Part shown: in pieces, positions 1 to 64,000 of the stretch
How positions within the stretch are numbered: position 1 is the stretch's first letter
Layout: every line of letters begins with the position of its first letter
Source of the DNA: Chitinophagales bacterium
Lineage (GTDB): Bacteria > Bacteroidota > Bacteroidia > Chitinophagales > CAIOSU01
Reading direction: 5' to 3'
Assembly (NCBI GenBank): GCA_018401955.1
Contig: JAGYJT010000001.1
Coordinates: 124,001-188,000, forward strand
Length of the DNA stretch: 64,000 nucleotides
Translations under genes and position numbers: made by a program
The notes under the pieces: model-generated
Database searches by the model: none
What the model was told of the DNA's origin: nothing
Seen by the model: the letters and a program-made list of their open reading frames with translations, nothing else

Positions 1-248
1 TCACAATCTCCTACATAATTATGTACAAAATCTAGGAATATAGGTTTAGAATAACTAAGGTTTTCAGCCAATTTACTGGCCATTTCCCCAATCATAAAAG
101 CCTTCTTAATTATCTCATACTGATAGCCTGTTTTTACACGAACGCGCACATTGCCCTTTTTGCCCATCACCCAAAAATCTTGATGTGCTGAAGTTTTTTG
201 GGGCATAAATATGCCTAGCACAAGCCAAACTATTATTACTAACCTCAT
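1..248 (-). CDS. N-terminal part of a secreted hypothetical protein (runs off the window)
   Basis: An open frame starts at ATG 248 and reads leftward without a stop to base 1, giving at least 82 codons. The first ~21 residues (MRLVIIVWLVLGIFMPQKTSA) look like a Sec signal peptide with a cleavage site after TSA, so the product is probably exported. The mature start (HQDFWVMGKKGNVRVRVKTG) matches no family I recognise. The gene lies downstream of the ribonucleotide reductase on the same strand, separated from it by a strong terminator, so it probably has its own promoter. Only the N-terminus is visible, so function cannot be assigned. Confidence 0.6.
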   Translation of the reverse strand, partial: MRLVIIVWLVLGIFMPQKTSAHQDFWVMGKKGNVRVRVKTGYQYEIIKKAFMIGEMASKLAENLSYSKPIFLDFVHNYVGDC

Positions 249-325
249 GATGTTACCTTTTGCAGCTATAAACGCAATTAATCAATTAACATTATGCAAT
301 ACAACAACTGATTGTAACAATACTC

Positions 326-365
326 CCTAAAAACAGCACCGCCCTCCTGGCGGGGAGGGCGGTGC
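326..365 (-). terminator. Rho-independent terminator downstream of nrdJ
   Basis: A perfect 12-bp stem (GCACCGCCCTCC at 336-347, complement at 354-365) has a 6-nt loop. Read on the minus strand it is followed by TGTTTTTAG, a T-rich tail. It lies about 150 nt after the nrdJ stop codon. Confidence 0.8.
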
Positions 366-468
366 ACATTTCAAAACTCAGTTAGTATTGTATTGGTAAT
401 TATCAATAGAATTGGAGCAACGGCGTTGTTTGGCTTTAGTGCTCTTCGTGGGCGGGCCAGCGCGCGCA

Positions 469-492
469 CCCTTCGACAGGCTCAGGATGACA
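469..492. repeat. Short intergenic repeat motif (CCTTCGACAGGCTCAGGATGACA type)
   Basis: The motif CCTTCGACAGGCTCAGGATG, which reads CATCCTGAGCCTGTCGAAGG on the other strand, sits between nrdJ and its terminator. From memory this string recurs in intergenic DNA of many unrelated bacterial genomes. Only one copy was noticed in this window, so calling it a repeat rests on recall and not on the sequence here. Confidence 0.35.
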
Positions 493-515
493 TGCTAGGC
501 ATCAACCTTAAACAA

Positions 516-3152
516 TCAACCACACTTGCTATGGCCGCAGCTTTTGCAGTTTAGGCAGCCTTCTTCGTATACTAGGCTATTTTCGCTGCAATTAGGGCAT
601 TGGCGCTCGGTGGGTAGGGTGCCGTTGGGTATAAACTTTTTAAGCGAACGGGCCACACCGGCTTTCCAAGTGTTCAAGTCATTGCCTTCCAAGTGTAGGT
701 TCTCTACAATATCCACCGCATACTGTATTGGCATGCCGTGGCGCAATACACCCGAGATAAGCTTGGCATAGTTCCAATATTCTTTGGTAAACGAGCGGCT
801 TAGGCCCTCAATGGTTACTTTGTAGCCATCACGGTCTTGGAACTGGAAATCGTAGCGCGATTTGCCATCTTCATCTTTATTGCGCAGCACCCACCCTTTG
901 TTTACATAGCTAGGCGTAAGGAAAGAATCCTCAGCACGGCCGGTAAAGATTTCGTAAGGGCGGCCTTTGTACAAGCCTACCACCGCAATCCATTTCTCGT
1001 TGTTGTTGTTAAAACGGATAAACTCGGCCTCCAAAGCATGCGGACGAACCGGCGCAACGGTTTCTACAAACTCGTTGTTCGATTTCTCCGAAACTTCTTT
1101 TTTCTCTTTTTTATCCTTGCTATCATCAGCAATCAATACCCCGCTGCGTGAGCCATCGCGGTATACGGTAATGCCTTTGCAGCCGCTTTCCCAGCCGGTC
1201 ATGTATATCTGGCTTACCATCTCTTCCGGCGTTTCGTTAGGGATGTTAACGGTTACGCTTATCGAGTGGTCAACCCATTTTTGGATGGCACCTTGCAATT
1301 TCACTTTCATTACCCAATCCACATCATTAGCAGTGGCGTTGTGGTATGGCGAGGTAGCAATTATCTCGTTCAATTTTTCAGTGTCCCAAGTGGCAACTTC
1401 CTCTGGCTGATAGCCTTGTGCCTCAAGCCAAGTAGTAAACTTATGGTGGAACACGTGGTACTCTTCCCAGCTATCGCCTACTCCATCCACAAAATCCACA
1501 CGGCTCTTTTGGTCGTTAGGGTTTACTTTGCGGCGGCGCTTGTAGCTTACCATAAAGGCAGGCTCCACACCACTGGTGGTTTGGGTCATCAAGCTGGTAG
1601 TGCCCGTAGGTGCAATGGTAAGCAAGGCAATGTTGCGGCGGCCATACTTCACCATATCATCATACAAGCCTGGGTCGGCTTCTTTGATGCGGTTGATAAA
1701 CGGATTGTTCTTTTCGCGCTCGCTATCAAAAATTGGGAACTTACCACGGTCGCGGGCCATGGCTACACTGCTGCGGTAAGCCTCTAGCGCCAAGGTTTTT
1801 TGTACGGTAGTAGCAAACTCCACACTCTCCTCAGAACCATAGCGAATGCCCAAAGCGGCCATCATATCGCCTTCGGCAGTGATGCCTACACCAGTACGGC
1901 GACCTTCGATGCACTTCTTGCGTATTTTGTGCCAAAGCTCAAACTCGGTGCGCTTCAACTCAAACGGCTCTGGGTCGTTTTCTATTTTTTTGATGATGGC
2001 ATCCACTTTCTCCAGCTCCAGGTCAACAATATCATCCATGATGCGCTGGGCCATTTGGGCATGTTGCTTAAATGCCTCAAAGTTGAACTTAGCCTCTGGC
2101 GTAAACGGATTCTCTACATAATTATATAGGTTGATGGCCAATAGGCGGCAGCTATCGTAAGGGCAAAGTGGAATTTCGCCACAAGGGTTGGTGCTCACCG
2201 TTTGGAAACCCAAATCGGCATAACAATCCGGTATCGACTCATTGATAACCGTATCCCAAAACAAAATACCCGGCTCGGCAGATTTCCAAGCATTGTGGAT
2301 GATTTTGTTCCAAAGGGTTTTGGCATCAATTTCAGTAGCAACGCGCGGCTGCAATGCGTTTACCGGAAACTGCTGCTTGTATGGCGTGCCCGCTTTCACG
2401 GCCTTCATAAATTCATGGTCAATTTTTACCGATACGTTGGCGCCGGTAACCTTGGTACCATCCAACTTAGCATCGATAAACTTCTCTGCATCGGGGTGCT
2501 TAATAGAGATAGACAACATTAGTGCACCACGGCGACCGTCTTGGGCCACTTCGCGGGTACTGTTGCTAAACCGCTCCATAAACGGCACCACACCAGTGCT
2601 GGTAAGGGCGCTGTTCATTACCGGGCTACCAGCAGGGCGAATGTGCGAAAGGTCGTGGCCTACCCCACCACGGCGTTTCATCAATTGTACCTGCTCTTCG
2701 TCGGTTTTCATTACGTTGCCGTAGCTATCGGCATTATCGTAGCTACCAATTACAAAGCAGTTGCTCAAAGAGGCCACTTGAAAATTGTTGCCGATACCCG
2801 TCATAGGGCCGCCTTGTGGTACTATGTACTTAAAATCTTTAAGTACGGCGTACACCTCCTCAACGCTGTAAGCATTGGGGTAGCGAGCCTCCATGCGGGC
2901 AATTTCGCGGGCCATGCGCCAGTGCATATCGTCTGGCGACTTTTCATAAATGTTGCCGAAAGAGTCCTTAAGTGCGTACTTATTAATCCAAACGCTGGCA
3001 GCTAGCTCATCGCCTTTAAAATACTTTACGCTTGCCGCTAGGGCTTCTTCGTAAGTGTATGTTTTTAGGGCTTTGGCAGTAGTTTTCATGGGGGTAGTAG
3101 TTTCGGTGGTAGCATTAGTAGTACCCACCAAAGTGTCGGCTTCTTTAAACAT
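516..3152 (-). CDS. nrdJ: Adenosylcobalamin-dependent (class II) ribonucleotide reductase
   Basis: Converts ribonucleotides to deoxyribonucleotides in the cytoplasm using an adenosylcobalamin-generated thiyl radical. The 878-residue product has the family hallmark TNPCGEIPL (Cys324 and Glu326 in the radical-site loop), the SNCF motif near Cys132, and the PTGTTS segment of the catalytic barrel. The C-terminus is a cysteine-rich tail (CPNC, CLNCKSCGHSKCG), as in long NrdJ proteins, which probably binds zinc and helps re-reduce the active site. The length is normal for the zinc-tailed class II type. ATG 3152 is used; a second Met at residue 22 is possible. No cobalamin riboswitch was found upstream. 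The gene is monocistronic, with a terminator at 326-365. Confidence 0.95.
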   Translation of the reverse strand: MFKEADTLVGTTNATTETTTPMKTTAKALKTYTYEEALAASVKYFKGDELAASVWINKYALKDSFGNIYEKSPDDMHWRMAREIARMEARYPNAYSVEEVYAVLKDFKYIVPQGGPMTGIGNNFQVASLSNCFVIGSYDNADSYGNVMKTDEEQVQLMKRRGGVGHDLSHIRPAGSPVMNSALTSTGVVPFMERFSNSTREVAQDGRRGALMLSISIKHPDAEKFIDAKLDGTKVTGANVSVKIDHEFMKAVKAGTPYKQQFPVNALQPRVATEIDAKTLWNKIIHNAWKSAEPGILFWDTVINESIPDCYADLGFQTVSTNPCGEIPLCPYDSCRLLAINLYNYVENPFTPEAKFNFEAFKQHAQMAQRIMDDIVDLELEKVDAIIKKIENDPEPFELKRTEFELWHKIRKKCIEGRRTGVGITAEGDMMAALGIRYGSEESVEFATTVQKTLALEAYRSSVAMARDRGKFPIFDSEREKNNPFINRIKEADPGLYDDMVKYGRRNIALLTIAPTGTTSLMTQTTSGVEPAFMVSYKRRRKVNPNDQKSRVDFVDGVGDSWEEYHVFHHKFTTWLEAQGYQPEEVATWDTEKLNEIIATSPYHNATANDVDWVMKVKLQGAIQKWVDHSISVTVNIPNETPEEMVSQIYMTGWESGCKGITVYRDGSRSGVLIADDSKDKKEKKEVSEKSNNEFVETVAPVRPHALEAEFIRFNNNNEKWIAVVGLYKGRPYEIFTGRAEDSFLTPSYVNKGWVLRNKDEDGKSRYDFQFQDRDGYKVTIEGLSRSFTKEYWNYAKLISGVLRHGMPIQYAVDIVENLHLEGNDLNTWKAGVARSLKKFIPNGTLPTERQCPNCSENSLVYEEGCLNCKSCGHSKCG

Positions 3153-3371
3153 GGCTAGCTAATTTTCAACGTTTACTGAGGATTAATAATTCCGGGAGTA
3201 TGCCTGGAAAGTGGTTTCAAAATACACTTCCTATTTGCTGATAACAAAAAAAACAAGGGATAGTTAATAACATAAAAAATGTGCATTGTGTGCAAAAAAT
3301 TGTGCCGATTCCCTTGCCCGTTTCGTCACCATCACCTAAAGAGGTGAATAGTAAAATGGAGTGTAAAGTTA

Positions 3372-3403
3372 TTTGGATTGTTTCTAAACAAGCTATATTT
3401 TTG
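3372..3403 (+). promoter_or_regulatory. Bacteroidota-type promoter for the small Cys-rich gene
   Basis: TTTG (3372-3375), a 20-nt spacer and TATTTTTG (3396-3403) match the known Bacteroidota sigma-ABfr consensus (TTTG, 19-21 nt, TAnnTTTG). The start codon at 3431 follows 27 nt later. This is the best two-box promoter match seen in the window. Confidence 0.65.
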
Positions 3404-3430
3404 ACCAAACATTACCCACATTCTTTCCAC

Positions 3431-3592
3431 ATGAACAAAACCTTGCAGCGTACCCGCATTATAGAAGGCGCCCCTGAACCCAAGCAGGCGAAAACGGCCT
3501 ATTGCTTATTTGTGTGCGAGAAAAAAGAATGCTGCAAGAAGTACAAAAAGAAAGGCAAAGAACCTTGTAAGAAATGCCCACGAAGGGGTTGA
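3431..3592 (+). CDS. Small Cys/Lys-rich hypothetical protein (53 aa)
   Basis: The frame can be extended upstream to 3281, but the ATG at 3431 fits better because a consensus promoter ends at 3403. The 53-residue product starts MNKTLQRTRIIEGAPEPKQA. Its basic C-terminal half carries five cysteines (CLFVCEKKECCKKY, then CKKCP), separated by lysines. The spacing could bind a metal or form disulfides, but I know no function. There is no signal peptide, so it is probably cytoplasmic. The C-terminus stops just before intergenic TTGATTGG-type repeats. Confidence 0.6.
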   Translation: MNKTLQRTRIIEGAPEPKQAKTAYCLFVCEKKECCKKYKKKGKEPCKKCPRRG

Positions 3593-3648
3593 TTGGTTGA
3601 TTGGTTATTGGTAATTAAGATACCGCCATTGCGAAAACCACCCCCAGC

Positions 3649-3861
3649 CCGTCATTGCGAAAGCCTGTATCCCTGCTTAAATAAACAATAAACTTAACAG
3701 GCTTGTGGCAATCCGCCTACGAATACAACCACCACACCCCACCAACCGCCAAAACCGATACCCTACAATACGTAAAAGTGCAACATTTGGAACCGGTTGC
3801 TCTCTCAGGGGATTGCCACGTCGTTCGGTTGCTTCGCAACTTCTCTCCTCGCAATGACGGG
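3649..3861. repeat. Palindromic dispersed element, copy 1
   Basis: The element begins CCGTCATTGCGAAA and ends TCGCAATGACGG, so its ends are inverted repeats. It shares internal blocks with 41799-42037: GGCAATCCGCCTACGA, GTAAAAGTGCAACATTTG and CTCTCTCAGGGGATT. A partial extra end (CGCCATTGCGAAAACC) lies at 3623-3640. It overlaps the 3' end of the minus-strand gene at 3677-4429 and supplies that gene's last codons and stop. No transposase is encoded, so it resembles a MITE-like or REP-like element. Confidence 0.7.
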
Positions 3862-4429
3862 TATGGGTACAAAACCACGCAACACGTAAGTTCCTCTCCC
3901 TATGGGAGAGGCTAGGTGAGGGCAACACTACACCAAACTCAAACACCCTACTATGCCAACTATCCTTAAACGGCACCTCCCATTTGGTGCGGAGGTCGGC
4001 GAGAGTTTCTACAAGGTTGTTGTATACTATGGTATCGGCAGTAATAGCGCCATCAGCAACCAACGCTTCAAAGCCAGCCCTGTTAGCCGAGCGCACCTCC
4101 CCATCTACTTGGTAGGCCACATTAAACCTATCGAAAAAATCTACCCCATACCGGGCGCCTAGGCCCATAATAAAGTGCACCGAACTATCAATAGAGCAGC
4201 CGCTCACGCCCACTTCGCGCTCATCGGCAGCCAACACCACAAAGCGGTTGTATAGCAAGGCACCGCCAGCGGTTACCTTTAGTTTGTGTGCGGTCCATTC
4301 AGCCACAAAGGCCTCAATGTCGTGCGATACCTTATCCGCCTCGTCGGCAGTAAAAGGGCGATTGCTTTGGTATATCCATACACGGCTAGCCGTGGGCAGT
4401 TCGGTGAAAAGGTTGTTCAACTCGTTCAT
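3677..4429 (-). CDS. Conserved protein of the Bacteroidota family often labelled 'ABC transporter ATPase', with a repeat-derived C-terminal extension
   Basis: The first ~170 residues resemble a short conserved Bacteroidota protein commonly annotated, without good reason, as an ABC transporter ATPase: SRVWIYQSNRPFT, GCSIDSSVHFI and a usual C-terminal end near WEVPFKDSWHSR. I see no Walker motifs, so transport ATPase activity is not supported. I start it at ATG 4429 (MNELNNLF); an upstream ATG at 4468 adds 13 residues of poor context. After WHSR the frame continues for ~75 residues through intergenic repeats, producing LPSPSLSHRERN and RHCEERSCEATERRGN, which are typical translations of repeat DNA. 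The ancestral stop has evidently been lost. Function unknown. Confidence 0.65.
   Translation of the reverse strand: MNELNNLFTELPTASRVWIYQSNRPFTADEADKVSHDIEAFVAEWTAHKLKVTAGGALLYNRFVVLAADEREVGVSGCSIDSSVHFIMGLGARYGVDFFDRFNVAYQVDGEVRSANRAGFEALVADGAITADTIVYNNLVETLADLRTKWEVPFKDSWHSRVFEFGVVLPSPSLSHRERNLRVAWFCTHTRHCEERSCEATERRGNPLREQPVPNVALLRIVGYRFWRLVGCGGCIRRRIATSLLSLLFI
3893..3911. repeat. Short palindrome CCTCTCCCTATGGGAGAGG
   Basis: A 7-bp perfect stem with a 5-nt loop lies immediately next to the palindromic element at 3649-3861, in the translated tail of the minus-strand gene. It is of the kind CCTCTCC/GGAGAGG that recurs in intergenic repeats. No T-run follows on either strand, so it is not a terminator. 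Confidence 0.45.
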
Positions 4430-4567
4430 AATGGCAAAATAACGGATTTGGGTTGAGATTGGTTTCAAAGGGAAAACAGATAAAGTATGTCACCCAAAAT
4501 AAGTGTTAAGATTTTCGAGTAATGAACTATTTGGCTAATTTTGAATGTATATCATCTAGGAAAGCAT

Positions 4568-4804
4568 ATGCCTGAGTTGTTTAGAATGTTCGGAATTAGA
4601 TTTTTCTTTTTCAGCAATGAACATTTACCGATTCACGTGCATGTTAGAAACGCCGATGGCACAGCCAAATTTGAAATTAAGCCCCTCAAATTGATTGAGA
4701 ATAAAGGTATGAAACAAAAGGATATTTATTTGGCTGAAAGCATCATTGAGGAAAATGCTGATATTATAGAACAAAAATGGAATGAGTACTTCGGAACAAA
4801 ATAA
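4568..4804 (+). CDS. DUF4160 family protein
   Basis: The 78-residue protein from ATG 4568 (MPELFRMFGIRFFFFSNEH) has the DUF4160 signature FFFFSNEHLPIHVHV, with paired histidines, followed by a helical C-terminus. The preceding AGGAAAG is a reasonable ribosome-binding site. A start at 4541 would add nine residues lacking family support. The reading frame overlaps the DUF2442 gene that follows, so the two are translationally coupled. In other bacteria DUF4160 and DUF2442 genes occur as neighbours and have been suspected to be toxin-antitoxin-like, but no activity is established that I know of. Confidence 0.75.
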   Translation: MPELFRMFGIRFFFFSNEHLPIHVHVRNADGTAKFEIKPLKLIENKGMKQKDIYLAESIIEENADIIEQKWNEYFGTK

Positions 4805-5042
4805 GTCGGTTATGGTATCTGCAATAAAAGTATGGTTTGAGAATCGAACGATATTTGTTAAACTATCCGACGGTAGAACGGTAAGTGCAGCTGTAGATAG
4901 CTACCCAAACCTACGTAAAGGCACACCTGCCCAATGGAATGCCTATGAGCTATGGAATGATGGACAATGGATTCATTGGGAAGAGCTGGACGAGGACCTA
5001 TCAGTAGAGGGCTTCTTTAATCAGGATAGCGAAGCTGCTTGA
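4782..5042 (+). CDS. DUF2442 family protein
   Basis: The 86-residue product has the DUF2442 pattern: a short beta-rich first half (VWFENRTIFVKLSDGRTVS), a PNLRKGTPAQWNAYEL segment, then a Trp-rich HWEELDEDLSVEGFF end. This fold is thought to resemble the NE0471 N-terminal domain. The start at 4782 overlaps the DUF4160 gene by 23 nt; an alternative ATG at 4812 would begin 7 nt after its stop. The pair forms a compact two-gene operon. Function is unknown, and a partner role in a small regulatory or addiction module is a guess from context. Confidence 0.75.
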   Translation: MSTSEQNKSVMVSAIKVWFENRTIFVKLSDGRTVSAAVDSYPNLRKGTPAQWNAYELWNDGQWIHWEELDEDLSVEGFFNQDSEAA

Positions 5043-5105
5043 TTTAAAGCCCGCTTTGGCAGCAGCTCACAAAGAAAACACCTTCCAAACCCATATTACT
5101 GTCAA

Positions 5106-5257
5106 GTCCTGTAAGGACAAAATATTGGTAGCCAATTAAACTGCAATTCATTTAGTCCCGTAGGGACGGCACCCGTATTACGCTTGGTATCATCCCTACG
5201 GGATTATGTGTTACGGGGCATTTTTATGTCTACCAATATATCATCCCCAAGGGGATT
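5106..5257. repeat. Multi-hairpin dispersed element, copy 1
   Basis: Four short palindromes lie in order: GTCCTGTAAGGAC, GTCCCGTAGGGAC, ATCCCTACGGGAT and ATCCCCAAGGGGAT. An outer inverted pair ATATTGGTAG/CTACCAATAT can close the whole unit. A second copy in the same orientation lies at 5983-6132. There is no coding capacity. Confidence 0.75.
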
Positions 5258-5278
5258 TGAAAAAAGGTATGTAAGGGT

Positions 5279-5785
5279 TTAAGCAAAACCATATAGCTCA
5301 ATCTTTATTTTGGCTATCTTGACTATATAATCTATTAGAGGCTTTAATGCAGCAGGTAATTGTTCAAAAGAAAAGTCACTTTTGTTGTAAATCAATTTGC
5401 CATCTATCATCAATTTCATCTCCCAAGTATCTAAAGCCAGCATTGAGTTTATGTCGTCTGCTTGGCTGTAGTTGGTAAGACCCTCTACTAATTTCCTAAC
5501 ATTCTCAATTTCTTCATCAGTAAGTACTTTAGAAAAAGTACACCTTTCTCTTTTCTTGCAATATTGAAATTTATGGGCATCCACCACATTGTCATTTATA
5601 ACAATTGAGTACCTGACATCTTGATCCGATCCAGAAGGATAAAAGTAAAGTTCAACCCAACTGCCAGGGTTGGCCTTGGCTACTATACCCAGCAAAAGTA
5701 TCCCAGCAAACAATATTATGTTTTTCTTGATATATATCCCTATTTTGTCTACTTGCTTATTTAAAGCCTTTCTGATTACCACCAC
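5279..5785 (-). CDS. Hypothetical exported protein (168 aa)
   Basis: The N-terminus is basic (MVVIRKALNKQVDKIGIYIKK), followed by a hydrophobic stretch (NIILFAGILLLGIVAKA) and ANPGSW, consistent with a signal peptide or membrane anchor with a long n-region. The remainder is soluble, with a Cys pair (YCKKRERC) in the middle and a helical C-terminus. I recognise no family. The gene is isolated and is bracketed by the two direct copies of the multi-hairpin element (5106-5257 and 5983-6132). Confidence 0.55.
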   Translation of the reverse strand: MVVIRKALNKQVDKIGIYIKKNIILFAGILLLGIVAKANPGSWVELYFYPSGSDQDVRYSIVINDNVVDAHKFQYCKKRERCTFSKVLTDEEIENVRKLVEGLTNYSQADDINSMLALDTWEMKLMIDGKLIYNKSDFSFEQLPAALKPLIDYIVKIAKIKIELYGFA

Positions 5786-5982
5786 AATTTACCAATAAAC
5801 TAACTTATAGTATAAATTAGTCTGACGAATACCTGCAAGCGAAGTAAAAATGCCTAGCCTGCGAGTACCTTAAATCGTGCTTCGTCCGAACAAACATAAC
5901 ACCTATATTCTAACCACAAAGGCCGCAAAGAAAAAACCACAACGAACACAAAGAATTATTGCAAGGCTTGCTAATGTCAAAT

Positions 5983-6132
5983 GTCCTGTAGGGACAAGAT
6001 ATTGGTAGCGAAAGCCCGCCGCGGTTCAATATAGTCCCATAGGGACGGCACCTACACAGTGCGAGTAACATCCCTACGGGATTATTGCGTTATAGGACTC
6101 ACAACCTACCAATATTGCATCCCCACGGGATT
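5983..6132. repeat. Multi-hairpin dispersed element, copy 2
   Basis: It has the same order of palindromes as copy 1 (GTCCTGTAGGGAC, GTCCCATAGGGAC, ATCCCTACGGGAT, ATCCCCACGGGAT) and the same outer pair ATATTGGTAG/CTACCAATAT. The short palindromes are conserved while the spacers between them differ. The rest of 5786-6217 holds a CACAAAGGCCGCAAAG-type A/C-rich stretch and no gene. Confidence 0.75.
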
Positions 6133-6203
6133 GGACTTGGGGCGCAAACAACCTCCCCACAAAATCTTCCATCTAGTAGCTTATGCTTTGTGGCTAAATA
6201 CCC

Positions 6204-6211
6204 TAACTTTG
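6204..6211 (+). promoter_or_regulatory. Candidate -7 element TAACTTTG for the TPR lipoprotein/thrS operon
   Basis: TAACTTTG matches the Bacteroidota -7 consensus TAnnTTTG. No clear TTTG box lies 19-21 nt upstream. The ATG follows only 6 nt later, so if this box is used the transcript would be leaderless or nearly so. Confidence 0.4.
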
Positions 6212-6217
6212 CACATC

Positions 6218-7267
6218 ATGTTATTATCTGTAATAAAATATAGCCTTTTTGTGGTGTTGCCGTGCTACCTATTGCTGGCCAGCTGCGGCACCGATGTGGA
6301 AACCCCTACCGAGCCTACCGCCCCGGTGGAGGACTCGATACCTGCCATAATAGAAAACCCGGCGCTCGACGAGGCTACCAAGCGCATTGAGCAAAACCCT
6401 GATAGCGCACAAGCGTACATCGATAGGGCCATTATCCATTATAAATTGACCAACAACAATGCGGCGTTGGCTGATTTGGACTCGGCAATGGCGCTGGATA
6501 AGTATATCCCCAAAATATACCTGCTGCAGGCCGATTTGTACTTTGTAAAGCGCGACATTGTGCGCTGCATCAAGTCGCTTGAGACTGGTGCGGAGGTATT
6601 GCCCGAAAACAAGGATATACTGTTGCTGTTGAGCCGATACTACTTTTTTAACCACGAGCACGATAAGAGCATCAAAACCGCCGACCAAGCCCTAAAGCTG
6701 GATGCCGGTTATGCGCCTGCTTACTTCCAAAAAGCCATGATTTTCTTGGAGATGAAAGATACCAGCAAGGCCATAAGCAACCTGCAAACCAGCGTGGAGC
6801 AAAACCCCGACTTTGAGGAGGCGTACCTGTTGCTGGGCGAGATATACAGCCTTAAAAAGAACCCGCTGGCCATACAGTATTACCGCAATGCGGCCAAGCT
6901 TGACCCACGAAACAACGAAACCCGCTATGCCCTGGCCCTGGCCCTGCAAGACCAAAAAAAGTACAACGAGGCACTGGAGGAGTACCGCTTGATGATAAAA
7001 GAATCGCCGCAAGACGAGAAGGCGCACTATGGCATGGGCTGGGTGTACTTTCAAATGGATAGCGTGGATAAGGCCAAAGAGAGTTTTAAAATAGTAATAC
7101 GCATTAGGCCCAACTACACCGATGCCAACTATATGATGGGTTTGATTGCCGAATCTGTTGGCGATACCGAAAATGCGTACTATTATTACGACCAAACTTT
7201 GCGCATTGACGCCTTGCACACCAATGCGCTCAATGGTTTTAATCGATTAAAGGATAAAATAAAATGA
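6218..7267 (+). CDS. TPR-repeat lipoprotein
   Basis: From ATG 6218 the product (349 aa) begins [24 protein letters not shown], a lipoprotein signal with lipobox LLASC, so it should be lipid-anchored in the envelope. An open frame extends upstream to 6059 but runs through the repeat element, so I reject that start. After a Pro/Thr-rich linker the protein is a chain of about eight tetratricopeptide repeats, with motifs such as [32 protein letters not shown] and [19 protein letters not shown] solenoids mediate protein binding. The stop overlaps the thrS start (ATGA), so the two are probably co-transcribed. Confidence 0.85.
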
Positions 7268-9204
7268 TAAAAGTAACTTTACCTGACGGTTCTGTTAGGG
7301 AGTACGACAAAGGGGCAACTGCCCTTGATGTGGCCATGAGCATAAGCGAAGGCCTTGCGCGCAACGTATTGGCTGCCGAGGTAAACGGCGAAGTATGGGA
7401 TGCTACCCGCCCACTGCCCGAAACCACCAAAATACGCCTGCTTACCTGGAACGACCCAGAGGGCAAAAACACCCTATGGCACTCTTCGGCGCACTTGTTG
7501 GCCGAGGCTATTGAGGCATTGTACCCGGGCACCAAGTTCGGTATTGGCCCGCCTATTGAGAACGGTTTTTATTACGATATAGATTTGGGTGACCGCCCGC
7601 CGCTATCGGAAAACGAGTTTAAGGCCATCGAGCAAAAAATGACCGAGCTTGCTCGCCAAAAAAACACCTTCGATCGCAAAGAAATTAGCAAGGCCGATGC
7701 CATTGCCTACTTTACCGATAAAGACGACGAGTACAAGCTTGAATTGATTCGCGACCTGGAAGACGGTAAAATCACCTTCTATACCCAAGGTAACTTTACC
7801 GACCTATGCCGTGGCCCACACATACCCAACACGGGCTTTATTAAGGCCGTTAAGCTGTTGAGCGTAGCCGGTGCTTACTGGCGCGGCAACGAAAAAAACA
7901 AACAGCTTACCCGCATATACGCCATTACCTTCCCCAAGGCGCAAGAGCTGAGCGATTACCTTGTATTGTTGGAAGAGGCTAAAAAACGCGACCACCGTAA
8001 GCTGGGTAAAGAGCTGGAGCTATTTGCCATCAGTCAAAAAGTAGGTTTGGGCTTGCCGTTGTGGTTGCCCAAGGGCACCGAGCTGCGCGAGCGCTTGGTC
8101 GATTTCTTGAAAGTTGCCCAAAAGAAAGGCGGCTACAGCCAAGTAATTACCCCGCACATTGGCCACAAAGAATTGTACGTAACCAGCGGCCACTACGAGA
8201 AATACGGTAAGGATTCGTTCCAGCCCATCAAGACCCCGCAAGAAGGCGAAGAGTACTTTTTAAAACCAATGAACTGCCCGCACCACTGCGAGATATATAA
8301 AACCAAACCCCGCTCATACCGCGACTTGCCGTTGCGCTTGGCCGAGTTTGGTACCGTATACCGCTACGAGCAGAGCGGCGAGCTGCACGGCCTTACCCGT
8401 GTGCGTGGCTTTACCCAAGACGATGCGCACATTTTTTGCCGCCCCGAGCAGGTAAAAGAAGAATTTATTAAGGTAATTGACCTGGTGCTGTATGTATTTA
8501 AGGTACTGGGCTTTGAAAGTTACACGGCCCAAATATCGTTGCGCGACAAAGAAGACCGCGCCAAATACATTGGCAGCGACGAAAACTGGAACAAGGCAGA
8601 AAGCGCCATAATAGAGGCTTGCGCCGAGAAAGGCATGGAAACCGTGGTAGAATACGGCGAGGCAGCCTTCTATGGCCCTAAGCTCGATTTTATGGTAAAA
8701 GATGCCATTGGGCGCCGCTGGCAGCTAGGTACAATTCAGGTAGATTACAATCTTCCGGAACGATTTGAGCTAGAATACGTTGGTAGTGATAACCTTAAGC
8801 ATCGCCCGGTGATGATACACCGTGCGCCGTTTGGTTCCCTTGAGCGATTTGTGGCCGTACTTATTGAGCACTGCGCTGGCAATTTCCCACTTTGGTTAAC
8901 CCCAGAACAGGGTATTGTATTGCCGATAAGTGATAAGTATAACGAGTACGCAGAAAAAGTTTCAGATTATCTAAAAAATAGCGATATTCGCACCTCCGTA
9001 GATGTTCGTAACGAGAAGATCGGCAGGAAGATACGCGACGCTGAAGTAGGTAAAGTTCCTTATATGTTAATCATTGGGGAGCAAGAAGCAGAAAACGGAA
9101 CCGTATCGGTACGAAAACACGGCGAGGGAGACCTAGGCACCATGAGTGCCGAAGCGTTTGCCGAGCATGTGCAAACCGAGGTTAACCAACAATTGAAACG
9201 TTAA
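7264..9204 (+). CDS. thrS: Threonyl-tRNA synthetase
   Basis: Charges tRNA-Thr with threonine in the cytoplasm. The 646 residues contain the N-terminal TGS domain (1-62), the editing domain with the zinc motif HSSAH (73-77), the class II catalytic core with MNCPHHC, and the C-terminal anticodon-binding domain (from about residue 540). The length is standard. It starts in a 4-bp ATGA overlap with the TPR lipoprotein gene and leads into infC-rpmI-rplT, an order conserved in many bacteria. Confidence 0.97.
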
Positions 9205-9224
9205 ACTAAAACAACAATACTAAT

Positions 9225-9779
9225 TTGATTAAGCCTAGAAAACCTTTTGATCGCCGCCCGCAGCAGCAAGAATCATTGCACCGTATCAACCGTGATATTC
9301 GTGCCCTGAACGTGCGTTTGGTTGGCGAGAATGTTGAGCCCGGTATCTTGGATACCCGCAAAGCCCTTAACCTAGCCGATGAGTTGGGCTTAGACCTTGT
9401 GGAGATATCCCCTAAAGCCGATCCGCCAGTTTGTCGTATTGTAGACTATAACAAGTTTCTATACGAGAAAAAGAAGAAAGAGAAGGAAATCAAGGCCAAA
9501 GCAACTAAAACCGTGATTAAGGAAGTGCGTTTTACGCCCAACACCGATGACCACGATTTCGAGTTCAAAACCAAGCATGCCGAAAACTTCCTTAAAGAAG
9601 GTGCGAAGGTGAAAGCCTATGTACAGTTTAAAGGTAGGGGCATCTTGTTTCAAGAGCGCGGCGAATTGATGTTGCTTAAGTTTGCCGAGCGCCTACAAGA
9701 ACTGGGCGTGCTAGAGCAAATGCCAAAGCTAGAAGGACGCCGAATGATAGCGTTTTTGGCACCAAAGCCAAAAAAATAA
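9225..9779 (+). CDS. infC: Translation initiation factor IF-3
   Basis: IF-3 binds the 30S subunit and discriminates against wrong initiation codons. The 184-residue frame has the N-domain ([13 protein letters not shown]), the basic linker ([16 protein letters not shown]) and the C-domain ([17 protein letters not shown]). There is no ATG at the start: the reading frame opens with TTG at 9225 followed directly by ATT at 9228. Non-ATG initiation of infC is known from E. coli (AUU) and lets IF-3 repress its own synthesis; the same logic may apply here. The gene lies 20 nt after thrS. Confidence 0.95.
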
Positions 9780-9802
9780 TAGACAGAACGAAATATTATC
9801 CA

Positions 9803-9810
9803 TATCTTTG
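9803..9810 (+). promoter_or_regulatory. Candidate internal -7 element TATCTTTG ahead of rpmI
   Basis: TATCTTTG fits TAnnTTTG and lies 16 nt before the rpmI start, in the 47-nt infC-rpmI gap. No -33 box was seen. It could give the ribosomal protein genes extra transcription. Confidence 0.35.
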
Positions 9811-9826
9811 CCAAAATTTTTACGCG

Positions 9827-10024
9827 ATGCCTAAAATGAAAACCAACTCGAGTGCCAAAAAACGTTTTAAGTTAACGGGCTCTGGTAAAGTAAAGCGTGC
9901 ACACGCATTCACCAATCACATCCTTACCAAAAAGAGCCACAAGCGCAAGAAAGCTTTGGGTCAATTTGCTATCGTAGATCAGGCTGATGAGCAACGTGTA
10001 AAGCGCATGTTGGCTATGGCCTAA
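9827..10024 (+). CDS. rpmI: 50S ribosomal protein L35
   Basis: The 65 residues ([20 protein letters not shown], with [15 protein letters not shown]) are a complete, very basic L35. It is a structural protein of the large ribosomal subunit and is encoded between infC and rplT as usual. Confidence 0.97.
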
Positions 10025-10085
10025 GCCTAGTACAACAAAACAATTGAGAATTAGAAGATTTAAGAAAAGAGTAAAACAATAAACA

Positions 10086-10430
10086 ATGCCTAGGTCAGTA
10101 AATCACGTTGCTTCCCGAGCCCGCCGTAAGAGGATGTTGAAGTTGGCAAAAGGTTATTTCGGTCGCCGGAAGAACGTTTGGACAGTAGCCAAGAATGCCA
10201 TTGAAAAAGGTTTGGTATATGCATACCGTGACCGTAAAGCTAAGAAACGTGAGTTCCGCTCTTTGTGGATCGCCCGTATCAACGCAGCAGTTCGTCAAGA
10301 AGGTTTGAGCTATAGCCAATTCATCCACAAGTTGGACGAGGCTAACCTTAACCTTAACCGCAAGGTTTTGGCCGATTTGGCCATGAACCACCCAGAGGCT
10401 TTCAAAGCCGTGGTTGCTAAGGTAAAGTAA
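10086..10430 (+). CDS. rplT: 50S ribosomal protein L20
   Basis: The 114 residues start [20 protein letters not shown] and contain the conserved [10 protein letters not shown] and [18 protein letters not shown] segments. L20 binds 23S rRNA early in assembly and in many bacteria represses its own operon. It is the last gene of the thrS-infC-rpmI-rplT unit, with a terminator 24 nt downstream. Confidence 0.97.
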
Positions 10431-10454
10431 GCTACTTACTATCATATAGATTTA

Positions 10455-10480
10455 GGCCGCTCCCCCAAGGAGTGGCCTTT
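10455..10480 (+). terminator. Terminator after rplT
   Basis: The hairpin GGCCGCTCC/GGAGTGGCC (9 bp with one G-U type mismatch, 5-nt loop) is followed by TTTCTGTCTT. It lies 24 nt after the rplT stop. Confidence 0.65.
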
Positions 10481-10898
10481 CTGTCTTGGGGTGTGGTTGA
10501 TTGGATGGCTGGTGTATTGGTTATTGGTTATTTGAAGCTGCTGCTGCAAGACTGTGTCTTGTAGCTATATTACGCCCAGTCTGCGACTGGCACACAACAC
10601 TTGCACAACATTTTCCCCATTTGAAAATGGGGCCTATTGATATGATTGTTGTGTGCATATTCAAAACTCGACACATAGTTCAAGCAACAACATACATGCA
10701 TTGCTCCAAAATACCCACCTCGCAACGTTAAAGCTCAATGCAATTATTAAGACCTTTTTACGCTGCGGTCTTGCTGCTGGAAGACAATTACCAATTCATC
10801 CCCATACTCCACGCCGTTCCATCTCTCTACCATCCAGCATCCCCTATTTAAATGAATGTTATATGAAGGCAATTTCCACTTTTTCTCATTTCCCATTT
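10481..10898. other. Gene-free intergenic stretch with short repeats
   Basis: About 420 nt between rplT and the next, leftward gene. It holds a TTGATTGG.. TTGGTTATTGG run, small palindromes (CAAGACTGTGTCTTG, CCCCATTTGAAAATGGGG) and, at its right end, a TTCATTTCCCATTTC-like low-complexity run. The open frames here look random in composition. I see no convincing gene or RNA. Confidence 0.5.
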
Positions 10899-11795
10899 CT
10901 ATTTCATATTTCCCATCTGTAATTTCTCATTTACTTTCACCCAACCTTGCTTATCTTGCTTGGCCATGATTTTTACGATGCTTTCCGTTAAGTTCGCTTT
11001 ATTGCGGAAAATGCAGTTGGGCAACCTGCTCTGTCCTTTGCAGGTAAAGGAGAAAAAGCCATCGGTATGTAAACCTCCTTGTGGTTTATAGTTAAACCGC
11101 TCATAAGGGTGCTTAAGCCCTGCTGCCTTTTCAGCCATTATCTCTGCTTCAATCTCTTGCAACTGCGGTATCGTAAGGTGGATAATGTTGGTATTCTTTA
11201 GGTTCCAAGGCCAATCGGGTCTAAAACGGTTCTTCCACTTTTCGCTTAGTGGGGTGGTAAGGTCGTATTTTGGCGCTTCATTTGGGGCTTCAGCTTTCTC
11301 CTCGGTAGGTGGCTCGGTGGTGGGTTCTTGCTTTGCTATTTCCAATACCTGGTTAGTGGGTTCCAGTTGCTCTTCAACGGCATTTGTTAGTCCTTCCGTT
11401 GCGGTGCTACTCTCTTCCTTTAGCAGCAAGGCCATCTTTTTATGCTCCAGTTGTTGCTGTTTCTCTCTGCTACTAAGCATCCAACTTAACCGGCGCCAAG
11501 TGGGCCTATCGTGCAGCACCTCTTTGTTTATGGCTTGTTTAAACTTCACCAATTCCGTTTTTATCAATAGCTCCACTTTGCCAAACAGTTCGGCATTGGC
11601 AAGCTGGCCACGAGCGGCAGTGGTGTTGGTGTAGCGGTAAAAATCTTTGTACAACAACTGTTCTTGGGGTTGACAAGCATTGTTGGCCAAAAAGAAAAGG
11701 TCGCTATCAGATAGGCCGATGTTTTCAGGTTCGTTAACTAAAACGTGGTTTAGCGCCGCCAAAAACGGCGCGGTGCTGCTGGTTTGCATATTCAA
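10899..11795 (-). CDS. Hypothetical protein (298 aa)
   Basis: No family recognised. The N-terminal ~130 residues are helical with aromatic-rich turns (LYKDFYRYTNTTAARGQL), then comes a low-complexity Glu/Pro/Thr linker (about residues 145-180), and a C-terminal part containing KWKNRFRPDWPWNLKN and FFSFTCKGQSRLPNC. There is no signal peptide or membrane segment, so it is probably cytoplasmic. The last ~10 codons coincide with a GAAATTnnnnATGGGAAATATGAAA-type intergenic repeat, so the native C-terminus may have been altered. It is a single gene with long flanking non-coding DNA. Confidence 0.6.
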   Translation of the reverse strand: MNMQTSSTAPFLAALNHVLVNEPENIGLSDSDLFFLANNACQPQEQLLYKDFYRYTNTTAARGQLANAELFGKVELLIKTELVKFKQAINKEVLHDRPTWRRLSWMLSSREKQQQLEHKKMALLLKEESSTATEGLTNAVEEQLEPTNQVLEIAKQEPTTEPPTEEKAEAPNEAPKYDLTTPLSEKWKNRFRPDWPWNLKNTNIIHLTIPQLQEIEAEIMAEKAAGLKHPYERFNYKPQGGLHTDGFFSFTCKGQSRLPNCIFRNKANLTESIVKIMAKQDKQGWVKVNEKLQMGNMK

Positions 11796-12217
11796 GGGTT
11801 TTGGGTTATAATAAAATGACTATTGGGCACATACCACTGCAGTTGGTATTGCCACGGCAAACAGGTGATTGCCGCGTAAAGAAGTTCCTTAACTGCATGC
11901 AAGAAACAAACTGATTTTATATTTTGCAAATAAATCTCGTTATTTTTAAACGATACTGATATTTTACATTGATAATGAGGGAGAAAAAATTTTGGGCGGG
12001 GTAGCTGCCAAAATGTAAAATAAAATTAAACATCAGATTCTGGGCTTATCGTGAGCGACCACCCCCACCCCTCCTTTTCCAAACGCACTAGCTAGGCGAA
12101 GGAGGGGAGCTACTAACTTTAATACATTTATGCTTCTCCGTTGGTAAATCCAATATCATAGCCACTAAATGCTACGAACTATTAAATGGTGCTGACACTA
12201 TTGTGTCTTGCGTCCAA
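11796..12217. other. Intergenic stretch without a recognised gene
   Basis: About 420 nt between two leftward genes. The part nearest 11.8-12.0 kb is A/T-rich and presumably contains the promoter of the upstream-facing gene ending at 11795. A stem CCCCTCCTT (12068-12076) / AAGGAGGGG (12099-12107) lies in the middle without a T-tract. Nothing else is supported. Confidence 0.4.
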
Positions 12218-12955
12218 TCAACGTCCCCGCCACCAGCCCAAAATAATGCCTGCGGCCATGGCAGCGTTTAACGATTCGGCACCACCGAAACGAGGAATGG
12301 TAATAGCCTTAGCCATAGCCAACAGCTCTGGCGACACCCCATGGCTCTCGCTACCGATAAGCAAGATGCCATTTTTGGGCATGGTAGTATTGTATAGGTT
12401 TTCGCCCTGCATATCGGCGGCATATACAGGTACATCGGCATGGGCAGTAAACAAGGCTTTCAAATCGGTGTATATCACCGCTACCCTACCCACTGAGCCC
12501 ATGGTGCTTTGCACCGTTTTGGGGTTGTACAGGTCTACACAATCTGGCGAGCAATACACCCGTTTAATACCAAACCAATCTGCCGTGCGCACAATGGTAC
12601 CTAGGTTGCCGGGGTCGCGTATGGCATCCAGGGCAATGCTTAACCCCGTGGGCGCAAGGTTGTTGGTATAGTCGGGTATAGCTACTATAGCCAACACTTG
12701 GTTGGGTGCAGCCAGTGCCGATATTTTAGCAAGCTCATCGGTGGCGATGGGTTGTGCATCAACATCATGCTGTTGCAGCAATAGGCTATTTTGGGCTATC
12801 CATTCGGGCAGGGCATAAAGTTGTACTATCTTAGCGCCGGTTTGTATTAGCTCGGGTACAATTTTAGCACCTTCGGCTATATACTGTTGATACTCTTTGC
12901 GAGATTTGTTTCGCTGGAGCGATTGAATAAACTTAATTTGGGCTTTGGACAGCAT
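12218..12955 (-). CDS. SpoU/TrmH-family RNA 2'-O-methyltransferase
   Basis: A 245-residue SPOUT-fold methyltransferase that transfers a methyl group from SAM to a ribose 2'-OH in rRNA or tRNA. The N-terminal substrate-binding domain (IKFIQSLQRNKSRKEYQQYI) is followed by the three SpoU motifs: RDPGNLGTIVRTADWFG (motif 1), LLIGSESHGVS (motif 2) and ESLNAAMAAGIILG (motif 3). The length matches the RlmB/TrmH group, but the target RNA cannot be told. Its ATG (12955) stands one base from the ATG of the divergent tamL-like gene. Confidence 0.9.
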   Translation of the reverse strand: MLSKAQIKFIQSLQRNKSRKEYQQYIAEGAKIVPELIQTGAKIVQLYALPEWIAQNSLLLQQHDVDAQPIATDELAKISALAAPNQVLAIVAIPDYTNNLAPTGLSIALDAIRDPGNLGTIVRTADWFGIKRVYCSPDCVDLYNPKTVQSTMGSVGRVAVIYTDLKALFTAHADVPVYAADMQGENLYNTTMPKNGILLIGSESHGVSPELLAMAKAITIPRFGGAESLNAAMAAGIILGWWRGR

Positions 12956-12956
12956 T

Positions 12957-15296
12957 ATGGCCGTTTTGCGGACAATATCCTACATCTTTTTGGTTTGTGC
13001 AAGCCTGCTTTTTCTTTCAGGCTGCGCCAACACTCGTTTTTTGCGAGATGGGGAGGTATTGTTTAAGGCCAACAAGGTGCTCTATGTTGAACAAGAACCC
13101 GAATCGAAACCCAAGGCCTTATCTGCAGAGCTGAAAGAGATTAGCCAGCTGCAACCCAATAATAAGTTTTTGGGCGTGGCGCAAACGCGCTTATGGTTTT
13201 ACAATGTAGCCAGCCGCCACAAGCAAAACAAGTTTAGGTTTTGGATGAAGGAAAAAATTGGTGAACCACCGGTTATTTATGATTCTACCTACGCTACCAA
13301 GTCTACGCTGCTAATGGAGAACTACTTGGTAAACAACGGGTACTTTTATGCGAATGTAGATTACAAAACGGCCATTAAGCGCAAAAAAGCCACGATAGTT
13401 TATCTGGTTGATCTAGGCGATGTGTACCGGGTAAACAACATCAAGTTTCCGGCACCCACTAACCCCATCAACCAAATTATACAAAACAATAAAAAAGAGA
13501 CCGTAATGGTGCCTTGCGAACCGTTCAAGGTATCGGTATTAAAGGACGAACGGGAGCGCATAGCCAAAGACCTGCAAAACGAAGGATACTTTTACCTCAG
13601 CCGCGAATATGTAACCTTTGACCTGGATAGTAACAATAGCACCAAACTGGTAAATGTGGGGATAAAAATCAATCCGCCAAGCGACACCAGCCAACATGAG
13701 ATATACTACATCAATAAGGTGTACGTGCATACCGATTACTCCATTGAGCAATTTAAGAGCGAAGTAACGTTGGATACCTTTACGGTAAACGAGTACCATT
13801 TTGTATACGAAGACCTAAAATACCGCACCAACATACTAATAGGTGCCATCCACTTTGAGCGGGATAAAAAATATAGCCGAGTTGATTATAATGCCACACT
13901 AAACCACCTGGCCGATTTGGGGGTGTTTAGGTTTATCAATATAAAATTTGTGCCCGCCCTTGAGACCGATTCTACGGGCAAACGGTACCTTAACTGTATC
14001 ATTACCCTCACGCCATCAAAAAAACAAGAGTGGGGCATAGAGGCCAGTGCCAACAACAACACCACTTTTTTGCTGGGTATTTCGGGCACGTTTACGTACC
14101 GAAACAAAAACGTTTTTAAGGGTGCCGAGTTGCTAGAGATAAGCGCAACCACCGGCTTTGAGACCAACTTTGACCCCGGAAAGAACTTTTTTAATACCGT
14201 TGATATACGAACCAGTGCCAACCTCTATTTCAATAAGTTTATGGTGCCGTTTAAGCTCATTAAACCCGATAAAAGCACGCGCCCAAAAACCATCATCTCC
14301 ATCCGCAACAGTTTTTTGAGGCGGATAAATTACTACACGGTTTCTACTACCAACGTTTCGTTTGGATACGATTGGCGGCAAAACGAACGCATCAGGCACC
14401 GCTTTGATCCTATATCCATCAGTTTGGTGCGGGTGCTTAACCAAAGCCCAGAGTTTAGGGAGATACTAGACCGAAGCCAAACGCTCCGAACCAGTTTCTC
14501 TGAGCAGCTCATTATCGGCATGAACTATAATATTACCTGGAACAGTAAATACAATAAGTACAAACCCAGCCAATGGTACTTTTTGGGTAATATAGAAACC
14601 GCCGGAAACTTTATGCACGGCATCTATTCGTTGGTGTATATCGGCAAAGATGAACCGAAGCCCTACACCATGTTTAATGTGCCCTATGCCCAATACATAA
14701 GGCTTGATGGCGACATGCGCAACTATACCAACCTAGGGCGCAAAGCTACTTTGGTATCGAGGCTGTTTGGGGGCATAGGTGTACCATATGGCAATACCGA
14801 ATCGTTGCCATACATAAAACAGTACTTTTCGGGTGGTAGTAATGATATAAGGGCATGGCGGGTGCGCGCGCTGGGGCCGGGTTCGTTTGTGCTAGAGGGT
14901 TCTGATTTGGAAATAAGCAACCCCAACATTTTCTTTGACCAAACCGGCGATATTAAACTAGAAGCCAACCTTGAGCTGCGTTTCGATATCTACAAATTTA
15001 TTAAAGGGGCAGTGTTTTTAGATGGCGGTAACATTTGGACCCTGAAAGCCGATACCCTTAGGCCAGGTGCCAACTTTGAGGCAAACAGGTTTTATAAAGA
15101 GTTTGCATTGGGCACGGGCGTGGGCTTCCGCTTCGATTTTTCTTACTTTGTATTGCGCTTTGATATCGGCGTGCCTTTGCACGACCCCGGCTCGCCGCTC
15201 AACAACAATTGGGTAATCAAAACCTTCGACCCGCTAGATAGGGCCTGGAGGAGAAGCAACGTTATTTTCAACCTTGCCATTGGTTATCCTTTCTAG
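12957..15296 (+). CDS. tamL: BamA/TamA-family outer membrane lipoprotein (TamL-like)
   Basis: From ATG 12957 the 779-residue product starts MAVLRTISYIFLVCASLLFLSGC, a lipoprotein signal with lipobox LSGC. A TTG at 12945 would add four residues. POTRA-like repeats fill roughly residues 30-390. The C-terminal half is an Omp85-type 16-strand barrel that includes YFSGGSNDIRAWRVRALGPGS (lid-lock region) and ends in a terminal aromatic (IGYPF). A lipidated Omp85 protein is typical of Bacteroidota TamL, which works with TamB in outer membrane biogenesis. No TamB gene is adjacent here. Confidence 0.85.
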   Translation: MAVLRTISYIFLVCASLLFLSGCANTRFLRDGEVLFKANKVLYVEQEPESKPKALSAELKEISQLQPNNKFLGVAQTRLWFYNVASRHKQNKFRFWMKEKIGEPPVIYDSTYATKSTLLMENYLVNNGYFYANVDYKTAIKRKKATIVYLVDLGDVYRVNNIKFPAPTNPINQIIQNNKKETVMVPCEPFKVSVLKDERERIAKDLQNEGYFYLSREYVTFDLDSNNSTKLVNVGIKINPPSDTSQHEIYYINKVYVHTDYSIEQFKSEVTLDTFTVNEYHFVYEDLKYRTNILIGAIHFERDKKYSRVDYNATLNHLADLGVFRFINIKFVPALETDSTGKRYLNCIITLTPSKKQEWGIEASANNNTTFLLGISGTFTYRNKNVFKGAELLEISATTGFETNFDPGKNFFNTVDIRTSANLYFNKFMVPFKLIKPDKSTRPKTIISIRNSFLRRINYYTVSTTNVSFGYDWRQNERIRHRFDPISISLVRVLNQSPEFREILDRSQTLRTSFSEQLIIGMNYNITWNSKYNKYKPSQWYFLGNIETAGNFMHGIYSLVYIGKDEPKPYTMFNVPYAQYIRLDGDMRNYTNLGRKATLVSRLFGGIGVPYGNTESLPYIKQYFSGGSNDIRAWRVRALGPGSFVLEGSDLEISNPNIFFDQTGDIKLEANLELRFDIYKFIKGAVFLDGGNIWTLKADTLRPGANFEANRFYKEFALGTGVGFRFDFSYFVLRFDIGVPLHDPGSPLNNNWVIKTFDPLDRAWRRSNVIFNLAIGYPF

Positions 15297-15373
15297 CGCC
15301 CACCATGCTATAAGCAGCACACGGTTGGTTTAATATTTACGCCTTCCATCCACTACGCTATTTACCAAAACCT

Positions 15374-15381
15374 TACCTTTG
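15374..15381 (+). promoter_or_regulatory. Candidate -7 element TACCTTTG for the OmpA-like/tatC genes
   Basis: TACCTTTG matches TAnnTTTG exactly and lies 27 nt before the ATG at 15409. No TTTG box is visible at the expected spacing. Confidence 0.45.
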
Positions 15382-15408
15382 CAGTTGCAATTAATAAAAA
15401 CTGATACT

Positions 15409-16344
15409 ATGGTACGGAATCTATTCTTACTGACATTCTCGTTAATGATTTTCTCTTCATGCGTTTCTTCAAAAAAATTCAAGCAGCTTGATGCTTTGAA
15501 AGAAGATATGAAGATGGAGAACCAAGCCCTGCTTCAAAAACTTGACGAACAAGTTAAAGAAAATGCAGGCCTAGAGGCTACCAACAAAAACCTACGAGAC
15601 GAGGTATATGCCCTAAAACAGGATACTACCGATTGCAACAACGATGTGCGCACCCTTAGCCAGAAATACAACGACCTTACCAAAATGTATGAAGACCTAG
15701 GCTCGCAAAGCAAAAAAGAGCTAACGGCCCTTATACAGCAAAACCAAATATTGCTCAAGGAGCTCGACGAAAAACAGCGCTTGCTACTTGACAAAGAAAA
15801 TGAGCTATTAAAACGTGAAGCCCGACTTAAAGAGCTTGAAGGTATGCTAGCCGCTAAAGATGCCGCCCTGGATAACCTTAGAAAAAGCATTGAAGCCGCT
15901 TTGCTTAACTTTAACAAAGACGACCTTACCGTAGAGGTACGCAATGGTAAAATATACGTATCGGTTGCCGAGCAGTTGTTGTTTAAATCGGGCAGTACGG
16001 TAGTTGACCCTAAGGGTAAAGATGCCTTGACCAAATTGGCAGGTGCATTGAAAAACCAACCGGATATCGACATCATGGTGGAAGGCCATACCGATTCAAT
16101 ACCGATGAATGCATCGGGTGCCATTAAAGATAACTGGGACCTAAGCGTGCTTCGTGCAACCTCTATAACCCGTATATTAATTAATGCGGGCATATCACCA
16201 ACTGCGGTAATACCTGCTGGCCACGGTGAGTTTATGCCCGTAGCAAGCAATAAAGACAAAGAGGGCCGCGCTAAAAACCGCCGCACCGAAATAGTATTGT
16301 CGCCTAAACTTGATGAGGTGTTCAAAATATTGGAAGGAAAATAA
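15409..16344 (+). CDS. OmpA-family peptidoglycan-binding lipoprotein with coiled coil
   Basis: From ATG 15409 (MVRNLFLLTFSLMIFSSC) the product has a lipoprotein signal with lipobox FSSC. It then has a long coiled coil (about residues 30-165, rich in Leu/Glu/Lys heptads) and a C-terminal OmpA domain: EVRNGKIYVSVAEQLLFKSGS, VEGHTDSIPM, NWDLSVLRATSI and NRRTEIVLSP. The OmpA domain binds peptidoglycan diaminopimelate, so the protein probably tethers the outer membrane to the wall. A frame extension to 15379 is not needed. tatC follows after 9 nt and is likely co-transcribed. Confidence 0.9.
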   Translation: MVRNLFLLTFSLMIFSSCVSSKKFKQLDALKEDMKMENQALLQKLDEQVKENAGLEATNKNLRDEVYALKQDTTDCNNDVRTLSQKYNDLTKMYEDLGSQSKKELTALIQQNQILLKELDEKQRLLLDKENELLKREARLKELEGMLAAKDAALDNLRKSIEAALLNFNKDDLTVEVRNGKIYVSVAEQLLFKSGSTVVDPKGKDALTKLAGALKNQPDIDIMVEGHTDSIPMNASGAIKDNWDLSVLRATSITRILINAGISPTAVIPAGHGEFMPVASNKDKEGRAKNRRTEIVLSPKLDEVFKILEGK

Positions 16345-16353
16345 AATACTACA

Positions 16354-17214
16354 ATGCCCCTCGACCAAATAGATGTAGACGCCATTGATGCCCATGAAGA
16401 CCGCGAAACGGCGGACATGAGTTTCATTGACCATCTAGATGCCCTGCGAAAACACTTGGTGCGGGCCGTAGTGGCGTTTTTGGTTTGCGCTGTGGTGGCA
16501 TTTGCGGCCAAAGATTTTGTGTTTGATGGTATCATATTTGCGCCCACCCGCGACGATTTTCCTACCTATAAGGCACTTTGCAACCTATCAAACAAGCTTG
16601 ACTTAGGCGATAGCATGTGCCTAACCTTTAGCGAGCCGTTCAAAATCATCAATACCGATATGTCGGGCCAATTTGTAATGCACATGCAAGTGGCGGGCGT
16701 ACTCGGGTTTATTTTGGCTTTCCCGTTTATTTTTTGGGAAATATGGCGGTTTGTAAAGCCCGGCTTGCACCGCAAAGAAATTCGCTATACACAGGGTATC
16801 ATCTTCTTTACCTCCACCCTGTTTTTGGTGGGTGTTTTGTTTGGCTACTACATCATGACGCCATTTTCAGTCAACTTTTTTGCCACCTATAAGGTTAGCG
16901 AAGCCGTAGAAAACACGTTTACACTGGGCAGCTATATATCGTTTCTCACCATGTTTACGTTGCTATCGGGCATAATATTCGAGTTACCTATAGCAGTGTA
17001 CTTTCTTACCAAATTGGGCTTGGTAACACCCAGCTTAATGCGCAACTACCGGCGCCATGCCATTGTGTTGATTTTGGTTGTATCGGCCATTATTACCCCT
17101 GCCGATGTGGGCTCACAGATTATGGTATTTATTCCAGTATTTATCCTCTACGAATTGAGTATCTTTATTTCGGCTAGGGTGCTGAGGAATATGGAGGCTG
17201 AGGAAGAAATATAG
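16354..17214 (+). CDS. tatC: Sec-independent protein translocase TatC
   Basis: Six-helix inner membrane receptor of the twin-arginine export pathway for folded proteins. The 286 residues include the N-terminal MSFIDHLDALRKHLVRA, the motif EIWRFVKPGLHRKE (functionally essential Phe and Pro-Gly), and the conserved RNYRRHAIVLILVVSAIITPAD region. The ~20 acidic residues before MSF are a modest N-terminal extension. tatA/B genes are not in the window. Confidence 0.95.
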   Translation: MPLDQIDVDAIDAHEDRETADMSFIDHLDALRKHLVRAVVAFLVCAVVAFAAKDFVFDGIIFAPTRDDFPTYKALCNLSNKLDLGDSMCLTFSEPFKIINTDMSGQFVMHMQVAGVLGFILAFPFIFWEIWRFVKPGLHRKEIRYTQGIIFFTSTLFLVGVLFGYYIMTPFSVNFFATYKVSEAVENTFTLGSYISFLTMFTLLSGIIFELPIAVYFLTKLGLVTPSLMRNYRRHAIVLILVVSAIITPADVGSQIMVFIPVFILYELSIFISARVLRNMEAEEEI

Positions 17215-17217
17215 TCA

Positions 17218-17312
17218 ACGGTCCATGGTCGATAGTCCATGGATAAATTGGCGATAAAGAGCGTAAACCTATTTGTTACATAACTATGGACCATTGACCA
17301 TGGTCCATTGAC
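17218..17312. repeat. GTCCATGG-type inverted repeat between tatC and rpiB
   Basis: GGTCCATGGTCGATAGTCCATGG (17220-17242, given here as its left arm) faces a related arm ATGGACCATTGACCATGGTCC (17286-17306). The arms are imperfect inverted copies around a ~45-nt centre. The element fills the whole tatC-rpiB gap. Confidence 0.6.
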
Positions 17313-17326
17313 CAAACTAGTTTGTC

Positions 17327-17773
17327 ATGGATTTATCACTTCGCTTAGGAATCGGCTCAGACCACGCCGGGTTTGACTTAAAAGAATCGATACTTACCTT
17401 TTTGAAAGAGAAGGGTTTTAATGTAAAGAACTTTGGCACCTACACTGCCGACTCGGTTGATTATCCTGACTATGTACACCCACTTGCCGCCGAGGTGCAG
17501 GGCAACAAACTTGACCTAGGCATCCTTATTTGCGGTAGCGGACAAGGTGTTTGCATGACGGCCAATAAATACCCCGGCGTGCGCGCAGCCTTAGTATGGA
17601 ACACCGAGATTGCCAGCCTTACGCGCCAGCACAACGATGCAAACGTAATATGCCTACCAGCCAGGTTTGTAAGCGATGAACTTGCCAAAGAAATGGTACT
17701 TACCTTTTTAGAAACCACTTTTGAAGGCGGCAGGCACCAGCGCAGGGTTGAGAAGATTTCGCACCTAGATTAA
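17327..17773 (+). CDS. rpiB: Ribose-5-phosphate isomerase B
   Basis: Interconverts ribose 5-phosphate and ribulose 5-phosphate in the pentose phosphate pathway. The 148 residues show the RpiB/LacAB signatures: GSDHAGFDLKE near the N-terminus and ICGSGQGVCMTANKYPGVRAA with the catalytic cysteine. The length is typical. Confidence 0.95.
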   Translation: MDLSLRLGIGSDHAGFDLKESILTFLKEKGFNVKNFGTYTADSVDYPDYVHPLAAEVQGNKLDLGILICGSGQGVCMTANKYPGVRAALVWNTEIASLTRQHNDANVICLPARFVSDELAKEMVLTFLETTFEGGRHQRRVEKISHLD

Positions 17774-17809
17774 CTGCACACCAATACCATACAGCAATAA
17801 GCTACGGCC

Positions 17810-18154
17810 ATGAGCAAGGCTAACTACCATACCATGCCCTTACCATCCAAAACCAACATCCAAAGGTACGAGTGGCTCAATTTGGGGCTTATCTACGTCA
17901 ACTCACTGGTATTTTCGGGGCTGTTCAGCGCTCCATCCCTTCAAGCCTATTTGGTACAGGCCGTTTTCAATGGGTCGGGTATAATTATGGTTGTAGGGCT
18001 ATTGAGCCTCATAGCCGGTTTTGTATCAGCCCAAATTAGCCAACCTAAGGCCGTTGCGCAGTGGGGCGGTTACTGGTCATTAAAAATACTCTTCTACGTG
18101 CAATGCGGGTTGTTTGCGGCCTTTTCAATGATGGTTGTTATCAAGTACCTGTAA
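17810..18154 (+). CDS. Hypothetical small membrane protein (114 aa)
   Basis: Three hydrophobic segments are visible: LNLGLIYVNSLVFSGLF, NGSGIIMVVGLLSLIAGFV and LFYVQCGLFAAFSMMVVI. It is therefore probably an inner membrane protein. No family is recognised. ATG 17810 is 36 nt after rpiB; a second Met at residue 9 could be the start. A terminator follows at 18268. Confidence 0.6.
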   Translation: MSKANYHTMPLPSKTNIQRYEWLNLGLIYVNSLVFSGLFSAPSLQAYLVQAVFNGSGIIMVVGLLSLIAGFVSAQISQPKAVAQWGGYWSLKILFYVQCGLFAAFSMMVVIKYL

Positions 18155-18267
18155 TACCCACTACACCAAAATACAGGCACCCAAAAAAGATGGCTTCTGT
18201 GCCTAGCTTTGCAGTCCTAAAAGACCTTGGGCGGCGACAATACCCATGTAAATTGCCCCAAAAAATG

Positions 18268-18299
18268 AAAGGTGGAAACCATTGCTGGTTCCACCTTTT
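18268..18299 (+). terminator. Terminator after the rpiB/membrane protein genes
   Basis: The hairpin GGTGGAAACC/GGTTCCACC (one bulged A, 6-nt loop) is followed by TTTT. AAA precedes it on the other side, so it may act weakly in both directions. Confidence 0.6.
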
Positions 18300-18400
18300 C
18301 ACCGCCTTTTCCCGAAGGCCAAATTCTTTACACCCCATGTTATTGTGCCGACAATTGGCACCTTAAAAACAATGTTGCGAAATTAACAAAACTGTTTGAA

Positions 18401-18431
18401 TAAAAGCGGCACTTGATTTCGCAAGTGCCGC
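18401..18431 (-). terminator. Terminator downstream of the giant beta-helix gene
   Basis: A perfect 10-bp stem GCGGCACTTG/CAAGTGCCGC with a 6-nt loop, followed on the minus strand by TTTTATTC, 38 nt after the stop codon at 18470. Confidence 0.85.
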
Positions 18432-18469
18432 CTATTCCCGAATGGCCCATTTAACTGGGTATCATCAGC

Positions 18470-21400
18470 TTAACGTACGCGTAGCAATTTCTCTAGGTAC
18501 GACTGGTCGCCCTTACGAAGTTCTACTACATAGAATCCTTCAGCCAAAGAGCGCTCTGTATCAATGGTATAAGTATTTAAGCCATAGGTTACATCAACCT
18601 CTGCCGTAAATATTACTTGGCCCAATAGGTTGTACATGCTAATGGTTACTGGCTCGTTAGAGGTTGCAGTAAACTCAATAGTAACCTCATCTTGGAACGG
18701 ATTAGGATAAATGCCGCCTATCTCAAGTCCAGCGATTGCACCTATACCATCAGGGTTACAAGTAGGAGAACCATCAACTATTACCGACTTGGTGGCGCTG
18801 TTGCTACAACCGTTTGCATCGGTATAGTTATAGGTAATGTCGTAAGTACCTACACCTACAACAGAGGCATCAAAAATACCACCAGTTACTCCAGGGCCAG
18901 TAAACGTGCCACCCGCTGGGGTTGCAGTTAGGGTAAGGCTGGTTTGGCTAATGCAAATGGTATCAGCTACGGTAATATTGATGCTTGGAAGTGTATTAAC
19001 CGTTACCGTTACAGTATCCTCACCTACACAACCAAACTGGTCGGTAGTAGCTACGGTATAGTCTGTAGTAGCTGTTGGGCTAACGGTAATGTCAGAGGTT
19101 GTTTCATTATTGCTCCACAAGTAACTTACGCCACCAGTAGCCTCCAACTGTGTTGAACCACCTTCGCAAATCTCAACATCAGCGCTAGCGTTTCCGCTAG
19201 GCAATGCACGAACTGTAACCTCGGCAGAGTCAACATTTACACAACCGTTGGCATCGGTACCGGTTACGCTATAAATACCAGCAGTTGTTACATTGATAAT
19301 AGCCGTTGTAGGCCCGTTGCTCCATACATAATCGGTAGCACCAATTGCAGCTAATGAAGCAGTCTCGCCATCACAAATAGCCGTATCGTTGCTAGCTACT
19401 ACATTTGGTAGTTGGTTTACCACCACTGTAGCTTGGTCAGGCGTACCAGTACAACCAAATTGGTCAGTAATGGTAAGGCTATAAGTAGTAGTAGTGGCAG
19501 GGCTTACGTTAATGGTTTGGGTATTATCACCATTATTCCACAACCAAGCATCAGCATTACCAGCTGTAAGCGTAGCGGTTTCGCCCACGCAAATGGTATC
19601 ATCTGGGCCTGCATCGCTTACCGGTGCACTAATAAACGCTTCCACTTCAGTTGCTGGGCTAGTACAACCTGCAATACCTACCTTCCAATCGTAGAACCAG
19701 TAGTAAGTTGTAGAAGTACTAGAAGTAAAGCTAGTTTTACCATGGGTTACACTTATACCCGCACTTGCTGCTGCATAAGGGAACGAGTTACCACCCGAAT
19801 CTCTAATCAAATTAGTAATACCAGCGTAAGAGGCTAAGCCCATGTTGTAAGTACCAGGGCCTAAGGTAATATCTATAGGCACTACCACCGGACCAGGACC
19901 ACTTACCGGCGAAACCGGACCAGCACCTACCAGCGCATTACCCGCATTCAAATCATATATACCTATTGACATGGTACCAGAACCAGTTGGGTAAACGGCT
20001 ACTGATTGAATAGTTACCGTGCTGGTAACCTCAAACTCCAAGCCCCAACCTGCAGTAGCAGTAATAAAGGTGCCAGTACTTGTAGGTGCAGGCTTACCAG
20101 CACTATCAACTAAACCGGTAGAACCTACTACATAGTAAGTGGCAGAGCTGCTTAATGAAGGTGTAAAGAAAAACTCACCAGAACCAACAGAGTTGCTTAG
20201 GCTAGCATCATCAAACCACTCAAGATCAACGTATCCGGTAATATCTGCAGTTAGTTCTGCAAAATCGCCGATACAGCCAGTATCACCTACCGCAGTTGGT
20301 GGCGCTGGGATAGCCAATACATTAACCGATACGGTCAAGGTATCGTTACCTGGGTTTTGATCGCCTACCAACAAGTTTTGTGCAAACAAGTTGAACGAAC
20401 CACCAGCATAAGTATTTAAGGTACCTACAGATATAGTATCAAACGTTTGCGGTGCAATTGGGCCAGCAAAAGTGGCAGACAATGTTTGTGATGCACCACC
20501 GCTAATTTCTACTTCAATATCAAAGTTTGATTGGGCAGCTGTACCTTGGTTATAAATTACCACTGTTACTGCTGTGCTACTATCGCCACAAGCATTTGCT
20601 GCCGGGCTTAGGATGCTCACAATTTGAATGTCATCAGCAAACGGCGTGTACTCATCAGCACCTATATCTACAACGGTTGATGGAGCCATTGGGCGCGTAT
20701 CGCCATCAATATCAATTACAACTCCAGCACTGTTATCACCTACATCATTTGCCAAAGTACCAAGCACGTGTAAGTCATCCGCAAGGCTAACAAACTCTGG
20801 GTCACCTTCAAATGAACCTTGGTTTAGCGCAGGGAATGCTGTTTGCCAATCAACCAAAGTAGCATAGTCAGTTCCGTTATAATCAATCAATAACGTAGCG
20901 CTAGTACTGTAGTAAATATTGTTATCAATATCTACCTCGTCGGCAGGGTTTAAAGCATACTCAAATGAGTAGTCATTGTTAGCATAGAAGATATTATTCC
21001 TTATATCCATACGCACTGAATTAGTAGCAAAACGAATTGCTGGACTACCAACTAACGTATTATGGAAGATGTCGACATGCGTACAAGAAACGAAGTACAT
21101 CCCATAGTCACTGCTACTACTTACCATGTTATTGGTAATTTTTGCACGACGGGTTGTGTCCTCAGTATTACCATCGTTGAAGTAGATACCCCAATCTGGA
21201 GCTCTTACAATGTTATTTTCAACTTCAAAATAGCCATTGATATCAAACAAGTATATACCGTCAGCGAAGCTTTGATCACGAAGGCTATCCACATAGTTGC
21301 CCGATACAATCAATGAGTCTTGGTCATCTACATTAATACCATTCTCATCTTGCAATAAGAAGGTGCTATTGGTAATACGGTTACCTTTCAAAAGTACCGA

Positions 21401-24400
21401 TGACGAACCTTGAAGGTCTACACCACGATAACCGCCAATGAATGTACAGCTATCAATCCAAAGATAGTTGGCATTGTTACCATCACCAGAAGCCAAAGTT
21501 TCAGATGCCGAAGCATTGATACCAGCATTTGATGTGTTGGTAGTGGTGGTGCTCATGCGGATTGTTGAATTTTTGAAAGTGTTATAGTCGGCTTGGCTAT
21601 TTAACTGCACCGCCATACCTTGAGCATTTGAGGTGCTTTCAAGTACAATATTGTTAAAGGTTACATAATCAATTCCTGATAGTATAACTGTAGCAAACTT
21701 AACAGATGCATCGTGGGTAAGGGTTTCTCCATTACCTTCAAACGTGATGGTAGCCGAAGGGCCAACACCTGGCACACTGGTGTAAGTAACTTGCTCGCTA
21801 TAAGGGCCGCTTCCAGGTACCACCGTAAACACCACATCGCCTAAGATGCCACATGATATTGCCGCAGCTACATCATTAAAGGTTTGGTAGTTGCCACCGC
21901 CTGTAGGCAATGCACTGTTTATAGTATAGTTACCAGCAGGCAAAGCCAAGCACAAGTTAACTACCAACGTATCGTTGGCAGTATTGGCATCTGTTCCACC
22001 ATTTGGATCGCTTGTGAAAACAGTAATGGTGTATGATTGGCTAGTAAAATCAAACGAACCAATGGTTATGGTATCCCTTGCCAAACTAGGCAACAAAATT
22101 GGGCTATGCACAAATACTGGCAATGTGGTATCAAGCACACCGTCATTAATGTTTACATACACGTTTACCTCGGTTAGGTCAGCTATACCCAAGTTTTGGA
22201 TAACTACTTCAATTGGCTGCACACCCGGCGCAAGTGGCGCTGATGGGGTAAGCAACTGCACAGCAGCAGCATCATCTGCCGCAGGCGTAAATTCAATTGC
22301 ACCTGGGTCTGGTGTTGCGCCACGAGCTACTCCAAACAAGTCGTTAGGCACCTCTACAAGCGATTCAGCTTGGTTGTTAATGGCCGCTGCCGTAGGCGTG
22401 TAATCATCGTTGGCAGCATCCACAAAGCGAGGGTCGCGTTGGAAACCATTCAAATCGTAAGTACCTGTGTTGGCAGTGCGCCAATCGGCAATAGTTGCAA
22501 ATGCATTGCTACCGTAGTAACCAACAAAGTTGCTAGAGGTAGGTGAGTTTACAAAGTAAACGTTATTATCAACGGTAACATCACTAGTAGCGGTGTTTAG
22601 GTAAATACCAAACTTATCAGTAGTGCCGCCACGAGTAACATAAAAGATGTTGTTTTTTACATGTAGGTTGCTTGCCGCAGTAGTTTGGAAGAAACCACGA
22701 GTAGCGCTAGTGTTTGAAAAATTAGGATCATCTAGCACTATGGTGTTGTTATACACGCGGTTGTTATCACTACCTACACTGTATATACCATAAGCAATAC
22801 CGTTGTTGTTAATATCGTAAATCAGGTTATTGGTAACTAGGTTAAGTGCGGCCGAGTCGGCATCAGAGCTAGTGAAATAGATACCATATACCGTACCTGT
22901 AAGCGAACTAGCACCACCGTGCGTGTTGTGTATACGGTTAGCATTAACCAATGCCCCAAACACATTACCCTCTAACTCAACACCGTGGAAGGTGGTAACA
23001 GAGCTTCTGGTTGGGCGGCTAATGTCGTTACCCTCTACAGTAGTATTGGTATTATCACCAAGCAATACGCCAGAGTTATAGAAATCTTCCATAACGTTGT
23101 TCAAAATCTGGTTATTCTCGGCACCGGTACCACCAGTTGAGTTACCAAATACTGATACGCCTTGGTATCCACCAATCAACCTATTGTTTTGTATTAGGTT
23201 GTTGCTACCGGTAAGGGCAGCATTACCTGTTGGAGAGGTGTTTGAACCAGAAATAGCAACTGCCGTAGAGTTCGTAGTTGTAGTGCTGGTAACCAATGAT
23301 AAATCAACTACGCTGTTTTGGAAAGTGTTATTATCAGATCCATTGCTGATTAATACACCAAAACCGTATAACCCACTCAATGAGCGAATGTAAAGGCTAT
23401 CAATGGTAACATATTGCGCACCTTCAAGTTTCAATACATACTTTAAACCTGCTGGCGGCGAAAACTCCAAGGTATCGCCATTACCATTAAAGGTAATTGG
23501 GTTGCTAGCGCCCATACCGTTAATGGTAGGTATGGTTACTTGCTCGTTGTAAGGGCCGCTACCTGGTGTTACGTTAAAGGTAATTGGGCCAGTAATACCA
23601 CAAGTCAACATTGAGTCGATAGCATCAGTAAAGCTGGCGAAGTTGGTACCACCTGTTGGCAAAGCCGCATCAATAGTATAAGTACCTTGCATACCTACAC
23701 AGGTAAATAGCGTAAGGGTATCGTTTGATTGGAAGGCATCGGCACCACCGTTAGGGTTCAAGGTCCAAGCCGTAATGGTATCAAGACCAGTTGGCGTGAA
23801 AGTACCCAAAGTAATAGGGCTGCTAGATGTTGATGGTGCAAGTGGTGTAGCAGAGCTGGCAGGTGTTTGCGGTACTCCGTTTAGAGTCCATTGCACATCA
23901 TAGGCATTCACGGTGTTAGTACCAAAGTTACGCACCTCAACATCTACGTTTTGTGAGCCTGAAACCACTATGCGGTTAGGGGCAACAAAGTTGAATACAC
24001 CAATATCATTAGGCACACCGCTAAACTCAATAGCACCTGGGTCGGTACTGGCACCACGTGGGTCGCCATTAAAGTCAACTGTAATGCCTTGGTTAGGAAC
24101 AATGTTGTTAAAGCTTGGGTTGCCTGGGGTTAAATCGCCAGTGGCAACACTTGCATATAATGGGTCTAACGCATAGCTATTAGCATCTTGGCTATTGCCC
24201 AATTGCCAATCGAGCAAAGTAGCATAATCAGTACCATTGCTACCAATAAGGTTGGTACCGGTAGGCGATGTAACATTAAATACATTGTAATTGCTTACAA
24301 AAGCATTGCCAGCGGTGTTAAAAAACAAGGCAGCGTGTTCAGAAGTACCGGTACGGCTTAGGTTAAAAATGTTGCCGATAAACTCCAAACCACTGGTAGA

Positions 24401-26254
24401 TAACGTTTGAAACACACCATAAGTATTGCTTGAAGTGGTTGCTGTTATGCTGGTAATATCTATGCTGTTGTGCAGGTACTTAACCCCATCACTACTGGAA
24501 TTGTAGATAGCGTTTATTTGGCCGTTGTGATTGAAATTGTAAATCAAGTTATTACTTACAATGTTTTCGTTGCCCGGTGTGGCATCACTAGAAGTGTGGT
24601 ATACACCAAAGTGACTGCTTGTATTAGAAGTGTTACCACCGGCTGTATTATGTATACGGTTACCGTTGATTACACAGTTTTCGCTAGCACCAGTAAAGTA
24701 AATGCCATAAAACAGCGTGATGCTGGTACGTGTTGGGCGGCTAACTTCGTTACCATCTACAATGGTGTTGTTATTGCCTGCGGCAAAATAAAATCCCGTG
24801 TGGTAAAAATCAAGTACACGGTTGTTCCAAAACTCGTTATCGCTGCTGCCACCGCTATTAGACCTTATGCAATAGTAACCACCAATAAAGGTATTGTCTT
24901 CAAAATAGTTGTTACTACCATTGTTGCCTGTAGAACTTGGACTTGTATTGCTATTTGAGAAGGCTACCGCGGCAGAGTTAATTGTGCTGGTGCTGGTAAC
25001 TGAGCTTACATCAATAGTACATTTCCTGAACGTATTGAAATCAGCGCTGTTTGAAAACAATACCCCGATACCATATAAGGCATCAAGCGATAAAATATTC
25101 AAACTGTCGAATGTAACGTAATCAGCACCTTCCAACTTAAGTATATACTTACTGCTTGACGGAGCCAAATATTGTAGCGTATCGCCGTTGCCATTAAAGG
25201 TAATAGTGTTAACTGCACTAGCACCAACAATTTCTGGTATGGTTACTTGCTCAGTATAAGGGCCGCTGCCGGCAACAATATCAAACACCACTGGGCCAGC
25301 TATACCGCAAAGACCCATTTCGTCAACTGCACCTTGTATGGTGGTAAAGTTAGTAGCACTTGCCGGCTGGGTAGCATCAATAGTATAGTTACCTGCCATG
25401 CCAATGCAAATTTTCAGTACGCTGGTATCGTTAGTGTTTAGTGTATCCGCAATTCCATTGGGCATAAATGTCCAAGCAGTGATTGAATCACCAGGTGCAG
25501 GGGTATATGTACCGATAACTACAGGTGCCGAAGAATTGCCCGTAAGAATAGGTGGGCCTGTGTAATTAAAACCCGTTTGAGGTGTGCCGTTTATATCCCA
25601 GCCTACCATTACTGAATCGAGTGGCAAGTTGCCAAAGTTTCTTATTTCAACTTCTACGTTTTGCAGCGTTGCAGTGGTTGGGCTGCCTGGGCTGGTGATA
25701 GTTAAACCTGCATCAACATCGCCCACTGGACCAGCATTGATGTTGGCAATAAAACCTGCATCTTCAACTACCGTGCTAGAGTAAAACTGAACCGTAAGAC
25801 AACCAGTAGGGTTAGAAGCTACTACCAAACCCGGACCAGTGCATTGGTCGCCAGATTGGGCACCACCAGTTGTGTTATTGTACAATTCGGCTCCAGATGT
25901 ATTGTCGCCATTGTTAACAATCACGTAATCGAAAGTGGCATTAACCGCAAACTGTGTAAAATCAATTTCAACAGGCGTGCCTGGCACATCGTGACAAACA
26001 GTAACAATGGTGTTGCAACCGCAATTTGGATAATTTTCGGCTGCAGTACCTATAGTGATACCAGGGCACAAAATTACGGAACCACCAGGGCCACCTGGGT
26101 CAGAGAAGCTCGTAAAGCCGCTGCTTGGCACATTAATTGTTTGGGTTGAGCCCTCAACGGGGGTAAGGTTTTGGGCAAATAGGCCGCCTGATAGGAACAA
26201 AAGAAGTGCAACCAACAGGGAACCTACATTCGGGGTAAAGGTCCGTTTCATCAT
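18470..26254 (-). CDS. Giant T9SS-secreted multidomain protein with three beta-helix modules
   Basis: The 2594-residue secreted protein starts with a signal peptide (1-28) and then a CUB-like domain (about 60-175). It then repeats a two-part unit: a CARDB-like Ig domain (about 180-285, 750-855, 1330-1435, 1875-1980) and a right-handed parallel beta-helix (286-745, 857-1322, 1441-1870). Each helix opens with the same sentence, e.g. GPYTEQVTIP and ITFNGNGDTL, and closes with DPGAIEF or VDIGADEY. After a segment at 1982-2210 come three to four Ig/PKD-like repeats (CVGETATLTAG, CDGETASLAAI, CEGGSTQLEAT). The last ~80 residues are a type A T9SS sorting domain (IYPNPFQDEVTIEF to EKLLRVR), so it is exported by T9SS and attached to or released from the surface. 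Adhesion or polysaccharide binding/cleavage is possible; no catalytic residues are identified. Confidence 0.9.
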   Translation of the reverse strand: MMKRTFTPNVGSLLVALLLFLSGGLFAQNLTPVEGSTQTINVPSSGFTSFSDPGGPGGSVILCPGITIGTAAENYPNCGCNTIVTVCHDVPGTPVEIDFTQFAVNATFDYVIVNNGDNTSGAELYNNTTGGAQSGDQCTGPGLVVASNPTGCLTVQFYSSTVVEDAGFIANINAGPVGDVDAGLTITSPGSPTTATLQNVEVEIRNFGNLPLDSVMVGWDINGTPQTGFNYTGPPILTGNSSAPVVIGTYTPAPGDSITAWTFMPNGIADTLNTNDTSVLKICIGMAGNYTIDATQPASATNFTTIQGAVDEMGLCGIAGPVVFDIVAGSGPYTEQVTIPEIVGASAVNTITFNGNGDTLQYLAPSSSKYILKLEGADYVTFDSLNILSLDALYGIGVLFSNSADFNTFRKCTIDVSSVTSTSTINSAAVAFSNSNTSPSSTGNNGSNNYFEDNTFIGGYYCIRSNSGGSSDNEFWNNRVLDFYHTGFYFAAGNNNTIVDGNEVSRPTRTSITLFYGIYFTGASENCVINGNRIHNTAGGNTSNTSSHFGVYHTSSDATPGNENIVSNNLIYNFNHNGQINAIYNSSSDGVKYLHNSIDITSITATTSSNTYGVFQTLSTSGLEFIGNIFNLSRTGTSEHAALFFNTAGNAFVSNYNVFNVTSPTGTNLIGSNGTDYATLLDWQLGNSQDANSYALDPLYASVATGDLTPGNPSFNNIVPNQGITVDFNGDPRGASTDPGAIEFSGVPNDIGVFNFVAPNRIVVSGSQNVDVEVRNFGTNTVNAYDVQWTLNGVPQTPASSATPLAPSTSSSPITLGTFTPTGLDTITAWTLNPNGGADAFQSNDTLTLFTCVGMQGTYTIDAALPTGGTNFASFTDAIDSMLTCGITGPITFNVTPGSGPYNEQVTIPTINGMGASNPITFNGNGDTLEFSPPAGLKYVLKLEGAQYVTIDSLYIRSLSGLYGFGVLISNGSDNNTFQNSVVDLSLVTSTTTTNSTAVAISGSNTSPTGNAALTGSNNLIQNNRLIGGYQGVSVFGNSTGGTGAENNQILNNVMEDFYNSGVLLGDNTNTTVEGNDISRPTRSSVTTFHGVELEGNVFGALVNANRIHNTHGGASSLTGTVYGIYFTSSDADSAALNLVTNNLIYDINNNGIAYGIYSVGSDNNRVYNNTIVLDDPNFSNTSATRGFFQTTAASNLHVKNNIFYVTRGGTTDKFGIYLNTATSDVTVDNNVYFVNSPTSSNFVGYYGSNAFATIADWRTANTGTYDLNGFQRDPRFVDAANDDYTPTAAAINNQAESLVEVPNDLFGVARGATPDPGAIEFTPAADDAAAVQLLTPSAPLAPGVQPIEVVIQNLGIADLTEVNVYVNINDGVLDTTLPVFVHSPILLPSLARDTITIGSFDFTSQSYTITVFTSDPNGGTDANTANDTLVVNLCLALPAGNYTINSALPTGGGNYQTFNDVAAAISCGILGDVVFTVVPGSGPYSEQVTYTSVPGVGPSATITFEGNGETLTHDASVKFATVILSGIDYVTFNNIVLESTSNAQGMAVQLNSQADYNTFKNSTIRMSTTTTNTSNAGINASASETLASGDGNNANYLWIDSCTFIGGYRGVDLQGSSSVLLKGNRITNSTFLLQDENGINVDDQDSLIVSGNYVDSLRDQSFADGIYLFDINGYFEVENNIVRAPDWGIYFNDGNTEDTTRRAKITNNMVSSSSDYGMYFVSCTHVDIFHNTLVGSPAIRFATNSVRMDIRNNIFYANNDYSFEYALNPADEVDIDNNIYYSTSATLLIDYNGTDYATLVDWQTAFPALNQGSFEGDPEFVSLADDLHVLGTLANDVGDNSAGVVIDIDGDTRPMAPSTVVDIGADEYTPFADDIQIVSILSPAANACGDSSTAVTVVIYNQGTAAQSNFDIEVEISGGASQTLSATFAGPIAPQTFDTISVGTLNTYAGGSFNLFAQNLLVGDQNPGNDTLTVSVNVLAIPAPPTAVGDTGCIGDFAELTADITGYVDLEWFDDASLSNSVGSGEFFFTPSLSSSATYYVVGSTGLVDSAGKPAPTSTGTFITATAGWGLEFEVTSTVTIQSVAVYPTGSGTMSIGIYDLNAGNALVGAGPVSPVSGPGPVVVPIDITLGPGTYNMGLASYAGITNLIRDSGGNSFPYAAASAGISVTHGKTSFTSSTSTTYYWFYDWKVGIAGCTSPATEVEAFISAPVSDAGPDDTICVGETATLTAGNADAWLWNNGDNTQTINVSPATTTTYSLTITDQFGCTGTPDQATVVVNQLPNVVASNDTAICDGETASLAAIGATDYVWSNGPTTAIINVTTAGIYSVTGTDANGCVNVDSAEVTVRALPSGNASADVEICEGGSTQLEATGGVSYLWSNNETTSDITVSPTATTDYTVATTDQFGCVGEDTVTVTVNTLPSINITVADTICISQTSLTLTATPAGGTFTGPGVTGGIFDASVVGVGTYDITYNYTDANGCSNSATKSVIVDGSPTCNPDGIGAIAGLEIGGIYPNPFQDEVTIEFTATSNEPVTISMYNLLGQVIFTAEVDVTYGLNTYTIDTERSLAEGFYVVELRKGDQSYLEKLLRVR

Positions 26255-26640
26255 ACACAGTTTGGGTTTGCAATAAAATTAAAGAACAGTCCTCATGAAA
26301 ATTGGGGGCATAAAAGACCGTCGGAATTTGTCATTTCTATTAATAATTGGTCAAAATACCATTAATCTATGATTATTTTTTAAAAAAATAGCGGCTAAGG
26401 AAATATCGACCTGCAAATATAAACCAAGCACTTACAGTTTATTTTTTTAGGTAATAAACCATTTATTCTTTTTGAAAAAAGATGCTAAATGTCTTATAAC
26501 CAGTGACTTTTGGCATTAAAAACTTCTCAAATTATAGTCAATATTACGCCAGAATTTGATTCAGGAAGTCTACCGAACCAATATAATCACTAATTCATTG
26601 ACAAACAAATGGTTAGCTCAATAAAAATAAGGAGGTCAGT
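26255..26640. other. A/T-rich intergenic region upstream of the giant gene
   Basis: About 385 nt with no gene. It should carry the long 5' leader and promoter of the beta-helix protein, and the 3' end of the M28 peptidase transcript. No strong hairpin terminator for the peptidase gene was found here. Confidence 0.5.
26414..26421 (-). promoter_or_regulatory. Candidate -7 element TATATTTG for the beta-helix gene
   Basis: Read on the minus strand, TATATTTG matches TAnnTTTG about 160 nt before the start codon at 26254. No clear TTTG box at the expected distance. A long leader would follow. Confidence 0.35.
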
Positions 26641-29499
26641 TTACTTTGCCCCAGGGGTAATATTTAACACTACTTCTTTGCCATCACGCAATATAATGAT
26701 TTCCACTGTTTTATCGGGCTGTAAATCGCCGAGCACAAAAGTGTAGTCGTATACGTTCTTTATTTCCTTACCCGCAAGCTTAATAATTACATCGCCTTCT
26801 TTCAACCCTGCCTGCTCGGCTGGGGCACCGGTGCGCACACCGCTCAACCTTACGCCCTCCACTTCGGCCACATAATCGGGTATGGTGCCTAGGTACACGC
26901 TAAAGCCTTTGGTGCCGGCGGTCATGCTCTTGCTCATTTCCACTTTTAGGTAATCAATTGGGTCGCCTTTTAGCAACTCGCTAATAATGCCCTGTGCAAA
27001 CTTGGCAATGCGCTCCATGCCGGCATAGTCTAGCTTATCGGCATCGTCGGTGGGGCGGTGGTAATCATCGTGTATGCCCGTAAATATAGCTAATACCGGC
27101 ACACCCGCTTGGTACAGGCTCATGGCATCGGTAGGCACGTAGGGGTCGTCTTGCAAAACCAAATTAAAGCCTGCTACCACGTTTTTCTTCTCTACCATCT
27201 TTCGCCAAGCGCTTGATGAACCAAGGCCTTGCACAATCAATTTATTATCCTTCAACCTACCCACCATATCAAAGTTGATGTAGGCCTCTACGTGCTTCAT
27301 ATTGACCAAACTATCAGCTGCTAGTTTGTGGCTACCCACCAAGCCCAACTCCTCGCCACTCCATAGCACAAACACTAGGTTACGGGTTATCAGCTCAGGA
27401 TTATCCTTTTTTAGCTGCGCAAAATACTCGGCCAACTCCATAACCGTAGCCGTACCCGATGCATTATCGTCGGCACCGTTGTGTATCAAATTTTTATCCT
27501 CGCCACTGGCCAACGAGCTGGTTTCGCCGTAGCCCAGGTGGTCGTAGTGCCCACCAATGAAAATGTACTTATCGGTTGGGTTAGTGGCCGGTATCATGCC
27601 CAGTACGTTGTAATCGGTTTTTTGCACCTTATCCAACATTACCTCTATATCTACCTTCACATCTTTAAGGGCGGTTTCGTTTTTAGCGTGCGGATTAAAC
27701 TCAACGTACTTGGCCTTCAAATCGGCCACGGTGAGTTTATTGGCAGCCAGCAGTTTATCGGCTACCGATGGGTTGATGCTGATGGCCACTATGCCGCTAT
27801 TGCCCGGCGTATTTTCGTGGTGCACCGAGCCAAAGGGGTTCTCAATTTCGCTGATGAAAATGATAGCGCTAGCGCCTAGTTCGCGGGCAACAAGTGCCTT
27901 GTAGCGCGGCGTTGCGTAGCGCAGTAGCTCCTTTTCATCATCGTCGCTCAAGTGGGCAGGGGTGCCATTAAACACCAACACCACTTTACCTTTCACATCC
28001 AAACCATCATAAGAGTTATAATCAACGGCACTTTTATCGGCCGATTTAATGCCATAACCGGCAAATACCACATCACCACTGGTCTTGCCATTCATACTAA
28101 ACGACTGTGGCAACCAGTGGCTGTATAGGCCCATGTACTGACGCTTGCCACCAACCGTTGCCGAATAGCTGCTGGCACCTTTATTTACCTTGGTGTTGGC
28201 CACAAACTCAAACGGGTATTTATAGTCTTTAAGATTGCCTACTGGCTGCAAACCCAAGTCGCTAAACAGTTTGGAGATATACCCGGCAGCGGCCTCTATG
28301 CCCTTGCTGCCCGTCATGCGGCCTTCCAGCTCGTCGCTAGCTAGGTACTCTACCTTTTGTTGCAGCTCAATTGCCTTAATGGAGGGCGTGTAACCACTAC
28401 CCTTCCCTTTCAGCGGGGCTTTTTTGAGTGCCGCTAAGGCCGCAGTATGGTTCCAGTTAGACAAGAACAATTGCGATGCACCACCCGAAGTGCGGGTACT
28501 GGTCCAGGATAGCTTGCTGCCATCTGGCGAGAAAACGGGCAAGCCATCAAAGCCCTCTGTATAGGTTATTTGAACAGGCTCTTTTAGGCCAGCGGTATCT
28601 ACTATGTACAGCTCAAAGTTGTGGTAGCCCAATTTGTTGCTTGCAAAAATGATATACTCTTGGCTTGGGTGGTAAAAGGGTGCCCAACTCATGGCCTTAA
28701 ACTCGGTAACGCGTTTCACATCGGTACCATCAATTTTCATGGTATATATGTCGGCACTGTGGCCATCGGGCGTAAAACGGCGCCAAATGATGCGCTCGCC
28801 ATCCGGCGAAAAGAACGGGCCACCATCGTAGCCGCCATAGTTGGTAAGGCGCTTTACGTTTTTGCCATCGGCATCCATAATGTATATCTCGCCAAAGTAC
28901 GATGGGTCCATTTCCAGCTTCTTTTTCTCCTCATCGGTCAGTTTGCGATTATAAACGTCGCGCATTGAGCAAAAAGCAATTTTTTTACCATCAGGGCTGT
29001 AGCTGCCCTCAGCATCGTAGCCAAGCGTATTGGTTAGGTTCTTTGGGTTTTTACCATCTTGGTCGGCGGCAAAAATGTCCATGGTTTCGTCATAGTCCCA
29101 GCTGTAGCGGCGTTTTTGTCCACTGTTCCTAAAGTCGAGCTCATCTTGCTGCTTTTGTTTGGCCTTAGGGTCTTGGTGCGTAGAGGCATACAATATTTTG
29201 TTGCCACCACCCCACTGAAAATAGGCACAAGTGGTTTTGCCGTCGCCGGTGCTCACCAGTTCCACATCGCCGGTTTCTAGGTCGAGGGTATATATTTGGT
29301 AAAACGGGTTCTCGTCCTCGCGCTCGCTTTGGAAAATGAGCTTGGTACCATCTTGCGAAAAGTACCCCTCGCCCGAGCGCTTGCCTTCGTATATCAGTTG
29401 GCGGGCATTGGTAATAAAGGTCTGTTCTTTAGCGGCATCGGTTTGGGCAACGGCCGGGGCAGCCAATAATGCCAGCAATAATAGGGCTATGTAACGCAT
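26641..29499 (-). CDS. Secreted M28-family peptidase with beta-propeller and PDZ domains
   Basis: A 952-residue exported protein (signal peptide 1-19, ending AVAQ). Residues ~40-350 are a TolB/PD40-like beta-propeller with repeats such as GSYSPDGKKIAF, FFSPDGERIIW and VFSPDGSKLSW. Residues ~380-840 are an M28 zinc aminopeptidase with an inserted PA-like domain. The two-zinc ligands are visible as GHYDHLG (His651), GADDNASG (Asp677), SGEELG (Glu716/Glu717), NFDMVG (Asp744) and HDDYHRPTDD (His814). Residues ~860-950 form a PDZ domain (GAPAEQAGLKEGDVIIKLAG). It probably degrades peptides in the periplasm or outside the cell. There is no T9SS tail. A GAACTTTG box (29522-29529, minus) is a near match to the -7 element. 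Confidence 0.9.
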   Translation of the reverse strand: MRYIALLLLALLAAPAVAQTDAAKEQTFITNARQLIYEGKRSGEGYFSQDGTKLIFQSEREDENPFYQIYTLDLETGDVELVSTGDGKTTCAYFQWGGGNKILYASTHQDPKAKQKQQDELDFRNSGQKRRYSWDYDETMDIFAADQDGKNPKNLTNTLGYDAEGSYSPDGKKIAFCSMRDVYNRKLTDEEKKKLEMDPSYFGEIYIMDADGKNVKRLTNYGGYDGGPFFSPDGERIIWRRFTPDGHSADIYTMKIDGTDVKRVTEFKAMSWAPFYHPSQEYIIFASNKLGYHNFELYIVDTAGLKEPVQITYTEGFDGLPVFSPDGSKLSWTSTRTSGGASQLFLSNWNHTAALAALKKAPLKGKGSGYTPSIKAIELQQKVEYLASDELEGRMTGSKGIEAAAGYISKLFSDLGLQPVGNLKDYKYPFEFVANTKVNKGASSYSATVGGKRQYMGLYSHWLPQSFSMNGKTSGDVVFAGYGIKSADKSAVDYNSYDGLDVKGKVVLVFNGTPAHLSDDDEKELLRYATPRYKALVARELGASAIIFISEIENPFGSVHHENTPGNSGIVAISINPSVADKLLAANKLTVADLKAKYVEFNPHAKNETALKDVKVDIEVMLDKVQKTDYNVLGMIPATNPTDKYIFIGGHYDHLGYGETSSLASGEDKNLIHNGADDNASGTATVMELAEYFAQLKKDNPELITRNLVFVLWSGEELGLVGSHKLAADSLVNMKHVEAYINFDMVGRLKDNKLIVQGLGSSSAWRKMVEKKNVVAGFNLVLQDDPYVPTDAMSLYQAGVPVLAIFTGIHDDYHRPTDDADKLDYAGMERIAKFAQGIISELLKGDPIDYLKVEMSKSMTAGTKGFSVYLGTIPDYVAEVEGVRLSGVRTGAPAEQAGLKEGDVIIKLAGKEIKNVYDYTFVLGDLQPDKTVEIIILRDGKEVVLNITPGAK

Positions 29500-29737
29500 T
29501 GTAGGTTTTGATGTTTAGCCTGCAAAGTTCTCACTTGTAAGCCAAAGCACCGCATGGGTTTGTCACGATTGCGTCAAAATACTGGAAAAGGGTGAGGTGG
29601 GGATGGATGTTACTTACTTACAAAACAAACTTTACGGCATAGCTTTCCGTTATTAAACGGATTGGCTAAATTTACGACAACAGCTTGTTATTAAAGAGGT
29701 AACTATTAAAGTACAAGAAGAGAAATATCAGTTTTTT

Positions 29738-29911
29738 ATGGAGCTGATGGCGCAATTGGATTTTGTGGAGACTACAGAAGATTTTGAAGTACCTGAATTC
29801 CATAAATCCATTGTACGCGAGCGTTTAGCCACTTACAAAACCGAGGAGCAACATAATTGGGAGGATGTAAAAGATAAATTTGATTTGGAGCGACGGCCCA
29901 AAGAAGGATAA
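29738..29911 (+). CDS. Orphan antitoxin-like small protein
   Basis: From ATG 29738 the frame gives 57 residues (MELMAQLDFVETTEDFEVPE, ending LERRPKEG). The frame remains open and protein-like upstream, reading IKEVTIKVQEEKYQFF from 29690. This resembles the N-terminus of small Bacteroidota antitoxin-like proteins (pattern TIKVxExKYxFFMELxxxLDFVE), but no ATG, GTG or TTG is available there, only ATT at 29690. No RelE-like toxin follows; instead the restriction endonuclease gene ends at 29935 on the other strand. I consider it a solitary or decayed antitoxin gene. The family assignment is from memory and is tentative. Confidence 0.5.
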   Translation: MELMAQLDFVETTEDFEVPEFHKSIVRERLATYKTEEQHNWEDVKDKFDLERRPKEG

Positions 29912-29934
29912 AGTTTATTGACATTTAGACTGTA

Positions 29935-30876
29935 TTAGCGTGGGCCCATAAACCTATCCCCGTTAAAATGTATCATATGGTCCGGAAAATCCATTAACCA
30001 AACTTCGGTTTCCCATGCTATATTCTTCGAATGCTTTTTAAATACAGTCATATCTGGAAACGCTGTTACGTATATTTTTCCCACAGTACATTTATTTAAA
30101 AAAGTCTCTAGTTCCATTAATCTCTTAGGGGATACTGGTCCATGAGAAGTTACTGCTTCAATAAGAAACAACCAACCTTTAACTTTATCATAAATAATTA
30201 CATCTGGCAATTTGCTATGCTGGTTTATTGGTATACCTAAACTACTCAGCATGCCTTCATCGACCAAAAGGTTTTTACGCGCTGTATCTCCCAGATAAAG
30301 TAACAATCCTCCTTTTGCAAACCGCGGAGCGAACTTTTCAACAATTGCTGCCTGTACTTCATTATGTTTACCTGCTGATAGTTTAATAATCTTTCCATTA
30401 GAGAGTTTAACAGGAATTTGTTTTATAGATCTTTCTTTTAGATAAACCTCAGACAATCGTCCGACAGATGAGATGAATTTAGCTAGCTCGGCTTTCCATT
30501 TTTTTGTACCGAATGAACGCACAACGGTTAAAGCCTCATTTGTTATTGCATAGTGCGCCTTGGGGCTGTTAACGGGAAGTTCTATATTATCAGGATTCTT
30601 ATCAGCAATTCTTGCTTGAACAAACTGATGTAAAACTTGCCTCCTAAAGGTCTCTCTGGTATTAGGAGCATAATCTTTACCATAATATTCGTTCACGAAT
30701 GCCATTACTCCATTAGACACTCCTAAACTTTTAATACTCGAATTAGACCAGCTATCTTTTTCTTTTAAACCACAAAGAGCCAATAAAGTAAGCGCGCTCA
30801 TTTCATTACATTGAGCTTCTGGCAGCCCTAATGCCTGCAAAATAGTCTTGGCCTCTTGAGTTTTAGTCATAGTCAA
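29935..30876 (-). CDS. BsuBI/PstI-family type II restriction endonuclease
   Basis: Cleaves DNA not modified by the partner methylase. The 313 residues match the BsuBI/PstI family: HNEVQAAIVEKFAPRF, GGLLLYLGDTARK, HSKLPDVIIYD and WLFLIEAVTSHGPV. The last two carry the PD-(D/E)xK-type catalytic residues Asp225 and Glu240. Well-studied members cut CTGCAG, but specificity here is unproven. The start (ATG 30876) overlaps the stop of the methyltransferase gene by 4 nt, so translation is coupled and the methylase is made first. The region is clearly richer in A/T and in codons such as TTA and ATA than neighbouring genes, which suggests horizontal acquisition. Confidence 0.9.
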   Translation of the reverse strand: MTMTKTQEAKTILQALGLPEAQCNEMSALTLLALCGLKEKDSWSNSSIKSLGVSNGVMAFVNEYYGKDYAPNTRETFRRQVLHQFVQARIADKNPDNIELPVNSPKAHYAITNEALTVVRSFGTKKWKAELAKFISSVGRLSEVYLKERSIKQIPVKLSNGKIIKLSAGKHNEVQAAIVEKFAPRFAKGGLLLYLGDTARKNLLVDEGMLSSLGIPINQHSKLPDVIIYDKVKGWLFLIEAVTSHGPVSPKRLMELETFLNKCTVGKIYVTAFPDMTVFKKHSKNIAWETEVWLMDFPDHMIHFNGDRFMGPR

Positions 30877-32441
30877 GCTGTAGCTAAGTTAAAATTCAAG
30901 CAATTTGCAACAATTCTATTAATGTTGTTCATGCTTTTATCATTTGAAAGTATAATCAGCTTACCAATCTCTTGTATATCCGCCAAAGGCGGAAATTTCA
31001 TTGTTCTTAATTCGGTTGCACTAACATTAACATTTCCATTAAATATCTGGAAATAATTATCAAATAACTCACTATTCAACAATGCACAAAGTCCTATAAC
31101 TTCGCATTCCTTCAAGCTAGATCCCTTTCGATAAATGTAGTTCACTTTATTCTCAACTCCTATATACTTTGAATTAAAATGAGTGCAAAAATAAGGTGCC
31201 GCAATAAGCCTGCTTTTATCATCCTTTGTACTAAATCGACGGAGAAAAACATAATCTTTATTAGGTATCAAAATTGATTTAGTTTTACCTTCCCAAGTTA
31301 TGAACTGCCCTTTTCCTTTATAATCCTTGGGCCAATCTAACTCCATTTTATTGACATTGTGAAGCCAAAACAACGGAACGAAACTAGTATCCTCCTTTTC
31401 ACAATGATTTTGTATAAAATCAATTGCTCTAAAAGATACGACTGGACCAGTTGATATACTGATATTATAGTCAGCAAGAGTATTGCTCCAAGAAGTTGCA
31501 ATACCTAATATTTCCTCTTCCTTATCACTAATTGGAAGGTGTAGAAGCTTTTCTTCACTCGCAAGATCAACAAGCTCACGAAAAACATAATACTTAATTA
31601 CAGGATTATTTATGTCATTTAAGTTTGCACATGAAGAAACTCTGACCAATTTATTAATGTTGATTGGTTCGTTTATTCCTTTTATAATGACGGTTTCCTG
31701 AAGAACACTATCAGCTGCAAAAGTTTCCTTTCTTGACTTAAACAAATGGATTTTATCAATTTGCACTGCATTAAGAAAGTAAGATCTAAAAGATTGAAAG
31801 TAAAGCCCTGATGCAAAGCTTCTAGGAGTAATAAATATTAGTTGTCCATGTTCTACTAACAATCTAGAAGCAAGACCCATAAAAATTGAATAAATATTAG
31901 GTTGCCCACTTAAAAAGCTTTTAACTGCAAGCACTTTTTCATCATTCTTAGACAGCTTAAAGTATGGCGGATTGGAGATTATTATATCAAATTTTTCAGG
32001 CTCCTCTCCACTATTTATAGTAATGGAATTATCCATTACAAAATCATGAACATGAACTAAATATCTTAACACAACACCTCTAGATATTAACCACTCTCTC
32101 AAATAAAAGAGCGATCTTTCGGTATAAGAAATCAACTCCACATCAATTTCATACACTACAAGGTCAATAAACGCTACTCTAGAATTTTGCTCAACCAAGC
32201 GCTCTATTAAGCAGCAAGTGAGAATACCGGACCCACATCCAGGGTCTAAAATTCTAAATCTATCCCCTTCGACTTCACAAAATGTGGCCATTAGCTTTGC
32301 TATAGCTAAAGGAGTAAAAAATTGTCCCTTTAACTTCTTATCATTTGCTGAAACCATTCTGGCATAGAGGCGACCTAACCTATCAGCGTATTCACTGGGC
32401 ATTTCATTATTGAGCGGCGGATTATCTAAATTTATTAGCAT
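30873..32441 (-). CDS. DNA adenine N6-methyltransferase of the BsuBI/PstI-type RM system
   Basis: Protects host DNA from the adjacent endonuclease. The 522 residues show a gamma-class N6-adenine methylase layout: the SAM-binding motif FRILDPGCGSG (about 63-72) and the catalytic NPPY (157-160), with a C-terminal target-recognition region containing repeated aromatic and Asn-rich stretches. The KGQFFTPLAIAKLM segment (38-50) is typical of Eco57I-like/N6 methylases. It is the first gene of a two-gene operon with the endonuclease and shares its A/T-rich composition. Confidence 0.9.
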   Translation of the reverse strand: MLINLDNPPLNNEMPSEYADRLGRLYARMVSANDKKLKGQFFTPLAIAKLMATFCEVEGDRFRILDPGCGSGILTCCLIERLVEQNSRVAFIDLVVYEIDVELISYTERSLFYLREWLISRGVVLRYLVHVHDFVMDNSITINSGEEPEKFDIIISNPPYFKLSKNDEKVLAVKSFLSGQPNIYSIFMGLASRLLVEHGQLIFITPRSFASGLYFQSFRSYFLNAVQIDKIHLFKSRKETFAADSVLQETVIIKGINEPININKLVRVSSCANLNDINNPVIKYYVFRELVDLASEEKLLHLPISDKEEEILGIATSWSNTLADYNISISTGPVVSFRAIDFIQNHCEKEDTSFVPLFWLHNVNKMELDWPKDYKGKGQFITWEGKTKSILIPNKDYVFLRRFSTKDDKSRLIAAPYFCTHFNSKYIGVENKVNYIYRKGSSLKECEVIGLCALLNSELFDNYFQIFNGNVNVSATELRTMKFPPLADIQEIGKLIILSNDKSMNNINRIVANCLNFNLATA

Positions 32442-32681
32442 TTGGCTATAAAGCTAATAAAAATCGTTTTAGCATTCACAACTAAACGAACAATAAAATA
32501 TGAAGGTTCTGTACAGACCAATAACCACCACCCCACACCCCCACCCCACAAAAAATCCACTATCTTTAATACCTTAAACCTTTTGCGCAAAAAAGGTTGT
32601 TGTATTGCTGTATACCTAGCGCACTTATTGGGGCGTTGGGTAATGGCAAGGGGCAAAGTTGAGTAACTAGTCTACAGTTTA

Positions 32682-33878
32682 ATGGGGCAGCGGCAAACCG
32701 ATAATTACTACCAAATACTGGGCGTGGAAAGCGACGCTGAACTGGGCACCATAAAAACGGCCTATCGCAAACTTGTGCTCCAGTATCACCCGGACCGCAG
32801 CGATGCGCCCAATGCGGTTAATAAATTTACCCGCATACAGCGCGCCTACGAGGTACTAAGCCACCCCACCCACCGCGAAGCGTATGACCGCCAACTGGAG
32901 CTTAACGCCGAAGTGGCCGATAGCTATATAAACGTAAAAACCCGCTTTACCAGCCAGAACATAAGCATGCACGTAAGCAAGCAAAAGGTAAAGATGGGCG
33001 AGCCCTTTACCGTTATACTGCGCTGCCCAAGGCGGTTGCAAAACCTGAAGCTGCAAGGGCTTGAGAACTTTGAACTGCTTAAAAGCTTGGAGCACGAAAT
33101 ACCTTACAGGGGCACCATAGTTACCCAAGTGCACTATGTACTTAAGGCCATAAAAGAGGGGCACCTAACCCTGGGGCCTGCCAAGGCCACCTCCATTAAT
33201 ATTGAGTATGTATCGGGTGAGGTTACGCTGCATGTGGCAGGTAACCACAAAGCCAAAAGCTGGGAAGACCGTTCGTTTATCGAAAAATACTACTCGCTTA
33301 TTTCAATGATACCGTTGGTGCTGTTTGTGATGCTGATAGGGTATAACATGGCCATTTATGGTGTGCGCAATTTTAATAAAAGAACTACCGAACGCACCTA
33401 TCCCGTTGATTTATGGAGCAACCAACTATCCAATGGGGCTTCGCCCTACCAATCGGCACACGACACCACAGATAGGTACACGCACAATGGCAAAATCATT
33501 ATCGAAAACGAGTTTAATGAAGATATAGTGATGATTTTGATGGATACGAATGATGTAATCATCAGAAACCATTATGTGCGGGCCAATGCCAAGTATACCA
33601 TAAGCAACATTGCGGAGGGCGACTACTATTGGGCCATGATGCGGGGCCGCGGTTGGGATAAAGATAAAAAAGCCCCAATAACAGGGTACTTTGGCAATTT
33701 TAAAAATGGCACAGTTATTGGCAACTATCAAAACCGAAAAGACCCTTTGCATTTTACAGAGAAAAAAGACGACACTACCGTATTCTACACAAAGTATACA
33801 CTATCATTATTTATGGGCACTACGGGCAGTGTGGTAAGCCTAAAGCCCGATACCGGGTATTACATCTTTAAGTATTAA
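32682..33878 (+). CDS. J-domain (DnaJ-like) membrane protein
   Basis: The 398 residues begin with a complete J domain (NYYQILGVESDAELGTIKTA to LSHPTHREAYDR) with the HPD motif at 36-38, so it should stimulate an Hsp70 ATPase. It lacks the Gly/Phe and zinc-finger regions of DnaJ itself. A beta-rich middle (about 85-195) is followed by one transmembrane helix (about 205-227, MIPLVLFVMLIGYNMAIYG) and a C-terminal ~170-residue domain, probably periplasmic, of unknown type. No neighbour indicates a client. Confidence 0.85.
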   Translation: MGQRQTDNYYQILGVESDAELGTIKTAYRKLVLQYHPDRSDAPNAVNKFTRIQRAYEVLSHPTHREAYDRQLELNAEVADSYINVKTRFTSQNISMHVSKQKVKMGEPFTVILRCPRRLQNLKLQGLENFELLKSLEHEIPYRGTIVTQVHYVLKAIKEGHLTLGPAKATSINIEYVSGEVTLHVAGNHKAKSWEDRSFIEKYYSLISMIPLVLFVMLIGYNMAIYGVRNFNKRTTERTYPVDLWSNQLSNGASPYQSAHDTTDRYTHNGKIIIENEFNEDIVMILMDTNDVIIRNHYVRANAKYTISNIAEGDYYWAMMRGRGWDKDKKAPITGYFGNFKNGTVIGNYQNRKDPLHFTEKKDDTTVFYTKYTLSLFMGTTGSVVSLKPDTGYYIFKY

Positions 33879-33888
33879 GAAGAATTAG

Positions 33889-33896
33889 TAAATTTG
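33889..33896 (+). promoter_or_regulatory. Candidate -7 element TAAATTTG for the M48 gene
   Basis: TAAATTTG matches TAnnTTTG and lies 24 nt before the ATG at 33921. TTTA (33867-33870) 18 nt upstream is a weak -33 box. Confidence 0.45.
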
Positions 33897-33920
33897 CCGC
33901 ACTAAAATAAACCGACCACT

Positions 33921-34721
33921 ATGAGCATAAGATACTTTACCTATATACTTTCGCTGGCAATGGTATTGTTGGCAGTGGGTTGTAAAAACAAAGACGATAA
34001 GAGCTTTAATATATTTACCATTGCCGATGACAAAAACTTGGGCCTGCAGGTAAAAAACGAAATAGCTTCTGACCCGGTTAACTATCCCATTCTATCAGAA
34101 ACCCAATACCCACAGGCATACGCATACTTGCGCGGGCTGCGTGATAAAATTTTGAACACCGGCACCGTGTTTTACAAAGATGAATTTGCTTGGGAGATAT
34201 ACATTATTGAAGATGACAATACCTTGAATGCATTTTGTGCACCGGGTGGGTATATATACGTGTATACCGGCTTGATTAAATTTTTGGAAACAGAAGATGA
34301 ACTGGCCGGTGTACTAGGCCACGAAATGGCACATGCCGACTTGCGCCACAGTACCGATCAATTGACCAAACAATATGGCTTGGGCACCTTAATAAGCATA
34401 GTGCTAGGCGATAACCAGAACCAGCTAACGGATATTGCCCAAGGCTTGGTAACGCTTGCGTTTAGCCGCTCTGACGAAACCCAGGCAGATAAATTTTCTG
34501 TAAAATACCTTTGCCCAACCGACCTGAACGCCGCTGGGGCTGCCGGTTTCTTTGAGAAACTTAATGCCATTGGGGGTTCAAGTCCGCCAGCCTTTTTAAG
34601 CACGCACCCTAACCCAGATAACCGGGTAAATAAGATAACTGCCGAGAAAGTGGAACTAGGCTGCGTAGGCACCGCTACAAACGACGCCGCCTACGCAGCA
34701 TTTATAGCCAGTTTGCCATAA
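33921..34721 (+). CDS. M48-family metalloprotease lipoprotein
   Basis: A 266-residue envelope protease. The signal MSIRYFTYILSLAMVLLAVGC ends in a lipobox (Cys21). The zinc site is VLGHEMAHAD (His134, Glu135, His138), with the third ligand expected in SRSDETQADKFS. This organisation resembles BepA/LoiP-like periplasmic proteases, which degrade misfolded outer membrane proteins. It lacks the TPR domain of BepA. Downstream lies a 22-bp terminal-inverted-repeat element. Confidence 0.9.
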   Translation: MSIRYFTYILSLAMVLLAVGCKNKDDKSFNIFTIADDKNLGLQVKNEIASDPVNYPILSETQYPQAYAYLRGLRDKILNTGTVFYKDEFAWEIYIIEDDNTLNAFCAPGGYIYVYTGLIKFLETEDELAGVLGHEMAHADLRHSTDQLTKQYGLGTLISIVLGDNQNQLTDIAQGLVTLAFSRSDETQADKFSVKYLCPTDLNAAGAAGFFEKLNAIGGSSPPAFLSTHPNPDNRVNKITAEKVELGCVGTATNDAAYAAFIASLP

Positions 34722-34729
34722 AAGTACCC

Positions 34730-34911
34730 AGTACCGAGTATCAAGTATCAAGACTTAATCGCAAATTTTACTGTTACGGATAAGTAATAAGGACTGTATC
34801 TCCCAAGGGTACGGTCTTTTTGCTTTAATGAACCAAGCAAAGAGTAAAATGGTATATTGTAACAAATGTAGCCATACCTTCAATTTTTGTTGATACTTGA
34901 TTCTCGGTACT
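34730..34911. repeat. Short element with 22-bp terminal inverted repeats
   Basis: The left end AGTACCGAGTATCAAGTATC.. (34730-34751) and right end (34890-34911) are inverted copies with one mismatch in 22 nt. The ~140-nt centre has no coding potential but contains a GGACTGTATCTCCCAAGGGTACGGTC palindrome-like segment (34791-34817). It resembles a small non-autonomous mobile element. The AcpH-like gene starts 6 nt after it. Confidence 0.65.
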
Positions 34912-34916
34912 AATAT

Positions 34917-35597
34917 ATGAACTTCCTCTCCCACTACTATCTTGATAAAGAGCACCCCTCGGTGTATTACAAGCTGGGGTTGCTGTTGCCCGATTTGGTA
35001 AGGGGGTATAACCAGCACATGCGCAAAGGGGTAGCCACCTACCACCCTACCCTGCCCGAGCACCAAGCCATTACTGCCGGAATTGCCAAACATCAACTTA
35101 CCGATAAGGTGTTTCATGGGCTCGCGGAATTTGCCGCATTGCAAGCCAACTTTAAGAGTGAACTGAAAAGCCTACACTTGTTAGAAGCCTTGCCCCGTGC
35201 TTGGTTTTTGGCCCATATTGGTGTAGAAATGATGATAGACCGACAGTTGCTGAAACTTTATCCGCATTTATACGTAGAGTATTACGAAACATTGGATGCA
35301 GTATCACAGCCAGTAGTGGAAAAGTATTTTACCGAAACGGGCTGTAATCATGTATCGAGTGAATTTTTTGGTAATTTTAAAGTGTTTACGGAGCGGAGGT
35401 TTTTACAATATTACCCAAGCGACAACCATTTCACCGAGGCACTATTAGGGGCTTGGTACCGGGCAACAGGAAAAAAGGCAATGCCATCAGTACGTGAAAG
35501 TACGCAGATAGCTTTGATGAACTTTGAAAGGCATAATGCCGACCTGCTGCAAGCCATACCCGAAATAGTAACTCAACAGCTGAAAACTGCCACATGA
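34917..35597 (+). CDS. AcpH-like (acyl carrier protein phosphodiesterase family) protein
   Basis: The 226 residues start MNFLSHYYLD and contain LGLLLPDLVRGYN, the pattern of the AcpH/DUF479 family, whose best-known member removes phosphopantetheine from acyl carrier protein. The histidine and aspartate positions needed for metal binding (H6, D26, H48-like HQAITAGI) appear present, but similarity is modest and another HD-like hydrolase function is possible. Its stop overlaps the porV start by 4 nt (ATGA), so the two are translationally coupled. Confidence 0.5.
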   Translation: MNFLSHYYLDKEHPSVYYKLGLLLPDLVRGYNQHMRKGVATYHPTLPEHQAITAGIAKHQLTDKVFHGLAEFAALQANFKSELKSLHLLEALPRAWFLAHIGVEMMIDRQLLKLYPHLYVEYYETLDAVSQPVVEKYFTETGCNHVSSEFFGNFKVFTERRFLQYYPSDNHFTEALLGAWYRATGKKAMPSVRESTQIALMNFERHNADLLQAIPEIVTQQLKTAT

Positions 35598-36700
35598 AAA
35601 CAACCGGAATCACCATAACCGGACTGTTAGTTTGCGCACTACTGCTTATCTCGCTGGCACCGGCCAGTGCGCAGGTACGTAAATACAGCAACGAGTTTTT
35701 ATCAATAGGCGTTGGCGCCCGGGGCATGGCCATGAGCGGTGCCCAAGTAGCCAGTGTAAACGATGTAACCGCAGGGTATTGGAACCCCGCCGGGCTGGCA
35801 CAGGTAACCCACAACTTTCAAGGTAGTTTTATGCATGCCGAGTATTTTGCCGGTATAGCTAAGTACGATTATGGCGCCATCGTTATCCCTATGAAAGATA
35901 AGAAGCGCTTTTTGGGTGTGTCGCTCGTGCGTTTTGCTGTTGACGATATACCTAATACCATCAACCTTTTTGAGCCTGACGGCACCATCAACTACGACAA
36001 CATCCGCTCTTTTTCGGTGGGCGACTATGGTACCTTTATCAGCTATGCGCAAAGTATACCTAAACTTAAAAACTTGCGGGTAGGCGGCAACGCCAAAATA
36101 ATCCATCGCAAAGCAGGCGATTTTGCCACTGCTTGGGGCTTTGGCCTTGACGTTGGTGCCCAGTTTGATATCAAGAAGTTGAAGCTGGGCTTTATGGCCC
36201 GCGATGTTACCAGCACCTTTAATGCATGGTCGTTTAATTTTACTGACGATGAAAAAGAAGTATTGGTAGCCACAGGCAACACCCTACCCTCCAGCTCGCT
36301 AGAAGTAACAGTGCCTAAGTTTATTTTTGGTGCTGCTTACGATATCAGTATCAAAGACAAGTTTCATATACTACCTGAGCTCAACTTTGAAATGACTACT
36401 GATGGAAAACGTAACGTACCCATCCGCACCAACAGCGTAAGCATCGACCCTCGTTTCGGACTGGAAATGAACTATGTAAATATCATCTTTGTTCGTTTTG
36501 GGGTAGGCAATATACAGCGCGTAACCGATGACATTGATGGTAGCCCAATTGTAACCTGGCAGCCCAATATTGGCGTGGGTTTGCGCATAAAAGGCATAAC
36601 CATTGACTATGCGTTTACAGATATTGGCAACCAAAGCGACGCACTATACTCGCACGTATTTTCAATAAACGTAGGCATTAACAAAAGGCAACAAAATTAA
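35594..36700 (+). CDS. porV: Type IX secretion system outer membrane protein PorV
   Basis: A FadL-like outer membrane barrel that shuttles T9SS cargo from the translocon to the sortase PorU. The 368 residues have a signal peptide (ending PASAQ), the motif YSNEFLSIGVGARGMAMSGA and AGYWNPAGLAQV near the N-terminus, and regular amphipathic beta-strands to the end. These are typical of PorV/LptO. It lies directly upstream of the porU-like gene (3-nt gap), an arrangement that supports the call. It overlaps the preceding AcpH-like gene. Confidence 0.9.
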   Translation: MKTTGITITGLLVCALLLISLAPASAQVRKYSNEFLSIGVGARGMAMSGAQVASVNDVTAGYWNPAGLAQVTHNFQGSFMHAEYFAGIAKYDYGAIVIPMKDKKRFLGVSLVRFAVDDIPNTINLFEPDGTINYDNIRSFSVGDYGTFISYAQSIPKLKNLRVGGNAKIIHRKAGDFATAWGFGLDVGAQFDIKKLKLGFMARDVTSTFNAWSFNFTDDEKEVLVATGNTLPSSSLEVTVPKFIFGAAYDISIKDKFHILPELNFEMTTDGKRNVPIRTNSVSIDPRFGLEMNYVNIIFVRFGVGNIQRVTDDIDGSPIVTWQPNIGVGLRIKGITIDYAFTDIGNQSDALYSHVFSINVGINKRQQN

Positions 36701-36703
36701 GGT

Positions 36704-39700
36704 ATGAAAGGCTCAATATTTATGCGGTTTTTCTTGATGTTGCTGCTCGCGCTACCGTTGTGCATGCAAGCCCAAACCTTAGGAAATGAGTGGATTGACT
36801 ACAGCAAAACCTACTATAAAATTAAAGTTGCCCGCGATGGCATTTACCGTATCCCATTTAGTGTATTAAATTCGGCTGGCATTCCGGTAAATAATGTTGC
36901 TGGTAGCCAGTTTACCCTTTTTTGTAAGGGAGAGGTAATACCTATATATGTATCAACTACGGGGTTGTTGGGTGCCAATGATTTTATAGAGTTTATCGGC
37001 AAAAAAAATGACGGCTCGGTAGACCAGCAAATGTACGAGGACCCTTATTTTCAACCCAATCCTGATTACAGCTTGGTAACCGATACCATAAGCTACTTTT
37101 TAACCTGGAACACCATTCAACCGGGTAAGTTTTTCTCGCCAGTGGCTAATGACCTTACCAACTTACCCGCTAAAGAACTGTATTGCACTACCACCATTAC
37201 ACAAACCACCAATGGCACCTTTAACCAAGGTAAACCCGCTCTGCTAGCAGGTGTTGCCTTATACGAATCTATGTTTGACGAGGGAGAGGGTTATGGCGAT
37301 GCTACTTTCAATTTGGCATCCAGATCATATAGCTTGCCCACCCCAAACGTGTTTGCTTCATCAGTACTTAGGTGTACCCTTAAGCTCAACGTTGTTTCTA
37401 CCTCCATTACCGACCACAGGTTGCGCATTAACTTAAATGCCCTGCCTACGTTAATTGATACCAGCTTTTATGGCTACAAGCTCAAAAAGTGGGAATGGAC
37501 CACTAACTCAAACAACCTCAACGCCAATAATACGCTAACTGTAGCCGCTATTGGCCCTGGCACCATTGATAGAAACCAAGTAATGTACTTGAGCCTTACC
37601 TACCCCCACAACTTCAACCTCAATGGGGCAACTAAATTCTCGTTTGAGTTAAACCCCAATTCGGGTACCAAATACCTTGAGTTTACCTCTTTTACCAGCA
37701 GCAATACCACCCCAATACTGTATGACCTTACCAACCTCACGCGCATTGAAGGCCAAAACGGCTCAAGCACCCAACGGTTTAAGGTTCCGCCGCATGGTGG
37801 CGCTACCGAAAGAAATCTTTACCTGTCCAATACCGCTTCAACAGAGTTGTATAATGTAAACAGTTTGGGCAGGGTAACGTTTATAAACTATAGCAACCCC
37901 AGCAACCAAGGCAGCTACATAATTATAAGCAGCAATGCCCTTACCAACGATGGTAGTGGCAATAACTGGGTAAACGAATATGCCCAATACCGGGCCAGTA
38001 TGGCAGGTGGTGGCTACACCGTGGCTACTGTTGTAGCCGAGCAGTTGTATGATCAGTTTGCCTATGGTATTGCCAAACACCCAGCAGCGGTGCGCAATTT
38101 TATACAATATGCCAACAATACTTGGAGCAGCAGGCGCCCCCAATACCTATTTATAATTGGCAAAGGGCGCGAGTACCGCAACATGCGCACTAGCACGGCC
38201 ACTTATAACGCTTGCCTGGTGCCAACTTGGGGCTACCCTGGCAGCGATAATTTACTAGCTGGCGCAGTTGGTACGCTTACGCCAACAGTGCCAGTAGGCC
38301 GTATTGCAGCCGTTAACCCATCGCAGATTAAGGACTATCTGGATAAAGTAAAACTGTTTGAGGCAAACCAAAACCTAGTGGGCGACCCATACCAAACCAT
38401 TGCCCAAAAACTATGGACCAAAGAATTGTTGCACCTAGGCGGTGGTAATAACAGTAGCGAGCAAACCACCTTTAAATTTTACCTAGAGAGTTTTGAAGAC
38501 ATAGTGCGCGATACCTTTTACGGTGGCAACGTTACCTCTTTCTTTAAAAACAGCAGTAACCCCATACAAATTGCCCAATCAAATTTTTTGAGCAGCCGTA
38601 TTGACCAAGGTGTATCGCTGCTTACGTTCTTCGGGCATTCTTCGCCAAACTCTTTCGATTTTACTATCGACGACCCCAACAATTACAATAACTCGCCGCG
38701 TTTCCCATTCATTTTATCTAATGGTTGCTACAGCGGTAATATTTTCAACCCCGACCCGGGTATAAGCGAAGAGTTTATTTTTGCCCAAAACAAAGGAGCT
38801 ATCGGCTTTTTAGCCACTACTGCCTTATCGTCTTCCAATGGTTTGAGCACTTATAGCCGCAATTTCTATTTTAACATGTCGCAGCGGCACTATTTGAGTA
38901 CGGTTGGCGAGCTCATGAAAAAAACCATTGAAGATATTGAAGTGTGCTGCAACAGCTCATTTAACCGAATGGTAGCGCAAGACCTGATTTTGCATGGCGA
39001 CCCGGCCCTTAAAATAAACCCGCACCAAAAGCCCGATTATGCACTTGAGGCACAAAATGTGTTTTTCGATCCGCCAATTGTTACCCTGCAAACCGACTCT
39101 TTTGACCTGTATGTAGCCATTGCCAACCTAGGTATGGCCATTGATACCCAAATAAACCTAGAGGTTATACGCACCTTGCCCGATGGCAACTCGTTTACCT
39201 ACAACATGGTAGTTGATGGCACCCATTACTTAGACACCTTTAAGCTTACGCTGCCAACTGGCAGTGGTGAAGCTTTTGGCCTAAACAACCTACAAATAAC
39301 CATTGATGCCGGCGACAAGGTACCACTAGAACTATCGGAAACGAACAACACCCTCGGCATTACCTTTAGCATCCTCTCAGAAGATGTATACCCCATCCAC
39401 CCTTACGAATTTGCGATTGTGCCTAACCAAGGGGTTATTTTAAAAGCCTCTACAGCTAACGCCTTTGCAACCCAAAAGACCTACATTATGCAAATTGACA
39501 CTACCGAGCTTTTTAATAGCCCGATAGTGCGTAGCACCAGCATTACACAAATTGGTGGGGTATTGAGTTGGGCACCCGGCATAGTGCTGGCCGATAGTAC
39601 CGTGTATTACTGGCGTGTGGGTATTGACTCTACCGGAAACGGCACCCCGTACCGCTGGCGCAACAGCTCGTTTATATACATTCAAAATGAGTTCCCCGGC

Positions 39701-41773
39701 TGGAACCAAAGCCACTACTACCAATACCTTAAAGACGACTACCAAAATCTTGAAATACCTGTAAACCGCGAATTCAAGTTTTCTGACGACGTAAAAACCA
39801 TTGCAGTGCGCACCGGCACCTGGGATGGGCAAGGCGGCGCTGTGCCCTTTGACCAAATGGCATATTTCATTAATAATGTAAAGAAACAAGACTGGAACTG
39901 CGGCGGTAGCGGTGGTTTTCCGGGTGGGGTAACCATTGCCGTTATTGACCCAGCAACGGGCAACAACTGGGTGAGTAAATTTAGCGATGTAGTTACCGAC
40001 CCCCAATCAGGTTTTAAAATCAACAACATCTACAAAAACATCCATTGTAAATCTATTGATGTGGGTGGCTTTATGTTCCCGGTTGGCACGGCTTATTGGC
40101 AGCAGCGTATTATTGATTTTGTAAACGGTGTGCCCAATGGCTACTACGTTTTGGTGTATAGTATAAACAATGCCAACTATGCCGGTTGGGGAGCAAACCT
40201 ACAACAAGTATTTACTGATTTGGGCTCAAATGCCATTCCACAGTTAACCACCCAAAGTGGCAACTCGCCTTGGATAATGTTTGCTACCAAAGGCAACCCC
40301 AGTGCTACCCAAGAATTATCGGGCAATAGCATAAACGACGTATTGAACTTTAACACCAGCATTACCGCCAGCTGGTACGAAGGCGAAATGACCACCCCGC
40401 TTATAGGCCCGGCCTTTGAATGGGGCTCGGTGCACTGGCGCTGGAGCTCGTTGGATGTGCTGCCAAACGATATTACAAGCATTGATGTAATTGGTGTAAA
40501 CAATGCGGGCGTTGAAACGGTATTGATTCCCAACCTCACCAACCTTGATGAGCCTTTAACTGGCATTAATGCCAACCAGTACCCTTACCTTAAACTAAAA
40601 CTTACCACACGCGATGATAGCACCCGCACCCCTGCGCAATTGGACTACTGGCGTGTGCTCTATAAAAAAGTACCTGAGGCGGCGCTCAATGCCTTCCAAT
40701 TGTTTGAATTTACCGACTCGATAACGTTGGGCGAAAACCTAAAACTGGATATTGCAGTTGAGAACGTTTCGCCAATGGATATGGATAGTTTGCTGGTGAA
40801 ATATACCGTGCTTACATCAAATAGGGCTGAGTATACTGAGTATGTGCGCTATGACTCACTGAAGGCCTTTACCTCGGTAAATTTGAGCTACCAGTTTAAC
40901 TCTACTTGCAACTGTTTGGATGATGTAAATACGTTGGTAATAGAGATTAACCCCGATGATGACCAACCGGAGCAGTACCACTTTAATAACCTGGGCATTT
41001 TGCAGTTCCGCCAGCAAGGCGATATAGCCAACCCGCTGCTAGATGTTACATTTGACAACGTGCACATTATTAATGGCGACATAGTAAGCGCCGAGCCCGA
41101 GATATTGATTAAACTGAAAGACGAGAACCGCTTTTTGGCGCTTAATGATACCTCGCTGCTCAACGTGTTTATCAAGTACCCTGATGGTCAGTTGATACGC
41201 CAAAACTTTACCGACCCTAGGGTTCAGTTCCGCCCGGCAACTACCAGCCAAGCCAATAGCAAAAACAACTTGGCCGAAGTGCAGGTAAATAAAACTTTTG
41301 AGGCTGATGGCACCTATGAGCTTTTGGTGCAGGCACAAGACCGCAGCGCCAACGTATCGGGCACGTATGGTGTGGCAGGTGATGGTATAGATTATAGATT
41401 GTCGTTCGAAATCATCAACAAATCGATGATAAGCAACGTGTTGAATTACCCTAACCCGTTTACTACCCAAACGCGCTTTGTGTTTACGCTTACGGGTTCG
41501 CAAGTGCCTACGTTCTTCAAGATACAGATAATGACCGTATCGGGTAAAGTGGTGCGTGAGATTATGTTGGATGAGCTAGGCCCTATACGCATAGGCCGCA
41601 ACATTACCGAGTTTGCCTGGAACGGTACCGACCAATACGGCGACCCGCTGGGCAACGGCCTATACCTATACCGCATTGTAGCCTCCATTGATGGCCAAAG
41701 CATCGAGAAAATGGCCACCGGCGCGGATAAGTATTTTAAGAGTGGCTTTGGTAAGATGTATTTGGCGCGGTAG
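36704..41773 (+). CDS. porU: PorU-like C25-family T9SS sortase
   Basis: In T9SS the sortase PorU removes the C-terminal signal of secreted proteins and joins many of them to surface lipopolysaccharide. The 1689-residue product has a signal peptide (either from Met1 or Met7, cleavage near MQAQ) and an N-terminal beta-rich region. The C25 peptidase domain (about 400-770) has the catalytic pair in TFFGHSSPN (His645) and ILSNGCYSGN (Cys675). Several CARDB/FN3-like domains follow, with a final FlgD/T9SS-like domain (NYPNPFTTQTRF to NGLYLYRIV). It is much longer than P. gingivalis PorU (~1158 aa), closer to the 'PorU2' type in some annotations. Cargo includes the beta-helix protein in this window. 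Confidence 0.8.
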   Translation: MKGSIFMRFFLMLLLALPLCMQAQTLGNEWIDYSKTYYKIKVARDGIYRIPFSVLNSAGIPVNNVAGSQFTLFCKGEVIPIYVSTTGLLGANDFIEFIGKKNDGSVDQQMYEDPYFQPNPDYSLVTDTISYFLTWNTIQPGKFFSPVANDLTNLPAKELYCTTTITQTTNGTFNQGKPALLAGVALYESMFDEGEGYGDATFNLASRSYSLPTPNVFASSVLRCTLKLNVVSTSITDHRLRINLNALPTLIDTSFYGYKLKKWEWTTNSNNLNANNTLTVAAIGPGTIDRNQVMYLSLTYPHNFNLNGATKFSFELNPNSGTKYLEFTSFTSSNTTPILYDLTNLTRIEGQNGSSTQRFKVPPHGGATERNLYLSNTASTELYNVNSLGRVTFINYSNPSNQGSYIIISSNALTNDGSGNNWVNEYAQYRASMAGGGYTVATVVAEQLYDQFAYGIAKHPAAVRNFIQYANNTWSSRRPQYLFIIGKGREYRNMRTSTATYNACLVPTWGYPGSDNLLAGAVGTLTPTVPVGRIAAVNPSQIKDYLDKVKLFEANQNLVGDPYQTIAQKLWTKELLHLGGGNNSSEQTTFKFYLESFEDIVRDTFYGGNVTSFFKNSSNPIQIAQSNFLSSRIDQGVSLLTFFGHSSPNSFDFTIDDPNNYNNSPRFPFILSNGCYSGNIFNPDPGISEEFIFAQNKGAIGFLATTALSSSNGLSTYSRNFYFNMSQRHYLSTVGELMKKTIEDIEVCCNSSFNRMVAQDLILHGDPALKINPHQKPDYALEAQNVFFDPPIVTLQTDSFDLYVAIANLGMAIDTQINLEVIRTLPDGNSFTYNMVVDGTHYLDTFKLTLPTGSGEAFGLNNLQITIDAGDKVPLELSETNNTLGITFSILSEDVYPIHPYEFAIVPNQGVILKASTANAFATQKTYIMQIDTTELFNSPIVRSTSITQIGGVLSWAPGIVLADSTVYYWRVGIDSTGNGTPYRWRNSSFIYIQNEFPGWNQSHYYQYLKDDYQNLEIPVNREFKFSDDVKTIAVRTGTWDGQGGAVPFDQMAYFINNVKKQDWNCGGSGGFPGGVTIAVIDPATGNNWVSKFSDVVTDPQSGFKINNIYKNIHCKSIDVGGFMFPVGTAYWQQRIIDFVNGVPNGYYVLVYSINNANYAGWGANLQQVFTDLGSNAIPQLTTQSGNSPWIMFATKGNPSATQELSGNSINDVLNFNTSITASWYEGEMTTPLIGPAFEWGSVHWRWSSLDVLPNDITSIDVIGVNNAGVETVLIPNLTNLDEPLTGINANQYPYLKLKLTTRDDSTRTPAQLDYWRVLYKKVPEAALNAFQLFEFTDSITLGENLKLDIAVENVSPMDMDSLLVKYTVLTSNRAEYTEYVRYDSLKAFTSVNLSYQFNSTCNCLDDVNTLVIEINPDDDQPEQYHFNNLGILQFRQQGDIANPLLDVTFDNVHIINGDIVSAEPEILIKLKDENRFLALNDTSLLNVFIKYPDGQLIRQNFTDPRVQFRPATTSQANSKNNLAEVQVNKTFEADGTYELLVQAQDRSANVSGTYGVAGDGIDYRLSFEIINKSMISNVLNYPNPFTTQTRFVFTLTGSQVPTFFKIQIMTVSGKVVREIMLDELGPIRIGRNITEFAWNGTDQYGDPLGNGLYLYRIVASIDGQSIEKMATGADKYFKSGFGKMYLAR

Positions 41774-41798
41774 TTTCAATTTGGAAATTTGGAAATTA

Positions 41799-42037
41799 CC
41801 GTCATTGCGAAAACCCGCATTGCAGTTAACGTGACCATTACCTTTTAAGGGTTTGTAGCAATCCCCTTACGATAAGCAGGAATGCTAATTTACCGTTAAT
41901 TCACATCATACATAACAAGTAAAAGCGCAACATTTGACACCAGCATCTCTCTCAGGGGATTACTGCAAAAGCAGTGAGAAAAGTTGCCACAAAAGCGTTT
42001 ATCGCGAAAAGCTCAAAACGCTTTTTCGCAATGACGG
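41799..42037. repeat. Palindromic dispersed element, copy 2
   Basis: Begins CCGTCATTGCGAAAA, ends TTCGCAATGACGG. It shares with copy 1 (3649-3861) the blocks GTAGCAATCCCCTTACGA, GTAAAAGCGCAACATTTG and CTCTCTCAGGGGATTAC. It fills most of the gap between the convergent porU-like and GMC oxidoreductase genes. A GGAAATTTGGAAATT run (41780-41797) precedes it. Confidence 0.7.
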
Positions 42038-42114
42038 CAATGAATTCATATGGGCCAGCAGTGCCTCACTTTTAGTGCCGCTAAATGCAGATAAACTGTA
42101 TTTCCAAATTAACT

Positions 42115-43722
42115 TCACGCCACCACCCCTTCCGCCATTCTCCTTTCCAACGGCTGGTTGGTGTTGCCGGGTTTATCGGGTACTTGGGCCATAGCGTATT
42201 CGCTTAGGGCGGTGATGCTGAGGCTGGGGTTTACGCCGAGGTTGCAGGGGATGATGGAGCCATCCAAGATGAACATATTGGGGTAGCCGTGCACTTGGAA
42301 GTTTTCGTTAACCACGCCCTTATCGGCCGTTTCGCCCATTGGGCAGCCACCCAATATGTGCGCCGTGGTACTCATATTGAACATCACTTCTGTAACGGCG
42401 TTCATTGGTACACCGCCTGTTTTCTCGGCATAGCGGTTCATCACTTCTTGTCCGATGGGGATGTAGGCAGGCACTTTATCCGAGCCCTTATTATCAATGG
42501 CCATACTGCCGCCAAACAAGCCTTTCTTCCAAACCATCTTCATGGAGCTATCCAGCGTCTGCATCACCAGGAAAATAATGGAAGTGCTGGCCAACTTACG
42601 ATTGAACATAAACTTGATAACCGAGCGGGGCTTGGTAATAAGGTTGCCAATCATTTTGGCCGTCCGTACAAGGGGTTTGCCCTCGCCCGTAGCCAGGGTA
42701 CTTAAGCGTGCCAAAGCATCCGAGCCGTCGGAGTACTTTACAATCTCCACGTGTGTATCGTCATCTGGGTTGAACACCGAACTGATGGCCACACCATGGT
42801 TGAGTTTTTGGTTGCCGCCCATCACCCCGCACAACGATTCGCTGTTGGTGCGCAGGTTCTCCCCCAGCCTATTGCTTAGGTTGGGCATGGTTTTGAGGGC
42901 ATATTTTTGTTTCAATAGCAAATCCATAGTACCCAGCACGCCGCCGCTCACCACCAAGCCTTTCGATTGGTAAACCTTTACCCGTTTCTTGAACCAAGAA
43001 GTGCTGCTCTGGGTGTGCACGTGGTACACATCGTTGATGTACTCTATTTTGGTAACTATCGTTTCGGCAACCACTTCGGCACCATATTGCTGCGCAAAGT
43101 ACAGGTAGTTTTTATCGAGGGTGTTTTTGGCACCATGCCTACAGCCCACCATACAACCGGCACACTCCGTGCATCCTGTCCGTTTCGGGCCAAGGCCGTT
43201 AAAATATGGGTCGATGGCATTCTTGGTATCACCAAAGTAAACGCCCACGTCCACGTGGCCATAAGTATCGCCGCGGCCCATATCTTCGGCAACTTCCTTC
43301 AAGAAGGTATCCTCTGGGTATTCCCTATTTACCTTGGTGCTGCCGAGCATAAACTGTGCCTTGCGGTAGTAGGGCATCAGCACGGTTTTCCAATCTTTGA
43401 TGTGCGACCATGCAGGGTTCTTGAAGAAGGCATCGGGCGGTACAAAGTGCGTATTGGCATATACCAAGCTACCCCCACCAACGCCCACGCCACTCAGGAT
43501 AAAGACATCTTTAAAGAAAGTAAGCTTTTGGAAACCGAACCACTTTAAAATGGGTACCCAAAGGTACTTCGGGGCATTCCAATTAGTTTTCGGGAAATCT
43601 TTGGCCTCGTAGCGCTTGCCTTTCTCTAGCACGGTTACGCTATAACCCTTCTCTGCCAGCCGCATGGCCGCCACACTTCCCCCGAAACCGGAGCCGATGA
43701 TGATGTAGTCTGTTGGTATCAA
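42115..43722 (-). CDS. GMC-family oxidoreductase (cholesterol oxidase-like)
   Basis: An FAD-dependent oxidoreductase. The N-terminal Rossmann motif YIIIGSGFGGSVAAMRLAEKG is followed by GVGVGGGSLVYANT, a Cys-rich insertion CTECAGCMVGCRHGAKNT that may bind an Fe-S cluster, and the C-terminal GGCPMGET and GVNPSLSITALSEYAM segments. Cholesterol oxidase-like members share these parts, but the substrate is unknown. No ATG precedes the FAD motif: I choose TTG 43722 (MIPTDYIIIG); TTG 43743 is the alternative. Both lie in a GTATCAAGTATC-type repeat, so the repeat provides the start codon. Confidence 0.85.
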   Translation of the reverse strand: MIPTDYIIIGSGFGGSVAAMRLAEKGYSVTVLEKGKRYEAKDFPKTNWNAPKYLWVPILKWFGFQKLTFFKDVFILSGVGVGGGSLVYANTHFVPPDAFFKNPAWSHIKDWKTVLMPYYRKAQFMLGSTKVNREYPEDTFLKEVAEDMGRGDTYGHVDVGVYFGDTKNAIDPYFNGLGPKRTGCTECAGCMVGCRHGAKNTLDKNYLYFAQQYGAEVVAETIVTKIEYINDVYHVHTQSSTSWFKKRVKVYQSKGLVVSGGVLGTMDLLLKQKYALKTMPNLSNRLGENLRTNSESLCGVMGGNQKLNHGVAISSVFNPDDDTHVEIVKYSDGSDALARLSTLATGEGKPLVRTAKMIGNLITKPRSVIKFMFNRKLASTSIIFLVMQTLDSSMKMVWKKGLFGGSMAIDNKGSDKVPAYIPIGQEVMNRYAEKTGGVPMNAVTEVMFNMSTTAHILGGCPMGETADKGVVNENFQVHGYPNMFILDGSIIPCNLGVNPSLSITALSEYAMAQVPDKPGNTNQPLERRMAEGVVA

Positions 43723-43974
43723 GTAGTGAGTATCAAGTATCAAGAATGTAGACCTCGTTTAAGCGAGGCAGGCAATGGACTTTAATAAACTTAGGGAATT
43801 TTTTTGGAGTTGGATAAACTATTTGCCAAATTTTAGTTTATCAGCTCCATAAGGAATGGTTTCCGATAGAAAATATAGCCGATGGACTATTATCTTGCCC
43901 TCACCTACCTGCTGGTTACTGTAAACAACTCACCAATTTTATTGTTACCCCAAAACATACTTGATACTTGATAC
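43717..43974. repeat. Inverted GTATCAAGTATCAAG repeats flanking the GMC/photolyase gap
   Basis: TATCAAGTAGTGAGTATCAA.. (43717-43744) faces ACTTGATACTTGATAC (43959-43974) in the divergent gap. Core GTATCAAGTATCAAG is the same sequence found in the ends of the element at 34730-34911. The left copy provides the start of the GMC gene; the right copy precedes the photolyase ATG by 2 nt. Confidence 0.65.
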
Positions 43975-43976
43975 AC

Positions 43977-45269
43977 ATGGTTTCCATCTTCTGGTTTCGC
44001 CGCGACCTTCGCTTGCAGGACAATGCCGCCCTGTACCATGCCCTCAGTGGCGAGTATCCGGTGTTGCCCATTTTCATTTTCGATAAGAATATTTTGGATA
44101 AACTGCCCACTAAAGATGCACGTGTGGAGTTTATTCACCAAACCATTGCCGGCATCAATGAGCAATTAAAGAGCAAAGGCACTACCCTACTGGTGAAATA
44201 TGGCAAACCTACTGAAGTTTGGAAGGAACTGCTGGAAACCTACGACATACAAACCCTGTACGCCAACCGCGACTATGAGCCCTACGCCCGTGAGCGCGAC
44301 AAGGCGGTGTATGAAATGCTTGAGGCCAAGGGCATACCCTTCAAAAGCTACAAAGACCACGTGATATTTGAAAAGAGCGAGGTAATGAAGGACAATGGCG
44401 ACCCATATGTAGTATACACGCCTTATAGCAAAACCTGGCTAGCCAAGTTGCAAGACAAAGATTTGGAAAGTTACACCTCGGGGTTGATGTTCGACAATTG
44501 GCACCAAACCGAGTGGCAGCAACCCATCTCGTTGAAAGAAATGGGCTTTGAGCCTATGGGCATGGAGTTCCCCAACACGAACGTGACCGATACCTTATTG
44601 GCACATTACAAAGATAAACGCAATTTCCCTGCCCAGCCGGGCACATCGCACTTGGGGCTGCATTTTCGCTTTGGCACCGTGAGTATTAGAGAGAAAGCTA
44701 GGCAGGCCAAGGCACACAGTGCCACTTACCTGAATGAGTTGATTTGGCGCGAATTTTATCAAGCCATACTATGGCATTTCCCTAGGGTGGTTAAAGAGTC
44801 GTTTAGGAAAGAATATGACCAGATTGAGTGGCGCAACAATGAAGCAGAGTTCAAGCTTTGGTGCGAAGGCAAAACGGGCTACCCGATAGTGGATGCGGGC
44901 ATGCGCGAACTGAATGAAACAGGCTACATGCACAACCGCGTGCGTATGATAGTGGCGAGTTTCCTTACCAAACACTTGCTGATAGATTGGCGCTGGGGCG
45001 AAGCCTACTTTGCCGAAAAGCTACTGGATTTTGACCTAGCCAGCAACAACGGCGGCTGGCAGTGGGCCGCAGGCACAGGCGTGGATGCAGCACCATATTT
45101 TAGGGTATTTAATCCGGCATTGCAACAAGAAAAATTTGACCCCGATAGCAAATACTTGCGTAAATGGGTGCCCGAGGTAAACACCCCCAACTACCCCAAA
45201 CCTATGGTAGAGCATAAAATGGCTAGGCAACGGGCGCTGGATACCTACAAAAAAGGATTGAACAGATGA
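43977..45269 (+). CDS. phr: Deoxyribodipyrimidine photolyase (class I-like)
   Basis: Uses light and FADH- to split pyrimidine dimers. From ATG 43977 (MVSIFWFRRDLRLQDN) the 430 residues have the antenna-binding N-domain, then the FAD-binding half with LNELIWREFYQAIL, ETGYMHNRVRMIVASFLTK and NNGGWQWAAGTGVDAAPYFR. These are the classical photolyase signatures. The last codons overlap the next photolyase-family gene by 4 nt, giving coupled translation. Confidence 0.93.
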   Translation: MVSIFWFRRDLRLQDNAALYHALSGEYPVLPIFIFDKNILDKLPTKDARVEFIHQTIAGINEQLKSKGTTLLVKYGKPTEVWKELLETYDIQTLYANRDYEPYARERDKAVYEMLEAKGIPFKSYKDHVIFEKSEVMKDNGDPYVVYTPYSKTWLAKLQDKDLESYTSGLMFDNWHQTEWQQPISLKEMGFEPMGMEFPNTNVTDTLLAHYKDKRNFPAQPGTSHLGLHFRFGTVSIREKARQAKAHSATYLNELIWREFYQAILWHFPRVVKESFRKEYDQIEWRNNEAEFKLWCEGKTGYPIVDAGMRELNETGYMHNRVRMIVASFLTKHLLIDWRWGEAYFAEKLLDFDLASNNGGWQWAAGTGVDAAPYFRVFNPALQQEKFDPDSKYLRKWVPEVNTPNYPKPMVEHKMARQRALDTYKKGLNR

Positions 45270-46552
45270 GAGGCCTTTTTTGGTTTAGAAACGACCTAAG
45301 GTTGCTCGACAACGAAGCCCTGCACCTAGCTGCCAAACAATGTAAAGAGTTGCTTTGTGTGTATTGTATTGACCCGCGCGAGTTTGACGAAACACCATAC
45401 GGGTTTACCAAAACAGGCCCTTTTAGAATCCAGTTTTTATTGGAAACGTTGCATCAGCTCAAAGCATCGTTGCAAGGCATTGGGGGTGATTTGTGGGTAC
45501 TTACCGATGCTCCAGAAAATGCAATACCGCAATTGCTGGCTGAGCACCAAATCAACCAACTTTATTACCAACACCAAGCTGGCACCGAAGAGGCCGAAAC
45601 GGTTGAGAACATTACCCAATATTGTATCGCCAATAGCATCAAAGTGTACGGAACGCATGGTGCAACATTGTTCCACATCGATGATATTCCCTTTTCGCTG
45701 GATAGGTTGCCGAACATCTTTACGGAGTTTAGAAAAGCTACCGAAAAGAGCAGCAAAGTAAGGCCTGCATTTACGGCACCGAAAACGATTACTTCCATCA
45801 AATTAGACGGAGCCAACCAAATACCAACCGCGCACGATTTGGGTTATACTATTCCAGAGCCCGACCCACGGGCAGCCATACACTTCAAAGGTGGCGAAAC
45901 CGCTGCCATGCAACGCCTACAGCACTACTTTTGGGATACCCAGGCACTTAAAGAATATAAAGAAACCCGCAACGGTTTGCTAGGTGCCGATTACTCTTCC
46001 AAGTTTTCGGCATGGTTGGCTTTGGGGTGCATTTCGCCACGCACTATCTATTGGGAGGTGCGGAAATTTGAGCAGGAAATAGTGAGCAATAGCTCAACCT
46101 ATTGGTTGATATTTGAACTGCTGTGGCGCGATTATTTTTACTTCGTTACCCTAAAATATGGCAGGCTACTCTTCCAAAAAGGAGGCATCAAACAGCAACC
46201 GCAAGATTGGAGTACTAACCTTACTGAATTTGAAAAATGGCGCACTGGCAATACGGGCAATGCCTTTATAGATGCCAATATGCGCGAGCTACTGCACACG
46301 GGCTTTATGAGCAACCGAGGCAGGCAAAACGTTGCAAGCTATTTGGTACACGACCTTAACATCGATTGGCGCATGGGTGCCGCTTGGTTTGAACATTGTT
46401 TGGTTGACTATGATGTGGCCAGCAACTACGGCAACTGGAACTATTTAGCGGGCTTAGGCAACGACCCGCGCGAAAACCGCTATTTCAACACCCAAACCCA
46501 AGCCAACCGATACGACCCCGATGGGGAGTTTGTGCGGCATTGGCTGGGATAA
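45266..46552 (+). CDS. DASH-family cryptochrome/photolyase
   Basis: The 428 residues start MRGLFWFRNDLRLLDN. DASH-type markers are DRLPNIFTEFRKATEKS in the linker and the C-terminal SNYGNWNYLAGLGNDPRENRYFN with the expected NDPRE segment. DASH members repair mainly single-stranded DNA dimers and bind methenyltetrahydrofolate and FAD. It forms an ATGA-coupled pair with phr. Both would act under light stress, and a GMC oxidoreductase is divergent to them. Confidence 0.92.
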   Translation: MRGLFWFRNDLRLLDNEALHLAAKQCKELLCVYCIDPREFDETPYGFTKTGPFRIQFLLETLHQLKASLQGIGGDLWVLTDAPENAIPQLLAEHQINQLYYQHQAGTEEAETVENITQYCIANSIKVYGTHGATLFHIDDIPFSLDRLPNIFTEFRKATEKSSKVRPAFTAPKTITSIKLDGANQIPTAHDLGYTIPEPDPRAAIHFKGGETAAMQRLQHYFWDTQALKEYKETRNGLLGADYSSKFSAWLALGCISPRTIYWEVRKFEQEIVSNSSTYWLIFELLWRDYFYFVTLKYGRLLFQKGGIKQQPQDWSTNLTEFEKWRTGNTGNAFIDANMRELLHTGFMSNRGRQNVASYLVHDLNIDWRMGAAWFEHCLVDYDVASNYGNWNYLAGLGNDPRENRYFNTQTQANRYDPDGEFVRHWLG

Positions 46553-46674
46553 GCCAATTTGCGCTGCTCAATTCTACCTTACTATTGTACATTAATCCAC
46601 TGCTATTATAATAGCCGCAAGCATTATTACTTTAGCTGTGTGAATAGTCAGAAATGACTTAATACTATTGATTA

Positions 46675-46682
46675 TAATTTTG
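46675..46682 (+). promoter_or_regulatory. Candidate -7 element TAATTTTG for the radical SAM gene
   Basis: TAATTTTG matches TAnnTTTG and lies 45 nt before the ATG at 46728. No clear -33 box. Confidence 0.4.
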
Positions 46683-46727
46683 TGAAATCTTGATATTCTC
46701 ACCATCTCGTAGTAAATTAACCTTGAA

Positions 46728-48815
46728 ATGGTAGACAAACCTACTGGCAGAAAATTAACGGTATACTTAGCAGACCTTAGGCATGTGTTGCACGGCAGTG
46801 CTTACAACGATTCTATGCCCTTAGGTGTAGGCTATATGAAGGCCGTAATGGACGAACGTTTGCCCACGGTTAGTTCACGTATTTTTGCATTCCCAGATAA
46901 GTTAGACGAGGCCTTGCACCAGCAAATGCCCGATGTGCTGATGCTTACCAATTATATGTGGAACTGTAGCCTGAGCTACTACTACGCCCAAAAGGTAAAG
47001 CAACTAAACCCAAATGCTTTGATAGTAATGGGCGGTCCCAATTTTCCGCTGGAAGACGACCGCCGCATTGAGTTTGTGAAAGAACGCCCTGCCGTGGATA
47101 TTTATGTAACGGGCGAGGGCGACTTTATGGCAACCGACCTAGTGCAGTGGTTTATAGAGGATGGCTACAGCATTGAAAAGCTATTGCAACGCTATATACA
47201 CTCGGCAGTATACCTGCACAATGGCACATATGTGGCCACCAGCCTTAAACCCCGCTCGCGCAACTTAGATGACATCCCATCGCCCTGGCTTACGGGCATT
47301 ATGGATGAGTTTTTTGAGGATAGCTTGTTTCCTTTGTTCGAAACCAACCGCGGTTGCCCGTTTACTTGCACCTTCTGCGTGCAGGGCGTTAAGTGGTACA
47401 CCAAGGTGAGCTATTTTAGTTTGGAGCGCATTAAAGAAGAGATATACTACATCGGTAAAAAAGTGCACGAAGTAGCGCCACACATGAAAACGCTCGTAAT
47501 TGCCGACCCTAACTATGGCATGTTTGAGCGCGATATTGAGGTATCAACCTATATTGGCGAAATACAGCAGCAATACCAATACCCGCTTATAATAAATGCC
47601 ACAACTGGTAAAAACCAAGCCGAGCGGGTAATAAAATCGTTGGAGAAGGTTAACGGGGCATTGGTAATGTACTTGGCTGTGCAATCGTTGAACCATGATG
47701 TACTGGAAAACGTAAAGCGAAGCAACATACAGCTAGAGGCTTACGAAGAAATACAAACACAGATAACGGCAAGGGGTATGCGCTCCAACTCAGACCTTAT
47801 ACTGGGCTTGCCAGGAGATAGCCTTGAGTCGCATGTAGGCTCGCTGCGCAAGTTGATTGATCTTGGTACATCAAGGCTAAACAATTTTCAGGCGATATTG
47901 CTTAAAGGCTCAGAGATGGAGACTGCCGCGGTGCGCAAACAGTATGCTTACAATACCAAATACCGCCTATTGCCTAAAAGCTTTGGGGTGTATAATGGCA
48001 ATAAAGTATTTGAGGTGGAAGAAATCATCGTATCGTCGGCAGTGATGAGCTTTGACGATTACCTCACTGCCCGCAAGTACCACTTGGCCATAGGTGCATT
48101 TTGGAACCACGGTAGATTTATACCAATAGTGGAGTTTATGAACCAAAACGGCATTAGTAGTTGGGATTGGCTACATGCCGTAACCCAGGCCATGCAACAT
48201 CACGCAGGACTTACCGATTTTGTAGCACGATTTATCAAAGAAACCAAAGGCGAGCTGTTTGATACCGAAGAAGAAGCTATTGCTTTTTATCAAACCGAAG
48301 CCAACTATAAATTACTGGAGGAAGAAGGACTCGGCGACAATATTTTTTATAAATATGCGGGCTTGGCCTCATTCTGCTATTGGAAAGAAGCTACGGAGTG
48401 CGTTTTTGATGCCTCTTGGCAGCTTTTGGCAGATAAGCAATTACCCCAAGGCTTTAAGGCCCTATGGAACGATGCCATGGAGTATTATAAAAACTTGTAT
48501 GCAGCTGGCCCCAACCAACACAATTTGCTGGAAAACGCCCAGCTAACGTTAAACTTTGATATACCTCAATGGCTTACCGATGGACTGCCGCTTGCAGCCG
48601 CGCCCTATAAGTTGAATGCCCCACAAAACATGGTTACCGCTCTAGAGGCAAAACACCGCGATGCGCTGGTAGATGTAATGAAAACCAGGCCCTACAACCT
48701 GCAACACATCTCTAAGTTTGTACGCAGGGTTAACTCGGATTGGATGCGCAGGGTAACGGTTGAAAGAATGCAAAATACGGCAGCATACCCATTGGTAGCC
48801 AACCAGCCAGCGTAA
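46728..48815 (+). CDS. Cobalamin-binding-domain radical SAM protein
   Basis: The 695 residues start with a B12-binding-like domain (about 10-145: GVGYMKAVMDE, VLMLTNYMWNC, VMGGPNFPLEDD), then a radical SAM domain with CPFTCTFC (Cys210, Cys214, Cys217) binding the 4Fe-4S cluster, and DLILGLPGDS further on. The ~270-residue C-terminal extension is unusual and unrecognised. Members of this class carry out difficult methylations, rearrangements or ring formation, but the substrate cannot be inferred. The DXHXXG motif of base-off B12 binding is not obvious. Monocistronic; no biosynthetic neighbour. Confidence 0.8.
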   Translation: MVDKPTGRKLTVYLADLRHVLHGSAYNDSMPLGVGYMKAVMDERLPTVSSRIFAFPDKLDEALHQQMPDVLMLTNYMWNCSLSYYYAQKVKQLNPNALIVMGGPNFPLEDDRRIEFVKERPAVDIYVTGEGDFMATDLVQWFIEDGYSIEKLLQRYIHSAVYLHNGTYVATSLKPRSRNLDDIPSPWLTGIMDEFFEDSLFPLFETNRGCPFTCTFCVQGVKWYTKVSYFSLERIKEEIYYIGKKVHEVAPHMKTLVIADPNYGMFERDIEVSTYIGEIQQQYQYPLIINATTGKNQAERVIKSLEKVNGALVMYLAVQSLNHDVLENVKRSNIQLEAYEEIQTQITARGMRSNSDLILGLPGDSLESHVGSLRKLIDLGTSRLNNFQAILLKGSEMETAAVRKQYAYNTKYRLLPKSFGVYNGNKVFEVEEIIVSSAVMSFDDYLTARKYHLAIGAFWNHGRFIPIVEFMNQNGISSWDWLHAVTQAMQHHAGLTDFVARFIKETKGELFDTEEEAIAFYQTEANYKLLEEEGLGDNIFYKYAGLASFCYWKEATECVFDASWQLLADKQLPQGFKALWNDAMEYYKNLYAAGPNQHNLLENAQLTLNFDIPQWLTDGLPLAAAPYKLNAPQNMVTALEAKHRDALVDVMKTRPYNLQHISKFVRRVNSDWMRRVTVERMQNTAAYPLVANQPA

Positions 48816-48846
48816 GTTAAAATAAGCCGCACAAACAACCGCACAT

Positions 48847-48876
48847 AAAAAAGGCCGCACCAAAGTGGCACGGCCT
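48847..48876 (-). terminator. Terminator downstream of the CHRD-like lipoprotein gene
   Basis: Read leftward: stem AGGCCG/CGGCCT with an inner CACC/GGTG pairing, then TTTTTTATG. It lies 27 nt after the stop at 48903. No T-run follows on the plus strand, so it serves the minus-strand gene. Confidence 0.7.
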
Positions 48877-48902
48877 AGCAATTAAATCATTAGCAGATAA
48901 TA

Positions 48903-49442
48903 CTATCTAGCAAAACCACCAACTACCAAGTAAGTGGTAAGGTCTACGGTACTTATTGGCTGAGTTGGGTCGTGAGACACAAAGAAACCTGAATAAGCGG
49001 TGGTAATATAATCGTAAGAGAAATCAACCTCTTGCGATACGGTTACCGTACCCCCATTGCCTTGCGCCATTTGCACAAAAATAGCTGCATTGGGCGTTTC
49101 GTTGTAAGGCGTACCGTTTGGCGTGGTTGATGCATCGGCAGCATCGTGGGCATGCAACATGTAAGTTTGGCCATCAACGGTATTGTTTAGGGTTACCGAA
49201 ATTCGGCTGCGGTCATCATCCAGCTCTTCTACTTGCATGGTTGCAAAATAGTTGGTTGGGTGCGAACCGCTGTACTCGGTACCAGCACCTACTTGACCGG
49301 TGTTAAAGGCATACTCAAATGTTGTTGACATTTTGTCGTCGTCGTCATCTTTGCTGCAAGAAGTCATAGTAGCAGCACCTAGAAACATAACAGACATAAT
49401 CACCACCGCGCGTCTCATTCTTTCCATAGTATTCATAATCAA
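48903..49442 (-). CDS. Hypothetical lipoprotein, possibly CHRD-like
   Basis: The 179 residues begin with several Met (MIMNTMERMRRAVVIMSVMF), followed by a lipobox MTSC and an acidic run SKDDDDDK, a common Bacteroidota lipoprotein export pattern for surface exposure. The rest is beta-rich with YFATMQVEELDDDRSRISV and TYMLHAHDAADAST, vaguely like a CHRD-type domain, which is a weak call. Met3 (49436) may be the start. Function unknown. Confidence 0.6.
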   Translation of the reverse strand: MIMNTMERMRRAVVIMSVMFLGAATMTSCSKDDDDDKMSTTFEYAFNTGQVGAGTEYSGSHPTNYFATMQVEELDDDRSRISVTLNNTVDGQTYMLHAHDAADASTTPNGTPYNETPNAAIFVQMAQGNGGTVTVSQEVDFSYDYITTAYSGFFVSHDPTQPISTVDLTTYLVVGGFAR

Positions 49443-49530
49443 TTGTTTTGGTTTACACTATTCCAACGTCATGTGCCTAAAAATGTTCACTTGCGTTGTT
49501 TTGTGCTCGCCAAACAAAAGCCCCTAAGCA

Positions 49531-49580
49531 TACAATAGCGGAGGTATCAGGCGACACCTCCGCTATTGTATTTTTATTTT
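49531..49580 (+). terminator. Strong hairpin with T-tail, not matched to a gene on its strand
   Basis: A perfect 15-bp stem (TACAATAGCGGAGGT at 49531-49545 and its complement at 49556-49570) with a 10-nt loop is followed on the plus strand by TTTTTATTTT. No plus-strand gene lies upstream; both neighbours read leftward. On the minus strand no T-run follows the stem. Physically it is a terminator-like structure, but its job is unclear. Confidence 0.6.
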
Positions 49581-49594
49581 ACTAAACTAAAAAG

Positions 49595-49654
49595 TTAGTC
49601 TCTGCGGCCCATAAATATCATTACCCAATAGAGCAACATAGCCAGAGCAGCCAG
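49595..49654 (-). pseudogene. Duplicated 3' end of the YugP-type protease gene
   Basis: The 60 nt are nearly identical (about three differences) to the end of the gene at 51333-52025. They would encode its last residues LAALAMLLYWVMIFMGRRD and the stop. No other part of the gene is present. The fragment sits 7 nt beyond the end of the 49662-51188 gene. Confidence 0.8.
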
Positions 49655-49661
49655 TTTCAGG

Positions 49662-51188
49662 TTAGTTAAGCGTTATCTCGCCTACCTTGTACGACTTCAT
49701 TTTGCCACCGGTAATATCGCCACCAAATACAATGAAACGATTGGGTGTGATAGCCTCACTTGCCATAGGATACAGTATAAACCCTGTTTCGGTAGCTTTA
49801 AAGATGGCTGTCTTTTTATAGTTACCAGTAGCAAAATCAACTTCCGCTAGTACTGCATTAGCGTCGTTAAACCCTTTACACAATGCCACTTTAGTAGGAT
49901 CATAGTTATTAATGTTAAGCGCATCATCATTAAACAATAAGCGGAGGGTTTTTCCATCAAACGAATGAATATAGGAGTAGTACTGCTCACTAAAATCCAT
50001 AGACACACTTATTCTTTGCTTTTTAAGCACGTTTGTTTCCCATATAACTTTTCCAGTTTCGCTATATCTCACAATAAGAATGTTATTTGCAGTACCCGGA
50101 TTAGTTGCACCGTTGGAAGCTTGAGTAGGAGCCACCCTTTGCTCACTAATTACAATCAGTCCTCCCTCTGCCGTCGCTTCAACAGCATCTAAAAATATGT
50201 CTGGCAAAACTGCCTTCTTTGCTCCAACCATCATCCCAGCTTTCAATTGATCGGTAAATGGTGTAAATTTCTTCACAATACCTTTAACATTATTGGCGTC
50301 GTAGCTAATAAAGAATGTACCTGCGGAATACAGTCCACCACCAACTATTTTACCTCCGCCTAACGCTGCTAGTCTTAGACTTTCTATAGTATTCTCGCCT
50401 TCGTCAAATGATAAATGGGTGGCTTCGCCAACAACAGGACTAGACACTACTAAAAGCTGATAATCCTTGCCAGTAGCTTTCTTCCACTCTTTCGATTTCA
50501 CTTTGGCCTGCACAAATACATTTCCATCGTTATCCACTACCACGCTCTCAATTTCAATCTTGTTGGCTTCTTTCGGGAAACTCCAAGTCTTCTCTTGTAT
50601 CTTCTTCAACTGGCTATCAAATACCACAACCTGGAAATCATAGTTACCTTCGCCATCTAACAGCCTATACTCCCTATCATTACCTATAAATGCAAACTTG
50701 GTTCTATCCTCCGATTGGCGGATGTAGTAACCCATAAAATTCCACTGGAACGCTTTATTAGGCTTGCGCTTGCCCACTTCCACCTTATCCTTATGCTGTA
50801 GGGTGTTTAGGTCCAATTCTGTAAGATAGGTTGGCGTGGTGCCATCTTCTGCAAATTTGTTTTCGCGATAAACCTGAAACGCCTTATCATCGGTAAAATA
50901 GGTGCCATCATTGGCGTACTCGCGGGTATATCCAGCGTATGCTTTGCCCAAGTCAATGGTCTTCACAAGCTTCAGGTTCTGGTCGTACATCAAATAGCTA
51001 GTCTTGTTACCAAGGCTTTTCTCAACTATCACCGTGTTGTTCACACTGCCCAAAACATAGAAGCTCGTACTTAGCTTAAAAAACTTCTCGGTGCCTAAAT
51101 CGCCCCATGTAACTTTTATACTTGGCGCCTGCCCAAAAGCCAAAACCTGTGCAGCAATCATCAAACTCAATATCAATACCCTTTTCAT
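49662..51188 (-). CDS. Hypothetical secreted protein (508 aa)
   Basis: The signal peptide (MKRVLILSLMIAAQVLAFGQ, cleavage after FGQ) predicts export. The mature part is beta-rich with spaced segments such as YLMYDQNLKLVKTIDLG, VVVDNDGNVFVQAKV and GGLIVISEQR that resemble a beta-propeller with roughly regular blades, though no family is recognised. The C-terminus (VFGGDITGGKMKSYKVGEIT) has no T9SS tail or anchor. The gene lies between the YugP-type protease gene and a leftover copy of that gene's 3' end. Confidence 0.6.
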   Translation of the reverse strand: MKRVLILSLMIAAQVLAFGQAPSIKVTWGDLGTEKFFKLSTSFYVLGSVNNTVIVEKSLGNKTSYLMYDQNLKLVKTIDLGKAYAGYTREYANDGTYFTDDKAFQVYRENKFAEDGTTPTYLTELDLNTLQHKDKVEVGKRKPNKAFQWNFMGYYIRQSEDRTKFAFIGNDREYRLLDGEGNYDFQVVVFDSQLKKIQEKTWSFPKEANKIEIESVVVDNDGNVFVQAKVKSKEWKKATGKDYQLLVVSSPVVGEATHLSFDEGENTIESLRLAALGGGKIVGGGLYSAGTFFISYDANNVKGIVKKFTPFTDQLKAGMMVGAKKAVLPDIFLDAVEATAEGGLIVISEQRVAPTQASNGATNPGTANNILIVRYSETGKVIWETNVLKKQRISVSMDFSEQYYSYIHSFDGKTLRLLFNDDALNINNYDPTKVALCKGFNDANAVLAEVDFATGNYKKTAIFKATETGFILYPMASEAITPNRFIVFGGDITGGKMKSYKVGEITLN

Positions 51189-51274
51189 CCTTTAGTATTT
51201 TCTAGATTTACGATGCCCTAAAATATTGTTTTTCCTTTACCCTGCCAAATACTTAGCTTTAGGATTAGCGGCTA

Positions 51275-51313
51275 CAAAAAAAGGTGGGTATCTCCAAAGG
51301 AAATGCCCACCTT
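51275..51313 (-). terminator. Terminator downstream of the YugP-type protease gene
   Basis: The stem AAGGTGGG/CCCACCTT is followed on the minus strand by TTTTTTTGTAG. It lies 20 nt after the stop at 51333. Confidence 0.75.
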
Positions 51314-51332
51314 ATAGTATTATGCAAGCTAC

Positions 51333-52025
51333 TTAATCTCTGCGACCCATAAATATCATTACCCAATAGAGCAACATAGCCAGAGCAGACAGCGCTGCAA
51401 CTACATAAGTAGTGGCTGCCCATTTAAGCGCATCGTAGGCCTTATCCTTTTCCTCTTCGGTGGCTACTCGGCTGGTTTTAAGCCATACCAAGGCGCGGTT
51501 GCTGGCATCAAACTCTACTGGTAGGGTAACCAAGCTGAAAAGAAAAAATACACTATAGCAGGCAATTATGGTAAGCAACACGATATCGAAAGGAATAACA
51601 TTGAATACGATGTTGCCGATAAAGAACATACCGATAAACACAGCATTGATAACCGTACCGCTAAATTGCTGGATGGGCACCATAGCCGAACGAAACTGCA
51701 ACCAAGCATATCCTTGGGCATGTTGCACGGCATGGCCGCACTCGTGTGCCGCAACGGCAGCAGCCGCTATACTGTGCCCATCATATACATCAGGGCTAAG
51801 GTTTACCGTACGGTCGGCAGGGTTGTAATGGTCGGTAAGCCTACCTGGCACGCTAACCACCCGCACATCGTGTATATTGTTTTCGCGCAACATACGCTCG
51901 GCCACTTGCTTGCCCGACAAACCCGTCATTAAAGGTATTTTGGAGTACCGCTTAAACCGGCTCTTTAATATTTGACCAACTATTAAGCTGGCTAGCATGC
52001 TACCGATAATAATGATAAAATACAT
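51333..52025 (-). CDS. YugP-type (Zn_peptidase_2) membrane zinc metallopeptidase
   Basis: The 230 residues have four hydrophobic segments: one at the N-terminus (YFIIIIGSMLASLIVG), two in the middle (VINAVFIGMFFIGNIVFN and IVLLTIIACYSVFFLFSL) and one at the end (AALSALAMLLYWVMIFMG). The zinc motif VAAHECGHAVQH (His94, Glu95, His98) marks the Zn_peptidase_2 family. It is an inner membrane protease of unknown substrate. A TACCTTTG box precedes it. Confidence 0.9.
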   Translation of the reverse strand: MYFIIIIGSMLASLIVGQILKSRFKRYSKIPLMTGLSGKQVAERMLRENNIHDVRVVSVPGRLTDHYNPADRTVNLSPDVYDGHSIAAAAVAAHECGHAVQHAQGYAWLQFRSAMVPIQQFSGTVINAVFIGMFFIGNIVFNVIPFDIVLLTIIACYSVFFLFSLVTLPVEFDASNRALVWLKTSRVATEEEKDKAYDALKWAATTYVVAALSALAMLLYWVMIFMGRRD

Positions 52026-52068
52026 CTTTCGTATCTATTTAGCTTGATTGGATAATTCCATGGTTATA

Positions 52069-52076
52069 CAAAGGTA
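52069..52076 (-). promoter_or_regulatory. Candidate -7 element TACCTTTG for the YugP-type gene
   Basis: On the minus strand TACCTTTG matches TAnnTTTG and lies 43 nt before the ATG at 52025. TTTC 17 nt further upstream is a poor -33 box. Confidence 0.45.
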
Positions 52077-52317
52077 TCTAATGTATTAATGACGAAACGT
52101 GTCAATTGATATTTTAGTTACCAATTTGCAAATTTTAACCAAAATACTGCTAATCAAATTGCTTGCCACTTGCGCAAACCTGCTGAAACGGCAGATGCCC
52201 TGCAATAATAGCAGTAGGTGCCGCAATTTTAATGTTGCAACATTTATTTACCTTTACCGAACTATTTCTACATATTAATGTTCTTAAACCATTACTAATC
52301 CTAAAAACCACCAAATC

Positions 52318-52986
52318 ATGAAACGCATTCCCGTATTAACATTATTTGCTATACCGGCATTATTTTTTGCCTCATGTGGCAGCCCAGAAGGCTCAGAAGC
52401 CACCGTAACCGATGCTACCACCCCAGTAGAAACTGCAGAAGCAACCGGTTACAACGTTAACACAGAAGCTAGCCAGCTTACTTGGAAAGGGTCGAAAATT
52501 ACTGGCGCTAGCCACGAAGGTACCCTTAAACTTTCTTCGGGCACCTTAAAGGCTGAAGGCGGCAACTTGGTTGGTGGCAATTTTACTATTGACATGACCA
52601 GCATTGATAATACTGACCTTAAAGGTACCGATGGCTACGAAAAACTATTGGGCCATCTAAAGTCAGACGACTTTTTTAGCGTAGAAACTTACCCTACCGC
52701 TACTTTTGAAATTACAGGTGTAACCGCAAAAGCTGGTGAAGCAGGTGCTACGCACGAAATTAGCGGTAACCTTACTATTAAAGGCATCACTAAAAACCTT
52801 ACGTTCCCGGCAACGGTAAATACCAACGGTGATGACTTGGAAGCTAAAGCCGAATTCTTTTTTGACCGCTCATTGTACGATGTGAAATTTGGCTCTACCA
52901 GCTTCTTTGAAGACTTGGGCGACAAAGCCATCAATAACGAAATCAGCATCAAAGTTGATTTGAAAGCGTCAAAAGCTGCTATGTAA
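52318..52986 (+). CDS. YceI-family lipoprotein
   Basis: The 222 residues have a lipoprotein signal with lipobox FASCG, a short Thr/Glu-rich linker, and a complete YceI domain: YNVNTEASQLTWKGSKITG, GNFTIDMTSIDNTDLKG and ITKNLTFPATV. YceI proteins form a lipocalin-like barrel that binds an isoprenoid or similar lipid. The natural ligand here is not known. The upstream sequence contains TACCTTTA (52249-52256), a near match to the -7 element. A strong terminator follows. Confidence 0.93.
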   Translation: MKRIPVLTLFAIPALFFASCGSPEGSEATVTDATTPVETAEATGYNVNTEASQLTWKGSKITGASHEGTLKLSSGTLKAEGGNLVGGNFTIDMTSIDNTDLKGTDGYEKLLGHLKSDDFFSVETYPTATFEITGVTAKAGEAGATHEISGNLTIKGITKNLTFPATVNTNGDDLEAKAEFFFDRSLYDVKFGSTSFFEDLGDKAINNEISIKVDLKASKAAM

Positions 52987-53010
52987 TCTCATTGCAAACA
53001 GCATAAAATG

Positions 53011-53044
53011 AAAACGCCGCTCGGGTTTCGAGCGGCGTTTTTTA
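53011..53044 (+). terminator. Terminator after the YceI gene
   Basis: A 13-bp perfect stem AAAACGCCGCTCG/CGAGCGGCGTTTT with a 5-nt loop and a TTTTTT tail, 24 nt after the stop. Confidence 0.9.
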
Positions 53045-53067
53045 TTTTCATCCTAGTAGAACGGGTA

Positions 53068-53648
53068 CTACTTAAAGTACATCAAGTATATTTTTTCGGC
53101 AGTGTGGCCACCTGCCCTACGAAAACCAGACTTTACCCTCATAGGTATGCCACCACTAGGGAAACTCTTTACATCCAATATCTCTACGGTGCTTAGCAAG
53201 GTTCCGTTTTTATCATAAAACTGCAGCTTACCTTTAATCTCCACAGGTTTGTTGCCAAAACCTTCGGGCACTTTTATATCGTCAACTACAAATACAGCGG
53301 TATAATCAACAGTGGTGGCACCCTCTCTCAATCGCGGCCCGAGTTCTCCATATGCGCACTAAAATCATCCCTAAACTCGCCCAAGCCATCCTTTAAGGCT
53401 TGCTCCCAGTCGGCCTTCCACTCTTTAGCTTCCGATTCGTTTTCCTTCAGCTTTAACTCATTATACCTAAAGTTTACCCACTCATTTATAGAGCTAAACG
53501 AACCCATGGTGGTTTTACTTAAATCTACCCGAAAATTAACGATGGTAGTACTTTGCAAAAAAGCCAACTCGGTAGGGCTAACCTTAATGGTTTGCGCCGC
53601 CACACTTGCACCTAGGCCAATTAACAATACAAACAATGCGCTTCTCAT
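53068..53648 (-). pseudogene. Secreted hypothetical protein, split by an apparent frameshift
   Basis: Two frames abut: 53328-53648 (106 aa, signal peptide MRSALFVLLIGLGASVAAQ) and 53068-53331 (87 aa, opening only with TTG). At the junction the second frame reads LGPRLREGATTVDYTAVFVVDD continuously upstream of its TTG, while the first ends ENSGRD. This pattern is expected from a one-base indel near 53340 in a single ~190-residue exported gene. It may be a real mutation or a sequencing error. The family is unknown. It is the last gene of the leftward cluster 56169-53068. Confidence 0.65.
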
Positions 53649-53676
53649 AGTATTTAATTTACTGCTATAATAACGA

Positions 53677-54636
53677 TTATTTTTTAATCAATCCAATTTC
53701 CACCAATCGCTCGTGCAAATACTCGCCTGCCGTAATGTCATCATAATGCTGCGGATTGGCCTCGGTTACACAGCTATCTAGCACGGCCAAGCTCATGTCG
53801 CTGCGCGGGTGCAAAAAGAACGGAATGCTTAAGCGCGGCAAGTGCCACAACTCGCGAGGTGGGTTAACCACACGGTGGGTGGTGCTCTTAAGCACATTGT
53901 TGGTGTAGCGTTGCAACATATCTCCCACGTTTACTACAATTTCGCCTGGTCCGGCCACAATAGCCAGCCATTCGTTTTCTTTGGTAAGCAGTTGCAAACC
54001 ATCGGCGCTAGCCCCTACTAGCAGCGTAATCAAGTTGATATCCTCATGCTGCTCGGCACGGATGGCCGATTTTGGATCGCCGGTGATAGGCGGATAATGT
54101 ATTGCCCTAAGGATGCTGTTACCGTTGTGCAGGTCTTTATCAAAGTGGTTTTCGTCCAAACCAAGGTATACCGCTATGGCTTTCATCAAATGATTGCCTG
54201 CGGTCTCAAAGCTGCTGTATAAATCGTTGCCTATTTCCAAAAACTCAGGGCGCTCTTTTACCGCCACGTTATCAGGATATTGCGCTTTAATGGGGTCGTT
54301 ATCAGTTACGGTTTGGCCAATCTGCCAAAACTCTTTCAAGTCGCCCACATTGCTATGCTTGGCATGCTCTTTACCGATGGAGGTATAGCCGCGTTGCCCG
54401 CCCAGCCCTTCAATTTCATAGCCTTCTTTCACCTCACTAGGCAATGCAAAAAAAGCCTCAACCGCTTTATAAAAATCGGCAATTAAGCTATCAGGAATGC
54501 CGTGGTTTTTAACCTTTACAAAACCTGTATTTACAAATGCTTCGCCAAGTGCAGCTACAAAAGCTTCTTTTTGGGCTGCGGTGCCTTGGGTATATTGCGA
54601 AAGATCGACGGTAGGTATAATGTAATTAGTGCTCAT
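53677..54636 (-). CDS. 2-oxoglutarate/Fe(II)-dependent oxygenase of the isopenicillin N synthase family
   Basis: A cytoplasmic non-haem iron dioxygenase. The 319 residues have the DIOX_N start (IIPTVDLSQYTQGT, GFVKVKNHGIPDSLI) and the jelly-roll core with the iron ligands EQHEDINLITLL (His197, Asp199) and THRVVNP (His254), plus RLS (Arg268, Ser270), which would bind 2-oxoglutarate. The substrate is unknown; bacterial homologues are often annotated only as flavonol synthase-like. It lies 6 nt downstream of the glycosyltransferase-like membrane gene. Confidence 0.9.
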   Translation of the reverse strand: MSTNYIIPTVDLSQYTQGTAAQKEAFVAALGEAFVNTGFVKVKNHGIPDSLIADFYKAVEAFFALPSEVKEGYEIEGLGGQRGYTSIGKEHAKHSNVGDLKEFWQIGQTVTDNDPIKAQYPDNVAVKERPEFLEIGNDLYSSFETAGNHLMKAIAVYLGLDENHFDKDLHNGNSILRAIHYPPITGDPKSAIRAEQHEDINLITLLVGASADGLQLLTKENEWLAIVAGPGEIVVNVGDMLQRYTNNVLKSTTHRVVNPPRELWHLPRLSIPFFLHPRSDMSLAVLDSCVTEANPQHYDDITAGEYLHERLVEIGLIKK

Positions 54637-54642
54637 AGTGGT

Positions 54643-56169
54643 TTACGGTTTGTCAGATTGCAAATATATGGTTTTCGTCTTTTGGAAACCTTCATTTCGC
54701 GAATGTTCGAATATCACCCCGGTACTTATGTTTCGCTGTTGTAAAAAATCCATGGCTGCTTGCTCATCTGCCACTCGAAGCACATTGCGCTTGGCATACC
54801 ATAGCGCCTCTGGCGATACGGAAGTATTTAATGAAAAGATAACAGCTTGGTGGGGCTGTGCCGCTATTTGTTCCGCTTGGTGTTGAAAGGTAATGTATCT
54901 ATCGCCATAAAAACTGAACTGCCCATATGGATTGACTATTTTGTAAAACATAAACCCCGATACTATAGCAACCACCAACACCACCACGGTAAGGCCCTTA
55001 TAAATACGGTTGTGCCCCACGGTAAGCATAGCAATAAACAAACTTATGGGCACCGCGGCGTAAAGGGTGGTAAAGTCGTGCCCGGTGTAGTTTAATAGCA
55101 ATAGGTGCATTAATGCAATAGGCAGCACGCTTATAATAGCCATTGCGCGGGTACCCTTTGGCCTTTTTATTAGCAGCCCCACTGGCAGCAATGCCCACAA
55201 AGCACCATAATTAACAAAATAGTTTACCAGCAGCGATAGCGACATGCCCAACATATCATTTGGTGCGCTGCCGCGTAGCGTAAACCGATGGGAAAGCTCG
55301 GCCAAATAGGCATCCCAACCTGCTATATAACTATACTGCCATGCCATAAGGCCCATTGCCAGCAACTGCGATAGCACCAGCAGCAATGTCACCCAAATAA
55401 AAGCACGATTGTTGATTGCCTTAAACAAAAAATAAAGCCCCAAGCTAAGTGCCACCAACACGCCAAACCATGTGTTGTAAGTACCCAAAAAGCAAACAAT
55501 TGCAAGCGCCGTTATTGTTACTAGCCTTGGATTATCTTTTACCTTTATTGCCAAAAGCAAAGCTGCGATATAAAACGGCTGACCCATCATATCGCTCATG
55601 TACACGTTGCTCTGAAACCAAAGTGCTGCTGGCGTAAACCAATAAACAATAGCAGCAACCATACCCACCCAGCTATTACCTGGTAACCAAGCCCTTGCCA
55701 ACAGATAAATGCCAAAACCACAAAGTAGGTTGATGAACAAGTTGAAGTACTGCAATGGCAATACATCGGGCTCAATATGGAGCAAGCTAAACACCGCGTA
55801 AGGCAAATAATAAGCCAGCGGCGGATGGCTTACATAATAATAGTTACCCTCAACATCAACCATTTTACCACTGCCCGATGCATGGTTGTTGATGTGCTTG
55901 TTGGCCGCACCTGCAAAGTTGGTGGCCGGGTTGTAGCCCACGCTGCCTATACCCTCTTGGTGCCAAACCGTAAGCACCCGCAAGGCCGTAGCAGTGCAAA
56001 ACTCGTGGTGCTTGCTCATGGGCCGGCCTAGGTTGGGCCAGCGGATGGCAAGCGTTACTGCAAACAGGCACAAAAGTACCATGATATGGCGTAAGGGTAT
56101 CACAACTTTGAAGATAGCGCAAAAAGAACCGATAGTAATAATGAAATTGCAAGCCCTTGCACAATTCAC
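54643..56169 (-). CDS. Multi-pass membrane protein, GT-C glycosyltransferase-like
   Basis: A ~508-residue protein with about ten hydrophobic helices and a first periplasmic loop containing GRPMSKHHEFCTATALRVL and GYNPATNF with acidic residues nearby. This is the layout of lipid-linked sugar transferases (PMT/ArnT-like, DUF families). The helical pattern and the soluble C-terminal tail with QTKTIYLQS-like residues fit, but I see no specific donor or acceptor. ATG 56169 gives a long N-terminus; ATG 56082 (MVLLCLFAVTLAIRW) is an alternative that starts in the first helix. The gene starts the leftward cluster. Confidence 0.7.
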   Translation of the reverse strand: MNCARACNFIITIGSFCAIFKVVIPLRHIMVLLCLFAVTLAIRWPNLGRPMSKHHEFCTATALRVLTVWHQEGIGSVGYNPATNFAGAANKHINNHASGSGKMVDVEGNYYYVSHPPLAYYLPYAVFSLLHIEPDVLPLQYFNLFINLLCGFGIYLLARAWLPGNSWVGMVAAIVYWFTPAALWFQSNVYMSDMMGQPFYIAALLLAIKVKDNPRLVTITALAIVCFLGTYNTWFGVLVALSLGLYFLFKAINNRAFIWVTLLLVLSQLLAMGLMAWQYSYIAGWDAYLAELSHRFTLRGSAPNDMLGMSLSLLVNYFVNYGALWALLPVGLLIKRPKGTRAMAIISVLPIALMHLLLLNYTGHDFTTLYAAVPISLFIAMLTVGHNRIYKGLTVVVLVVAIVSGFMFYKIVNPYGQFSFYGDRYITFQHQAEQIAAQPHQAVIFSLNTSVSPEALWYAKRNVLRVADEQAAMDFLQQRNISTGVIFEHSRNEGFQKTKTIYLQSDKP

Positions 56170-56239
56170 TAAAAATCAAATGTTTCTAATTGAAAACAAT
56201 GCTTGCCTAATGACTGTTAGGCTACTGAAATATACTATT

Positions 56240-56890
56240 ATGAGCAAGATATTGGATGTGCTGAAATTGCACGAAAAAGACATTGAAAAACTTGATGGTG
56301 ACTATCGTCGCAATTTAATGAATAGCCTGTCGGGGTTTAAAGGGGCTAACCTGATTGGCTCAAGTGATATTGATGGCAACAACAACTTGGCTATTTTCAA
56401 CTCAGTGATGCACATTGGGGCAAACCCTGCCTATATGGGGATTGTAATGAGGCCTGCATCGGTGCCGCGACATACCTACAATAACATCAAAGAGACACTG
56501 TATTTTACCATCAATTCGGTACATAAGTCTTTTTTTGAAAAGGCGCACCAAACATCGGCCAAATACCCCTCTAACTTATCTGAGTTTGAAGAGGTTGGCC
56601 TTACTGCCAGCTATGGTGCAGTGCACAAAGCACCGTACGTGGCCGAAAGTGCCGTGAAAATTGGATTGGTACTAGCCGAAGAGTTACCCGTAAAAAGTAA
56701 CGGTACAGTAATACTCATTGGCAAAGTAATTGAACTGGAAGTAGACCCTACCCTGGTAGCCGCCGATGGCTTTGTAAACCTATGCAACGCCAATACGATG
56801 TCGGTAATAGGCTTGGATGCCTACTGCGAACCAAAACTTGTAGACCGATTGGAATACGCTAGACCAGGAAAAGATACCAAATCAATATAA
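56240..56890 (+). CDS. Flavin reductase-like protein
   Basis: From ATG 56240 (MSKILDVLKLHEKDIEKLDG) the 216 residues carry features of the flavin reductase/FMN-binding split-barrel family: LSGFKGANLIGSSD, AYMGIVMRPASVPRHT and AYVAESAVKIGL-like segments with GKVIELEVDP. It probably binds FMN and acts on flavin or an organic substrate in the cytoplasm. The frame extends upstream to 55994, but that part overlaps the divergent membrane protein gene and has no family support. Confidence 0.75.
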   Translation: MSKILDVLKLHEKDIEKLDGDYRRNLMNSLSGFKGANLIGSSDIDGNNNLAIFNSVMHIGANPAYMGIVMRPASVPRHTYNNIKETLYFTINSVHKSFFEKAHQTSAKYPSNLSEFEEVGLTASYGAVHKAPYVAESAVKIGLVLAEELPVKSNGTVILIGKVIELEVDPTLVAADGFVNLCNANTMSVIGLDAYCEPKLVDRLEYARPGKDTKSI

Positions 56891-56891
56891 A

Positions 56892-56934
56892 AAAAGCCCT
56901 CCCCGAATTACGGAGAGGGCTTTTAGATATCGTT
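56892..56934. terminator. Bidirectional terminator between convergent genes
   Basis: The stem AAGCCCTCCCCG/CGGAGAGGGCTT (one mismatch, 5-nt loop) has a T-run on each strand (TTTT on plus, TTTTTTT on minus). It serves the flavin reductase-like gene and the coiled-coil gene ending at 56947. Confidence 0.8.
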
Positions 56935-56946
56935 TAAGCCATTAAC

Positions 56947-57891
56947 TTATTTCAACTCAAAAGGCACAGAAGCTACTTCATAACCATTCTGATAGAATAC
57001 CGCAGAGTAAGTACCTGAAGCATAAGTGCCGGTTTGCTGCCAGTATACACACATGTTTTTCTCCGCTTGGTCGTAAGGGAAACTTACTTTTTTGGTGTAT
57101 TGCTTTTGCTCACCGGTTTCGGCCAACACAAACATGCCGCTACCTTCAGCAGCCACCGCTACTGTAGAGCCACCAGGACTAATTACACGCAATAGCAAAG
57201 TTTTTTCACCTGGGTCGGCTACACGGTTTTCAGGTACATTAAAGCAGAAGCGTAGTTTTTCTGATTTTTTGGCACTGTTGGTTTCCACCTCTTTGCCATT
57301 ACCTTTGTAACGCACACCAGATATCATCACGTTATCAGGCTTCAACAACGAACCCAGTTCTACTTTCTTATTTTTAACTGTAAGGTCGTTTTTCAACAAC
57401 TCGTTTTCTTGCGTACTAGCCACCAAGCTAGTGCCCAGCGAGTCGGTTTTGCGCACCAAGTATTCATTGTTGGCTTTAAGCGAGTCAATGGTGTTACCCA
57501 ATGCCATTAAGCTTTGCTCAAGCTCCTTTACTTTAGCATCAAGTTTTTTACGCTGGCCAGCACTGTAATCAGCACTTTTTTTGTACTTATCGCGCTCGGC
57601 CCTAATGGTTTCTAAGTCTGCCTTATAAACCTCAACCATGGCAAGCAACTCTTGGTTGTCGCCGGCAAGTTCTTCCAATTCCTGAATTTTAAGCTCCAGG
57701 TTTTTCTCTGCCGAGTCGAGGCTAGTTTGCACCTCTACATTGTGCTGCTCTAGGTCGGCATTTTCATTCTTCATGTTGTAGTTGTTATACACAAAGAATA
57801 CGTTAAGCAATATAAGGGCCAGTATCAGAAATATGTATATACCTCTCTTACTGTTCCCTTCGCTTTTAGGTTGCTGTGCTTCAGTGCTCAT
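56947..57891 (-). CDS. Coiled-coil membrane-anchored hypothetical protein
   Basis: The 314 residues have a short cytoplasmic N-terminus, one transmembrane helix (IYIFLILALILLNVFFVY, about 19-36), a long periplasmic coiled coil (about 40-175), then a beta-rich C-terminal domain (GVRYKGNGKEVETN to YEVASVPFELK) seen in other Bacteroidota envelope proteins. The role is unknown. The gene is alone, sharing the bidirectional terminator with its convergent neighbour. Confidence 0.7.
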   Translation of the reverse strand: MSTEAQQPKSEGNSKRGIYIFLILALILLNVFFVYNNYNMKNENADLEQHNVEVQTSLDSAEKNLELKIQELEELAGDNQELLAMVEVYKADLETIRAERDKYKKSADYSAGQRKKLDAKVKELEQSLMALGNTIDSLKANNEYLVRKTDSLGTSLVASTQENELLKNDLTVKNKKVELGSLLKPDNVMISGVRYKGNGKEVETNSAKKSEKLRFCFNVPENRVADPGEKTLLLRVISPGGSTVAVAAEGSGMFVLAETGEQKQYTKKVSFPYDQAEKNMCVYWQQTGTYASGTYSAVFYQNGYEVASVPFELK

Positions 57892-57973
57892 GGCTTTTCA
57901 TTATTTTTGTTATACAAAAGTACGTTTCTTTCCCAACTTATTGGGCTTAATCCCAACCTGTTAATCAACTACT

Positions 57974-58558
57974 ATGCCAGAACTAAGTTCAGAAATGTGG
58001 ACACTAAGGTACCATAACGGACAAACCGGGTGGGATATTGGGCAACCTTCAATGCCTTTGAAAAATTATATTGACTCGTTGACTAACAACGAGTTACGCA
58101 TACTTATACCCGGTGGCGGAAACGGGTATGAGGCCGAATACCTTGCCGAAAAAGGATATAAAAACACGGTTTTGCTAGACTGGAGCCAAGCTCCATTGGA
58201 TGCTTTTGCTGCCAGAAATGTAGATTTTAAGAAACAACAATTGGTTTGCGGGGACTTTTTTCTACACCACGGCAATTACGATTTAGTGTTTGAACAGACC
58301 TTTTTCTGCGCTATTGATCCTGCACTTAGGGCGGCATATGCCAAAAAGATGCATGAATTGATAGTGCCAGGAGGCAAATTAGTAGGAGTGCTGTTCAATA
58401 CCAACTTTGAGAAAGTAGGCCCACCTTTTGGGGGCACTGAGGCTGAATACCGTGAATACTTTGAGCCATACTTTCATTTCCGCCATTTTGAGACTTGCTA
58501 CAACTCTATACCGCCGCGGGCAGGGAGTGAATTGTGGATGGAGCTGGAAAGGAAGTAG
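57974..58558 (+). CDS. SAM-dependent methyltransferase, TPMT-like
   Basis: The 194 residues start MPELSSEMWTLRYHNGQTGW and have the thiopurine/thiol methyltransferase pattern: GWDIGQPSMPLKNYI, the SAM loop LIPGGGNGYEAEYLAEKGY, LDWSQAPL and FEQTFFCAIDPALR. Such enzymes methylate thiols, selenium or halides; the substrate here is not known. Start ATG 57974 is 82 nt after the divergent start at 57891. Confidence 0.85.
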   Translation: MPELSSEMWTLRYHNGQTGWDIGQPSMPLKNYIDSLTNNELRILIPGGGNGYEAEYLAEKGYKNTVLLDWSQAPLDAFAARNVDFKKQQLVCGDFFLHHGNYDLVFEQTFFCAIDPALRAAYAKKMHELIVPGGKLVGVLFNTNFEKVGPPFGGTEAEYREYFEPYFHFRHFETCYNSIPPRAGSELWMELERK

Positions 58559-58567
58559 GCTTGTGTA

Positions 58568-58589
58568 TTAAGTAGTGAGTATTAGTATC
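58568..58589. repeat. AGTAGTGAGTATnAGTATC repeat at the 3' end of hepT
   Basis: TTAAGTAGTGAGTATTAGTA (first 20 nt) is nearly the same as ATCAAGTAGTGAGTATCAAG at 43718. It encodes the last five codons and stop of hepT. Confidence 0.5.
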
Positions 58590-58906
58590 TCGATTTCTCG
58601 ACTCAACATGGGTAAGTCTCTTACTACTATTGACCAAATGATTTCCTCTGAAACAGTATCGTATCCATGGATTATGCGATTTCGGGTATCAACAATTTTC
58701 CGAGCCTGAGTAATATTAATTTGAGGGTTGAATTTCAGAATCCGGCTTACTGCCTCACCAATAATCTCGATATTCCGTTCAATTGCCCTTTTGGTTTTTA
58801 AATCCTTCCTAAACTCATTAAAATCCTTTTTTTCTGGTAAAAAAGAGTTGATTTCGCTAATGGCTTGTTCTATATCAGACAGCCATACCCTGAGTTCATT
58901 TTCCAT
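58568..58906 (-). CDS. hepT: HepT-like HEPN-domain RNase toxin
   Basis: The 112 residues form an all-helical HEPN protein with the active-site motif RNRIIHGY (R75, H80, Y82), the R-x4-6-H-x-Y pattern of HepT. HepT toxins cleave RNA, and the Tyr is the site that MntA modifies. The gene overlaps the preceding nucleotidyltransferase by 11 nt. The last residues (LILTT) and stop are encoded by a TTAAGTAGTGAGTATTAG repeat similar to the one at 43717. Confidence 0.85.
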   Translation of the reverse strand: MENELRVWLSDIEQAISEINSFLPEKKDFNEFRKDLKTKRAIERNIEIIGEAVSRILKFNPQINITQARKIVDTRNRIIHGYDTVSEEIIWSIVVRDLPMLSREIEILILTT

Positions 58907-59198
58907 AAACCAGTACTTTTGTTGCGTCTATTTCTTTCAGCAAGTAGGGATTCTTCAGTGATTTTTGTTCTAACAAATCTACTTTTCTATTGAGCAACTG
59001 TTCAAGCTGTGCCTTTAATCCGAAATAGTCATCGGCATATGCCAGTGGGTCACTATTATCTATGTCCACCAAAAAATCCACATCACTATGCGCTTTCAAT
59101 TGGCCTTTTACAATCGAACCAAATGCAAACAATGCTCTTACATGGTATTGGATGCATAGCTGGATAATACTTACCTTATGTTCATTGAGGATTGCCAT
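58896..59198 (-). CDS. mntA: MntA-like nucleotidyltransferase antitoxin
   Basis: The 100 residues carry a minimal nucleotidyltransferase fold with the motif FGSIVKGQLKAHSDVDFLVD, an exact GSX10DXD. In known HEPN-MNT modules this enzyme neutralises HepT by adenylylating its tyrosine. It is upstream of hepT in the same leftward operon, as is usual. Confidence 0.9.
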   Translation of the reverse strand: MAILNEHKVSIIQLCIQYHVRALFAFGSIVKGQLKAHSDVDFLVDIDNSDPLAYADDYFGLKAQLEQLLNRKVDLLEQKSLKNPYLLKEIDATKVLVYGK

Positions 59199-59235
59199 AC
59201 CCTAAATTTAATACTTTACTATCAGTTGGCAATAG

Positions 59236-59619
59236 CTATTTTAAACTTCCTTTATTGCTTTTATATACCACCAAGCTAGCAAGCATACCCATAAAACCGC
59301 TAGCAATTGCCCCGTAGGCCAATATCCAATGCGAGCCGCCCAACATATAAGTGTAAATAGTTACACCCAAACCAATTGCCAATATGGCCGCGCTACCCCA
59401 AAAACCACCTATAGCGCCTTTCTTTCTGGTCTGCCGCTCAGCGTGGCGCTGTAAGTCTCGGTTAAGCTGTTTTAGGATAAAATCGATATTGTGCTTTTCC
59501 ACGCCTCTTGTTTCCAGCTCTTTTCTGGCATTGGCTAAGCTACTTCTGTGGTCCAGTATTAGTGGGAAATAATGTTCGTATTCGCGGTCAATCAAAGCCG
59601 CATCATATTGTTGGCTCAT
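59236..59619 (-). CDS. Hypothetical membrane protein (127 aa)
   Basis: A soluble basic N-terminal half (YEHYFPLILDHRSSLANARK to RHAERQTRKKG) precedes two transmembrane segments (AIGGFWGSAAILAIGLGVTIY and HWILAYGAIASGFMGMLASLV). No family recognised. It lies 6 nt after the upstream lipoprotein gene and 37 nt before mntA, so all four leftward genes could be co-transcribed. Confidence 0.6.
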   Translation of the reverse strand: MSQQYDAALIDREYEHYFPLILDHRSSLANARKELETRGVEKHNIDFILKQLNRDLQRHAERQTRKKGAIGGFWGSAAILAIGLGVTIYTYMLGGSHWILAYGAIASGFMGMLASLVVYKSNKGSLK

Positions 59620-59625
59620 TCGGGT

Positions 59626-60018
59626 TCAATAGCTCAATGAACGGAAATAACCTACACCATCCATAACTTCATCTTCAATTATCAACTCGGTAGTGGTCAA
59701 GCATAAAATCTTATAAGGATTACGTTCTATATTAAGTGTTGAATTAGACAGGCTCCAGACATAATCATACCTTACCATAGGATATCTAAGAGGTTCTGGA
59801 CGGCGTTCAAGTGCATAACTACCATCTTTATAGAAATTTAAATATACTGTGTCCGATACATATGTTTCTTCTGTTTCCTGATATACATTTTTATAAAGTT
59901 GCCAAGTTCTTGACGTCAGCTTCTCAAAGTCGCTCATCCTTCGCTCTTTTACTTTAGTGCAATTGGAGAAAAGAAGTGAACTGCAAGCAACCAAAATTAA
60001 TAGTGCAACATTTTTCAT
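59626..60018 (-). CDS. Hypothetical lipoprotein, lipocalin-like
   Basis: From ATG 60018 (MKNVALLILVACSSLLFSNC) the product of ~130 residues has a lipobox LFSNC. The pattern FEKLTSRTWQLYKNVYQETE, VYLNFYKDGSYALE and LNIERNPYKILCLTTTELII resembles small lipocalin-like lipoproteins of Bacteroidota (single beta-barrel). A frame extension to 60090 is not supported. Function unknown. Confidence 0.65.
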   Translation of the reverse strand: MKNVALLILVACSSLLFSNCTKVKERRMSDFEKLTSRTWQLYKNVYQETEETYVSDTVYLNFYKDGSYALERRPEPLRYPMVRYDYVWSLSNSTLNIERNPYKILCLTTTELIIEDEVMDGVGYFRSLSY

Positions 60019-60160
60019 ATCCACTTTTTGTTGAAGATACTGTTTTGAGTTGAAAAAGAGAAACGGCAAAAATGTAGTAATCAAAATCAACTTGCCGCAA
60101 TTAAAATTACAAGTCTTGTCTCTTGCGTCTTGTGTCTAAATTTCTCCTAATTTTACCCTC

Positions 60161-60895
60161 ATGCTAGACCATGTAATACTTGACTACGCCCTAGTGTTTG
60201 ATATTGAAACCGTGCCGGGCGTAAAAACTTTTAAAGAACTATCGCCTGCCATGCAAGAAATGTGGGGCCATAAGGCCGACCGCATGGGTTACCTTAAAGA
60301 TGGTGCTACCGTGGCCGAAAGCTACGAGACCTGGGCGGGCATCTATGCCGAGTTTGGCAAGGTAATTTGCATATCGGTGGGCTACTTTAAAAAGGATGCA
60401 GAAACCGGAAGGCTAGGGCTGCGCATTCGCTCGTTTGCCAACAGGGATGAAAAAGTGCTGTTGCTGGAGTTTGCCGAAACACTGAACAAATACTTTAACC
60501 AAATAGGCAACCATTATTTTTCGGGCCACAACATCAATGAGTTTGATATACCTTACTGCTGTCGCCGTATGCTGGTAAACGGCATTGAGCTACCTGGCTT
60601 GCTTGATATTGCCGGCAAAAAACCTTGGGAGCTAAAGAACTTTGATACCATGCAACACTGGAAGTTTGGCGACTATAAAAGCTATACTTCGTTGAAGTTG
60701 TTGGCTGCCCTGTTTGACATCCCTACCCCGAAGGATGATATTGATGGCAGCGATGTAGCCCGTGTATTTTGGCAAGAAGATGACCTAGACCGCATCCGTA
60801 TTTATTGCGAAAAGGATGTGGCTACCGCGGCACGCCTGCTACTGCGCTACAAGGGCCTACCAACTTTGGAAGACACCGACATACACTTTGTGTAA
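60161..60895 (+). CDS. PolB-like 3'-5' exonuclease
   Basis: The 244 residues belong to the predicted PolB-like exonuclease group (DNA_pol_B_exo2). The DEDD residues start with LVFDIETVPG (Asp14, Glu16), and FSGHNINEFDIPY and YCEKDVATAARLL supply the second and last motifs. It presumably acts on DNA or RNA 3' ends. It is 3 nt upstream of a GT4 glycosyltransferase gene; the pairing may be only an operon of convenience. Confidence 0.85.
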   Translation: MLDHVILDYALVFDIETVPGVKTFKELSPAMQEMWGHKADRMGYLKDGATVAESYETWAGIYAEFGKVICISVGYFKKDAETGRLGLRIRSFANRDEKVLLLEFAETLNKYFNQIGNHYFSGHNINEFDIPYCCRRMLVNGIELPGLLDIAGKKPWELKNFDTMQHWKFGDYKSYTSLKLLAALFDIPTPKDDIDGSDVARVFWQEDDLDRIRIYCEKDVATAARLLLRYKGLPTLEDTDIHFV

Positions 60896-60898
60896 CCC

Positions 60899-61942
60899 AT
60901 GAAAGTAGCGCTGATACATATGAACTTGGGCCTTAAAGGTGGCCTCGAGACGCGACTGTATAACTACATGCGGTACTTTCTTAAGCGGGGGGATAAGGTA
61001 ATGGTGATAACCTCAAAAATTGCCTTGGGCATTGACATACCGCGTGAGGTGGATATTATGAAAATTGACCTAAGCTCAACGCCCAAGCCCATACGCCCGT
61101 GGATGTTTGCCAATAAGGTTGCTGAAGTAATGGACAGCATGAAACTCGATTTCTCGCTTTCGCTGGCTCGAACAGGTAATCAAAAAGCATTGATTGCCCC
61201 CAACACCCATAAAGGTTACTTGCAAGCAATGGATAAAAAATTGAATACTCCCATTGATTGGATGACCAATAAGCTGGATAAAAAGGCCTTTGAAAAGTCG
61301 CCCTATATTTTTGCATGCAGCGAAATGGTGCGCCAAGAAATAATTGATTTGTACGGCATAGACGATAGCAAAATACACACGCTGTTTCCGCCCATAAACG
61401 CATATGACTTTAACCCCAACGCCATACAGACGCCGCAAAACCTACGCCGCGAACTGGGCCTTGACCCCGACAAGAAAACCCTAGCCCTAGTAAGCACCAG
61501 CCACAACCGCAAAGGTCTGCCACTGATGCTGGAAGTGATGAAAAAGCTAGAAAACAAACCGATACAGCTAGCAGTTGCGGGCACTCCCCTATCCAATTTA
61601 CCGAGCAATGTGGTGTCTTTGGGTTTCCAAACCAATATGAAGAAGCTGTATTGGGCTGCCGACCTATTGGTGCACCCTGCAACCTACGAACCCTTTGGGC
61701 AAGTGGTGGCCGAGGCTTTGGCTTGCGGCTGCCCTGTGGCGGTAAGCGATAAAACCGGCGCTAAAGAAATATTGAGCCCTGAGTTGGGATTGGTAGTGCC
61801 AAAACTTGATGCTGAGCATTGGGCACAGGCTATTGAGAAAGCGTTGCAGCTGCCTTTTAATATCCCTGATGATATTTTGGTGCAGAAAGGCCTCACGCTA
61901 GAGCAGCACATGGAGTGCATGCTTGGGGTGGTTGGTAATTGA
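60899..61942 (+). CDS. Glycosyltransferase family 4 (GT-B fold)
   Basis: The 347 residues have the N-terminal MNLGLKGGLETRLYNYMRYF and C-terminal UDP/GDP-sugar-binding GT4 motif ATYEPFGQVVAEALACGCPV with KTGAKEIL. It transfers a sugar from a nucleotide donor, retaining the configuration, in surface glycan synthesis. It may be the last gene of a short operon with the exonuclease. A 105-nt inverted-repeat element follows 5 nt after its stop. Confidence 0.9.
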   Translation: MKVALIHMNLGLKGGLETRLYNYMRYFLKRGDKVMVITSKIALGIDIPREVDIMKIDLSSTPKPIRPWMFANKVAEVMDSMKLDFSLSLARTGNQKALIAPNTHKGYLQAMDKKLNTPIDWMTNKLDKKAFEKSPYIFACSEMVRQEIIDLYGIDDSKIHTLFPPINAYDFNPNAIQTPQNLRRELGLDPDKKTLALVSTSHNRKGLPLMLEVMKKLENKPIQLAVAGTPLSNLPSNVVSLGFQTNMKKLYWAADLLVHPATYEPFGQVVAEALACGCPVAVSDKTGAKEILSPELGLVVPKLDAEHWAQAIEKALQLPFNIPDDILVQKGLTLEQHMECMLGVVGN

Positions 61943-61947
61943 ATGGA

Positions 61948-62052
61948 TATTTCCCCAACGAGGATACATAACTATAAAATGGGGCAAAGCCCTATCTCCT
62001 TAACACCTTACAATGGCCCGTACTAATATTATATATCCCCGTTGGGGAAATA
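61948..62052. repeat. Small element with 13-bp inverted ends
   Basis: TATTTCCCCAACG (61948-61960) and CGTTGGGGAAATA (62040-62052) are perfect inverted copies around a ~79-nt centre. It is in the 193-nt gap between two convergent genes. No coding potential. Confidence 0.6.
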
Positions 62053-62135
62053 CATAATACCAAACATATTTTGAGCGACACAAAAAGAGTCTAATAATAG
62101 TAGAATATTGTCCCTACCTCTATCCGAACACCTTG

Positions 62136-62675
62136 TTAATTATTACCCTTCCGTTTCACCAAATACATAATGGCGATAAACACCAAGCTTGGTGCAAATA
62201 CCCATACCAACTCGCTTTTGATTACCCGCAAACCCTTTTCGCTAAAAAAGGCGGCTATGCCAATGGGTGAAACTTGTATGGGCCGCCATGGAAGAAAATA
62301 TCGGGCATTATCAAATGGCGCAAAGAAGGCTACGCCCAATCCGCCAGTGGTCATGGCATCTAAAATAGGATGGGTGGCCGTGCAAATAAAAAAGTACAAC
62401 CACAACATCCAAAAGTGTTTTTGGCTGGCAGCCAATGAGCGGTAAAAAACCATTACTACCATAAGTGCCAACAGCGCCGCAAATACAAACGAATGCGTGA
62501 AGCCACGGTGGCCCCAAAAGCTACCGTAATCAATGCCCAGCTTAAAGCCGATGGCATCAAAATCGGGTGCAATGGCACAAAGCATACCCAGCAGCCAAAA
62601 CTTCCATGAGTTTTTGAGGCTGAACGCCTTACCAACGGCTACCGCCGCAATAGCATGTGCAAATGCTGAAGCCAT
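62136..62675 (-). CDS. YdjM-like membrane-bound metal-dependent hydrolase
   Basis: The 179 residues match the YdjM/DUF457 family: N-terminal HAIAAVAVG, APDFDAIGF and GHRGFTHSFVFA, with His/Asp metal ligands, among three to four hydrophobic segments. E. coli YdjM is SOS-regulated, but I see no LexA box here. Substrate unknown; it acts at the inner membrane. Confidence 0.85.
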   Translation of the reverse strand: MASAFAHAIAAVAVGKAFSLKNSWKFWLLGMLCAIAPDFDAIGFKLGIDYGSFWGHRGFTHSFVFAALLALMVVMVFYRSLAASQKHFWMLWLYFFICTATHPILDAMTTGGLGVAFFAPFDNARYFLPWRPIQVSPIGIAAFFSEKGLRVIKSELVWVFAPSLVFIAIMYLVKRKGNN

Positions 62676-62681
62676 TTTTGA

Positions 62682-62708
62682 GTTACGGGTTACGGGTTAC
62701 GGGTTACG
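62682..62708. repeat. Tandem GTTACGG repeat
   Basis: Four adjacent copies of GTTACGG (the last truncated to GTTACG) lie just before the start of the YdjM-like gene. They may be part of its promoter region. Confidence 0.6.
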
Positions 62709-62751
62709 AATGTACTAAACGAAAACCGAACCGATGAGCAAATGTCAGTTT

Positions 62752-63201
62752 TTAGCTTGCCGATTCTGCCCTTACTTTCAATGCGTCATTCATTAATTTG
62801 AATCCGGCAATGGTGTTATTGTCAAGCATTTTGGCAAATAGGGGTACCAATATACCCGTAAATACTTCGCGCTGCACCAAGGTGGTGGTTCCGTTACCGT
62901 TATCGGTAAGCTCAAAAATATGCTCGCCATCAAACAGGCCTTTTACCAGCAACTTTCCTTTCCAGCGGAACTCCTTATTGGGATTAAAGGCCAATACCGT
63001 GGGCTTAAAAGTCATGCCTTGGGCACCCGGTGGCTCAATGCGTACAACAATGGTATTGCCCACTTTCACCTCGCCGGTAACGGATTTTATAAAAGGGTTC
63101 CAATTGGGATATTGCTCAAAATCCGTTAACACCTGCCAAACCTTACTGGGTAATGCCTTGATAATTATGTTGGTTACTATTTCTTTCGGTTGCTTTGCCA
63201 T
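62752..63201 (-). CDS. SRPBCC-domain protein (START/Polyketide_cyc2-like)
   Basis: The 149 residues begin MAKQPKEIVTNIIIKALPSK and have the SRPBCC helix-grip pattern VWQVLTDFEQYPNWNPFIKS, followed by a beta-rich body and a long C-terminal helix. These proteins bind hydrophobic ligands in a deep pocket. No specific ligand can be proposed. Confidence 0.85.
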   Translation of the reverse strand: MAKQPKEIVTNIIIKALPSKVWQVLTDFEQYPNWNPFIKSVTGEVKVGNTIVVRIEPPGAQGMTFKPTVLAFNPNKEFRWKGKLLVKGLFDGEHIFELTDNGNGTTTLVQREVFTGILVPLFAKMLDNNTIAGFKLMNDALKVRAESAS

Positions 63202-63319
63202 AATGCTTGTTTTTTAGTTACAAAGCAAAGTTGGGGCTAATTAGAAAGCGTGCACTTGATAAAAATCAAGAACTGCGTTCGGTCGATGGTTAAAAAGCAA
63301 ATGAGCTTAAGAGTTAAAA

Positions 63320-63970
63320 CTAAGCATTAGCCAATTGCCACTCGGCAAAGGAGGTTTGCAGGGCGCCTAAAAATGCCTCGGCTGGTTGTGCGCCAGAAAT
63401 GGCATATTTTCTATCGAACACAAAAAACGGTACGCCTTGCACGCCAATTTGCTGCGCCTCTTGCACGTCGGCTTGCACTGCCGTTAAGTAGGCATCGCTA
63501 GCCAGCACTTCCGTTACTGTTTGTGCATCAAGCCCTATGCTTGTGCCAATGGCTTGCAACACCTCGTGGCTGGCAATGTCTTTACCTTCAATAAAGTAGG
63601 CCTTGAACAACAACTCTTTAGCGGCATCGCCCAAATTGTGCTGTTTGGCCAATTGCAACAAACGGTGCGCATCAATGGAGTTGGCAACTATCGCTTGGTC
63701 AAAGTTATAATTCAACCCAACTGCTGCGGCCGTATCGGTTACCTGCTGGTGCATTTGCTTCGATTGCTCCACGCTCATACCCTTGCGCTTGGCTAAATAT
63801 TCGTAAGGGCTGGTTTTACCGTCGCCCTTCAACTCAGGGTCTAACAAAAAGCTGTGCCAAACCAATTCAATCTTATCGCCATCGGCAAATTGTGCCAATG
63901 CTGCTTCAAACTTACGCTTACCGATATAACAAAACGGACAAACTACATCTGACCATATTTCAACTTTCAT
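63320..63970 (-). CDS. DsbA-family oxidoreductase (FrnE-like)
   Basis: The 216 residues start MKVEIWSDVVCPFCYIGKRK, with the redox motif CPFC (Cys11, Cys14), and have the helical insert of FrnE/2-hydroxychromene isomerase-like DsbA members and the cis-Pro loop VQGVPFFVFD. It lacks a signal peptide, so it is probably cytoplasmic, as is typical for FrnE. It may be a disulfide isomerase or oxidoreductase; substrate unknown. Bases 63971-64000 contain no further feature. Confidence 0.92.
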   Translation of the reverse strand: MKVEIWSDVVCPFCYIGKRKFEAALAQFADGDKIELVWHSFLLDPELKGDGKTSPYEYLAKRKGMSVEQSKQMHQQVTDTAAAVGLNYNFDQAIVANSIDAHRLLQLAKQHNLGDAAKELLFKAYFIEGKDIASHEVLQAIGTSIGLDAQTVTEVLASDAYLTAVQADVQEAQQIGVQGVPFFVFDRKYAISGAQPAEAFLGALQTSFAEWQLANA

Positions 63971-64000
63971 CTTGTGGGGGGGGTCTTGTTCCTAAAAATC

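Follow-up and report, generated by a model that had tools for sequence, protein, structure and literature searches.

Genomic islands can integrate into the 3′ end of protein-coding genes, regenerating the gene end and leaving the old one at the far side. At Vibrio cholerae T6SS loci, orphan immunity genes and displaced 3′ ends of effector genes have been proposed to arise by homology-facilitated illegitimate recombination (HFIR; PMC5361080, PMC9711863). Orphan Rhs 3′ ends are also among the proposed products of HFIR. Three competent species are known to carry out this type of recombination, and it also occurs at low frequency during conjugation in E. coli (PMC3240628). From Helicobacter pylori, insertion with long target duplication has been reported (Nobusato et al. 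2000, as described in PMC1643837).

A displaced gene end at the YugP locus

The locus analyzed here lies within a window of 64,000 nt, the whole stretch of DNA under study, and all coordinates count from its first letter. It contains a YugP-type zinc metallopeptidase gene, the last 60 nt of which occur once more some distance downstream. The features of the locus are as follows.

46728–48815, plus strand: B12-binding radical-SAM gene, convergent, the far flank of the empty site in congeners
48820–51260 (approximate), no strand assigned: segment missing from congeners G002, G003 and G004
48852–48876, minus strand: terminator-like hairpin 3′ of the 179-aa gene
48903–49442, minus strand: gained lipoprotein-like gene of 179 aa, patchy in the order
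49526–49575, no strand assigned: hairpin with a 19-bp stem beyond the distal copy, T-rich tail on the plus strand
49595–49654, minus strand: distal copy of the YugP 3′ end, displaced, 57 of 60 nt identical
49662–51188, minus strand: gained gene of 508 aa with an N-terminal signal-like segment
51261–51314, minus strand: terminator-like hairpin 3′ of YugP, homologous in G002–G004
51333–51392, minus strand: native YugP 3′ end (proximal copy)
51333–52025, minus strand: intact host gene, YugP-type zinc metallopeptidase of 230 aa (PF04298)

The first-pass annotation had placed a repeat of the last ~60 nt of the YugP-type gene at 49595–49654, 7 nt past the gene at 49662–51188, and both position and spacing proved exact. 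The two 60-nt sequences, stop codon included, differ at three positions (95% identity; E about 1e-20 in a self-BLAST), and a gap of 7 nt separates the end of the 508-aa ORF from the copy. The encoded tail peptides, LAALAMLLYWVMIFMGRRD and LSALAMLLYWVMIFMGRRD, each followed by the stop, are one residue apart (S to A), again as annotated. The match terminates exactly at the YugP stop codon, beyond which the flanks are unrelated. With the tail copy as query, the genome sequence yielded strong matches only to the copy itself and to the YugP 3′ end, the third-best match being just 21 nt long.

The host gene matches PF04298 (E 6.8e-82) and shares 75–85% identity with its counterparts in four congeners. 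The hairpin 3′ of it folds with −24.7 kcal/mol (z −3.0). The hairpin at 49526–49575, which has no counterpart beside YugP in the congeners, carries its T-rich tail on the plus strand and therefore gives no evidence for a transcription unit ending there. A Pfam scan of the 508-aa protein found no family above cut-off, and a structure model predicted for it without an alignment was of no use (mean pLDDT 35).

The genome also has other repeats. Near-identical GC-rich hairpins, CCGCCCTCCTGGCGGGGAGGGCG, lie on either side of a 320-aa minus-strand gene adjoining a PhoD-like gene (L102 9228–9270 and 10329–10372). Contig C1 carries, within 1.5 kb (L100 16937–18397), three copies of a dispersed repeat that is up to about 190 nt long and ends CTCTCAGGGGATTGCCAC; the end part of this repeat is also found in the window at 3767–3814 and 41914–41961.

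The empty site in congeners and the age of the duplication

The comparison set consisted of four congeners (G001–G004), all metagenome-assembled genomes. In G002, G003 and G004, YugP and its homologous hairpin directly abut the convergent radical-SAM gene. The locus is otherwise collinear, and the 508-aa gene, the tail copy, the hairpin with the 19-bp stem and the 179-aa gene (about 48820 to 51260) are all absent. The more distant congener G001 has a different gene after YugP, and no tail copy was found beside its YugP either. Since the segment is missing in G002–G004, it was most likely gained in the present lineage, judging from this comparison.

A comparison of the locus in relatives had been proposed in the first-pass annotation, which took the repeat for a scar rather than a conserved element. 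The outcome agrees with that reading, three congeners with an otherwise collinear locus lacking both the copy and the 508-aa gene. The suspicion that the 508-aa gene was gained in the same event holds insofar as the gene lies within the gained segment, but this segment is larger than supposed and includes the 179-aa gene at 48903–49442 as well. We rejected a conserved functional element on the ground that the tail copy is absent in the congeners; the tail copy itself is without function.

An age estimate from the three nucleotide differences, likewise proposed earlier, places the event in recent times. Between the two tails, 2 of 20 third codon positions and a single first position have changed, whereas the whole YugP gene diverges from those of G002–G004 at 51–53% of third positions; the event is thus recent relative to the species split, and the duplication clearly younger than it. 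At the first synonymous difference, all four congeners agree with the distal copy and the functional gene differs. At the second, the distal copy has the base of three of the four and the functional copy has T. These two sites weakly suggest two alleles rather than the simple decay of a dead copy.

The same layout at two further genes

Self-comparison of about 476 kb of the present genome (G000), window included, revealed the same layout at two further genes. Both cases held up in a scan with controls that covered 652 genes in about 826 kb. Each consists of a host gene, a secreted-type gene that is acquired in the first case and presumably so in the second, and a tail; the tails measure 51–63 nt, and all three terminate at the stop codon.

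The first is a FAD oxidoreductase gene (G000:C1:119275–120882), followed by a 372-aa PQQ-type propeller gene (PF13360) without a match in the congeners and then by the oxidoreductase tail copy (63 nt at 92% identity, 54 nt of which at 98%). In G002–G004 the oxidoreductase gene directly precedes the sequence that in G000 stands after the distal copy. Here the distal copy is therefore the resident end, and the insert comprises the proximal 3′ end and the new gene. A 9-nt repeat, TTACGGCAT, was seen by eye at both borders of the oxidoreductase insert; no counterpart was noticed in the other cases.

In the second, the PyrF gene (G000:C66:23534–24352) is followed by a 135-aa lipoprotein-like gene and a 51-nt PyrF tail copy, which is decayed (90% identity) and contains an in-frame stop. 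A short element, CCCCCACTCGTCCTCGTC, recurs on either strand near pyrF in several congeners (G000:C66:23000; G004:C14:9746; G001_C9 segment 18573).

These cases bear on the possibility that the pattern was made during assembly, by joining sequence from two strains that differ at the YugP end, one having the 508-aa gene behind it and the other the 179-aa gene. The genome is a draft of 153 contigs with 79% completeness, and repeats of 51–63 nt are similar in length to assembly word sizes. Such an origin is nevertheless highly improbable: the copies are not identical, the intervening gene is full length in the layouts seen, and the PyrF copy, with its in-frame stop, is not a working strain variant. 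The decayed PyrF copy also argues against the pattern as a whole being a product of assembly.

In G000 the scan controls turned up no copies outside ORFs when internal segments were searched for on either side, 5′ ends downstream or 3′ ends upstream. The control of 5′ ends searched upstream yielded three weaker matches, one of which (G000:C64:12530–12582) is apparently a true 5′ remnant. This remnant, consisting of a ribosome-binding site and first codons (G000:C64:12530–12590; L105), lies about 1.2 kb upstream of the gene at 13651–14355 and is a mirror image of the 3′ remnants. A fourth 3′ match in the G000 scan is 24 nt long, lies beside a transposase-like ORF and differs in kind from the three tails. 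It is an exact direct repeat, ACCGTTGAAGTTGGCGGTAAGCGC, on both sides of an ORF named IS110-like by eye, which sits within the 3′ portion of a lipoprotein-like gene (G000:C2:40076–42051; L189).

In the congeners, a scan of 1.15 Mb of G001, G003 and G004 (810 genes) found no tails like the three; its only 3′-end match outside an ORF was 21 nt long and adjoined its own gene. By estimate, 3 of 652 against 0 of 810 is not significant, and we therefore do not claim that the present genome is special. The similar lengths of the copies may reflect the loss of longer repeats by recombination together with non-detection of shorter ones.

Possible local rearrangement or insertion into the gene end

The recurrence also bears on the mechanisms first suggested, namely unequal recombination, tandem duplication with deletion, or gene insertion into a duplicated copy. 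The reading of the repeat as a scar of recent gene gain stands; its explanation by these local events is less supported, given that the layout recurs at two unrelated genes. At the YugP locus alone, local exchange is possible. A tandem duplication of YugP together with the downstream gene, followed by a deletion that removed the second YugP except for its final 60 nt, would account for two copies similar in sequence and in the same orientation. We consider it quite unlikely, as it takes two events, with a deletion ending within 7–11 nt of a complete 508-aa gene and the same coincidence at two other genes, and it leaves the unrelated sequence right after the stop unexplained. Because the same layout occurs at two unrelated genes, with a complete gene in between and a copy ending at the stop, import from a donor fits better than local unequal exchange.

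Another reading is an insertion directed to the gene end. A small element using the gene 3′ end as its attachment site, or an insertion with long target duplication as described in H. pylori (PMC1643837), would regenerate the end of the host gene and leave the old one at the far side. This matches the oxidoreductase case exactly, and the similar repeat lengths (51–63 nt) and the stop-codon ends in three cases are in its favor. At YugP, however, the ancestral flank is on the wrong side, unlike at the oxidoreductase, where it follows the distal copy. Moreover, ORF inspection and Pfam scans found no integrase or other recombinase in the inserts, and the three target sequences are unrelated. On balance, such an insertion is unlikely.

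Distribution of the gained genes

For the 508-aa protein, a close-relative search of 84,980 genomes gave no confirmed relative. Within the order it has distant relatives only (best matches at 29% identity), and its C-terminus aligns with the ends of these homologs. The 179-aa protein has relatives, mostly at 47–56% identity, in a few of 398 order genomes. In the order genomes listed with relatives of both (G078, G161 and G389), the two are on different contigs. The two genes thus have unlike distributions, both patchy, and together with their separate contigs this suggests that two acquisitions probably meet at the tail copy.

The position of the copy at the border of two genes with different distributions would also suit template switching during repair, in which the YugP end was copied as filler between two foreign fragments bearing the 508-aa and 179-aa genes. 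We see only a slim chance for this. Filler has no reason to stop at the stop codon, as the copies do in three cases, and the synonymous differences at YugP lie in the functional gene.

The plasmids and viral contigs searched contained no relatives of the 508-aa protein, and the viral contigs searched none of the 179-aa protein; on these grounds a mobile-element origin of the gained genes was rejected. No donor of the gained DNA was found in the genome, plasmid or viral searches. A diversity-generating retroelement, with a template or variable repeat at a gene 3′ end, was set aside, as the insert lacks a reverse transcriptase and the differences are not adenine-biased.

Proposed import guided by homology

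What the observations directly support is a gained segment, a displaced tail, a recent date, recurrence at two genes and, in one of them, an ancestral flank past the distal copy. For the origin of the tail, we give about an even chance to displacement from a resident YugP allele, whose 3′ end was left behind by homology-anchored donor integration, either one-sided or by a single crossover. The donor DNA, presumably from a related strain, would have carried a YugP end, the terminator and the 508-aa gene, and would have been anchored by its homology to YugP. Its other end may then have joined about 57–60 nt before the resident stop codon by HFIR; alternatively, circularized donor DNA could have entered through one crossover within the YugP 3′ end. 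The resulting order would be an intact YugP, the terminator, the new gene and then the former YugP tail, behind which its own hairpin and 179-aa gene would follow; the 179-aa gene would already have been resident before the import.

At YugP the congener-like ancestral terminator follows the proximal copy, a polarity opposite to that at the oxidoreductase. One event into an ancestral-type locus is therefore insufficient, and two steps are needed. In the resident strain, YugP would have to be followed by the hairpin and then the 179-aa gene, and in the donor the ancestral terminator by the 508-aa gene. Among the genomes compared, neither arrangement was seen.

As expected for HFIR, acquired genes absent from the congeners directly adjoin both YugP and the oxidoreductase. 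The microhomologies reported for HFIR span 3–10 bp; the words shared at the insert borders here are no longer than chance. ComEC and DprA families are present in the genome, which is compatible with DNA uptake but not specific, such competence families being near-universal, E. coli included.

A more far-reaching reading, which we regard as improbable, is that single genes for secreted proteins are repeatedly added behind the core genes of this lineage by a semi-specific route, amounting to gene-cassette mobility without a cassette-borne recombinase. The last 50–60 nt of the host gene would then be the landing site, regenerated up to the stop.

Relation to known systems

The scar of gene acquisition is real, recent and of a known kind; its recurrence at unrelated core genes adds interest. 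It appears to reflect an ordinary route of gene gain in these bacteria, though one seldom caught; with three cases in about 650 genes of a single genome, the route does not seem rare in the group. Orphan tails mark the exact join between an acquired gene and the resident allele it displaced. They are a cheap genomic signature of one-sided gene import outside the toxin/immunity loci from which it is known, for which gene 3′ ends could be scanned systematically.

With genomic islands at gene 3′ ends, the locus shares the regenerated gene end and the old end left at the far side. It differs from them in having no recombinase, inserts of one or two genes and a new target each time. As in the H. 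pylori case described in PMC1643837, a direct repeat flanks a gene where another genome has an uninterrupted locus. In contrast to that account, in which the insertions are often tied to restriction-modification genes, the repeats here end exactly at the stop, and the ancestral flank of YugP is proximal. From HFIR at the Vibrio T6SS loci, the present cases are set apart by their anchors, which are ordinary chromosomal genes, by a leftover of about 60 nt of the same gene and by having no effector or immunity function. They resemble it in that the new gene stands directly 3′ of a conserved anchor with the resident 3′ end pushed behind it, and in that several such events are possible at one locus.
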